From the NCBI GenBank assembly GCA_034440155.1, contig JAWXBN010000109.1, positions 1 to 39,028 of the forward strand: 39,028 nt of DNA. The letters are read 5' to 3'. Below the pieces are notes generated by a model. It was given only the letters and a program-made list of their open reading frames with translations. It was not told the origin of the DNA and made no database searches. Below, piece by piece: positions 1-39,028 of this stretch (the stretch's first letter is position 1; every line of letters starts with the position of its first letter). Position numbers and translations under genes: made by a program. Origin of the DNA: Verrucomicrobiota bacterium (lineage in GTDB: Bacteria; Verrucomicrobiota; Verrucomicrobiia; JAWXBN01).

Positions 1-2039
1 GAACCACTCACTCCCGTAATACAAACGAATTTCCCTAATGGAATCTCGCAATCAATCCCGCGCAGGTTATGCTCCTCAGCCCCGATGACCTGGAGTTTTT
101 TGCTTTTTCCGGACTCCGTCGGGTCCGGGTTTTCACACGGTCCACCTTCCATCCCGGTAAGGGTCGATGGAGCGATTTGTTTACGGCCACTGAGGTAATC
201 TCCCGTGATGGAGTTTTTTGCCTGGAGCAATTTGCTGTGAGTCCCTTCGTATGAGATATGTCCGCCGTGACGTCCGGATCCGGGGCCGAGATCGATGATG
301 TGATCGGCCACACGCATGACAGCCTCCTCGTGTTCGACGACGACGACAGTATTACCCCGGTCGCGCAATTTGCCCATGACATCCACGAGCCGCCCGATGT
401 CACGGGGGTGGAGCCCGACGGTGGGTTCATCTAATACAAAAAGGGTATTTACGAGGGAAGTGCCCAGGCATGAAGTGAGGTTGACACGAACAGTTTCTCC
501 CCCCGAGAGGGTCCGTGTCGAGCGGTTAAGGATTAAATACCCTAGGCCGACATCGCGTAGGTATCCTAAGCGCGAGAGGATCTCGCCGCGGAGCATTTCC
601 GCAGTATTAATACGCCCTGTCGACTTTTGAGGGGGCACCGGCCCGGACGTGAGGCGTAGGGACTCCAAAAAGGGGATCAACCGGTCGATTGGCATCGTTG
701 ACATTTCGGCAATGGAAAGGCCGTTGATCTGATAATACTCGGTATCGGCATTAAACCGGCGGCCATGACAGGTCGGGCAGGGGCGGTAGGAACGGTAGCG
801 CGCTAATTGCACGCGTACGTGCATCTTGTATGATTTACTTTCCAGCCATTCAAAATAACCGCGCACCCCGTACCATTTTTTATTTTCCCAGAGTTCCTCG
901 GCTTTCAGTCGGCGGTCTTCACCAGAGATGATAATGGATTGATGGATTTTAGAGAGTTCACAGAAAGGAATCTGTGTCGGGATATGGAGCTTTTTACAAG
1001 CTGCAAGCAAATCCTTTTGGCAGGGTTGGCCACTTTCAGTCTGGAAAGGTTTAACGACGCCTCCGGCTATGGATTTATTTTTGTCAGGCAGGGCAAGGTC
1101 ATAATCAATCTCGATGACTCGTCCAAATCCTTTGCAAAGGGGGCATGCCCCGAGCGGGTTATTAAAACTAAAAAGGCTGGGGGTCGGAGCCCGGAAGGTT
1201 TTATCATCGTCGGGTGAATACCAATCATTTGTGAATGTATTCTTTTGACGCTCAGGAGAAGAAATAGGGATAATGGAACATCGGTTCCGCCCGTAACGGT
1301 AAGCACTCTCGATAGCCTCAATAAAGCGGGAGCGAGTTTCGGACTCGATCCGGAGCCGGTCCTGGATGACATCAAGGGATTCGATTTGGGTGGGATCCAA
1401 GCCCGATAACTTTTCATGATCGGGTTCATCAGTCCGGAATACCTCCCCGGCAATGTACACACGCAAATAACCTTGAGCTTTGACAAAGGTGAAAAGGTCA
1501 TGGAAAGAAGCCTTGGATGCACGCTTTTTAGTTTTTTTATCGGGTTTCGGCAGGGAGATCGAAAAAGTGATCAGGACATCTTCGCCATCCATGTCACTGA
1601 GTACTTTGATCCATACATCGGCGGGCGCATCGGGTTTGATTTCGCGGCCGGTTTTGCTGCTATAACACTTCGCCAAATTCGCGTAGAAGAGTTTGAGGTA
1701 GTCATTGACCTCGGTCATTGTCCCGACGGTCGAACGCGAAGTGCGGACATTATTAGCCTGCTGGATCGCGATGGCCGGGGGGATCCCTTCAATCGAGTCG
1801 ACTTGTGGTTTATCCATCCGGTCGAGGAATTGGCGGGCGTAGGGACTGAAAGTTTCCACATACCGGCGTTGCCCCTCCGCATAAAGAGTTTCAAAGGCTA
1901 GAGACGATTTTCCTGAACCACTCAGTCCGGTCACCACGGTTAATTTACCCACGGGGATATCGATATCGATATTTTTGAGGTTATTCTGGCGTGCACCCCT
2001 GATTTTGATGGATGTTATCTGATTAGTTTTAGCTGGCAT
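1..2039 (-). CDS. uvrA: UvrA excinuclease subunit A (N-terminal ~679 residues, cut by window edge)
   Basis: UvrA is the damage-sensing ATPase of nucleotide excision repair. Reading from the ATG at 2039 there is a first P-loop (GLSGSGKS, about residues 39-46), then [19 protein letters not shown], then [16 protein letters not shown] typical of UvrA. A zinc-ribbon half (ACPLC), a second CPTC module, the signature [11 protein letters not shown], Walker [14 protein letters not shown] and VVVVEHEE follow in order. The window ends inside the second P-loop (GVSGS), so the C-terminal third lies outside. Oddities: the usual first CxxC of zinc module 1 is reduced to one Cys near NRCSII, and the signature reads [12 protein letters not shown] where classical UvrA has EAQRIRLA. 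This resembles a non-classical UvrA class found in PVC-type bacteria (recalled family knowledge, not verified). Two copies of the iterated 11-mer lie in it. The UvrA assignment is very secure; the subclass is uncertain. Confidence 0.95.
225..373 (-). repeat. Two copies of the iterated GCAAATTGCNC motif in uvrA
   Basis: Copies at 225-235 and 363-373, both reading GCAAATTGCNC on the minus strand. They fall in different frames: one encodes Gln-Ile-Ala, the other Gly-Lys-Leu-Arg (in the conserved LRDRGNTV stretch). See the first finding for the full list. Confidence 0.85.
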
Positions 2040-2149
2040 GCGAACGAATAAACTAACACGGATTTCAGACTCTGCAACGGGCGTGAGTAGAGGGAATGAA
2101 ATAGGTACTAGGCAGGATCCGTTACTCGTCCCAGGGTATCTTCAATGGT

Positions 2150-4645
2150 TTATTCTTGAAAGAAGTTATAATTAACTTTGTCATTCTTAAGCATTTCACC
2201 CTTGGAATCGATGAGTCCGGCGTCAAAGCGTTTAATCGCATCGAGGCCTTGGATTTCACACACGACGGCTTCGAGGCGTCCGAACATGTAACGGATCTTC
2301 CCGTCGTTTTGTTTGCCAAACCAACCGCCAAAGGCTTCTTGGTTCAGGGTGATGGAGCTGAGGTCTTTACCGACTTGGACGGTTTCACCCATGCCCGCAG
2401 GATTCAGGCGTGCATCTTTGAAGATACTTGTAATAAAAATGCCATCTTCGGTAAAGAGGTAGCTCTCACCGTAGTTACCCTGGATGGCGACGACCGTGCC
2501 GGACTCCCCACCGGGATCAGCCATACCGGCGATAAAGAGTTCACCCCGGGTATTGCCTCGGGATGGTGCGGGGAGCTCCATGGATGCATGGACCCCGGCA
2601 CCGGCGATCGGGTAACTGCCGACTGGTTTCCCATCCGGGTCTGTAAATAGGTATGAGCCCATATTAAAAAAGGACTTTGGTGCTTCGCGCGGTTTGATAC
2701 CCAGATCATAAAAGCTCAAGAGATGGCGGCCTACCGGGAAATAACAACCTTCAGCGGTGGATTCGGATTCCTGGAGTTTGGGGGCGGAAGCGGCATCATA
2801 AACAGGAATGCCTTCGCTGGTGAATTTGGAAGGTTTCAAAAGCAAATTGCCCAGCACAAGTTCGAGATTTTGATTCATGGGATAGGCGAATCCCATGAGA
2901 TGATTAATCCGGCCTGTGGTGGAGGGGATGATTTGGAGTTCATTTTCGTCGATGTCCTCGTTATTATTCAGGTCACTCCAGACGTAGATGGTTTTTTCGG
3001 GGTCTTCCGGCCGGGCATAGGGATTGCGTTCGGGGTAAGCGGATTTTGTCCAAAAAGCCATGCACGGCCGGTAATCGCCATCTTTTTCGACAAAGAGAAG
3101 TAGGTATCCCCTTTCGGTATTAAGAATGTATTCTTTCATGCTACCGGAGGCATTACTCTGGAAAAATGTGGGCCGTGGAAAAATGGCCGCGCCGGTGTAT
3201 TTATTCCAGGGAGAGTTTTCCTTCAGGGGAGTGGAGGCATAACGCAGGGGACGCCCGGCATCAATGGGTTTGGATGGATCAATGGAATAAATCAGATTCA
3301 AGATCAAGGCACGTTTAGGGTCTTGATCATGTTGGGTCATCAGTGTAGCACTGTAGGTGGTAGTGCCGATATATTCCCTTACGATCTTTCCGTCTTTGCT
3401 GAATGCGACCACACGGCGGGGATTCTCATTCTCTGCGACCCATAAACGTCCACTGGCATCAGTAGAGATATCCCGAACATCATGTAGGGCCATGGAATCG
3501 TAGGCGAGGTCTTTTTGACCTCCCGTGGTGCCGATGGTCCGTATGGATCCCATTTGCGGTGAAAAAACTTTGACTTGGTAGTCCGGGCCGTAGTCCATGA
3601 TAGAGAGGTTACCTTGTTTGTCGAAGGTCATGGGACCCGGTTTTTTTAGGCCCAGAATGGTTAACGGATTGCCTTCGGTTTTATCATTGATCACGAATAC
3701 CCCTTTGTCGGGTGCACTGGCATAGATTTCATCCTTGGCGGGATTATAGGCGAGCTGCACAGGCTCTGAGTGGGGGTAAGAAGCGATTTTTTCACCGGTG
3801 TCCTTATTAATGAGTTGCACTTCATAGGCAGGGGTACCTGATTCGGGTTTGATACAGACTGCGGCAAATTTTTTTGAGACGGCAATACTGATTCCTTCTC
3901 CGAGGAGTTTTATGACTTGGACTTGTCCTGTTTTTCTTTGGAAAGTTTTATTCTTTCCGGTGCCGACGGCGAGTTTAAATAGATCGGTTCTTTTGCCAGC
4001 AGTCAGCACCCATATCTCATCATCAAAAAAATCTGTAGCGACAGTCCCGTCGAATATGGAGCGTTTGTAGCCATGGATTTTTTTACCATCCTTATCGATA
4101 ATGATACTTGAGTCCCCCCCCTCGGCGCAGGCTGATGTGATGATGCCCGCCCACAAGACATCAGGATTCAGGCTCATAGAAAGACTGACTGGACCACTGT
4201 GGTCGCCGAGCCAACCGCTATTCATATACCCCCCCCAAGGAGGGGTGCCCGGGTTATACCAACTGTATTCATAAGGTATTGACAGTAGGGGTAAGGATAA
4301 TCCCTTGGCCCGGTATTGGCCGGGGGCGACGGTTTTGGCCAAGTCATCGTTGCCGTCCCAGGAGACGAGGAGCTCCATCTTTCCATCAGGCGTCGTCACT
4401 CCGGTTTTGAATTCTTGGGGGGAAGTCATGGAGTGGAGGTTACGAACCCGTTTACCATTCATGTCTTCGATGACGACAGAGAAAATCTGATGGTTTGTCG
4501 GGATTGAAAATTTAATCGCGCCTTGTGGCTGGATTATCCCAGTTGAGCCAGGCTCTTTTGCCTCCTCGCTCTGGAGGTGTGCCGGGAAAAAGAGAAATGT
4601 CAGGCAGAACAGAGCGGAAAAAAGTTTGGGAGACATGCCCTGCAT
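2150..4645 (-). CDS. Secreted beta-propeller-like protein (NHL/SMP-30-like), function unknown
   Basis: About 831 residues. A cleavable signal peptide (hydrophobic run FSALFCLTFLFFPAHLQS) points to export. After it comes a FlgD-Ig-like segment (VVIEDMNGKRVRNL ... SWDGNDDLAKTVAPGQYRAKG), a pattern used to format bacterial secreted repeat proteins. Repeated propeller-like strands follow (AYNPAKDEIYASAPDKGVFV; DISTDASGRLWVAENENPRR), like NHL or SMP-30/gluconolactonase repeats. An acidic loop, WSDLNNNEDIDENE, resembles a calcium-binding DxNxD loop and sits about two thirds along. Start choice: the frame stays open to a TTG at 4672, but the ATG at 4645 (or 4636) places the signal peptide properly. 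One iterated-motif copy lies inside (2842-2852). It is divergent from the DUF2236 gene. No enzyme activity can be assigned. Confidence 0.8.
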   Translation of the reverse strand: MQGMSPKLFSALFCLTFLFFPAHLQSEEAKEPGSTGIIQPQGAIKFSIPTNHQIFSVVIEDMNGKRVRNLHSMTSPQEFKTGVTTPDGKMELLVSWDGNDDLAKTVAPGQYRAKGLSLPLLSIPYEYSWYNPGTPPWGGYMNSGWLGDHSGPVSLSMSLNPDVLWAGIITSACAEGGDSSIIIDKDGKKIHGYKRSIFDGTVATDFFDDEIWVLTAGKRTDLFKLAVGTGKNKTFQRKTGQVQVIKLLGEGISIAVSKKFAAVCIKPESGTPAYEVQLINKDTGEKIASYPHSEPVQLAYNPAKDEIYASAPDKGVFVINDKTEGNPLTILGLKKPGPMTFDKQGNLSIMDYGPDYQVKVFSPQMGSIRTIGTTGGQKDLAYDSMALHDVRDISTDASGRLWVAENENPRRVVAFSKDGKIVREYIGTTTYSATLMTQHDQDPKRALILNLIYSIDPSKPIDAGRPLRYASTPLKENSPWNKYTGAAIFPRPTFFQSNASGSMKEYILNTERGYLLLFVEKDGDYRPCMAFWTKSAYPERNPYARPEDPEKTIYVWSDLNNNEDIDENELQIIPSTTGRINHLMGFAYPMNQNLELVLGNLLLKPSKFTSEGIPVYDAASAPKLQESESTAEGCYFPVGRHLLSFYDLGIKPREAPKSFFNMGSYLFTDPDGKPVGSYPIAGAGVHASMELPAPSRGNTRGELFIAGMADPGGESGTVVAIQGNYGESYLFTEDGIFITSIFKDARLNPAGMGETVQVGKDLSSITLNQEAFGGWFGKQNDGKIRYMFGRLEAVVCEIQGLDAIKRFDAGLIDSKGEMLKNDKVNYNFFQE
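2842..2852 (+). repeat. Iterated GCAAATTGCNC motif, single copy
   Basis: Exact copy on the plus strand, inside the minus-strand propeller gene, where it encodes Asn-Leu in GNLLLKP. Confidence 0.8.
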
Positions 4646-4673
4646 ATTTGCAGATCTTTTCCGGCTATACAAA

Positions 4674-5428
4674 GCAAATTGCTCGGGATAGATTGCTGTT
4701 TAATGGCAGGGGGAAATTCCAGGGAAAGCATATTTAAACCGGACTCGGTAATTTGGAAAATTACCCGGGAGAATTGTATCCTACTCAATGGCCCAGCGGC
4801 GGCGGTGCTGCAAATTGCCCATCCGCAAATTGCGCAGGGGGTATTCCGGTATTCGAACTTCCGGGGAGATTCATGGGGACGGCTTGTCCGTACGTTAGCC
4901 ACGGTTTACACAGTGACATTTGGTTCGAGGGAAGAAGCTCAAGCCCTGAAAGCCCGTATGATAGAGATGCACCGGCGTATCGAGGTCTCCGACGGGAAAG
5001 AAATGAAAACAGCACTCGATCCTGATTTACAATTCTGGGTCTTGGCCACTTTGATCATGGGCAGTATTGATGGGTATGAACGTGTCTTTGGTGTGATTTG
5101 TCTGGCGGATAAAGAGCAGTTTTACCAGGAGATGAAAGTTTTTGGGGAATATTTTGGTCTTCCGCCCGATTACGGTCCGGGGGAATTCGCGGAGTTCGAG
5201 GACTACTACGAACAAAGGCTTTTGGACAAATTGCTCGGGTCGGATCCCTTGTGCGCGCAACTTGCTCAGGACATCGCCTACCCCCGCAGTCCCTTTTGGT
5301 TGGCTGTGGCCATGCGCCCCTTTAAATTTATCGTTATCGAGACATTACCGCGCAATTTGCTCGGTCCCCTTGGATTCCGTTCCACCGCCTGGACAAGGTA
5401 TTGCTGGGGTGTCTCATGCAAATTGCTC
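4674..5428. repeat. Cluster of five iterated GCAAATTGCNC motifs
   Basis: Exact copies at 4674-4684 (+, in the 57-bp divergent gap), 4810-4820 (+), 4825-4835 (+), 5350-5360 (-) and 5418-5428 (+). There are also near copies at 5226-5236 (ACAAATTGCTC, +) and 5255-5265 (GCAAGTTGCGC, -). Two copies are only 15 bp apart and encode Gln-Ile-Ala twice in LQIAHPQIAQ; others encode Asn-Leu and Lys-Leu. The density is one exact copy per 150 bp in a 0.75-kb stretch. Confidence 0.85.
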
Positions 5429-5500
5429 CGGGTGATTATCCCGTTGTTACCGGGTTTTTTGCGTTATTGCCGGTCCTATCGAATCGCCTTTCAAAAATAA
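4703..5500 (+). CDS. DUF2236 / MpaB-like (rubber-oxygenase-fold) protein
   Basis: 265 residues from the ATG at 4703. The frame is open further upstream to 4577, but that would overlap the divergent gene and adds no family sequence. The fold signature is clear: ILLNGPAAAVLQIAHPQIA (28-45), then Phe-Arg-Tyr-Ser, R63/T67 in RTLATVYTVTFG, and H90 in EMHRRI. In the Lcp rubber oxygenases, Arg, Thr and His in this order surround heme, and the R-to-T spacing of four matches; the T-to-H spacing here is 23. The family (ER-bound oxygenase MpaB/rubber oxygenase domain, PF09995) contains heme proteins of mostly unknown substrate. No signal peptide is visible. The gene carries four exact iterated-motif copies. 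The substrate cannot be predicted; a role in isoprenoid or lipid cleavage is only possible by analogy. Confidence 0.82.
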   Translation: MAGGNSRESIFKPDSVIWKITRENCILLNGPAAAVLQIAHPQIAQGVFRYSNFRGDSWGRLVRTLATVYTVTFGSREEAQALKARMIEMHRRIEVSDGKEMKTALDPDLQFWVLATLIMGSIDGYERVFGVICLADKEQFYQEMKVFGEYFGLPPDYGPGEFAEFEDYYEQRLLDKLLGSDPLCAQLAQDIAYPRSPFWLAVAMRPFKFIVIETLPRNLLGPLGFRSTAWTRYCWGVSCKLLRVIIPLLPGFLRYCRSYRIAFQK

Positions 5501-5567
5501 TTCCTGTAGATTTTGATTCACAAGTCGCTGGAATCAGATATATGCGGATGGATAAGGAATAAAATTT

Positions 5568-7154
5568 ATGGGATTCATTCAAGTATCGAAAAAACATTGG
5601 GGCTTTGAAGATTCACAAACAGGGGAACCCTTTGTTCCCATTGGAGCCAATCATTGTGGGGTGATGGCGGCAATTGAGGATGGGGGGTATTGCGGTTGTG
5701 TCTTCCACCTTTTTGGTAATGACGAGGATACCGCAAAAACCGGTGTGGAGGAGGCCGCCCGGGCTTTTGAAAGAATGGCCGACCTAGGACTCAATGTCGC
5801 CCGGATGTGGGTGGAGCCAAATGATTTTTTCCCGGTGGGTTACCGCCTTGATCCTGTGGGCGCGGAGAAATTCGACCGCCTCCTGGATGCTGCCCGAAAG
5901 TCCGGTATCCGAGTCTCGTTAGGCATGCACCTGACGCCACACACCTCCGGATGGAAGATCCATAATTTCGAGCCCCCCCACGACCAAAGACTTTTAGAAC
6001 ACCTCTATTTAATGGGGCAACGTTGGGGGAATGATGACCAGATTTTCTCATGGACGATCATCGGGGAAGGCACCCTGCCATGGAATACACCTTATCTCCG
6101 CTCCCAATGGTCGACATGGCTACGTTATTGGTATAATGAAACCCTTGACGACCTGCGCAAGGCTTGGGGCAAGGATGTGACAGTAAAAAGTTTTAATGAA
6201 GCCCCTGTACCGCCGGAGAATATCGGGCGTAAACTCGGCCTAGCACATGTGGTCCCCGGTAAACTCGATCAATTACCAAAAGACGAGTGGGCGAATTCCA
6301 CCTGGCGTTATGACTGGCGTCTTTTCATGGACGAGATTGGTTCAAGCAGGGTAGCCCGAGAGGTGCGCATGTTACGCTCCTGCGGCGCGAAACAAATGAT
6401 TACGGTAGGGAATAATAGCTGGACCTTTCCTAACCTGCCTGCCGGGCAAATGGCGACAGGATATAATCCCTATTTCTATATAGATTATGTGGATTACCTC
6501 TGCCTGCATAATTACCCGATGCCTCAATGTCTCGATGGGGCCAGTGGTGATCCCCTCGACAGCGAGGAGGCCATGCAATCTTGGCTCAGTGCCAATGACG
6601 CGATGGGACGTATTTGTACAAGCTTAGGCAAACCTGTCATCCTGGAGGAATGGGGCTGGTATGGTGGTGGTGAGGCCCCGGGCCTGGGCGTCACGATGAA
6701 ACACCGCTCCGAGGAAGATCAGCTCCGTTATTGTGATCGGATCATGGAGACTTCGCAGCATACTTATTCAGGATGGATGAATTGGCTCTGGCGGGATATG
6801 CCTAAGGCTGCCGACCTCAGTCGTCTGAGCGGGCTTTATGCAGCGGATGGGAACCGTGTAAAGCCGTGGGGCAAACGTTATGCAGAGTGGGCGGCGAAAC
6901 TCAAAAAAACCCCGCCGCAACTTTTGCCGGCAAAAAAGACCGTAGAGATGAAAATGAAATCGCTTTACACATCCGATTTAGACCACGAGACCTGGTGGAT
7001 CGAGGTCTGCCGTGATTACCAGAAAAACGGCCCTTATGATTTTAAACAGGTTTATGAACGTAAACCGCTCACGATCGTCGATACTGACATGACCGGGAAA
7101 AAAATCAAACGCGAGAAACCGATTGAAACCCCGATGGGTGTCCGCGAGAATTGA
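5568..7154 (+). CDS. Clan GH-A-like glycoside hydrolase (cellulase-type TIM barrel), cytoplasmic
   Basis: 528 residues, preceded by GGATAAGGAA about 11 bases before the ATG. There is no signal peptide, so it probably acts on imported sugars or intracellular glycans. The N-terminus (EPFVPIGANHCG, then a block ending LGLNVARMWVEPNDFF) is typical of GH5/GH2-like barrels. A candidate nucleophile is E361 in KPVILEEWGWYGG, fitting strand 7 of clan GH-A. The candidate acid/base is E167 in FSWTIIGEGTLPW, but it is preceded by Gly where clan GH-A enzymes normally have Asn. Trp-rich segments (WMNWLWRDM, 460s) fit a substrate cleft. The final ~80 residues are charged and not recognised. It sits alone between the DUF2236 gene and the MoxR cassette. 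Substrate unknown. Confidence 0.78.
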   Translation: MGFIQVSKKHWGFEDSQTGEPFVPIGANHCGVMAAIEDGGYCGCVFHLFGNDEDTAKTGVEEAARAFERMADLGLNVARMWVEPNDFFPVGYRLDPVGAEKFDRLLDAARKSGIRVSLGMHLTPHTSGWKIHNFEPPHDQRLLEHLYLMGQRWGNDDQIFSWTIIGEGTLPWNTPYLRSQWSTWLRYWYNETLDDLRKAWGKDVTVKSFNEAPVPPENIGRKLGLAHVVPGKLDQLPKDEWANSTWRYDWRLFMDEIGSSRVAREVRMLRSCGAKQMITVGNNSWTFPNLPAGQMATGYNPYFYIDYVDYLCLHNYPMPQCLDGASGDPLDSEEAMQSWLSANDAMGRICTSLGKPVILEEWGWYGGGEAPGLGVTMKHRSEEDQLRYCDRIMETSQHTYSGWMNWLWRDMPKAADLSRLSGLYAADGNRVKPWGKRYAEWAAKLKKTPPQLLPAKKTVEMKMKSLYTSDLDHETWWIEVCRDYQKNGPYDFKQVYERKPLTIVDTDMTGKKIKREKPIETPMGVREN

Positions 7155-7245
7155 GAATTAAGGGAGTGCAAGAGGCGGAAATATAGAGTGATTTCCCTTT
7201 TTTAGTGAACGCCAAACGTTAGTATTTATATGGTAAAATAGGCTT

Positions 7246-7261
7246 TTATTACGCGTAATAA
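7246..7261. promoter_or_regulatory. Perfect 16-bp palindrome upstream of the MoxR cassette
   Basis: TTATTACGCGTAATAA is its own reverse complement. It lies 41 bp before the moxR ATG, in the 148-bp gap after the glycosidase and about 6 bp downstream of a -10-like TAAAAT (7234-7239). This is the geometry expected of an operator for a dimeric repressor controlling the five-gene cassette. No second copy was found by eye. The regulator is unknown. Confidence 0.5.
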
Positions 7262-7276
7262 TCATTCGCTTTTAGT

Positions 7277-7316
7277 GGGGATGTTGTTAATAAATTGCAT
7301 ATATGCAAACATCCCC
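7277..7316 (+). promoter_or_regulatory. Inverted repeat enclosing the moxR start codon
   Basis: GGGGATGTT (7277-7285) pairs perfectly with AACATCCCC (7308-7316). The loop holds a second 14-bp palindrome, TTGCATATATGCAA (7295-7308), which contains the ATG at 7303. In mRNA this would fold into a 9-bp stem that hides both the start codon and the only G-rich ribosome-site candidate (GTGGGG, 7275-7280), so it could control moxR translation. Chance folding is not excluded. Confidence 0.45.
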
Positions 7317-8319
7317 CTCTTTAAATGATGAAGTCGCATCGAGACGACAAGCGATCACGACTCAAATGGCCAAGGCAATCGTTGGCCAAGAATGGGTGAT
7401 TGAAAATCTATTATTAACTCTCTTTTGTGGGGGGCATGCTCTGATTCTGGGGGTGCCGGGACTGGCGAAGACACGGATGATCCGTTCACTTTCGCAAATT
7501 TTGGATCTATCATTTAACCGGATTCAATTCACACCCGACCTGATGCCTTCGGACATCACCGGCACAGACATTATCGAAGAAGATCATGAGACGAGTAAAC
7601 GCCGGTTGGCCTTTCTACCCGGTCCCCTTTTTGCGAATCTCGTGCTCGCGGATGAAATCAACCGCACACCGCCAAAGACTCAGGCAGCCATGCTCCAGGC
7701 GATGCAGGAAATGGAAGTAAGTATTGGCAATAAAACATATGAGTTACCCCGGCCCTTCCATATTTTTGCGACACAAAACCCGATCGAAATGGAGGGGACC
7801 TATGAATTGCCCGAGGCACAGGCCGACCGTTTTATGTTCTGTATCCGAGCGACATATCCCACCCCTGAGGAAGAACACCGGATTGTGCGTCAGACCACGG
7901 GGAATGAGGAGGTCGCCCTCACCCCTGTATTAAATGCGGAAGAGCTTTCTCATATTCAAAGAATCGTCCGGGCTGTACCCGTCTCCGACGAGGTGATTGA
8001 TTATGCAGTCCGGTTAGTGGGGGCCTCTCGTCCGGATCATGATATGGCGGGCGCTGATGTCAAAGAATTCGTCCGATGGGGAGCTTCCCCCCGGGCATCA
8101 CAATATCTCGTCCTGGGTGCAAAAGGTTATGCGGCGATTACCGGGCAGCCCTGCGCCGATTATGAAGGAGTCCGTTACGTGGCCCAGCAAGTCCTCGGGC
8201 ATCGAATCTTGATGAATTTCAATGCGCGCGCACAAAAAATCACATCGGAAAATATCATTAACGGTATCTTAAAAACGGTAAAGACCTCATCAGGTAAAGT
8301 CCTGATCACAGCCAAGTAG
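7303..8319 (+). CDS. MoxR-family AAA+ ATPase
   Basis: 338 residues, the normal family length. Walker A is GVPGLAKT (50-57), Walker B is LVLADEINR (DEIN 117-120), and the sensor-1 region IFATQNPIEMEGTYELPEAQ is diagnostic of MoxR. MoxR ATPases act as chaperone-like remodelers that help vWA-domain proteins bind metal or reach their active form; they work in the cytoplasm at the membrane face. It is the first gene of a cassette (MoxR, DUF58, BatA-like, large membrane protein, vWA/amidotransferase-like) with gaps of 25, 2, -4 and 25 bp, so it is almost surely co-transcribed. Translation may be limited by a start-codon hairpin (7277-7316). The next ATG in the frame would delete the N-terminal helix, so 7303 is preferred. 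Confidence 0.95.
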   Translation: MQTSPSLNDEVASRRQAITTQMAKAIVGQEWVIENLLLTLFCGGHALILGVPGLAKTRMIRSLSQILDLSFNRIQFTPDLMPSDITGTDIIEEDHETSKRRLAFLPGPLFANLVLADEINRTPPKTQAAMLQAMQEMEVSIGNKTYELPRPFHIFATQNPIEMEGTYELPEAQADRFMFCIRATYPTPEEEHRIVRQTTGNEEVALTPVLNAEELSHIQRIVRAVPVSDEVIDYAVRLVGASRPDHDMAGADVKEFVRWGASPRASQYLVLGAKGYAAITGQPCADYEGVRYVAQQVLGHRILMNFNARAQKITSENIINGILKTVKTSSGKVLITAK

Positions 8320-8344
8320 CCATTCTCACTAGCCCGGTAATTTC

Positions 8345-9238
8345 ATGAATCAACCCTCGACAATAGATAAAAGTATTTTCGCAATCGTCGAGAGTCTTGC
8401 CTTTCTGGCAGAGTCCACGGTGGAAGGTTTTTTGACCGGGCTGCACCGTAGTCCTTTTACAGGATTTAGCACAGAGTTTGACTCTTATCGCCCGTACATA
8501 CAGGGGGATGGCTTGCGGCAGGTGGATTGGAAAGTCTGGGCAAGGACAGATAAACTCTACGTGAAACAATTTGAAGACCAGACGAATATGCCGGTTTGGA
8601 TATTCCTCGACGGTTCAGCATCGATGGATTTCGGCAAAGGAACGGGAAATAAATTCACACGTGCCTGCCAAATAGCTGCAGCCTTAGCTTATCTGATGAA
8701 TCGCCAGCATGATGCTGCGGGACTGGTGATTTACGGGGGGACGAGGCCTGTTACTGTCCCTCCTGCCACGACGCGGGATCACTTGAATGATCTTTTTCTC
8801 GCATTGGCCCGTGAAAAGATCACGGGCAATAAGGATGAGACAGGAGTCCTAATGTCATTACTCCCGATGATTCGACGCAAAGGGATCAGTGTGGTCATCT
8901 CGGATTGTCTCGCTCCCGCTGCGCACCTGCGCGCCTTTCTCAAAGGGTTAAGAGCCCAAAGACAGGAAGTGATTCTTTTCCATATCATGAGCCCGTCCGA
9001 GTGTGATCTCGGGGAATACAATGGGGCCTTTGTCATGCAGGATCGGGAAACTGGCGAGGAGTTACTGGTGGATGCTCATGCTTACCGTAAACGGTATGCT
9101 AAAATCGTCCGCGATTTCCGTGAGGAATTCGCGACCCTCTGTCAGGAGGAGGAAGCTGGGTATCATTTTATCAGGACGGATGATTCCTTGGAGAAAGCAC
9201 TCCTGGAGTATTTTAGTAGACGTGTGGAGATTCTCTAA
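8345..9238 (+). CDS. DUF58 domain protein (vWA-like partner of MoxR)
   Basis: 297 residues. The DUF58 hallmark spans 48-77 (YRPYIQGDGLRQVDWKVWAR) and ends in KQFED. A vWA-type metal site follows at DGSASM (89-94). In many bacteria DUF58 proteins are encoded directly behind MoxR and are thought to be its client or adaptor. There is no membrane segment, so it should be cytoplasmic or membrane-attached through the BatA-like neighbour. The ATG lies 25 bp after the moxR stop. No strong ribosome site is visible. Confidence 0.93.
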   Translation: MNQPSTIDKSIFAIVESLAFLAESTVEGFLTGLHRSPFTGFSTEFDSYRPYIQGDGLRQVDWKVWARTDKLYVKQFEDQTNMPVWIFLDGSASMDFGKGTGNKFTRACQIAAALAYLMNRQHDAAGLVIYGGTRPVTVPPATTRDHLNDLFLALAREKITGNKDETGVLMSLLPMIRRKGISVVISDCLAPAAHLRAFLKGLRAQRQEVILFHIMSPSECDLGEYNGAFVMQDRETGEELLVDAHAYRKRYAKIVRDFREEFATLCQEEEAGYHFIRTDDSLEKALLEYFSRRVEIL

Positions 9239-9240
9239 CC

Positions 9241-11322
9241 GTGTGGGGATCTTTGACACTGGTTAATGCTGCTTTCCTCTTGGGGCTTTTGGCCTTATCC
9301 ATCCCGGTGATTATCCATCTTTTGATCCGCCGCCGTTTCAAAAAAATGCCCTTTAGCACACTGCGATTTTTCCTCGACCGGGATCCAAAGCTGCGACACC
9401 GTTCGCCCTCGAATCTCCTTTTGTTGTTATTACGTCTGATTCTTTTTGGTTTGATCGTGGCGGCATTTACCAGGCCATTCCTGCCGGTCCCTGGCCAACC
9501 GCAGCATGAGGAGGAAAAACCGCGCCAGATTGTTTTAATTCTCGATACGACGGCCAGTATGACCATGGAAAGCCGGGTGGGCTCACGTTGGCATCAAGCT
9601 CGGGCCCTTGCACAAAATGCTGTGAAGGGTTTATCCCCAAAGGACTCAATGGCATTAGTCCTGCCCGGAGACCCTCCTGAGACAAAGGTGCCTATGGGCG
9701 CGCCGGAAAAAGTCGCCAGCATGCTGGATTCACTGGAGGCCGGGCCGACGACCGGGGAATTGTCGATGGCCCTTGATCACGCGGTCAAACTCCTCGCTGT
9801 GGGAAATGCCTCTGCTCAAAAAGAAATCAGGATTATCAGCGATCTTCAGGCTTCCACTCTCGGGGAATGGAAGAGCAAACCAGTGCCCTCTGATATTAAG
9901 ATTAAAATCATGGGGCTTTCAGAATTCAGCCTGGCTAATGCCTCCATTACCGGTATCGATTGGTCAGGGGTCCGGAGGCTTAATGCCGCGGTATTGGTCA
10001 AAAATGAATCTGAAAATGAAGTTTTACCGGCACGGAAAATACAGCTCTTTGTGGACGGTATTTTACGATCGAGTCAGACAGTGGACCTCCCTGCTGGGGG
10101 ATCGAAAAAAGCTGAGTTCAATCTCCCGGAACTTACTACGGGTCTCCATGGCGTGGAGGTGAAAATGGAGAGTGAAGACGGATTTTCCTTGGATAATATT
10201 TTTCGCCAGGTCGTATCAGTCCCCAGCGTAAAAAAGGTCATGGTCGTCGAGCCAACCCGGTCGGAAACGGTATGGAAACAGAAGTCTTATTTTATTTCAC
10301 GGGCCTTGATGAGTTCCCCGGACGGTTCCCCCGAGGCGGCCCGGTTCAAGATCGATACGTACCCTCTCGAGGGATTGGGCATCAAATTGCGTTCCGACAA
10401 TTATGATTTGATTTTGATTCCTGCCGTAGAGAAATGGTCCTCTGATTCAGAAAAAGAGCTGGAGAAACATTTGAAAAAGGGTGGGGCCATGATTGTTTTT
10501 GCCGGGCCAGATATGGACATAAATCAATATCACAGTGCAGCATCCTGGATGCCGGTTAAATTACGAAAGGAAGAATATAATCAGGATAATCCCAAGTATC
10601 TTGGTCATTATGACCGGGATTTCCCAGCGTTCAGTCTATTTGAAAAACCCCACAGCGGAGATTTGGAGATGGCGGAATTCACCGGGCGATATTTGCTTGA
10701 GCCGGTAGAAGGCAGTCGCGTGCTGGCGAGTTATGATGATGGGGTGCCATTCCTCGTGGAAAGGACCCTCGGTCAGGGGAGGGTTTATTTTGTGAATACC
10801 AGCGCGGACGCTACTTGGAGCAATTGGCCTAAGCTCAAAACATTCCTCCCTTGGCTCCATGCCTTGGCGGATGCGAGTCTAGGAATAGGAGGTACCCCCT
10901 CCGACCATATCAGGAAACCCTATCAGGTGTCTGCCTATACGGATATTCCGGTGCCGGGGGCTATTGCGCAGGTTGCCAAGATTACAACGCCAGGAGGACA
11001 GGAAATGGAATTAAAAATAGGAAATGATACTCGCTGGCACGGAGTCAAACTGATGGAAACAGGTTTTTATCCAATCACTCATGGAGAGGGACAGGTGATT
11101 GATCTCATAGCCGTGAATATTGCGCGTGCTGAATCTGATATGAAAGTCGTAAATCCGGATGTGCTCATGGCGGACATGAAAAGGGTAAATGAGCCGTCGG
11201 TTGCATTATTGTCTCCCACTGCTATTTCAAGTGAGCCCGGGCGTCGTGAGTACTGGCCGTGGATATTGATGGCTGCACTTTGTCTCGTGATGATCGAACC
11301 CCTCATTGCCAATCGAACATGA
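9241..11322 (+). CDS. BatA-like membrane protein with vWA domain
   Basis: 693 residues starting with GTG, 2 bp after the DUF58 stop. The N-terminus (LGLLALSIPVIIHLLIRRRF, TM1 about 9-29) matches the double-TM N-terminal domain of aerotolerance BatA-type proteins. TM2 is about 58-78. A vWA domain begins at LILDTTASM (102-106 as DTTAS; this is DxTxS rather than the usual DxSxS). The C-terminal half holds a second alpha/beta block (GGAMIVFAGPDMD) like a class I amidotransferase-fold domain without a visible Cys nucleophile, and a final TM at about 671-690. A role in a periplasmic or envelope complex driven by MoxR is inferred. Its TGA overlaps the next start (ATGA, 11319-11322), implying coupled translation. 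Confidence 0.88.
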   Translation: MWGSLTLVNAAFLLGLLALSIPVIIHLLIRRRFKKMPFSTLRFFLDRDPKLRHRSPSNLLLLLLRLILFGLIVAAFTRPFLPVPGQPQHEEEKPRQIVLILDTTASMTMESRVGSRWHQARALAQNAVKGLSPKDSMALVLPGDPPETKVPMGAPEKVASMLDSLEAGPTTGELSMALDHAVKLLAVGNASAQKEIRIISDLQASTLGEWKSKPVPSDIKIKIMGLSEFSLANASITGIDWSGVRRLNAAVLVKNESENEVLPARKIQLFVDGILRSSQTVDLPAGGSKKAEFNLPELTTGLHGVEVKMESEDGFSLDNIFRQVVSVPSVKKVMVVEPTRSETVWKQKSYFISRALMSSPDGSPEAARFKIDTYPLEGLGIKLRSDNYDLILIPAVEKWSSDSEKELEKHLKKGGAMIVFAGPDMDINQYHSAASWMPVKLRKEEYNQDNPKYLGHYDRDFPAFSLFEKPHSGDLEMAEFTGRYLLEPVEGSRVLASYDDGVPFLVERTLGQGRVYFVNTSADATWSNWPKLKTFLPWLHALADASLGIGGTPSDHIRKPYQVSAYTDIPVPGAIAQVAKITTPGGQEMELKIGNDTRWHGVKLMETGFYPITHGEGQVIDLIAVNIARAESDMKVVNPDVLMADMKRVNEPSVALLSPTAISSEPGRREYWPWILMAALCLVMIEPLIANRT

Positions 11323-13790
11323 AACCAAACCCAATCCATTCTACTTTACTGAATCGTCTCCAGGGATTAGCCCGTTGGAAAAGGCTGAGTATCCGTGTCC
11401 GCATTCCAGCAATGGGGCTGGCAGGTGTCATCTTGTTAGCCTTGTGTTGGGGGGGAGCCGACTGGTTATTTGTCTTGAAGGACGGCCTTCGTGCATTTGG
11501 TTTTATAATGATAGTCGGACTATTGACTTATATGACCTGGTGCTGGGTGAGTGTCATGAGGCGTCGCGTGGATGATAAGGAGGCTGCCTTAGATGCCGAG
11601 GGGATTAATCCGTCGTTTTCGACAGTGGTTTCCACCACGGCCGAGTATGAGCAAAACCCGGGGAGGACCTCTCAGGATCATGTGGCCAAAGACTGGGTCA
11701 AAATCATGCAGGTCCGCGCCGGGGAAATGCTTGCCCGTTACCGTCCGCCTTATGTGAAACAACTGGGGATAGCCGGTTTTGTTTTTGGCTGCGCGTTCGT
11801 GGCATTAATCCTTTATATGACGCTCTTACCTGAGGGATTGATTTCACTCGCGCGGATCATTCCAGGAACAAAACTTTCTTACACACGCATAGGGATGATG
11901 ACAGATGCGGTCAAAGTCCCCAAAGGCAGCCCTTATCTTATCCAGACGGAGATAACCGGACGAAAACCCGAAGCGGTGATCCTTCATTATAAACCCCAAG
12001 GTACTGACCTATTCCAGCAAATCATAATGGATGAAATTCAGCCCGGGATTTTCTCCTATGAAATCCCCCTTGTGGAAAAGTCATTTGATTATTATCTGAC
12101 AGCCGCAGACGGGGAGATGCCCGTGCAAAATGTCCAGGCTTTTGAGCCTCCGCGCATTGATGAATTCATCATCCGTGTCACCCCGCCTGCTTATACTGGG
12201 CAGGCCCCTTATACTCTGGCAGCCCCAGATGTGAGTGTCCTGCGTGGGAGTGGAGTGGATTACCGGATAAAAACATCCCCCCGACTCAATCACGTCATAC
12301 AGATGCGGGAAAAATTAGAATTTCCTGAGGAAGGACAAGTGGTTTCCTTGGGGCGTTTCGACCAAAAGTTCTTTGCCGATGGTGATCAGTATTGGTGGAC
12401 TGCCTGGACTTCGGATAAACCGGCGGAATTCGCGTATGCGATCATTCTCACGGATCATCTCGATCAAACAGTGACCAATAGTGCGCCCTACCGATTTTCA
12501 TTTGCCGCTGATCGCGTACCGAAAGTCGAGATTACCGAACCCGGGAAGGATATCGCGGCGAATCCGAATATGAAAATCCAGGTCAAAGCAACTGCAAAAG
12601 ATGATTACGAGATTGTGAAAATGAGATTGATCTATAATAAACTCGGGGATGCACCCCGGACAAATAATCTCCAGAATATTTCAAAAGAGGGGTCAAAATG
12701 GATGGTGTCTGGTGAAATCGAGCTCGAGCCCTTGGGGCTTAAACCCTATGAGCTTGTCGCCTATTTTGTCGAGGCTGAAGACAATAACACGTTGGATGGC
12801 CCGGGGATCGGGAAATCCCAGACTTATTTTATTGAAATCACCAATGAGAAAGTGGCCCTTTATCAATCTAAGGGAAGCAGTCAGTCATCCATAGAAACTA
12901 TTAATCTATTGGAAGCACAGAAAAATATTATTTCCACGGCAAACCAACTCATCGAAAGGAAAGAAGAAAAAAAGGCGGAAAATCTCAGCGTGAGTCAAAA
13001 AGTTATTCGTGAATATACCGAGGTATATCTGGATGCCATGAAAAAGACAAAGCTACCGGAGTCGGTTCTAGAAATGATGAGTGAAGCAATTGAGTATATG
13101 AAAGCCTCGGAGGAAAAGCTCCAGTCTGGTAATATCCAGGAGGCGATGGTTCCTGCACAAAAAGCCTTGGCTAATCTTTATCAAGTTGTCCAGCTGACTC
13201 CGGGCAAAAGGCCGAGTGTTATGGGTGAAGCAGATGACGATCAAAATGTGGCGATTCTTTTGGAAGCGATCCATCAATATGGAAAGGCTAAAAATAAAAA
13301 AGTCCAGAAAGCACTCAGGGAAATAATCGATGAAGCCAAGCAACTTGCTGAACTGGAAACTGAAATCTCCACCAAACGGCATCCTCTTCCTAAATTTAAG
13401 GGAGGCAAGAAAGGATCCGGGAATGGTAAGGGGAACGGGTTGACGAATCAGGAGAGAGAACTCAAAGAAAGAGGCGAGCAACTTGCTGCAAAGATCAAAG
13501 CTCTTTCTGAGAAGGATTCCCGAATCAAAAAGGAGCTAGCCGCTCAGTTGCTCGGTGGTATCAGTCGATTTGTCACCCCGCCAGATGATCCACAAGCAGG
13601 GGGGGGGCTTCTCTCCGGGGCTATGGCGATGCCGAATAATAACCTCAAGAATGCATTGGAGAAAATGATTATCGACCTCGGCAGGATTGAGAAGAATTTC
13701 AAAGCTGACCGGATCCAAAATGATGAGTATCCGCAGGAATATCAACCCTATGTAGAGGATTATTTCCGGAAGCTTACGAGGGAGGAGTAG
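11319..13790 (+). CDS. Large membrane protein of the MoxR cassette (DUF4175-like)
   Basis: 823 residues from the ATG at 11319, which overlaps the previous stop by four bases. Two N-terminal TM segments (about 30-50 and 56-76) and a third (about 151-172) precede a long extracytoplasmic region with beta-sandwich-like blocks (FIIRVTPPAYTGQAPYTL; KDDYEIVKMRLIYNKLG). The last 280 residues are helical and charged, with coiled-coil character, a Gly/Lys-rich linker (KGGKKGSGNGKGNG) and a C-terminal helical tail. This organisation resembles DUF4175-type proteins encoded with MoxR/BatA cassettes. Function is not known; a scaffold in the envelope complex is the likeliest reading. An upstream extension to 11259 is open but would overlap BatA more and lacks support. 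Confidence 0.78.
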   Translation: MKPNPIHSTLLNRLQGLARWKRLSIRVRIPAMGLAGVILLALCWGGADWLFVLKDGLRAFGFIMIVGLLTYMTWCWVSVMRRRVDDKEAALDAEGINPSFSTVVSTTAEYEQNPGRTSQDHVAKDWVKIMQVRAGEMLARYRPPYVKQLGIAGFVFGCAFVALILYMTLLPEGLISLARIIPGTKLSYTRIGMMTDAVKVPKGSPYLIQTEITGRKPEAVILHYKPQGTDLFQQIIMDEIQPGIFSYEIPLVEKSFDYYLTAADGEMPVQNVQAFEPPRIDEFIIRVTPPAYTGQAPYTLAAPDVSVLRGSGVDYRIKTSPRLNHVIQMREKLEFPEEGQVVSLGRFDQKFFADGDQYWWTAWTSDKPAEFAYAIILTDHLDQTVTNSAPYRFSFAADRVPKVEITEPGKDIAANPNMKIQVKATAKDDYEIVKMRLIYNKLGDAPRTNNLQNISKEGSKWMVSGEIELEPLGLKPYELVAYFVEAEDNNTLDGPGIGKSQTYFIEITNEKVALYQSKGSSQSSIETINLLEAQKNIISTANQLIERKEEKKAENLSVSQKVIREYTEVYLDAMKKTKLPESVLEMMSEAIEYMKASEEKLQSGNIQEAMVPAQKALANLYQVVQLTPGKRPSVMGEADDDQNVAILLEAIHQYGKAKNKKVQKALREIIDEAKQLAELETEISTKRHPLPKFKGGKKGSGNGKGNGLTNQERELKERGEQLAAKIKALSEKDSRIKKELAAQLLGGISRFVTPPDDPQAGGGLLSGAMAMPNNNLKNALEKMIIDLGRIEKNFKADRIQNDEYPQEYQPYVEDYFRKLTREE

Positions 13791-13815
13791 GTTTTTTGCA
13801 GGTATTACTAAAGAT

Positions 13816-16167
13816 ATGAATCAAATTCAATTTTCACATCACATTCCACCCGTATGGCTGTGGTCAGGCATTCTTCTGGCAGCAGCACTTTTAATCGTGA
13901 GTTATTTGACCGCGCGGAACCGTGCATCCGGGATGCGTTTAGCGGCTTTTCTTTTTTTGAGATTTCTGTGCATCGGAGTGGTGTTTTTTGTGCTCATGGG
14001 GCCCTACCGCATCCAGGAGACAAAAAAACAAGTCCAACGTTCCTCGAATTTAAGAATGGTATCATTAATGGATGTGTCGGGCAGTATGGGTTTAGCCGAT
14101 GGGGGAGTACAAAAGCGGATTGATTTGGCTAGAGGGTGGAGGGATCAAAAGTTCATCCCCCGACTACCAGCGGGTACGCATCTCCAGAGTTATGAGTTTA
14201 ATCATATTTTAAGGGAAGCGGGTAACGGGATGGTCAATGTGACTGAGGGGGGTACCTCCTTGATCGGGGCTTTGACCACCCTCGCAGGATTGATTCCGGA
14301 TGAAGGTTTGGACGGTGTCATTCTCGTCAGTGACGGGGCGGATCATTCTGGGGAGGCCCTCGCTGCTGTTATCGAGCCATTTCATTCACACGGGATTCCG
14401 ATTCATACATTGACTGTGGGAAAGCCTGAGAAACCAGCTGATGTGAAAATATCTGATATCAAGGTCAAGGAATGGTCGAAGGAAACCCAACCCGCGGAAG
14501 TGGAAGCGACGATAGAACAAACAGGATTAGCGGGCTCCACAGCGACACTCAGAATATTCAAGGGGGTAGAAGTAATTTCCAAGGAAACAATCACGCTCGA
14601 TTCACCCCAAAAAACTTTTTCATTAAAGTTTAATCCTCCCACCACGAGGGCCGATGTGTTGACATTAAATGTGGATTTGCAGGGAGTTGATTCATTCCCG
14701 GAGAATAACTCTGTGCCTTTCAGTGTGGAACTCAACGATCCGGACAAAGCCGGTAAACCTAAAATCAAGGTCTTGTATCTTCATCCCCCTGTCGCGGGAA
14801 ATGGTTGGTATGAGTTCCAATTTAAATTTCTCAAGGCTAGTCTGGAATTGGATCCTGAGGTTGAATGCACGGTCATTCAAGGGTGGTATTCACCAGCGAA
14901 TATGCCTGTGGATTATGTGAGTGTGGAGCCGGAAACGGGGTATAAGGCCTATAATATGCAGCATCCTGTCCACGGGTTCCCAAGGACATTTGAGGCACTA
15001 ATGGAGTATGACGTGGTCATTAATGGCTCCGTGTGGCTCAAACATTTCAGTCCGCAGATGCAGAAGAATCTCGTGCGTTTTGTCGAGGAGGGAGGAGGAG
15101 GATATTTTATCAGCGGGGGTGATTGTAGCTTTGGGACTGGGGGATATATGGGATCTCCTTTGGAAATGCTTCAACCCGTGGTGATTGACGGGAGGGCAGA
15201 CATTAATAGTTGGGGCGGTCAAACGATTCCCCGTTTTACCGCCGAGGGATTAAGGCATCCAGTGATGCAGATAGGTGATGATGCGGATAAAAATAAAAAA
15301 ATTTGGGATAAATTTCCACCCCTCATGGCCTTTAACCTAGTGAAACGTGCTAAACCCGGAGCGATTGTCATCGCCGATAATCCTCAGGTGAAAAATGAAT
15401 TTGGATCGGCTTTGATTATGGCCGTCCAAGAGGTCGGTAAAGGCCGGACGATAGCATGGACTTCGGGGATCATGGGAGATTGGGGTATCGGATTTATGCA
15501 GGTCTGGGGAGAGGTGGTGGATCCGTCCAAACCACTCTCCGCGGAAAACTGTGACCGGAGGTATTATAATAAATTCTGGAACAATGTGGTGAGGTGGTTG
15601 GCCGCGCCGAAGCTCGACAATCAAAGAACTGTTTGCACCCTTGTCTGCGAGAAATTAATGCCATCCCCCGGGGAGTCCCTTCCTGTTCAATTATTCCTCC
15701 GTGATCCCAGCCAATATAAAGACTCGATGCGTTGCCGGTTTTCGCTGAGCGCCGCAGACCAAGTGATTTCTTCGTCTGAAGGTGTGTGGGATATGGCTGA
15801 AAAATGTTTTAAAACTAATTTTTCAGTTCCCCAAACCGGTGATTATTTTGTGGAAGCGAATCTCACCGTCGACGGAAAAATATTTGGTGGCAAACGGGTA
15901 TTAGTCGCTTGCAGGACTGACAATAAGGAAATGGCGCAATCCCCAGCAAATCCAAAATTGATGGCGCAAATTGCGCAAGAAACCGGTGGGAAGATTCTTG
16001 ATTTGGATCATGACTATGTGATGGAGCCTTCCCTTTTATCAGGGAGTAGTGAGTACACGGTAAGACGCGAGAAAAAGTCCCTCTGGGATAACTGGGGGAT
16101 ATTATGTGCCTTGCTGGGATTATTATCTATCGAGTGGGCCGCCCGACGCTTGTCCGGCATGGCGTGA
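13816..16167 (+). CDS. Membrane vWA protein with glutamine-amidotransferase-like domain
   Basis: 783 residues, fifth gene of the MoxR cassette. TM segments lie at about 13-31 and 41-62. A complete vWA metal site, MDVSGSM, is at 85-91, with DGVILVSDGAD later in the domain. The central part carries GGYFISGGDCSFGTGGY followed by SPLEMLQPVVIDG, the hallmark of the amidotransferase-like family PF07090 found in such cassettes; that family generally lacks a working catalytic Cys. A final TM (DNWGILCALLGLLSIEWAA) is at the C-terminus. It is probably envelope-anchored with its vWA domain available to MoxR or DUF58. The 25-bp gap from the previous gene fits one transcript. Confidence 0.88.
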   Translation: MNQIQFSHHIPPVWLWSGILLAAALLIVSYLTARNRASGMRLAAFLFLRFLCIGVVFFVLMGPYRIQETKKQVQRSSNLRMVSLMDVSGSMGLADGGVQKRIDLARGWRDQKFIPRLPAGTHLQSYEFNHILREAGNGMVNVTEGGTSLIGALTTLAGLIPDEGLDGVILVSDGADHSGEALAAVIEPFHSHGIPIHTLTVGKPEKPADVKISDIKVKEWSKETQPAEVEATIEQTGLAGSTATLRIFKGVEVISKETITLDSPQKTFSLKFNPPTTRADVLTLNVDLQGVDSFPENNSVPFSVELNDPDKAGKPKIKVLYLHPPVAGNGWYEFQFKFLKASLELDPEVECTVIQGWYSPANMPVDYVSVEPETGYKAYNMQHPVHGFPRTFEALMEYDVVINGSVWLKHFSPQMQKNLVRFVEEGGGGYFISGGDCSFGTGGYMGSPLEMLQPVVIDGRADINSWGGQTIPRFTAEGLRHPVMQIGDDADKNKKIWDKFPPLMAFNLVKRAKPGAIVIADNPQVKNEFGSALIMAVQEVGKGRTIAWTSGIMGDWGIGFMQVWGEVVDPSKPLSAENCDRRYYNKFWNNVVRWLAAPKLDNQRTVCTLVCEKLMPSPGESLPVQLFLRDPSQYKDSMRCRFSLSAADQVISSSEGVWDMAEKCFKTNFSVPQTGDYFVEANLTVDGKIFGGKRVLVACRTDNKEMAQSPANPKLMAQIAQETGGKILDLDHDYVMEPSLLSGSSEYTVRREKKSLWDNWGILCALLGLLSIEWAARRLSGMA
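15966..15976 (+). repeat. Iterated GCAAATTGCNC motif, single copy
   Basis: Exact copy near the 3' end of the vWA/amidotransferase-like gene, encoding Gln-Ile-Ala in MAQIAQETGG. It is the only copy in the whole 8.9-kb MoxR cassette. Degenerate relatives with G at position 5 occur at 13476-13486 and 16417-16427 (both minus). Confidence 0.8.
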
Positions 16168-16205
16168 TTTCCCCCCGTTGGATAAAAGACGCAGGGAGGA
16201 AAGAG

Positions 16206-16703
16206 TTAAATTTCTGTCGAGGTCGAAAGTGTGGGATTGAGGAGGTTATTAGTGTGGGTGAGGGCGATGGCTAGGGCATCGGCAGCATCGAGGGGAGGAG
16301 TTTCCCGCAGTCCGAGGAGGGCACGAACCATTTCTGCCACTTGGTTTTTGCCAGCAGCTCCCGTGCCGACCACGGACTGTTTAACCTTTCTCGGAGCGTA
16401 CTCAAAAACCGGAATGGAGCAACTTGCGCAGGCCGCGATTGTGACCCCGCGTGCCGCTCCTAAGGTGATAGAGATTTTGAAATTTTGCATGTAGAAGATA
16501 CCTTCGATCGCACAAACATCAGGTTTGAATTCCAAACAGATTTCTTCCATCCGTTGATGAATTCTCGACAAGCATAAAGAAACCTTGACGTTTTGCGGGT
16601 TCTTAATGACCCCATAAGCAAGAGCTTTCCAGCGGTTCCGTTCACCTTGGATAATTCCGAAGCCGGTACCTCGCAAAGAGGGGTCTACACCTAAAATTAC
16701 CAT
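16206..16703 (-). CDS. ruvC: RuvC Holliday junction resolvase
   Basis: 165 residues from the ATG at 16703 (MVILGVDPSLRGTGFG). A longer reading starts at a TTG (16742) but only adds an unconserved tail. The four catalytic acids are visible: D7, E67 (AIEGIF), D139 and D142 (LDAADALAIAL). RuvC cuts Holliday junctions as a dimer with RuvAB in the cytoplasm. Odd points: the usual GIDPG is GVDPS, and the motif usually written AIEQVF is AIEGIF. No ruvA or ruvB lies nearby. It converges with the vWA gene and diverges from the GrpE-like gene across 89 bp. Confidence 0.95.
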   Translation of the reverse strand: MVILGVDPSLRGTGFGIIQGERNRWKALAYGVIKNPQNVKVSLCLSRIHQRMEEICLEFKPDVCAIEGIFYMQNFKISITLGAARGVTIAACASCSIPVFEYAPRKVKQSVVGTGAAGKNQVAEMVRALLGLRETPPLDAADALAIALTHTNNLLNPTLSTSTEI

Positions 16704-16792
16704 GAAAGGTATAAGAAAACCGATAAACGGTGGTTTCGTCAATGGTCTTTCGTTGACTTTCAGCCTTAAAAAATCTAATTTCCATAATATTA

Positions 16793-17635
16793 ATGGGTGA
16801 AGAGACTAAATCGAAGCAAGAAGGGCTCGTGGAGATTCAGGGAAAAACAATCCCGAGATCTCCTATTGCCGACTCCTTGGAAATTGAGATTGAGCCACTC
16901 ACAGCGGATGGATTAACCATTGAAATAGGGGATTTGAAGGAAGAAACCCAGAAAAATATTTCATCCAGCCCCTCGAAAGAAAAATCGATAAATTCTTCTC
17001 CTGGTGATGATAGTAATGATAAATCAAAAATTCCTTCGGCCGGAAAAGTGATTGAATTTGCCCAAGCAGCAACACTCCAAAAACTCATCGAAATTAGTGA
17101 TAAAATAAGCACCTTGGATAAGAATGTGAGCATTTCAAAAGATGAAATTGCCAAGGTGATCGAGAAATTTGATACAAAGATTGCAGCAGATAATCATTCC
17201 CGGGAAATGTTTTCCGCTATGCATACGGAATTAAAGAGTTATAAGGATGCCGCCCTTTTTGATATTTTTCATAAACCGTATCTTAAAGATATGGTTTTAG
17301 TTTACGATGATCTTTACCGGCTCCAGAAGAATGCAGAGTCATTAAAGGGTAAATTAAAAGAGTCTGACCTTGAAATAAGCAAGGAATTCAATAATCATGC
17401 GAATAATATTGATAATATTAAGGCGTTGCTTTTAGAAAGCCTGAACCGTATGGATGTCGAGATTATTGAAGATAAATCAGATGTCATTGATAAGCAGTAT
17501 CATAAGGTGGTTAATACACGCAAAACGTCACTCCCTGAAGAGGATGGAAAAATTGCGGAAATTACCAATCATGGCTTCCGTTGGAAGGGCAAATTGCTCC
17601 GACATGAAGAAGTCATTGTATTTAAACAGGAATAA
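16793..17635 (+). CDS. Divergent GrpE-like nucleotide-exchange factor
   Basis: 280 residues. The N-terminal ~80 residues are acidic, Ser-rich and probably disordered. Residues about 85-200 look like a long amphipathic helix region (TLQKLIEISDKISTLDKN), then LVYDDLYRLQ. The C-terminal ~50 residues match the GrpE beta-domain: MDVEIIE ... YHKVVNT ... EEDGKIAEITNHGFRWKGK, ending LLRHEEVIVFK. GrpE opens the nucleotide cleft of Hsp70. Direct position upstream of a DnaK-like gene (62 bp) supports the call. It is longer and more diverged than housekeeping GrpE (about 190-200 residues), so it is likely a dedicated partner of the next gene, not the general GrpE. One iterated-motif copy lies at its 3' end. 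Confidence 0.8.
   Translation: MGEETKSKQEGLVEIQGKTIPRSPIADSLEIEIEPLTADGLTIEIGDLKEETQKNISSSPSKEKSINSSPGDDSNDKSKIPSAGKVIEFAQAATLQKLIEISDKISTLDKNVSISKDEIAKVIEKFDTKIAADNHSREMFSAMHTELKSYKDAALFDIFHKPYLKDMVLVYDDLYRLQKNAESLKGKLKESDLEISKEFNNHANNIDNIKALLLESLNRMDVEIIEDKSDVIDKQYHKVVNTRKTSLPEEDGKIAEITNHGFRWKGKLLRHEEVIVFKQE
17589..17599 (+). repeat. Iterated GCAAATTGCNC motif, single copy
   Basis: Exact copy in the GrpE-like gene, encoding Gly-Lys-Leu-Leu. No further exact copy occurs for the next 6.7 kb. Confidence 0.8.
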
Positions 17636-17697
17636 ATATAGAAATGAATACGATAATTTGAACCAAAGTTCGTTATCTTGAGATTCTGGGAAAAAAT

Positions 17698-19260
17698 ATG
17701 TCTAAGCGTAAAGTCGTAGGAATAGATTTAGGGACCACGTTCTCCGCGATTGCCCATATTGATGAATATGGCAAGCCGCAGATTATTCCTAATGCTGAAA
17801 GTGAGCGGACGACCCCATCGGTTATTCTTTTCGAGGATAGTAATGTGATTGTAGGCAGTACAGCCAAAGCTTTAGCTGTCGCTGAACCGGAAAAGATTGT
17901 AGAATTTGTCAAACGCGAGATGGGCAAACCGCGTGAGGAATTTAACCGCGAGGTAGGAGCGATCAAATATTCTGCTGATGAACTTTCTGCCGTAATCCTT
18001 AAAAAGATGAAGAATGATGCGGAAAAATATCTCGCTGTGACAGTGACCGATGCAGTCATTACGGTTCCTGCCTATTTTAATGATGCCGAGCGTAATGCGA
18101 CGATGAATGCAGGGAAAATTGCCGGATTGAATGTATTGCAGGTGATTAATGAACCAACAGCAGCGGCTTTGGCCTACGGGATTAATAAGCTGGGTAAAGA
18201 CCAAACCGTCTTTGTTTTTGACCTTGGTGGGGGGACCTTTGACGTGACGATCATGAAAATCGATGGCGAACAAATCCGGATGGTCGCGACCAATGGAGAC
18301 CACCGACTGGGCGGAAAAGACTGGGATGACAAAATTATTAATTATGTCGCCGAGGAATTTGATAAAACGCACGGGGAAAATCCGCTTCTTGATTTGCAAG
18401 CTTACCAAGATTTACAGTCCCGCTCCATCGCTGCAAAAATCCAGCTCACTAACCGTTCGAAGACCACAGTCGTCCATAGTCATAATGGCAAATCGGTAAA
18501 GGTAGACCTGAGTCTGGATCAATTTAATCAGATGTGCCAGGACTTGGTAGAGAAATGCCACATCCTTTGTGATATCGTCCTGATGGAAGCAAAAATGACA
18601 TGGAAGGATATCGATACCGTTCTGCTCGTTGGCGGGATGACCCGTTGCCCAATGGTCCGGAATATGGTGAGGGAGTCCAGTGGGAAAGAACCATCCGAGG
18701 AAGTCAATCCTGACGAGGCGGTGGCCCTTGGTGCGGCCGTACAAAGTATGCTTTGCCACATCAAAGAGTCAGTGGACACGGGGTCTAATGAGGTCGCTCC
18801 TGAAACTATTAAACATTTTACGGGGTCATCGGGTGGTTTGATCCAGGTCACTAATATTACCTCCCATACTTTAGGAATCGTTTTGTGGAATGATGTAAAC
18901 CATGAGGAATATGTATTCCCCATGATTGCGAAAATGACGAGTGTGCCTTGTGAGATTAAAAATACTTTCGGGACGGCCAGTGCGAATATGAAACGGGTCG
19001 TCGTCAAAGTCGTGGAAGGGGAGAGCACCGTGCCAGAGGAATGTACCAAGCTTGGAAATTGTGAGATTGAGCTGCCTGAGTATCTCCCGAAAGCCACTCC
19101 TGTCGAGGTGACTTATCGTTATAATAACAATCAAATTCTTGAAGTGACTGTCAAAGCACAGGATAAAATAGCCCATGCCGAGATCCACCGCTCCGGGGGC
19201 CTGAATGAAAAAGAAGTCGGTAAGGCACGCGAACATCTCACGTTGCTGAATGTCGCTTAG
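17698..19260 (+). CDS. Short non-canonical Hsp70 (DnaK-like, lid lost)
   Basis: 520 residues, about 110-120 shorter than DnaK. The ATPase domain is intact: GIDLGTTFSA (8-17), NEPTAAALAYG (151-161), DLGGGTFDVT (175-184), LLVGGMTRCPMVR (309-321) and NPDEAVALGAA (337-347). The usual hydrophobic linker DVLLLDV is missing; instead a ~25-residue segment (about 355-380) leads to GLIQVTNITSHTLGI. The beta substrate-binding domain runs to about residue 505, and the helical lid is absent. A protein of this form can bind substrates or a fixed partner but should cycle differently from DnaK. It is flanked by a GrpE-like gene upstream and a J-like/FGE fusion 24 bp downstream, which together suggest a private chaperone set. 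Confidence 0.93.
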   Translation: MSKRKVVGIDLGTTFSAIAHIDEYGKPQIIPNAESERTTPSVILFEDSNVIVGSTAKALAVAEPEKIVEFVKREMGKPREEFNREVGAIKYSADELSAVILKKMKNDAEKYLAVTVTDAVITVPAYFNDAERNATMNAGKIAGLNVLQVINEPTAAALAYGINKLGKDQTVFVFDLGGGTFDVTIMKIDGEQIRMVATNGDHRLGGKDWDDKIINYVAEEFDKTHGENPLLDLQAYQDLQSRSIAAKIQLTNRSKTTVVHSHNGKSVKVDLSLDQFNQMCQDLVEKCHILCDIVLMEAKMTWKDIDTVLLVGGMTRCPMVRNMVRESSGKEPSEEVNPDEAVALGAAVQSMLCHIKESVDTGSNEVAPETIKHFTGSSGGLIQVTNITSHTLGIVLWNDVNHEEYVFPMIAKMTSVPCEIKNTFGTASANMKRVVVKVVEGESTVPEECTKLGNCEIELPEYLPKATPVEVTYRYNNNQILEVTVKAQDKIAHAEIHRSGGLNEKEVGKAREHLTLLNVA

Positions 19261-19284
19261 AAGGAGAGGGGTGAATAGTTTTCT

Positions 19285-20961
19285 ATGGCGCTTCCTTATC
19301 CTCTAGCAGATGACCCCCGGAAATGGGATGGTTGGAAACTTTATAATTCAAATAACCTCTACGACCGGTTAGGTTTATCATATGAAGAGGCTCCCAGTGC
19401 CCAGTTAATTGAGGAGTGTTGCCGACAGTTACTGATGTGGTGGCAAAAAAAGCTTCCGCTCAAAAGCCAGCCGAATAATCCATTAGCCCAGCTCTTGGGA
19501 CGCGCCATTGATGAGGCTCCCCGCTTGATCACCCAAGCCAAGGTCATTTTACTCGATCCCGACCAACGCGCCGTCCATGACCGGCAGATCCAGCAAAGTG
19601 CAAATGACAGCTCATTGGAGGAGTTTCAGAAATTTATCATTTTTGCCTTGTCGGATAAAAAACTCACACCGGCCGGGGAAAACGGATTGTATGGAATGGG
19701 GCAGAACTTAGGTTTGGCCGATGAACTGATAGGGCAGACGATAGAGGCAAATTTATTGGAGTTAGGGGCGGTTAGATTCGACCCGGAGGCTGCTGCTGTC
19801 GAAGCGATTGCTGAGGCCAATGCACGCACGGAAGCTTTGAAAGTCCAGCAGGCCACTTTGGTGGCGGGAACCGCATCGGCTCCTGCGGGGGCAAAGGCCA
19901 AAGATAATGGAGGGCAACCGGCTGCTCCCGCTGGACAACCGGATCCCGATGGATTTAAGGATTTGGTTGAACAGTGGAAAGAACGTTCCGAATGGGGTGA
20001 ACTAGAGGACGAAGATAAAGATAAACTCATGAAATGGGCTGGAAACTTTAACCTGACTGCACCATGGGCCCAGGCGATCGTCGATGATGAAGAATATGAT
20101 CCCGACGGTGAATCAAAAGCCAAAACGGCAGAAGAGGAACGCATAAAGAAGAAGGCGGCTTTAGCCAGTGCTGCCAGTCCGGTACAAAGTTATTCCCCCG
20201 AGCAGGAGAAGGCTCTTTATCCGCCGTATGTCAATGAGTTAGGCATGCAAATGATTTATATCCCCAGCTGCACCTTTAAAATGGGATGTAAATCCCCAGA
20301 GGCGGCCCATAATGAAGAGCCTGAATTCCAAGTCACATTAACGGGATATTACATTTCAAAATCGCCAGTGACATTTGCCCAGTTTGAACAGTTTTTGCCG
20401 ACCCACAAATCCAAGCGCCCGGCTTGGGCTGATGACTCGCATCCGGCGGTCATGATGTCGTGGGAACAGGCCGGGAAATTTTGTGATTGGCTCAGTGTCA
20501 GGGAAAACAAAAAATATAAGTTGCTGACAGAAGCAGAATGGGAATATGCGGCCAAAGGCCCTCAAAATCGCCGTTATCCCTGGGGGGATAGTGATATAGC
20601 GGCGGCATTGGGAAATTTTGCCGATGCCTCTACAAATTTCCACTGGTCGGATCCAGTGATCAATGATGGGTTTGCTCAGAGCTCACCAATAGGCAGTTTT
20701 CCCTTGGGGAGTTCTCCATTTGGATGTGATGACATGGCCGGTAATGTCTGGGAATGGTGTAAAGATGTTTTAGCAGATTACAAAATATCTCCTCAGACTA
20801 ATCCCTCTCCTTCGACGGGATCCCAGAAAATCATCCGTGGCGGTTCATGGAGGTCAAAAGCCACTAGCTTGAGGACAACAGCAAGGGCAGGGCAAATGCC
20901 CACTTATTTCGCAAATGATATAGGATTTCGAATTGCCTGCACAAGACCTGTGATTAAGTAA
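19285..20961 (+). CDS. J-like domain fused to FGE/sulfatase-modifying-factor-like domain
   Basis: 558 residues. Residues about 20-100 resemble a J domain (NLYDRLGLSYEEAPSAQLIE, a Trp-rich helix, then AKVILLDPDQRAVHDRQI), but the HPD tripeptide between helices II and III is replaced by Pro-Leu-Lys-Ser-Gln-Pro. An Ala/Gly/Pro linker (about 190-222) and a charged segment follow. Residues about 317-555 form an FGE-sulfatase (SUMF1-like) domain: GMQMIYIPSCTFKMG, LLTEAEWEYAAKG, YPWGD, GNVWEWC, IIRGGSW, DIGFRIAC. The cysteine pair that FGE uses after RGGSF is absent here (RGGSWRSKATSLRTTARAG), so formylglycine production is unlikely; ligand binding or scaffolding by the C-lectin-type fold is more plausible. 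It directly follows the DnaK-like gene, with AAGGAGAGG before the ATG. Confidence 0.85.
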   Translation: MALPYPLADDPRKWDGWKLYNSNNLYDRLGLSYEEAPSAQLIEECCRQLLMWWQKKLPLKSQPNNPLAQLLGRAIDEAPRLITQAKVILLDPDQRAVHDRQIQQSANDSSLEEFQKFIIFALSDKKLTPAGENGLYGMGQNLGLADELIGQTIEANLLELGAVRFDPEAAAVEAIAEANARTEALKVQQATLVAGTASAPAGAKAKDNGGQPAAPAGQPDPDGFKDLVEQWKERSEWGELEDEDKDKLMKWAGNFNLTAPWAQAIVDDEEYDPDGESKAKTAEEERIKKKAALASAASPVQSYSPEQEKALYPPYVNELGMQMIYIPSCTFKMGCKSPEAAHNEEPEFQVTLTGYYISKSPVTFAQFEQFLPTHKSKRPAWADDSHPAVMMSWEQAGKFCDWLSVRENKKYKLLTEAEWEYAAKGPQNRRYPWGDSDIAAALGNFADASTNFHWSDPVINDGFAQSSPIGSFPLGSSPFGCDDMAGNVWEWCKDVLADYKISPQTNPSPSTGSQKIIRGGSWRSKATSLRTTARAGQMPTYFANDIGFRIACTRPVIK

Positions 20962-21082
20962 CTGTAACTCACTGTAATTGCGTGTATTATATGCTTTAAT
21001 AAAGATTTTCGCATTAAATGTTTTGATTTGACACATTTTGAATTAGAGGTTAATTCTGTCTTGAATTTTTTATTAGGAAACT

Positions 21083-22762
21083 ATGATCATGAGAAGAATC
21101 ATTTTAACATTATTTACCGCTTCAATCATGGTTATGATTGGGCAGGCAAATTTATTTGCACAGTCGTCACCGACGAATACTACAAAAACGGTGGATGTAA
21201 ATTCGTTAAAGAGTTCAAATTGGCTTACTGAGAAGTACGCGAATGACAAATTACCCGGACCCAGTATCGGGGCCCGCGGAGGATATTACGCTTCCGAAAA
21301 ACATACTTTCATCGTCGAAGAATGGGCGAATGTGCCACTTTTCCGTGAAGGGAATTTTATGGTGTCTTATAGTTACGACACATTTACACCGTTTCAAAAA
21401 GAAAACGGGGTGCATCAAGTGGCTCGTAATGATATGACCCAAGAGCTGAATCTGGAATACGATTTGAATGAACAGATCGCTTTGATGGGTGGTTTTGGCT
21501 GGGAACAATCCGATTTTATTGATGCCACAGGTGATTATACGGCCTATCGTGTTGGTGTCGGTGCTGGAACCCCCTACGTCAAGCGTTACACTGATAAACT
21601 GACATGGTCATTTATTGCCGGCCCGGCATTTGGAGTGGATAATGCCCAGGCAAATTGGTTCATGGACATATATGGATCCTATCAGATTTTTGATTTTAAT
21701 TATTTAGCCTCTACAAAAAATTTGGCCAAACGCCCGTCATTGAATATCGAGGCACGCATGGAGAGTTACAATATGGACCTGACACGTTTTGGTCCGTATG
21801 TTAATGTCGGTCCGACGCTGAGTTTTATTTCGGCTAACGGGAATAAACTCGACTTTTTTGCACACTATGTGGGTAACGGTGGCAACCAGTTTAAAATGAC
21901 AAATGATCAGGGTGCTTATTTGGGTTTTGCTGTTGATGCAATGAGGGAATATCCTTTTGGCACATTGCCTACGGACTGGCAAAATGGGGATGTGCTACCG
22001 AAGGTCTGGGGTTATTATGAAATGGGCTGGGGCCGGAGCGGGGATTATGTGACGAATTTCAAAATCAATGCACAGCTTTACCAGTTCCGCGTCGGGATCC
22101 CCTGGACTGCGTATGTCTGGTTCCAGCCCCGCCGTTATTGGGCTGGCGGTAAAAATGATGTCAGTAGTGCCCTTTATAATGTTGGTTTCGGATTAATGAC
22201 CCCGATCACGCTGGATAATGGTTGGGATGTGATTGGCAACCGTATGCCAATGCAGTTGGGTTTTGAATTCTTCCACCGCAGTGACCACAGCATCAATCCA
22301 TCGGCAACACAGGTGGCCAATAACAACAAAGGCCCTAACAATTCCAGCCGTTATGCTTGGCAGGGAAGTATGAATCAATTTCCCCGTGTCTTTTTTTCCA
22401 CGGCCGGATGGGACTCCCCCTATGTTTATACTGAGATGTATAAGGAAAAACTTGCTTGGGTAAACACCTTGGACTGGCGTACGTCCATCGGTTATACGGT
22501 TGAATCGGCGAATGTAAGAGCCAAGAGCCCTATTAGTGCCGAGATCGGGATTCAATGGAATATAGTGACTGTTTACGGGTATGTGCCTTATGTCCGTGGT
22601 GGAGCCGGATACGGTGCTGTGTCTCCCGGTTATATGGGAGAGGTAGGGTTCCAACGCCCCGCCTACAAGATGTATATCCGCTACGAAAATGAAAATCTTT
22701 CCTCTGTCATTAGCGGTGGACGTGACAATGTATGGTATGGTGGCTTTAGCTTGAATCTCTAG
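21083..22762 (+). CDS. Predicted outer-membrane / secreted protein, function unknown
   Basis: 559 residues, with AGGA 7 bases before the ATG at 21083 (a second ATG follows two codons later). The signal peptide is clear: positively charged start (MRRII), hydrophobic core, NLFAQ-S cleavage. The mature part is rich in Tyr, Trp, Phe and Gly with alternating-residue strands (FMVSYSYDTFTPFQ; KMYIRYENENL; NVWYGGFSLNL), as in outer-membrane barrels. No known family was recognised by eye. It lies 121 bp after the FGE fusion gene; a weak TTGACA (21028-21033) suggests its own transcription. A long inverted repeat begins at its stop codon. Confidence 0.75.
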   Translation: MIMRRIILTLFTASIMVMIGQANLFAQSSPTNTTKTVDVNSLKSSNWLTEKYANDKLPGPSIGARGGYYASEKHTFIVEEWANVPLFREGNFMVSYSYDTFTPFQKENGVHQVARNDMTQELNLEYDLNEQIALMGGFGWEQSDFIDATGDYTAYRVGVGAGTPYVKRYTDKLTWSFIAGPAFGVDNAQANWFMDIYGSYQIFDFNYLASTKNLAKRPSLNIEARMESYNMDLTRFGPYVNVGPTLSFISANGNKLDFFAHYVGNGGNQFKMTNDQGAYLGFAVDAMREYPFGTLPTDWQNGDVLPKVWGYYEMGWGRSGDYVTNFKINAQLYQFRVGIPWTAYVWFQPRRYWAGGKNDVSSALYNVGFGLMTPITLDNGWDVIGNRMPMQLGFEFFHRSDHSINPSATQVANNNKGPNNSSRYAWQGSMNQFPRVFFSTAGWDSPYVYTEMYKEKLAWVNTLDWRTSIGYTVESANVRAKSPISAEIGIQWNIVTVYGYVPYVRGGAGYGAVSPGYMGEVGFQRPAYKMYIRYENENLSSVISGGRDNVWYGGFSLNL

Positions 22763-22866
22763 GCTCGTCCCGTCCGATCATGGGGTAAATGGGTAAATAC
22801 CGAGCTCTATCTGAATGACTATCCTCCCGCCGTGGGCTATTACAATGACGAGCCTATCCTTTTTTT
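22760..22866 (+). terminator. Long-range inverted repeat with T-run after the outer-membrane gene
   Basis: TAGGCTCGTC (22760-22769, starting at the stop codon) pairs perfectly with GACGAGCCTA (22847-22856), and seven T's follow at 22860-22866. The 77-nt loop is large for a classical terminator but contains its own weak repeats (the stretches around AATGACTATCCT and AATGACGAGCCTATCCT are similar). It may be a bulky terminator or a small structured RNA at the 3' end of the mRNA. Confidence 0.45.
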
Positions 22867-22881
22867 CTTTATAAGAGGGTA

Positions 22882-23411
22882 TTATTTGTAAAAGGCCAAG
22901 ACAATCGCCCCGGCTACAGCGATAAGTGAGCCTGCCACGGTTGCTTGCCGAAATCTTTTTCCCCTTCGATCCAGGCGGCAAAGGGAATAGCCACTGCGGG
23001 TGTCAGTGCGACAATGGGCAGGACAATCCCCCGAGAGAGTGCTCTGCAAGGCCCATTGATAACAACTCACTCCTAATGCGGGACCAAAGAATGCATTGAG
23101 GATGAGAAGCCATTTTGCCTTTCGCCATTTATCGTGACTGGCACGGTTACGGAGTGTGGGCGATTGGATAGCATTCAATAAATGATCGCGGTTAACCCAA
23201 AGGAGAAACAGGCCGGTTAGGAGGATGCCCCAGTATAGCCTTGCCCGAAACCAAATGCCCAGAAAGCAAGCATGATCCAAGCGATACAAAGACGCCAGAA
23301 ATTTGCTTCACTCCCCGAATGAAAGATCAGGGACATCCTCCGCCCGAAAATGGCAGAAAGTGTAAAAAAGACAGTGGTGAGGAATGATGCAAACATGGAT
23401 TCCACGGGCAT
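22882..23411 (-). pseudogene. Decayed EamA/DMT-family transporter
   Basis: Drug/metabolite transporter remains spread over frames. The start (MFASFLTTVFFTLSAIFGRR) is in one frame. At about 23240 the reading must shift to continue as WGILLTGLFLLW ... NAFFGPALGVSCYQWALQST. Near 23030 (a run of five G) a second shift is needed to read IVLPIVALTPAVAIPFAAWI, and near 22945 (a run of five A) a third returns to RQATVAGSLIAVAGAIVLAF before the stop at 22882. Total coding potential is about 175 residues versus roughly 300 for the family, so internal sequence is also lost. Decay is the simplest reading; homopolymer sequencing errors could explain two of the shifts. Confidence 0.72.
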
Positions 23412-23584
23412 TCTTGCTACCCGTTACGGGAAGTCAAGTTTCCGTGGTTCATTCAATCATGAGAATATTTTTTCCGACTAGAATAACCGCTGGGATAAGC
23501 AAATAAATCCAAACGTGTCCTTTTGAAGAATAATCTAATATGAACCCACTTGCTTTTTGATGCTTGCCTGTCTAGGTTTTATTA

Positions 23585-23914
23585 ATGGATTTAGATGATG
23601 TGCATATTGAAAAGGAGGTGGAAGCGATTTTCGTCCGTGCCCATATCGATACCGCCAAAGTAAATATCGATGTAGTGAATCGCAATGTCTATGTGGACGG
23701 TTTTTTCCATGTGTTTGATTATGCCCATCGCCAGCAGAGTGATAAGGAAGGGCATGAACTCCAAGATACCGGCACTTCCCAGAGTAATGCCAAAAAGCTC
23801 CTTCTTTTTATCGAACAACAAATCCGGGGTGTCTCTCAGGTAGGCAGCCTTCAGATGAAATTCCAAAACTGGCGCAAGACTTCTTCCGGTTGGACTGAAG
23901 TGGGTGGAAATTAA
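23585..23914 (+). CDS. Small BON-like domain protein
   Basis: 109 residues. The pattern VNIDVVNRNVYVDGFFHVFD, then KKLLLFIEQQIRGVSQVGSL and MKFQNW, matches the beta-alpha-beta layout of BON domains (a V-x-L-x-G turn followed by an I-x-x-V-x-G-V-x-x-V helix end). BON domains bind membranes or lipids and occur in stress proteins. No signal peptide is visible. No good ribosome site lies upstream of the ATG; an AAGGAGGTG at 23612-23620 sits inside the frame with no ATG in range. An antisense reading (23591-23932) exists but looks less protein-like. Confidence 0.58.
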   Translation: MDLDDVHIEKEVEAIFVRAHIDTAKVNIDVVNRNVYVDGFFHVFDYAHRQQSDKEGHELQDTGTSQSNAKKLLLFIEQQIRGVSQVGSLQMKFQNWRKTSSGWTEVGGN

Positions 23915-23986
23915 AGGGATTTTTTCGATCAAGGATATTAGGCAGGCCGGATACTTAAATGAAGTTTTGATTTTAGTTTTTACTGC

Positions 23987-26206
23987 TTACATCAAATATA
24001 ACGGATCGACATCGACGGTAATCTGGACTGCATCTGGGGGGGTGAATTTTTTAAGGACTTCTTCGACATGGCCGATGAGTTTGAGGATGGCCGAGTCACG
24101 GAGCATAATCTGAAAACGGTAAAAGGTTTTCATCTTCGCCATAGGTGCCGGACTGGATTCCCCAATCAATGTTTTCGGAGGGGCAAGATGCTTGAGTTCC
24201 TTGTGGAGTGCATTGGCTGTAAATTCCGCTTTAGTTTCACTAATACTGCGGATGGTAATCAGGATGACATGGCTGGCGGGTGGGTAAAAGAGTGAGCGAC
24301 GGAATCCGATTTCCTGTTCATAAAATCCGGCAAAATCGTGGTGCCGTGCAAATTGCACCGAAGGATGGAAGGGGGTAAAGGTTTGGACAATGACCTCGCC
24401 CTCGATATCTCCGCGTCCAGCCCGTCCGGCGACTTGCGTGAGAAGCTGGAAGGTGCGTTCACCTGCCCGGAAATCGGGGAGGTGTAGGCCCAAGTCTGCA
24501 TTGAGGATGCCAACGAGGGTGACATTCGGAAAGTCTAATCCCTTGGCAATCATTTGTGTGCCCAGCAGGATATCTATTTTTCCAGTACGGAAGGCACCGA
24601 GGACTTCGCGGTAGGAATCTTTGCGGGTCATGGTGTCCGAGTCCATCCGTCGTATGCGTGCTTTTGGAAATAGTTTGGCTAAGGTATCTTCGACTTTTTC
24701 TGTGCCCATACCCGTATACCGGATGTCTGGTGCATGACATTCGGGGCAATCATGGGGCGGGGCGGTCTTATGCCCGCAGACATGGCAGGCGAGCAAATTG
24801 CTCTTGCGGTGGAAAGTCATGGAGACACTGCAATTTGGGCACATTTCGACATGGCCACATTTCGGGCAGACCATGGAGGTGGCGAATCCACGGCGGTTCA
24901 AGAAAAGGATGGATTGTTCAGCCTTGTCGAGTCGGGCTTGGATCGCATCGCGCAATTTGCCTGAGAAAATATGGATACCCTTTTGTTTCATCGCTTCTTG
25001 GCGCATGTCGATAATGCGGATGACAGGCATTTTCTTATTGTCGATACGCATGGGCATTTCGCAGAGATGATACTTTTTCTTTTCTGCATTATTAAATGAT
25101 TCCATACTCGGGGTGGCCGAACCCAGGACGACGGTGGCTCCGAGCAATTTGCCCCGCATGACCGCGATATCCCGGGCATTGTAACGGGGGGCTTCTTCCT
25201 GTTTGTAAGTCGTCTCATGTTCCTCATCGACAATGAAGAGTCCGGGATTTTTCACGGGGGCAAAAACTGCAGAGCGCGCCCCGATCACGATCTGTGCGCG
25301 GCCTTCATGGATTTTGTGCCATTGGTCGTGGCGTTCCCCCGCCGAGAGATGGCTGTGGAGCACGGCCACTTGGGTGCCACTGTCCATGAAGCGGGATTTA
25401 AAATGATCAACTGTCTGTGGGGTCAGGGCTATTTCAGGAACCATAACGATGGCCCCTTTGCCTTGGCGCAGGCAATAATCAATAGCCTGGAGGTAAACCT
25501 CTGTTTTTCCGCTGCCAGTGACGCCATGCAGTAATATGACAGGGGGTTTCCCGTGGGAGATGGATTGGGAAATGACTTTGAGGGCTTCTTTTTGTTGGTC
25601 ATTCAGGAGGAGGGGCGTAGTAGGGATAAAAGTTTCATTTTCAAACGGGTCGCGATCCTGTGTTTGCGGGGAGATATCGATCCAGCCGGCATCTTCTAGG
25701 GAATTGAGTGTGGAACGCCCGACAGAGAGAGTCTCCATCAGGTCGGCAAGGAAACTGCCTCCATGTGCTTGGAGATGGTGTAAAACGATTAATTGTTTAT
25801 GAGATTTTTTTGGGAACCCCTTTTTAGCCTCTTCAGTCAGTGGTTTTTTTAAGGTGACAAAAAGTCTTTCCTTGTGGGCGGCATCGACCTTACGAACGGC
25901 CTCGGGCATCACACTGCGCAAGGCGGTTTCATAGGGACAACAGTAATATTCACCCATCCAGCGTGCAAGATTGAGCAGATGATGGTCGAGAAAAGGCCTT
26001 TTACCGATGACCTCTGTGATTGGTTTACATTCAGGATAATCAGGGTGAGAGAGCAGGCTTGAAACGTATCCTGTCAGGATTTGCCGTCCAAAGGGAACCC
26101 TCACTTTGCTCCCCACGAGGACAAGACCCTCCAAGGAGTCGGGAATCAGGTAATCAAATTCCCGTCCCAGATTTCTTTCGAGAACGACTTTAGCAAATTG
26201 CGCCAT
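23987..26206 (-). CDS. priA: PriA primosomal helicase
   Basis: 739 residues, full length. PriA restarts stalled forks by loading the replicative helicase. Walker A is GVTGSGKT (228-235), the DEEH box is at 327-330, and SATPSMES (363-370) is motif III. Eight zinc-binding cysteines sit at 447, 450, 456, 459, 474, 477, 487 and 490 (CPKCGHVEMCPNC ... CHVCG ... CPEC). Motif V/VI regions follow (LLGTQMIAKGLDFPNV; QVAGRAGRG). The N-terminal domain (AKVVLERNLGREFDYLIP) binds fork 3' ends. It contains five exact iterated-motif copies, including one at codons 3-5 (MAQFAK). Confidence 0.97.
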   Translation of the reverse strand: MAQFAKVVLERNLGREFDYLIPDSLEGLVLVGSKVRVPFGRQILTGYVSSLLSHPDYPECKPITEVIGKRPFLDHHLLNLARWMGEYYCCPYETALRSVMPEAVRKVDAAHKERLFVTLKKPLTEEAKKGFPKKSHKQLIVLHHLQAHGGSFLADLMETLSVGRSTLNSLEDAGWIDISPQTQDRDPFENETFIPTTPLLLNDQQKEALKVISQSISHGKPPVILLHGVTGSGKTEVYLQAIDYCLRQGKGAIVMVPEIALTPQTVDHFKSRFMDSGTQVAVLHSHLSAGERHDQWHKIHEGRAQIVIGARSAVFAPVKNPGLFIVDEEHETTYKQEEAPRYNARDIAVMRGKLLGATVVLGSATPSMESFNNAEKKKYHLCEMPMRIDNKKMPVIRIIDMRQEAMKQKGIHIFSGKLRDAIQARLDKAEQSILFLNRRGFATSMVCPKCGHVEMCPNCSVSMTFHRKSNLLACHVCGHKTAPPHDCPECHAPDIRYTGMGTEKVEDTLAKLFPKARIRRMDSDTMTRKDSYREVLGAFRTGKIDILLGTQMIAKGLDFPNVTLVGILNADLGLHLPDFRAGERTFQLLTQVAGRAGRGDIEGEVIVQTFTPFHPSVQFARHHDFAGFYEQEIGFRRSLFYPPASHVILITIRSISETKAEFTANALHKELKHLAPPKTLIGESSPAPMAKMKTFYRFQIMLRDSAILKLIGHVEEVLKKFTPPDAVQITVDVDPLYLM
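24348..26203. repeat. Cluster of five iterated GCAAATTGCNC motifs in priA
   Basis: Exact copies at 24348-24358 (+), 24793-24803 (+), 24950-24960 (-), 25142-25152 (-) and 26193-26203 (+). In the PriA reading frame they encode Gln-Phe-Ala, Asn-Leu-Leu, Lys-Leu-Arg, Lys-Leu-Leu and Gln-Phe-Ala, so both orientations and several frames are used. Confidence 0.85.
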
Positions 26207-26289
26207 GAGAAGAGTAAAAGGGTAATGACTTAAATTGATGGGAGAAAGGAGAAAAAGTGAATTGGATAAATAGATAATTTATAAAAATA

Positions 26290-26319
26290 TTGACAATATG
26301 AAGTACCTAAACCTATCAT
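26290..26319 (+). promoter_or_regulatory. Probable sigma-70 promoter for the pseudopilin
   Basis: TTGACA at 26290-26295 and TATCAT at 26314-26319 with an 18-bp spacer, in the A/T-rich 169-bp gap between priA and the pilin gene. Transcription would start about 50 bp before the ATG at 26376; AAGGA lies about 11 bases ahead of that ATG. Confidence 0.55.
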
Positions 26320-26375
26320 ATTACTCATAATGCAAGTCATAAATATAAATAACCCATATATAAGGATACAAAACA

Positions 26376-26882
26376 ATGAAAACTCAAAGAGAGATCGATG
26401 GGGGTTTTACCCTTGTCGAGATTATGATGGTCGTCGCGATCATCGCATTATTAATGGCAATAGCCATTCCAAACTTCGCACGGGCGAGGGAAGTAAGTAA
26501 CGAAAACCGGTTTATCAATAATTTACGTGTTATTGGTGATGCCTTTGATATGTATACCGCAGATTATGGAGGGTATCCTCCTGACGGATTTCCGGCCTCG
26601 TGGAATAACCTTGATGGTATGAGGCCGTATTTGACACGGGTAAAGTGGACGGAGAATACTCCTATTGGTGGTACTTGGGATTGGGATAATAGTCAGACCT
26701 TTGGGATGGCAGGTGCTAGAGTCACAGGCATAACTGTGCATAGCCCTCCCCAAACATCAAACACTGGGCGGCAAACATTAGTGGAAATTGACAGGAAATT
26801 TGATAACGGGGATATCACAACTGGGGTATTTATCCAGAGGAACAATGGATCGGGTTATATCTACGTTCTGGCCAATGAATAA
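26376..26882 (+). CDS. Type II/IV pseudopilin-like protein
   Basis: 168 residues. A type III signal peptide is clear: short charged leader (MKTQREIDG), then GFTLVEIMMVVAIIALLMA with Glu at +5 of the mature chain, the hallmark of prepilin-peptidase substrates. The mature helix continues to IPNFARAREVSNEN, and the C-terminal part has the INNLRVIGDAFDMYTADYGG pattern seen in type II secretion GspG-like and PVC pseudopilins. It stands alone with its own promoter; no assembly ATPase, secretin or prepilin peptidase lies in the window. It could serve secretion, pili or DNA uptake. Confidence 0.85.
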   Translation: MKTQREIDGGFTLVEIMMVVAIIALLMAIAIPNFARAREVSNENRFINNLRVIGDAFDMYTADYGGYPPDGFPASWNNLDGMRPYLTRVKWTENTPIGGTWDWDNSQTFGMAGARVTGITVHSPPQTSNTGRQTLVEIDRKFDNGDITTGVFIQRNNGSGYIYVLANE

Positions 26883-26960
26883 TTCTTTTATTTTTAATAG
26901 GACGTTAAAACCTTTTAATCCTTGCAATTTATTCGGCTGAATATAAGGCTATGGAGTATT

Positions 26961-27290
26961 ATGTCTGCCGTAAATGTCATTAATGTTAAAGATTTAAAGG
27001 AAATTCTCGATCAAAAATCCTCCATCCGATTGATTGATGTCCGCGAAGAAGATGAATATGCCATCGCCCGTATTCCAGGATCAGAACTCATCGCCTTGAG
27101 TCAATTTGCCAAACGTGCGCTCAATGAATTAGGGCCTGATGAAAAGATAGTGATCCATTGTCATCATGGGGGGCGCTCTATGCAAGCTTGTCTTTGGTTG
27201 TCCAAACAAGGTTTTAAGGACTTGACGAATGTGGAGGGCGGGATCGACGCTTGGTCGATTCAAATAGACTCTAAAGTGCCTCGATATTAA
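26961..27290 (+). CDS. Single-domain rhodanese-like sulfurtransferase
   Basis: 109 residues from the ATG at 26961, which has GGAG 5 bases upstream; an open reading to 26922 is not supported. It has IRLIDVREEDEYAIARIPGS, the Cys active loop CHHGGRS, and the final VEGGIDAWS, all standard for GlpE-like rhodaneses that transfer sulfur to a thiophilic acceptor in the cytoplasm. The active loop (C-H-H-G-G-R) keeps the Cys and Arg. It lies upstream of pta with a 62-bp gap. Confidence 0.9.
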   Translation: MSAVNVINVKDLKEILDQKSSIRLIDVREEDEYAIARIPGSELIALSQFAKRALNELGPDEKIVIHCHHGGRSMQACLWLSKQGFKDLTNVEGGIDAWSIQIDSKVPRY

Positions 27291-27352
27291 CACTGAAAAA
27301 TGAGTTCTTTCCTTTTATATCAGCCATTGGCAAGATACGCCTCTTAAAAATC

Positions 27353-28387
27353 ATGACCTTTATCGAGAAAATATTTGATTTGCTGAAGCGCCATCCGAAA
27401 CGGATTGTATTTCCTGAAGGCGATGACCCAGTGGTGATGAAAGCGGCTGAAGAGTTTGCCCGTATGAAGTTAGGTGCGCCCATTCTCTTGGGGAATCGGG
27501 ACTTGATCCGACAGCATGCCGAGGAAAATGGATTGACCTTAAATCACGTCCGATTAATAGACCCTACGACTTCTACTGAACTTCCGGCTTTTACGGAAAG
27601 GATGAAAAAAATCGCCCGTTATCAATCAATGAATGACGAGGAAGTAGAAAAACTGATCATTAATCCTAATTATTTTGCTGCGATGATGGTGCAATATTCT
27701 AACGCGGATGGTTTTGTCGGTGGAAATACCATTACCACGGGGGCTCTATTGCGTCCGCTGATGGCACTGATTAAGCCATTGCCCCATATGAAAACTCTTT
27801 CGAGTTGTATGATTTTCGAAACACAGAATAAACAAATCGGCGACCACGGGGTGCTTTATCTTGCTGATTGTGGTATTATTCCAGAGCCTACAGTCGATGA
27901 GTTGGCAGATATCGGGCTTGAAACGGCAAATCTCGCCCGTCAAATGTCCGGTTTGGTTCCACGTGTGGCTTATTTGGCCTTCAGCACCAAGGGAAGTGCG
28001 AAACATAAAATGACTGAAAAGATGGCCGCCGCCGCCGCCCTGTGTAAACAAAAAGCCGAGGCAATTGCCTTCAAAATCGAAGTCGATGGTGAATTGCAGG
28101 TCGATACAGCTATTGATTGGGAAGCGGGCCAGGAAAAAGCACCAGATAGCACGGTTGCCGGGCAAGCCAATGTTCTGATTTTCCCTGATCTAAATGCGGG
28201 GAATATAGCCTCGAAACTCTTGAAGTCCGTTTCCGGTGCAAATGCTTATGGGCATATGATTCTAGGATTAGATCGTCCGGCTGCTGATATTAGCCGTGGA
28301 TCCACATGGGAAGATGTCCTTGGGTTAGCCGCGCTTGTCGGCTTGCGTGCCGTCGAATATCATAAGCTTTACGAAGATCTCTACTAG
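27353..28387 (+). CDS. pta: Phosphate acetyltransferase
   Basis: 344 residues, normal for the short PTA family. It interconverts acetyl-CoA and acetyl phosphate. Visible family motifs: RIVFPEGDDPVVMKAA at the N-terminus, the DGFVGGNTITTGALLRP core, CMIFETQNKQIGDHGVLYLADCG, VPRVAYLAFSTKGSA, and GQANVLIFPDLNAGNIASKL (acyl-CoA site). The ending LDRPAADISRGSTWEDVLG is typical. No acetate kinase (ackA) is adjacent. The next gene starts 14 bp after its stop. Confidence 0.95.
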   Translation: MTFIEKIFDLLKRHPKRIVFPEGDDPVVMKAAEEFARMKLGAPILLGNRDLIRQHAEENGLTLNHVRLIDPTTSTELPAFTERMKKIARYQSMNDEEVEKLIINPNYFAAMMVQYSNADGFVGGNTITTGALLRPLMALIKPLPHMKTLSSCMIFETQNKQIGDHGVLYLADCGIIPEPTVDELADIGLETANLARQMSGLVPRVAYLAFSTKGSAKHKMTEKMAAAAALCKQKAEAIAFKIEVDGELQVDTAIDWEAGQEKAPDSTVAGQANVLIFPDLNAGNIASKLLKSVSGANAYGHMILGLDRPAADISRGSTWEDVLGLAALVGLRAVEYHKLYEDLY

Positions 28388-28400
28388 ACCAAAACAGACC

Positions 28401-28673
28401 ATGAGACAGGAAATTAATTGGCGCACGAGGCGTACTGATAAAAGTGTTTACGAGGTCCGTGTATCGAGATGGTCCGGGGAAATGAAATTTCAATTTATGG
28501 AAAAGGGCTCTGATAATTGGGATTATGAGCGCGAGCCAGAGCTGCATGATTGGGAGGATTTGCTTGATGCCTTGGAGAGGCGGTATTCCCGCAAGCAGGC
28601 TACTGACCAGGAAATTACTTTCGTAAAAAACAAAATTATAGAGATTAAAAAAGATATGCCTCTTGCCGGTTAG
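28401..28673 (+). CDS. Small conserved-looking hypothetical protein
   Basis: 90 residues from the ATG at 28401, 14 bp after pta. It is highly charged, with aromatic-rich strands (INWRTRRTDKSVYEVRVSRW; MKFQFMEKGSDNWDYER) and a C-terminal helix (WEDLLDALERRYSRKQATDQ). No known family was recognised. Its stop overlaps the moaE stop tail-to-tail by four bases. It probably shares the pta transcript. Confidence 0.6.
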   Translation: MRQEINWRTRRTDKSVYEVRVSRWSGEMKFQFMEKGSDNWDYEREPELHDWEDLLDALERRYSRKQATDQEITFVKNKIIEIKKDMPLAG

Positions 28674-29068
28674 TCCAGCGGCCTTTTCCAGATGGGGACC
28701 GTTTTTTTCATTTCATCAATGATCCATTGGCAGGCGGCGAATGCTTCTGCACGGTGTCCTGCACTAATACGGAGGTAGAGGGAGGGTTCGCCGGTTTTGA
28801 CGAGTCCTATCCTGTGTTGCAGGTGGATTGTATTGATAGGCCAACATTTGAGCGCATCAAAGAAAAGACGGGAAAATTGCACACGAGCCATCTCCTCAAA
28901 ACATTCATAATCGATTCCTTTGATTTGTTTTTCACCTTCTTTTGAACGCACGACACCTTGGAATTCAATAATCGCCCCTGATGAAGAATCATAAAAAGGC
29001 TGGGCCGACGTGATGGGTTCACGGGAAATAATCAAAGTGCAATTCTGTGGTAGGGTCAAATGCGACAT
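28670..29068 (-). CDS. moaE: MoaE, molybdopterin synthase large subunit
   Basis: 132 residues. MoaE converts precursor Z (cPMP) to molybdopterin using sulfur on MoaD. Conserved blocks: GAIIEFQGVVRSKEGEKQIK, YECFEEMA, HRIGLVKTGEPSLYLRISAG, HRAEAFAACQWIIDEMKK and the terminal VPIWKRP. It follows moaD with a 9-bp gap. The rest of the pathway (moaA, moaC, mogA) is not in the window. Confidence 0.93.
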   Translation of the reverse strand: MSHLTLPQNCTLIISREPITSAQPFYDSSSGAIIEFQGVVRSKEGEKQIKGIDYECFEEMARVQFSRLFFDALKCWPINTIHLQHRIGLVKTGEPSLYLRISAGHRAEAFAACQWIIDEMKKTVPIWKRPLD

Positions 29069-29077
29069 AGGTGAAAT

Positions 29078-29323
29078 TTAGCCGCCTTGCACCGGCGGCA
29101 TGAGTGAAATAATGTCTCCATCCTGAAGCAGGTCGCCACGTTGTGCATATTCCGTCCCGTTGGCAATCAGGATTGATTTGTCCCATTCTGTGAGTTTTGG
29201 ATATTGCTCGTAAACCAAAGTGAGTAAGTCCGAGATAGAGCTGTTCACTTCTAGGTTTCTTGAAATGGACTCGGCTTTGGTAATGTCTTTGAGATGGGCC
29301 CAAAAGTGAATGGTGACTGTCAT
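29078..29323 (-). CDS. moaD: MoaD, molybdopterin synthase small subunit
   Basis: 81 residues, a ubiquitin-like sulfur carrier. It ends with PPVQGG, and the terminal Gly-Gly carries the thiocarboxylate. MTVTIHFWAHLKDIT starts the beta-grasp fold. It is directly upstream of moaE in the same direction, the usual functional pair. Confidence 0.92.
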   Translation of the reverse strand: MTVTIHFWAHLKDITKAESISRNLEVNSSISDLLTLVYEQYPKLTEWDKSILIANGTEYAQRGDLLQDGDIISLMPPVQGG

Positions 29324-29352
29324 GGTCGGAAAAATAACCTATTGTTTTGGTT

Positions 29353-29898
29353 TCAAGCGTATTTGCGGATCGCTGATTCTTTCAGTGTGGCGATGAATGG
29401 GAGGTTGCGGTAATAACCTTTATAATCAAGACCATAACCCACCACAAATTTATCGGCTATTTCAAAACCGGAGAAATCTGGTTCCACATACCGGACCCTT
29501 TCGACATTTTTTGTGAGCATCACGGCCGTTTTGATTTCCCTGGCTCCACGCATCGCGAGTTCCTCCCTGACACGTGAAAGAGTTAAACCCGTATCGAGAA
29601 TATCATCAATAATGAGCACATCCAAATCCTGGACACTGAAATCATGATTTGTGAGGATATTGATGACCCCGGAAGACTCCGTATTGCCCTGATAACTCTG
29701 GGCGTAAAGGCATTCAACCCTCAATGGCATGTGGATTTGGCGGACTAAGTCAGTAAAAAACATCATACTGCCATTGAGGATGCTGATCACGGTTAGTGGC
29801 CGACCCTTATAGACTTTTTCGATTTGCTCTCCCATGATGACAACGGCTTTAAGGATATCTTTTTCGGAAAAAAGAATCTGGTCAATATCCTCAAGCAT
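29353..29898 (-). CDS. hpt: Hypoxanthine phosphoribosyltransferase
   Basis: 181 residues, standard length. It salvages hypoxanthine/guanine with PRPP. Motifs: VISILNGSMMFFTDL, the PRPP-binding loop VLIIDDILDTGLTL, and the C-terminal region FVVGYGLDYKGYYRNLPFI that is specific for Hpt. It starts 11 bp after the TPR-like gene stop and precedes moaD by 29 bp. Confidence 0.95.
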   Translation of the reverse strand: MLEDIDQILFSEKDILKAVVIMGEQIEKVYKGRPLTVISILNGSMMFFTDLVRQIHMPLRVECLYAQSYQGNTESSGVINILTNHDFSVQDLDVLIIDDILDTGLTLSRVREELAMRGAREIKTAVMLTKNVERVRYVEPDFSGFEIADKFVVGYGLDYKGYYRNLPFIATLKESAIRKYA

Positions 29899-29909
29899 AG
29901 GGCAACCGA

Positions 29910-30596
29910 TTAACGTTTACTGGAGACAGGGGTGGCTCCAATATCTTCGCGGACATTCTGCATCTCACGCTTCATCAAAAGTGCGACTGATGAAGCCGGT
30001 TGGAGGGGAATCGCTTGACCCCAGAGTTTGACCGCCTTCTGTAAATCATTTTTGTCTTTATAGATCAGGCCGGCATAATAATAAATGTATTGCCTCATTT
30101 CACGGTCAAAATGATCAGGAGCCTTCTCGATTAATTCCGCAAGCTTGAGAAAATCACTTTCGGACTCCGACTTTTTCCCGCAAAAGAATGGCAGGTTCCA
30201 ATAATTAATGGCACGTACTAACCGGACATGGACATCTTCAGGCACTTTGTCGACGGCGGCATCCATGGTCTTCCCTCCTTTTTTGAGGTAGTCCAATGCT
30301 TTCGGGCCGAACCCTATATCCCGGCTGCGTAATGTATAAATACTGCCCAAATATACCATCACCAACATATTATCAGGATATTGGGCATGCATTTTTTCGA
30401 AGTCAGCCTCTGCTTGTAAGACGGATTTCTTATCTCCTTTGACTCCTTCATTGTGTAGCTTGATGGCCGCTTCCAAATCGGCTACAGGTGAATCCTGTAC
30501 GGCACCCGCTATTTGCGAATCTTTGACCTCTGGGACATTTCCATAAAGTGTGGAGACCAGAAATAGGAGAGAGAAAAACAATGATACGTGTTTCAT
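29910..30596 (-). CDS. Secreted TPR-like protein
   Basis: 228 residues with an N-terminal signal peptide (MKHVSLFFSLLFLVSTLYG). The rest is helical with TPR-like pairs (YPDNMLVMVYLGSIYTL; YIYYYAGLIYKDKNDLQKAV). TPR proteins act as adaptors, here in the periplasm or outer membrane. It lies between an L,D-transpeptidase gene (98 bp upstream) and hpt (11 bp downstream). The partner is unknown; a cell-wall link through the transpeptidases is possible. Confidence 0.7.
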   Translation of the reverse strand: MKHVSLFFSLLFLVSTLYGNVPEVKDSQIAGAVQDSPVADLEAAIKLHNEGVKGDKKSVLQAEADFEKMHAQYPDNMLVMVYLGSIYTLRSRDIGFGPKALDYLKKGGKTMDAAVDKVPEDVHVRLVRAINYWNLPFFCGKKSESESDFLKLAELIEKAPDHFDREMRQYIYYYAGLIYKDKNDLQKAVKLWGQAIPLQPASSVALLMKREMQNVREDIGATPVSSKR

Positions 30597-30693
30597 CAGG
30601 ATGACAGTCTATGGGGGAGAAACGGGTTCGCCAAGCTTTTTTCTTGCTCTCGTGCGTAAGCCGATATTCCCCGGTCTTTTCAGGCAGAAAACT

Positions 30694-31455
30694 CTAAAGC
30701 CCTAAGAGTTTTGGATCAGGCAATCCCCAGCTCTTCGAGAGCCTTATATATTCTTCTTGGGGGAGTTGCACCAGAACTGGTTTACCTACGGGATCGAGCC
30801 AGCGGAGCAAGGTCTCGATATTATTCACAGGCATGACTGTGCACCCTGCACTGGGAATATTTTCCCCGCGTTGAAAATGGAAGAAAATAGCACTCCCCAT
30901 GCCGGGCTTGGCATCGGGATAATTGTGCTCAATCAAAATACGCCAAGTATAAGTGGGGTCTTCCGGTTTCATCCTCTGATCTTTGAACCATGCTGGTGGA
31001 TTTGCGGGATTAATGCGGATGATATGGTTATAATTTGGCAGCTTAGGATTATCGATCCAAGCATCGGAGGTGGTCACTTGATAGAAAGGCCAGTTTTCAG
31101 CACCCTTGAGCGGTTTAGCTTGGTTACTGTAAACAGTGCCTATTTTAAAAATGCCAGCTGGTGCGCGTTTGTCGCGCTCGACTTTTTGGATTCCTTTTTG
31201 TGGGGGATTGATTCCGATTCCCCAAGCTAATCCGTTTTTACCGTAAATAACACGCCACGGGCCATTTGAGACTTTCCATTCCCCATTATTCTGTTTGTCC
31301 AAAAGCCATAATTTCCCGGTCACGGAGTTCCAAGTATCAGCGATTGATACTGCTACTTGGTCACCTGGAATGAGCGGGGTGGCTTTAACAGCTTGCCCGG
31401 AGGCACCTGTCGATATGAGCAAGAGGCCAGCAAAAGCAAATAGGGCCGTTCTCAT
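30694..31455 (-). CDS. L,D-transpeptidase-like protein (YkuD-type), second of a pair
   Basis: 253 residues from the ATG at 31455, four bases after the previous stop; a longer reading to 31506 would overlap the upstream gene. A signal peptide (MRTALFAFAGLLLISTGASG) marks export. The catalytic motif is H193 and C205 in FFHFQRGENIPSAGCTVMP. L,D-transpeptidases make 3-3 peptidoglycan cross-links or attach lipoproteins. Sequence around the active site (SAGCTVM) differs from the typical SHGCVRL of its neighbour, so the two genes are not recent duplicates. This form is closer to the YafK/DUF-type L,D-transpeptidases. Confidence 0.82.
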   Translation of the reverse strand: MRTALFAFAGLLLISTGASGQAVKATPLIPGDQVAVSIADTWNSVTGKLWLLDKQNNGEWKVSNGPWRVIYGKNGLAWGIGINPPQKGIQKVERDKRAPAGIFKIGTVYSNQAKPLKGAENWPFYQVTTSDAWIDNPKLPNYNHIIRINPANPPAWFKDQRMKPEDPTYTWRILIEHNYPDAKPGMGSAIFFHFQRGENIPSAGCTVMPVNNIETLLRWLDPVGKPVLVQLPQEEYIRLSKSWGLPDPKLLGL

Positions 31456-31459
31456 GGAT

Positions 31460-32353
31460 TTAGGGTGTCTTAGCAGGGATAAAACTTTCAACTGGTGCTT
31501 TAACAACAGATGTTTGGGGGGCCGGTGCTGCGGCTTGAGGCATATTTGCGATGGGAGCGGGCGTGGTAGGTGCCGTTGTTTTATTAACGGTGGATGAAGC
31601 TATCGTTGTCACTTTTTCTTTTGAAATTGATTGTTTGGTGAAGTCATTTTTTGCGGTTTTTGGCATGACAGCCCCCATATAAGGATAAATCGTTACCGGA
31701 GTGCCGATACCTGTAACACTGTAGATATTTGCAGCCATCACATCAGGTAATCTCACACATCCATGGGAATCGGCGCGTCCAGGAAGGTATCCAGCATGGA
31801 ATCCAATGCCTGTAAATGTCAAACGTTGGAAATGGGGCATGGAGGCTGGCCGATAGTAGCACCCTGAGGGAACAGCACTGGAGGGAGTTGCATCATGATT
31901 TACCACAGCACCAGTCTCCGAGTTTACAACACATCCATAAAGATTTGATTTATGATCGACTTTTTTGTTGACGATTTTGTAGTATCCCGCTGGCGTGTCA
32001 TGACCTTGTTTCCCCGTGCTGACTTCTGTTTCTGCGATGATTTCTCCACCCCTCCAGACGAACATTCTTTGCTCGGCAATAAAGATCTCCACCTTTACCG
32101 GTCCTGCTGTTAGAACTTCCGGTGTCCAAGTCCAAGTCGGCTGGTGTGCGGGTTTATAAACTTTTACCATCTTTGTTTTCCCGGCCTTCTTTGCCTCTTC
32201 TAATTGGCGTTCTTTGGTCTTAATATCCGTATAAGTAACAGGGCCTTGAACAGTTCTCTGTTTAGTGCTTTGAGCATAGATACCTGTGGTTTGCACTAGA
32301 AAAATCAGTGCAAAAATCGCTCCAGCTACAGGTAGATATTTATTTTTTTTCAT
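31460..32353 (-). CDS. L,D-transpeptidase (YkuD), first of a pair
   Basis: 297 residues. Signal peptide MKKNKYLPVAGAIFALIFLV ... YAQS. The YkuD domain spans about 85-225 with H186 and the catalytic C199 in HAGYLPGRADSHGCVRLP. It is a periplasmic enzyme forming L,D cross-links in peptidoglycan. The last ~70 residues (Thr/Ala/Pro-rich, ending ESFIPAKTP) look disordered and may contact the wall. A promoter-like element lies at 32390-32417. It is followed at 4 bp by a second L,D-transpeptidase-like gene. Confidence 0.9.
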   Translation of the reverse strand: MKKNKYLPVAGAIFALIFLVQTTGIYAQSTKQRTVQGPVTYTDIKTKERQLEEAKKAGKTKMVKVYKPAHQPTWTWTPEVLTAGPVKVEIFIAEQRMFVWRGGEIIAETEVSTGKQGHDTPAGYYKIVNKKVDHKSNLYGCVVNSETGAVVNHDATPSSAVPSGCYYRPASMPHFQRLTFTGIGFHAGYLPGRADSHGCVRLPDVMAANIYSVTGIGTPVTIYPYMGAVMPKTAKNDFTKQSISKEKVTTIASSTVNKTTAPTTPAPIANMPQAAAPAPQTSVVKAPVESFIPAKTP

Positions 32354-32389
32354 AAGATAAGTCGCTCAAAGGTGTGTTTAGAGCACGTT

Positions 32390-32417
32390 AAGATAGCAGT
32401 TTTTATCAAATTATCAA
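32390..32417 (-). promoter_or_regulatory. Probable promoter for the L,D-transpeptidase pair
   Basis: On the minus strand TTGATA (32412-32417) and TATCTT (32390-32395) are separated by 16 bp, about 36 bp before the ATG at 32353. The -35 box lies next to the rnr stop, so the genes downstream of rnr may be transcribed separately from it. Confidence 0.4.
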
Positions 32418-32418
32418 G

Positions 32419-34632
32419 TCAAGACACAGCTTTAAAATCAATTTGTTGTTTAAATAGGTCTACCTTAGATACAACCACCTTGATTTTTTGGCCAACCTTA
32501 TATATCTTTTTGGTTGACTTACCCCGTAGGAGGTTCCGGGCCTCATCAAGTATATAAAAATCATCATCCAAATCGGAAAGATGGATCAAACCACTGAGGA
32601 TAAACTCGGGCAGCTCCACAAAGAAGCCATAATTGCGGATTTCCGTGATCATGGCGTCAAAGGATTGTTTTTTAGAAGATTCCGCCTGCATCAGGAAAAA
32701 TTGCAATTTTTTCAGCTTAACAGATTCCATCTCAGCTTCAGCTGCTACACGTTCAGTCGCCGAGATGTGTAGGGCTACCGGCCCGATTGTTGCAGCAGTA
32801 TAAGGGGCCGGTTTGCCCCTCACGATACTTTCACAGACCCGGTGAACGATCAGGTCGGAATAACGGCGGATGGGTGAGGTAAAATGGGTGTAATTGACTT
32901 TGGCTAGTCCATAATGCCCGAGAGCCTTGGTCGCGTAACAAGCACGTTTCAGAGATTTGAGGAATCCAAGCTTCATTCCGTATTCTTCCGGCGTGCCTTT
33001 AATTGATTGGAGGAATTTCTGCACTTCCCCTTTGACGCTGAGGTCACCGACCTTGTAACCGCTGGCAATGGCCGTCTCCCGGAAATCGGCGAGTTTTTCG
33101 GCGTCCGGTTTTTCATGGATCCGGTAAACACAGGGTAAATTACGGTTCTTGAACTCCAAGGCCGTTACCTCGTTGGCCGCAAGCATGAATTCTTCAATGA
33201 GTTGATGCGAAATGTCGTTTTCGACCTTTTCGATTTTTACCGGGACCCCGTCTTCGTTCACCCAGACTTTGACCTCGGGGAATTCCAAATCCAGACTCCC
33301 TTGTGAAAAACGTAATTTGCGCAGGATGGACGCCAGTGCCCACATATCTTTGAGCTTGTCCTTGATTTCATCGAGGGTGACGGGGCGTTTAGGCTGGCTG
33401 ATGGTGTCCTTGTCCATTTTATATTGGAAGGGATTTTCAGGGAGTTCACTGGCTCCATCCAGCAGGGCAAAAGCTTGTTTGTATGTCAGGCGCTTTGATG
33501 AACAAATGACGGATTCGTCGAATTCATAATTTTTAATATGCCCAGCTTTTGAAAAGGTGATGAAGGCACTTTTAACGAGGCGGTCCACCCCTTCCTTGAG
33601 TGAGCACAGGCCGTTGCTCAACCGTTCGGGTAACATCGGGATGACGCGGTCTGCCAAATACACGCTATTCCCGCGTTTCTGGGCTTCCTTGTCTAATTCC
33701 CCCCCCATCCGGACATAATGAGATACATCAGCGATATGCACCCCGAGTAGCCAATCACCATTTTTGAGACGTTCCACCTGGACGGCGTCGTCATAATCCT
33801 TTGCATCATCGGGATCGATCGTAATGATGAATTCATGGCGCAAGTCGCGGCGTGAACGCGAGATGGATTCCGGCACCACTGGATCAAATTGCGCAGCTTC
33901 CTCGAGCACTGATTCAGGAAATTCTGTCGGCAGATCGTGCTTGCGGATAATCGCCAGGATATCAATGCGGGGATCGTCGGCTGACCCGAGGATCTCTGTG
34001 ATCTCACCTTCGGGATTGATGTGGCGGTGTTCCCATTCGGCCAGCTTCACGACGACCTTGTCCCCGATATTGCCGGACTTTGGCTGGGGGACATAGACGT
34101 CGATGGCGATGCGGGGATCATCAGGGACGACATAGAAAAAGTTCTTCGATTTCTGGAGGGTCCCGACGATCTGGGTGCGGACACGTTCGAGTATTTTAAT
34201 CACGCGCCCCTCTGGCTTGCGCTCCTCACCGGGCTTAGGCATGACGATTTTGCCTTTTCGGTACTGAGGGCTGGAGGTGCGGTTTATGCGGATGAGGACT
34301 TTATCCTTGTGCATGGCTGTAGCCGTGTCTGCCGGGGCGATATAGATATCCTGTTGTTTTTTGGTCCCAGGCTCCGCATCAGCCACGACATAAGCGAAGC
34401 CTTTTTCATTCATCAGGATCGTCCCAGCCACGAGATCCGCATTTGAGGGCAGGCAATAACGCCCCTTTTTCAGGAGAACAATCTGGCCTGAGTCCTCCAG
34501 CTCTTGGAGCGATTTGCGCAACTGGCCTTTTTGGTCGACTGTAATCCCCAGCTTATGTGCTATCTGGTTTTTGTCGAGGGGCTGGAATTTCGGTGAAAGG
34601 AAAATGTCGAGGAGTCGTTTATGGAGATCCAT
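32419..34632 (-). CDS. rnr: Ribonuclease R (RNB-family exoribonuclease)
   Basis: 737 residues. It degrades structured RNA 3' to 5'. An N-terminal winged-helix-like part (1-60), cold-shock-type OB domains (about 65-215) and the RNB domain follow. The catalytic acidic cluster is DPDDAKDYDDA (273-283), with GVHIADVSHYVR and HFTSPIRRYSDLIVHR downstream. A C-terminal S1 domain (about 655-735) begins FDAMITEIRNYGFFVELPEF. It carries no exact iterated-motif copy; the nearest variant is TCAAATTGCGC at 33884-33894. It is divergent from pabB over 50 bp. Confidence 0.96.
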   Translation of the reverse strand: MDLHKRLLDIFLSPKFQPLDKNQIAHKLGITVDQKGQLRKSLQELEDSGQIVLLKKGRYCLPSNADLVAGTILMNEKGFAYVVADAEPGTKKQQDIYIAPADTATAMHKDKVLIRINRTSSPQYRKGKIVMPKPGEERKPEGRVIKILERVRTQIVGTLQKSKNFFYVVPDDPRIAIDVYVPQPKSGNIGDKVVVKLAEWEHRHINPEGEITEILGSADDPRIDILAIIRKHDLPTEFPESVLEEAAQFDPVVPESISRSRRDLRHEFIITIDPDDAKDYDDAVQVERLKNGDWLLGVHIADVSHYVRMGGELDKEAQKRGNSVYLADRVIPMLPERLSNGLCSLKEGVDRLVKSAFITFSKAGHIKNYEFDESVICSSKRLTYKQAFALLDGASELPENPFQYKMDKDTISQPKRPVTLDEIKDKLKDMWALASILRKLRFSQGSLDLEFPEVKVWVNEDGVPVKIEKVENDISHQLIEEFMLAANEVTALEFKNRNLPCVYRIHEKPDAEKLADFRETAIASGYKVGDLSVKGEVQKFLQSIKGTPEEYGMKLGFLKSLKRACYATKALGHYGLAKVNYTHFTSPIRRYSDLIVHRVCESIVRGKPAPYTAATIGPVALHISATERVAAEAEMESVKLKKLQFFLMQAESSKKQSFDAMITEIRNYGFFVELPEFILSGLIHLSDLDDDFYILDEARNLLRGKSTKKIYKVGQKIKVVVSKVDLFKQQIDFKAVS

Positions 34633-34682
34633 GTTGATCCATTATTGCAGGACGAAGGATAAATTGCTAACACTTTTATTCA

Positions 34683-35948
34683 ATGATCCGTGAAATTTCA
34701 GCGACAGAAGCTTTTCAGTGGCGCGAGCAATTTGCTCGGAGTGAAGGATTTTGCTTTTTAGACAGTTCCTTACGTGAATCGTTATGGGGCCGTTACTCGC
34801 TGGTCAGTGCTTCCCCTGTGGACCGGATGGAAGGGGATATTTCCGATATTTCAAAAATCGAAGTCGCCCTTGCGCAATTTGCACGGGAGGGCGAACGAGA
34901 CCTGCCATTCCCGGTGGGTGCTCTGATTGGTTCTATTGATTACGAAGGGGGTTTTACTTTTGGCGTTTATCCCTGGGCTGTGATCACCGACCATCACTTG
35001 GAGAAGAATTGGTTTGTCGGCCCAGAACCGGTTCTCAGGCCCCGGGGATCGCAAAACACCCAGCATGATCCCGTCCCAGACGGCAAATGGACCTCTAGTT
35101 TCTCCCCGTGTGAATACGAGGCTGGAGTCAGGAGGATTCATGAATATATCCGCGCCGGGGATATTTATCAGGTGAATCTCTGCCAGCGATTCAGCCGACC
35201 TTGGGACGGGAGCAATTTGCGTGAACTCTATCAGAATTTGCGCGAAATCAGCCCGGCATCATTCTCCGGGTTTCTCGATCAGGGGAGCCGCCAGATCCTT
35301 TCCTCTTCACCCGAGCTTTTTCTGAAGATGTCCGGACGGCATTGCCTCACACGCCCGATTAAAGGAACACGTCCCCGTTTCGCAGATGCGATCCGTGATG
35401 AACAGTCCGCTTTCGAGCTGATCCGCAGTGAGAAAGACTTAGCGGAACTCATCATGATTACCGATCTCGAACGTAATGACCTCGGGCAATTTTGCGAACA
35501 CGGCAGCGTGAAAGTCACCGATCTGGTGAAGCTTGAGAAATTTGCCCAGGTTTTCCACCTAGTTTCCACGGTCGAGGGCATCGCTACTCAAACCGTTTCC
35601 CAGCCACGCGCTTTGCAATTTATTTTTCCAGGCGGCTCCATTACCGGCGCACCGAAAAAAAGGGCGATGGAGATTATTCGCGAACTTGAATCTACTCCGC
35701 GTGGCCTTTACACGGGAGCGATCGGCTATTTCGGTTTTAATGGTGAATCCGCTTTTAATATAGCGATCCGGTCTTTGGTTTATGAAAAAGGGATGCTTCA
35801 TTTTGGAGTGGGTGCGGGTATTACGATCGACTCCGACCCTGAACGTGAATATGAGGAAACCCTCCATAAGGCCAAAGGCATGATGATTGCCTGCGAGAGG
35901 ACGCTTGGATCAGGTGTCCCGGACAGGCAAAAGGAACACATCCTATGA
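34683..35948 (+). CDS. pabB: Aminodeoxychorismate synthase component I
   Basis: 421 residues. It turns chorismate to aminodeoxychorismate for folate synthesis, using ammonia from PabA. Chorismate-binding motifs: PIKGTRPR, IMITDLERNDLGQ, FPGGSITGAPKKRAMEII and the late EYEETLHKAKGMM. The Pro-Ile-Lys-Gly-Thr motif matches PabB rather than TrpE (which has PIAGTRxR). The final bases ATGA overlap the next start, a pabB/pabC arrangement. No pabA is in the window. Three exact iterated-motif copies lie in the first 540 bases. Confidence 0.92.
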   Translation: MIREISATEAFQWREQFARSEGFCFLDSSLRESLWGRYSLVSASPVDRMEGDISDISKIEVALAQFAREGERDLPFPVGALIGSIDYEGGFTFGVYPWAVITDHHLEKNWFVGPEPVLRPRGSQNTQHDPVPDGKWTSSFSPCEYEAGVRRIHEYIRAGDIYQVNLCQRFSRPWDGSNLRELYQNLREISPASFSGFLDQGSRQILSSSPELFLKMSGRHCLTRPIKGTRPRFADAIRDEQSAFELIRSEKDLAELIMITDLERNDLGQFCEHGSVKVTDLVKLEKFAQVFHLVSTVEGIATQTVSQPRALQFIFPGGSITGAPKKRAMEIIRELESTPRGLYTGAIGYFGFNGESAFNIAIRSLVYEKGMLHFGVGAGITIDSDPEREYEETLHKAKGMMIACERTLGSGVPDRQKEHIL

Positions 35949-36569
35949 TTTTGGAATATTCCCCGCGTAAAAAAGACCTGATCTCTCCCGCTGACCGTGG
36001 TTTCCTGTACGGGGATGGGGTTTTTGAAACCCTGAGGATTTATCAGGGTGCACCCTTCGGTTTGGAGGCCCATCTAGAGCTTTTGGTTGCTGGTTTAAAG
36101 ACACTCGGAATCAAGATCCCCCATACCCCAAAACTGATCGGGGGCAATTTGCTGCGCGTGATTAAAAGCTCGAAGATCCGGGACGGGTTCGCCCGGGTAA
36201 TCGTGACACGGGGAGAATCTACCTTAGGGCTGGGGACAATAAATTGCCAAGATCCGAAAGTCATTCTCTGGGCCCAGCCCGCGCCATTTGCCCGGCAGAC
36301 AAAGGGATTAAAGGTCGGGCTCAGTTCACTCGTCCTCGCCGTGAATAAAATAGCTGCGGTCAAAAGCTTGAATTACCTCGTAAATCTCATGGCGAAACAA
36401 GAGGCCGAAAAAGCTAGGCTCGACGAAATGATCCTTTGTAATCCCAGAGGCGGAATACTCTCCGGCACCGCTGCAAACCTTTTCCTGGTTTCTAAAGGCA
36501 AATTGCTCACGCCGTCGGCGGTATCCATCCGCTCCGGAGTCACGCGCGGGGTGGTGATGCAAATTGCGC
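34725..36569. repeat. Cluster of six iterated GCAAATTGCNC motifs in pabB and the class IV aminotransferase gene
   Basis: Exact copies at 34725-34735 (-), 34872-34882 (-), 35210-35220 (-), 36142-36152 (-), 36498-36508 (+) and 36559-36569 (+). They encode Gln-Phe-Ala (twice), Asn-Leu-Arg, Asn-Leu-Leu, Lys-Leu-Leu and Gln-Ile-Ala in the host genes. Confidence 0.85.
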
Positions 36570-36781
36570 GCCGCCTAAAAATCCCTGTCCTCGAAAAGAA
36601 TCTCACGGTGAAAGATGTCCTCTCGGCTGATGAGCTCTTTTTTACCAGCAGCGTCTCCGAAATCCGTTGGGCGGAGTCCTTCGTTTCCGGACCCCGGGTC
36701 AAAAAATTCCAGACGGTCATCTCCAGTAAAATATTTCAAGATTACAGGGATCGTGTCGCGGGAAGTGGAGGGGGGGGGTGA
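35945..36781 (+). CDS. pabC: Class IV aminotransferase, probable aminodeoxychorismate lyase
   Basis: 278 residues, PLP fold type IV. Overlap with pabB by ATGA and the pathway fit suggest PabC, which makes p-aminobenzoate. Visible: GFLYGDGVFETLRIYQG near the N-terminus, VIVTRGESTLGLG, the PLP lysine region AAVKSLNYLVNLMAKQEA (Lys within VKSLNYL), LDEMILCNPRGGILSGTAAN and LFFTSSVSEIRWAES. Branched-chain and D-amino-acid aminotransferases share the fold, so the substrate rests on operon context. The gene ends in a run of G's (Gly-Gly-Gly-Gly-stop) 2 bp before the convergent gpx stop. Confidence 0.85.
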   Translation: MILEYSPRKKDLISPADRGFLYGDGVFETLRIYQGAPFGLEAHLELLVAGLKTLGIKIPHTPKLIGGNLLRVIKSSKIRDGFARVIVTRGESTLGLGTINCQDPKVILWAQPAPFARQTKGLKVGLSSLVLAVNKIAAVKSLNYLVNLMAKQEAEKARLDEMILCNPRGGILSGTAANLFLVSKGKLLTPSAVSIRSGVTRGVVMQIARRLKIPVLEKNLTVKDVLSADELFFTSSVSEIRWAESFVSGPRVKKFQTVISSKIFQDYRDRVAGSGGGG

Positions 36782-36783
36782 AA

Positions 36784-37332
36784 CTACTTTCCAGCCAGTG
36801 CCTTGTCGATTGCGGCAGTGATCTCGGGGGAGTCAGGTGTCACGGTGGGCTCAAAACGGGCGATGATTGTGCCGTCTGTGCCGATCAAGAATTTGCCGAA
36901 GTTCCATTTAATATCCCCGGGGAAAGGGGAGCTCGGCCCGGCTAGGATATTGTAGAGCGGGGCTCGGTTGGCGCCATTCACGTCGAGTTTTTCAAAAAGG
37001 GGAAATGTCACTCCGTAGTTTTTCTCGCAGAAGGACTGGATTTCGGTGGCTGTACCGGGTTCTTGCCCCGCAAATTGATTACAAGGGAATCCTAGGATGA
37101 CAAATCCTTTATCCTTGTTATTCTGGTAGAGGGTTTCCAAACCTTTATATTGTGGGGTCAGTCCGCATTTGCTGGCGACATTCACGATTAAAAGGACTTT
37201 ACCTTTGTACTCAGAGAGTTTGACGGGTTTACCGTCGAGGGAGGCGACGGTGAGGTCGTAGATGGATTCTGCTTGGGAGAGGGTGGTGGACATAATGAGG
37301 GCAATTAAGAGGGTTTGAAGGGTTTTGATCAC
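36784..37332 (-). CDS. Secreted glutathione peroxidase (Cys form)
   Basis: 182 residues. Signal peptide MIKTLQTLLIALIMSTTLSQ suggests a periplasmic enzyme. The GPx motif has Cys at position 56 (NVASKCGLTPQY) rather than selenocysteine, then LGFPCNQFAGQEPG and IKWNFGKFLI, giving the Cys, Gln, Trp, Asn tetrad. It reduces peroxides, in Cys-type family members usually with thioredoxin. It converges with the aminotransferase gene. Confidence 0.93.
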   Translation of the reverse strand: MIKTLQTLLIALIMSTTLSQAESIYDLTVASLDGKPVKLSEYKGKVLLIVNVASKCGLTPQYKGLETLYQNNKDKGFVILGFPCNQFAGQEPGTATEIQSFCEKNYGVTFPLFEKLDVNGANRAPLYNILAGPSSPFPGDIKWNFGKFLIGTDGTIIARFEPTVTPDSPEITAAIDKALAGK

Positions 37333-37478
37333 GGGAGGGCAATAAACGCGTGAAATACTGATTTGTCAAATGCCTCACTCCTCCTTCTCCCCCATAATGA
37401 TCCCCTCAAGGGCGGGCTGAAAGATCAAAGAAGGACGGCTTGAATCTTTTGGCCGGAGGGTGCAATTTATTATCCAAG

Positions 37479-38711
37479 ATGTCAGAACTCCGTGCCCTAT
37501 TTATTGACCTGAATTCCTACTTCGCCTCGGTGGAGCAGGATTTGCGGCCTGAATTGCGCGGGAAACCCGTGGGAGTGGTTCCTTCCATGGTGGATACGAC
37601 GTGTTGTATCGCCGCGAGTATCCAAGCGAAAAAATACGGGGTCAAAACCGGGACGATGGTTCGTGATGCCAAAAGGCTTTGCCCCGGCATCATCCTGCTT
37701 GAGTCCCGCCCCCACAAATATGTCCAATACCATCAAGCCATCGTCGAGGCGGTGAACCGGATTCTCCCCGTGGCGGAGGTCCTCTCCATTGATGAAATGG
37801 TCTGTGATTTGAGTGGGAGTCATACCCAGATCGAAAAAGCGATTGAACTTGCCCGCGCCATAAAAAACTCCATCCGGGAAAATGCCGGGGAGACTTTGAG
37901 TTGTTCCATCGGCATCGCATCGAACCGGATGCTCTCGAAGCTCGCCAGTGACATGGAAAAGCCCGACGGACTGGTCATTATCCGGAAAGAAGAGTTACCG
38001 CAAAGGATGTTCGGCCTGGGTCTGCGTGATTTTAAAGGCATCGGATCGAATATGGAGAAACGTTTCCATCGCGCGGGCATTTTTACTGTGGAACAAATGT
38101 ATGCGCTCGAACGCCATGAGCTGCGCCGTATCTGGGGCGGGGTCGTGGGTGAACGCTGGTATTATCAGATCCGGGGTGAAGTCGTCCCCGCGGAACCCAC
38201 CCAGAACCGCACGATTGGTCATTCCCATGTGCTGGAACCGGCCATGCGGCATGAGGGCGGGGCCCGGGCCGTATTGGAAAGGCTGCTTTTTAAGGCGGCG
38301 GCCCGGTTACGGGATAAAAAGTATTTTACGACGCGTATGGTCGTCTGGGTCAAAAGCTTGGAGGGACGTCAGAAATCGCTCTGGTCGCAAGATGTGAGGT
38401 TTGCGCCGTGCGCAGACACCCCGACATTTATCTCGGCATTCAAGCAGGCTTGGGAAAAACGACCGGAAGACCTAGCCCCGTACACCGTGGGGGTTTCATT
38501 TTATGAGCTGACCAGTGAAGACCATGAGACACTCCCAGTTTTCGAGCAGGAAGGCAAATTGCTCAAGCTCTCCCGCGCCGTCGATCAGCTCAATATCTCC
38601 TTGGGCAAACACAAAGTCTATTTCGCAGGAGCCCACACCGCCCTCGACAGCGCCCCCATGCGCATCGCCTTCCGTTCCATCCCCGATCTGGGTAAGGAAG
38701 AGAAAATGTAG
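37479..38711 (+). CDS. dinB: Y-family DNA polymerase (DinB/Pol IV-like)
   Basis: 410 residues from the ATG at 37479; a longer reading from a TTG at 37440 is less likely. Catalytic acids: D10 in LFIDLNSYFASVEQ, D105 and E106 in VLSIDEMVCDLSG. TLSCSIGIASNRMLSKLASD and GIGSNMEKRF (HhH) follow, then the little-finger domain (RTIGHSHVLEPAMR ... RLLFKAAARL). It copies past damaged bases. It contains one iterated-motif copy near its end. The IDLNSYFASVEQ variant (Asn-Ser in place of MDAFFA-type) is characteristic of a DinB-like subgroup. No LexA-type box was recognised upstream. Confidence 0.92.
   Translation: MSELRALFIDLNSYFASVEQDLRPELRGKPVGVVPSMVDTTCCIAASIQAKKYGVKTGTMVRDAKRLCPGIILLESRPHKYVQYHQAIVEAVNRILPVAEVLSIDEMVCDLSGSHTQIEKAIELARAIKNSIRENAGETLSCSIGIASNRMLSKLASDMEKPDGLVIIRKEELPQRMFGLGLRDFKGIGSNMEKRFHRAGIFTVEQMYALERHELRRIWGGVVGERWYYQIRGEVVPAEPTQNRTIGHSHVLEPAMRHEGGARAVLERLLFKAAARLRDKKYFTTRMVVWVKSLEGRQKSLWSQDVRFAPCADTPTFISAFKQAWEKRPEDLAPYTVGVSFYELTSEDHETLPVFEQEGKLLKLSRAVDQLNISLGKHKVYFAGAHTALDSAPMRIAFRSIPDLGKEEKM
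38554..38564 (+). repeat. Iterated GCAAATTGCNC motif, single copy
   Basis: Exact copy near the 3' end of dinB, encoding Gly-Lys-Leu-Leu-Lys. Confidence 0.8.
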
Positions 38712-38734
38712 GAGATCATTGATTAAGTTATAAT

Positions 38735-39028
38735 CTATAAGGAGTAAGGACAGTGAACGGAAAACTCCTCGGAAAAACTTTGTTGAAAAGGGCGGGGTGA
38801 ATAGTTATTCTTTGAATGAAGAAATTGTTCTTTGAACTCTGAAATGACGCTCTCAGAACCCCGCACGTTAATCGTGTAGCGCAAGCGGCCCTGCTTGCCT
38901 CCGATGTAATTGAGGATGATGAACTCAGGGCGGCGCAAATTGCTTCCACTGGAGGGACGAGTTTCACCTCGTCCGTAGTCTGTAACCTCCGTTTCCCCGG
39001 CCAATACTTCGACGCGGAAACCGGCCTC
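38735..39028 (-). CDS. Unknown protein, C-terminal 97 residues (cut by window edge)
   Basis: The frame is open from the right edge to TAG at 38735. The best part is RRPEFIILNYIGGKQGRLRY, then TINVRGSESVISEFKEQFLH, which looks like a folded beta/helix segment; the last ~25 residues are less structured. No family was recognised. It converges with dinB across 23 bp. Another frame (38728-38967) is open but has a less protein-like composition. An iterated-motif copy lies inside, encoding Ser-Asn-Leu-Arg. Confidence 0.55.
   Translation of the reverse strand, partial: EAGFRVEVLAGETEVTDYGRGETRPSSGSNLRRPEFIILNYIGGKQGRLRYTINVRGSESVISEFKEQFLHSKNNYSPRPFQQSFSEEFSVHCPYSL
38935..38945 (+). repeat. Iterated 9-mer GCAAATTGC, the one copy lacking the trailing C
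   Basis: Exact 9-mer at 38935-38943 followed by TT instead of NC. It is the only one of 23 copies that breaks the GCAAATTGCNC consensus. Confidence 0.75.

Follow-up and report, generated by a model that had tools for sequence, protein, structure and literature searches.

The window, a stretch of 39,028 nucleotides of DNA from a Verrucomicrobiota bacterium (contig JAWXBN010000109.1), holds on its forward strand a module of three neighbouring genes. The first (16793..17635) encodes a GrpE-like nucleotide exchange factor of 280 aa, in which the GrpE profile PF01025 covers residues 103-277 (E 3.7e-11) and scores 43.4 bits against a cut-off of 25.8; the NCBIfam GrpE equivalogs match it far under their cut-off. 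The second (17698..19260) encodes a short Hsp70 of 520 aa (PF00012, E 3.1e-127) that has no lid, and is followed after 24 nt by a gene (19285..20961) for a 558-aa J-like/FGE fusion protein with 30 distinct full-length homologues. The sole domain that Pfam recognises in this fusion protein is PF03781 (residues 322-551, 20248..20937, E 3.8e-46), a fold of the formylglycine-generating enzyme (FGE) type, here without the catalytic cysteine pair. Closer to the N-terminus are a predicted J-domain fold without an HPD motif (residues 22-102, 19348..19590) and a helical region (residues 106-190, 19600..19854) whose model has a pLDDT of 83-96 by block, the predicted helices after the J fold spanning residues 92-121, 129-141, 146-160 and 167-189. 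The full-length model has a pTM of 0.45, for which reason the arrangement of domains in it was left uninterpreted, and its confidence is poor at residues 429-487 and 521-531.

Strong matches to the J-like/FGE protein are present in 24 of the 384 sampled genomes of the class, three others (G158, G301 and G400, E 3e-5 to 7e-3) having been dropped from the 27 that matched at E <= 0.01. The module Hsp70 (E <= 1e-140) also occurs in 24 of the 384 genomes, and a comparison of the two lists showed these to be the identical 24. At the level of the phylum, a profile search of 288 genomes gave four real matches, all in the window's class, plus a weak one (G281, E 0.009), and a single-sequence search matched five of the 288, from which G158 was dropped because its weak match (E 6e-5) lies inside a 451-aa oxidoreductase-like frame, while a search at the level of the order returned the window's own genome only. 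The J-like gene follows the Hsp70 gene on the same strand in all 26 fetched loci that bear this Hsp70, with gaps of -77 to +73 nt, and in 20 of them the gene immediately before the Hsp70 is a GrpE homologue. Second J-like/FGE copies with no adjacent Hsp70 (L141, L142, L143 and L144) exist in four module-bearing genomes. Since the genome of the window also has a canonical DnaK, along with two DnaJ-type proteins that do bear an HPD and are encoded elsewhere, the GrpE/Hsp70/J-like module is an extra system.

A preliminary description of this DNA had stated that both folds of the fusion protein remain recognisable. Both are present, the FGE fold by PF03781 and the J fold by predicted structure, but the idea that the J-like region can be recognised from its sequence had to be rejected, as Pfam, phmmer and the family profile against PDB sequences all failed. 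PF00226 was reported by Pfam in one of the 30 homologues (E 0.22) and was unreported for the other 29, and no J domain was retrieved from the PDB sequences either by phmmer with residues 1-112 or by the family profile. When aligned by hhalign to five real J domains, the domain was covered in its entirety (residues 23-105), with a weak score (E 0.006, Prob 6.2). The claim of a J fold thus rests on the predicted fold. A model of the J region built from the 30 homologues has a mean pLDDT of 93.3, and Foldseek gave ranks 1-11 to J domains, or to chains taken to contain one, and placed the J domain of DnaJ bound to DnaK (5nro_B) at rank 12, these J matches having E values of 0.23-2.3 and a prob of 0.85-0.99, with none at E <= 0.001. 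The J match found by VIA-align covers model residues 21-102, with Z 8.9 and an rmsd of 2.5 Å over 69 residues for 6rzy, and Z 8.6 and an rmsd of 1.7 Å over 65 residues for 2och. J-fold chains make up the top 44 of 50 VIA-align rows, as read from their titles or from the match itself, a few of them (e.g. complex I and mitoribosome chains) being called a J fold by the match alone; clearly unrelated rows begin at Z 5.3, on a scale on which a Z below ~13 may be middling for helical models. In a reading by hand, A85, L89, R95 and D99, which are invariant in the 30 distinct homologues, match landmarks of J helices III/IV. By predicted structure, then, the N-terminal residues 22-102 have a J-domain fold. 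The protein departs from the J-domain proteins (JDPs) of classes A-C in that this fold comes without the HPD motif in 31 of 31 rows, and it falls into the type IV or J-like class, in which the HPD of a J fold is non-conservatively replaced, with the proviso that the type IV definition, as worded in the part of the literature drawn on here, wants a clearly recognisable J domain and this one is recognisable from predicted structure, not by Pfam.

HPD is the defining motif of the J domain, and there is none anywhere in the window protein or in the 31 homologue rows (30 distinct), exactly as the preliminary description had it for the J-like region. A compensating HPD elsewhere, sought as a possible refutation, was rejected on the same 31 rows; one homologue has HP at its own positions 40-41, which do not belong to the loop. 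What replaces the HPD and its flanks is the densest 23-residue invariant stretch of the whole protein (residues 49-71, 19429..19497, LLMWWQKKLPLKSQPNNPLAQLL in the window), which contains WWQKKLPLKxQPSNP and in which 14 of 23 columns are invariant over the 31 rows. All 31 rows (30 distinct) carry the motif WWQ[KN]KL[PR]LKxQP[SN]NP, and none of 20,000 column permutations was as dense, in a procedure that ignores the clustering of conservation within folded domains. Region by region, invariant columns make up a share of 0.24 in residues 20-105, 0.18 in the FGE part and 0.035 in residues 106-190 (3 of 85 columns). Which residues are the counterpart of the HPD depends on the alignment, namely Q54-K55-K56 if helix II is aligned without gaps or L57-P58-L59 in the weak hhalign alignment, but the His and the Asp are gone either way. 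In the helix II alignment from hhalign, the equivalent of DnaJ R22 is a Glu in 27 of 30 sequences. Two of the four second copies have LRLK in place of LPLK in the loop. Invariance this extreme at the HPD site reads as the signature of a replaced functional loop and not of decay, so that the J half would have exchanged its HPD loop for another functional one. The view put forward earlier that selection keeps both folds as binding parts needs to be amended accordingly: the folds are indeed kept, but the HPD site is not relaxed, since no other stretch of the protein is as conserved as the one now in its place, and the adjacent, co-occurring Hsp70 has changed at the same contact.

The contact in question is described in published work on Hsp70s and their J partners (the papers drawn on here being PMC13012618, PMC5519331, PMC8215388, PMC11019930, PMC4595643, PMC6843406, PMC4664246, PMC7289447, PMC10423991, PMC13254874), according to which D35 of the HPD bonds to DnaK R167 and H33 to L391, and the canonical charge pairing sets R22, K26 and R27 of the J domain against E206, D211 and E217 of the nucleotide-binding domain (NBD) (PMC8215388). 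In the same literature, R167A DnaK is non-functional with normal DnaJ and is rescued by DnaJ D35N, and R167H suppresses D35N, the changes at R167 and D35N being mutual suppressors. Changing the motif to HPN or QPD already abolishes stimulation in ordinary pairs, while an analogue of the J domain that was designed with no HPD still has the ability to stimulate.

On the Hsp70 side, the orthologues of the module were compared at these positions with 33 controls, consisting of 22 canonical DnaKs, eight sequences of a third paralogue and E. coli DnaK, HscA and HscC, the 30 controls that are not from E. coli being the best 30 of 71 matches listed from the same 24 genomes and the only ones among them with a locus. 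Position R167 (E. coli DnaK numbering throughout), the contact of the HPD Asp, is Gln in 25 and Asn in one of 26 distinct orthologues (Gln148 in the window, codon at 18139..18141) and Arg in 33/33 controls. K155 is replaced by Met, Ile or Leu in all 26, the controls having Lys or Arg without exception (33/33), and E206 has become Lys or Arg in 25 of 26, as against Glu or Asp in 32 of 33 controls, where the exception is HscA with R206. The linker VLLLD (E. coli 389-393) is degenerate, reading IQVTN in the window (18841..18855) after an insertion of ~23 residues. Across the 26 distinct orthologues, L390 is invariably Gln, Lys, Arg or Glu, L391 is invariably Val or Ile and D393 is Asn in 23, and the segment equivalent to E. 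coli 380-390 spans 33-34 residues in the module Hsp70s versus 11 in the controls. Only 18 residues follow E. coli position 507 in the module Hsp70, compared with 101-155 in canonical DnaKs. The ATPase residues D8, T11, K70, E171, D194, T199 and D201 are, however, kept in 27/27 rows, as are P143, Y145, D148 and R151; set beside a canonical DnaK, this protein thus has the Hsp70 ATPase residues and lacks R167, the VLLLD linker and the helical lid. The module Hsp70s form one clade in the tree, with full support and a long stem, and their changes map to one ancestral branch; the paired changes may thus be a single evolutionary event and not amount to replicated co-variation. Many of the same genomes encode a third Hsp70 paralogue of ~600 residues (L188-L195), in which R167 and D393 are kept and position 390 is Val in 7/8.

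The joint disappearance of D35, H33 and R167, together with Val or Ile at L391 and a Glu at the R22 site while 206 is basic, leads us to read the contact as rebuilt on both sides. A J-domain Glu at the R22 site facing a basic 206 is the reverse of the canonical charge pairing, and the mutual suppression between R167 and D35N changes indicates that paired changes at the D35/R167 contact can work. The Hsp70/J-like pair looks rebuilt rather than broken. The interpretation we favour, and hold to be somewhat better than an even bet, is that of a dedicated GrpE-like/lid-less Hsp70/J-like-FGE module, in which the J contact was rewired on both sides and the FGE fold serves as a client or ligand arm. 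The J-like domain would bind the Hsp70 of its module at a remodelled interface, to which it would contribute the invariant loop QKKLPLKxQPSNP instead of an HPD loop, and the Hsp70 would contribute Gln instead of Arg167, Ile, Leu or Met instead of Lys155, Lys or Arg instead of the acidic J-binding residue 206, and a changed linker, while a client or ligand would be held by the FGE fold. Physical binding is something we infer, and the same goes for the client and for whether the J-like domain stimulates its Hsp70 or merely recruits or holds it. Speaking against a rewired contact are the R206 that HscA also has and the four second copies that lack an adjacent Hsp70. The J half would in this case be a conserved HPD-less co-chaperone, a type IV JDP by its predicted fold, tied to an Hsp70 that lost the HPD receptor, the two proteins making up a specialised Hsp70/J pair with putative binding and a putative effect on the ATPase.

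It is conceivable, although we find it rather unlikely, that the module Hsp70 has dropped the J-driven allosteric cycle and become a holder or an exchange factor, roughly in the manner of eukaryotic Hsp110, with the J-like domain acting as no more than a tether or a lock. The losses of R167, K155, D393 and the LLL linker would then reflect a lost coupling between the NBD and the substrate-binding domain. In published work, R167/K155/D481 and D393 do carry interdomain allostery and coupling as well, so that the loss of R167, K155 and D393 could be independent of the J partner; Leu-to-Ala or Leu-to-Asp changes in the DnaK linker reduce DnaJ affinity tenfold and abolish DnaK function, the linkers of Hsp110s are reported to diverge from those of canonical Hsp70s, and the missing lid of the module Hsp70 fits the same picture. 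Speaking against a holder of this sort are the retention of P143, Y145, D148, R151 and all catalytic residues in 27/27 rows, the GrpE-like gene kept in 20/26 loci, for which a nucleotide-locked holder has no obvious need, and the J loop, which is the most strongly conserved part of the partner protein.

Another scenario is suggested by Pam16, a mitochondrial J-like protein described as having a mutated HPD and pairing with Pam18. The J-like domain might likewise make no contact with the module Hsp70 and instead pair with and restrain an HPD-bearing J protein, the gene order then reflecting shared regulation only. Candidate partners would be the two HPD-bearing DnaJ-type proteins encoded elsewhere in the window genome, and the scenario would also fit the second copies of four genomes, which have no Hsp70 next to them. 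Nevertheless, we regard this scenario as improbable, given that no HPD protein is seen in the module, that the J-like/FGE protein and the Hsp70 have an identical distribution over 24 genomes, and that the Hsp70 in question lacks R167, when R167A DnaK is reported to be non-functional with normal DnaJ.

The FGE half calls for a different reading from the one first proposed for it. True FGEs have Cys336 and Cys341 within the RGGSW...R segment (residues 518-534, 20836..20886, RGGSWRSKATSLR in the window), in the human numbering used in PDB titles (C336S and C341S mutants). The window protein has the FGE fold and, when aligned to the pair-bearing relative L072, a Ser and a Leu at these positions, so that the cysteine pair is indeed absent after RGGSW, as had been noted. 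A compensating pair, which had also been considered as a refutation, was looked for after RGGSW, where some orthologues have one or two Cys, none in FGE spacing, and the window protein has none. However, the earlier conclusion that both catalytic hallmarks were lost is sound only for the J domain, and loss of the cysteine pair from the FGE domain was rejected, because the pair is present in 2 and absent from 78 of the 80 nearest FGE-domain relatives (the best 80 of 143 candidates in the genome collection, with loci that include three J-like/FGE orthologues, L008-L010). A cruder pattern search likewise gave 2/80 with both Cys, its RGGSW pattern having matched no segment in 19 rows. With the pair confined to 2/80 of the nearest relatives, no loss needs to be invoked: the pair marks the true-FGE subfamily only, its absence is the common state around the J-like/FGE protein, and the FGE half is an ordinary, non-FGE member of its superfamily.

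Among solved structures, Foldseek with the full model placed PvdO (5hha, E 2.4e-14) and human FGE (E 7e-14) closest in fold. That PvdO, named dihydropyoverdine dehydrogenase by NCBIfam, is the best fold match of the full model and that 44 of 243 columns of the domain are invariant would be in keeping with an enzyme of another kind, as in the PvdO, EgtB and OvsA relatives, which the Hsp70 module would mature or regulate. We give this idea little chance, since the NCBIfam equivalogs fall far under their cut-offs (PvdO 86 of 500 bits, EgtB 57 of 360). The fold and the RGGSW/GFR landmarks are common to the window protein, FGE and other PF03781 proteins (PvdO, EgtB, GldK/PorK), but unlike FGE it has no Cys pair, a lack that it shares with the majority of its nearest relatives.

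As for the client that an FGE-type arm would hold, gene order suggests that the module may have a part in tetrapyrrole synthesis. In 23/26 loci (22/25 distinct non-window loci, L010 and L136 being the same DNA), the module has upstream of it, on the same strand and at distances of -157 to +151 nt, a fused uroporphyrinogen-III methyltransferase/synthase gene (cobA/hemD). Beyond this gene lie clusters for hydroxymethylbilane synthase and for glutamyl-tRNA reductase, each in 16 loci, and, in 14 loci, a CcsB-type cytochrome c assembly gene, names that were taken from L126, and L008 for the first. In many loci, ccsB-hemA-hemC precede cobA/hemD on the same strand, with some 4-base overlaps (e.g. L126:1469-6504). 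This heme/siroheme neighbourhood is absent from the window, and the uroporphyrinogen-III synthase gene (hemD) of the window genome is on another contig. A client from tetrapyrrole synthesis would be a guess made from this order. In its most far-reaching form, which we offer tentatively and would not bet on, the favoured reading becomes a natural, HPD-free drive of an Hsp70, in which the loop QKKLPLKxQPSNP would act on Gln/Asn167, a hydrophobic 155, a basic 206 and a polar linker, orthogonally to the DnaK/DnaJ of the same cell, and the FGE fold would deliver one class of clients, perhaps the enzymes of tetrapyrrole synthesis whose genes stand in one row with the module in most relatives.

Among open-licence PMC papers, screened by title or start of abstract, none was found that deals with a fusion of J and FGE domains or with the pairing of an HPD-less J protein and an Hsp70 that lacks R167. 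The closest parallels are the type IV or J-like proteins (the pseudo-JDPs Pam16, CPP1 and DnaJB13), which in published work are alike in having a J fold with a replaced HPD. In contrast to these, the window protein is bacterial, fused to an FGE-type domain and encoded beside its own Hsp70 and a GrpE-like gene, its adjacent Hsp70 lacks the Arg that receives the HPD, and its replacing loop is near-invariant over 30 distinct sequences. Another parallel, described in the same literature, is E. coli HscC, a diverged Hsp70 with linked J proteins of its own, DjlB/DjlC, which carry an altered HPD (HPE). However, DjlB/DjlC retain HP plus an acidic residue and HscC retains R167 and D393, whereas the window module has neither the His, the Asp, R167 nor the LLLD linker and, unlike the HscC system, includes a GrpE-like gene. 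With canonical DnaK-DnaJ-GrpE, the module has in common the same three roles, the same Hsp70 catalytic residues and the GrpE family match, but it is devoid of the HPD, R167, the VLLLD linker and the lid, and its J part goes unrecognised by Pfam.

The module thus presents a bacterial HPD-less J form that is conserved across many genera, next to a co-inherited Hsp70 without the residue on which the HPD acts, and poses the question of whether an R167-less Hsp70 needs and responds to a J-like partner without HPD. If it does, this would be a naturally orthogonal Hsp70/J pair, from which one could learn what in the HPD mechanism an Hsp70 can do without; if it does not, the module would document the way in which a J-like domain persists after ATPase stimulation has been lost.

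In the window, the region directly upstream of the module (7303-16167) contains genes of MoxR-type ATPase, BatA/VWA, DUF4175 and VWA/GATase1-like type, while in the other loci no gene near the module is labelled as one of these. Downstream of it (21083-22762) is a gene for a 559-aa protein, whose N-terminus is signal-like and for which Pfam gives nothing above chance.
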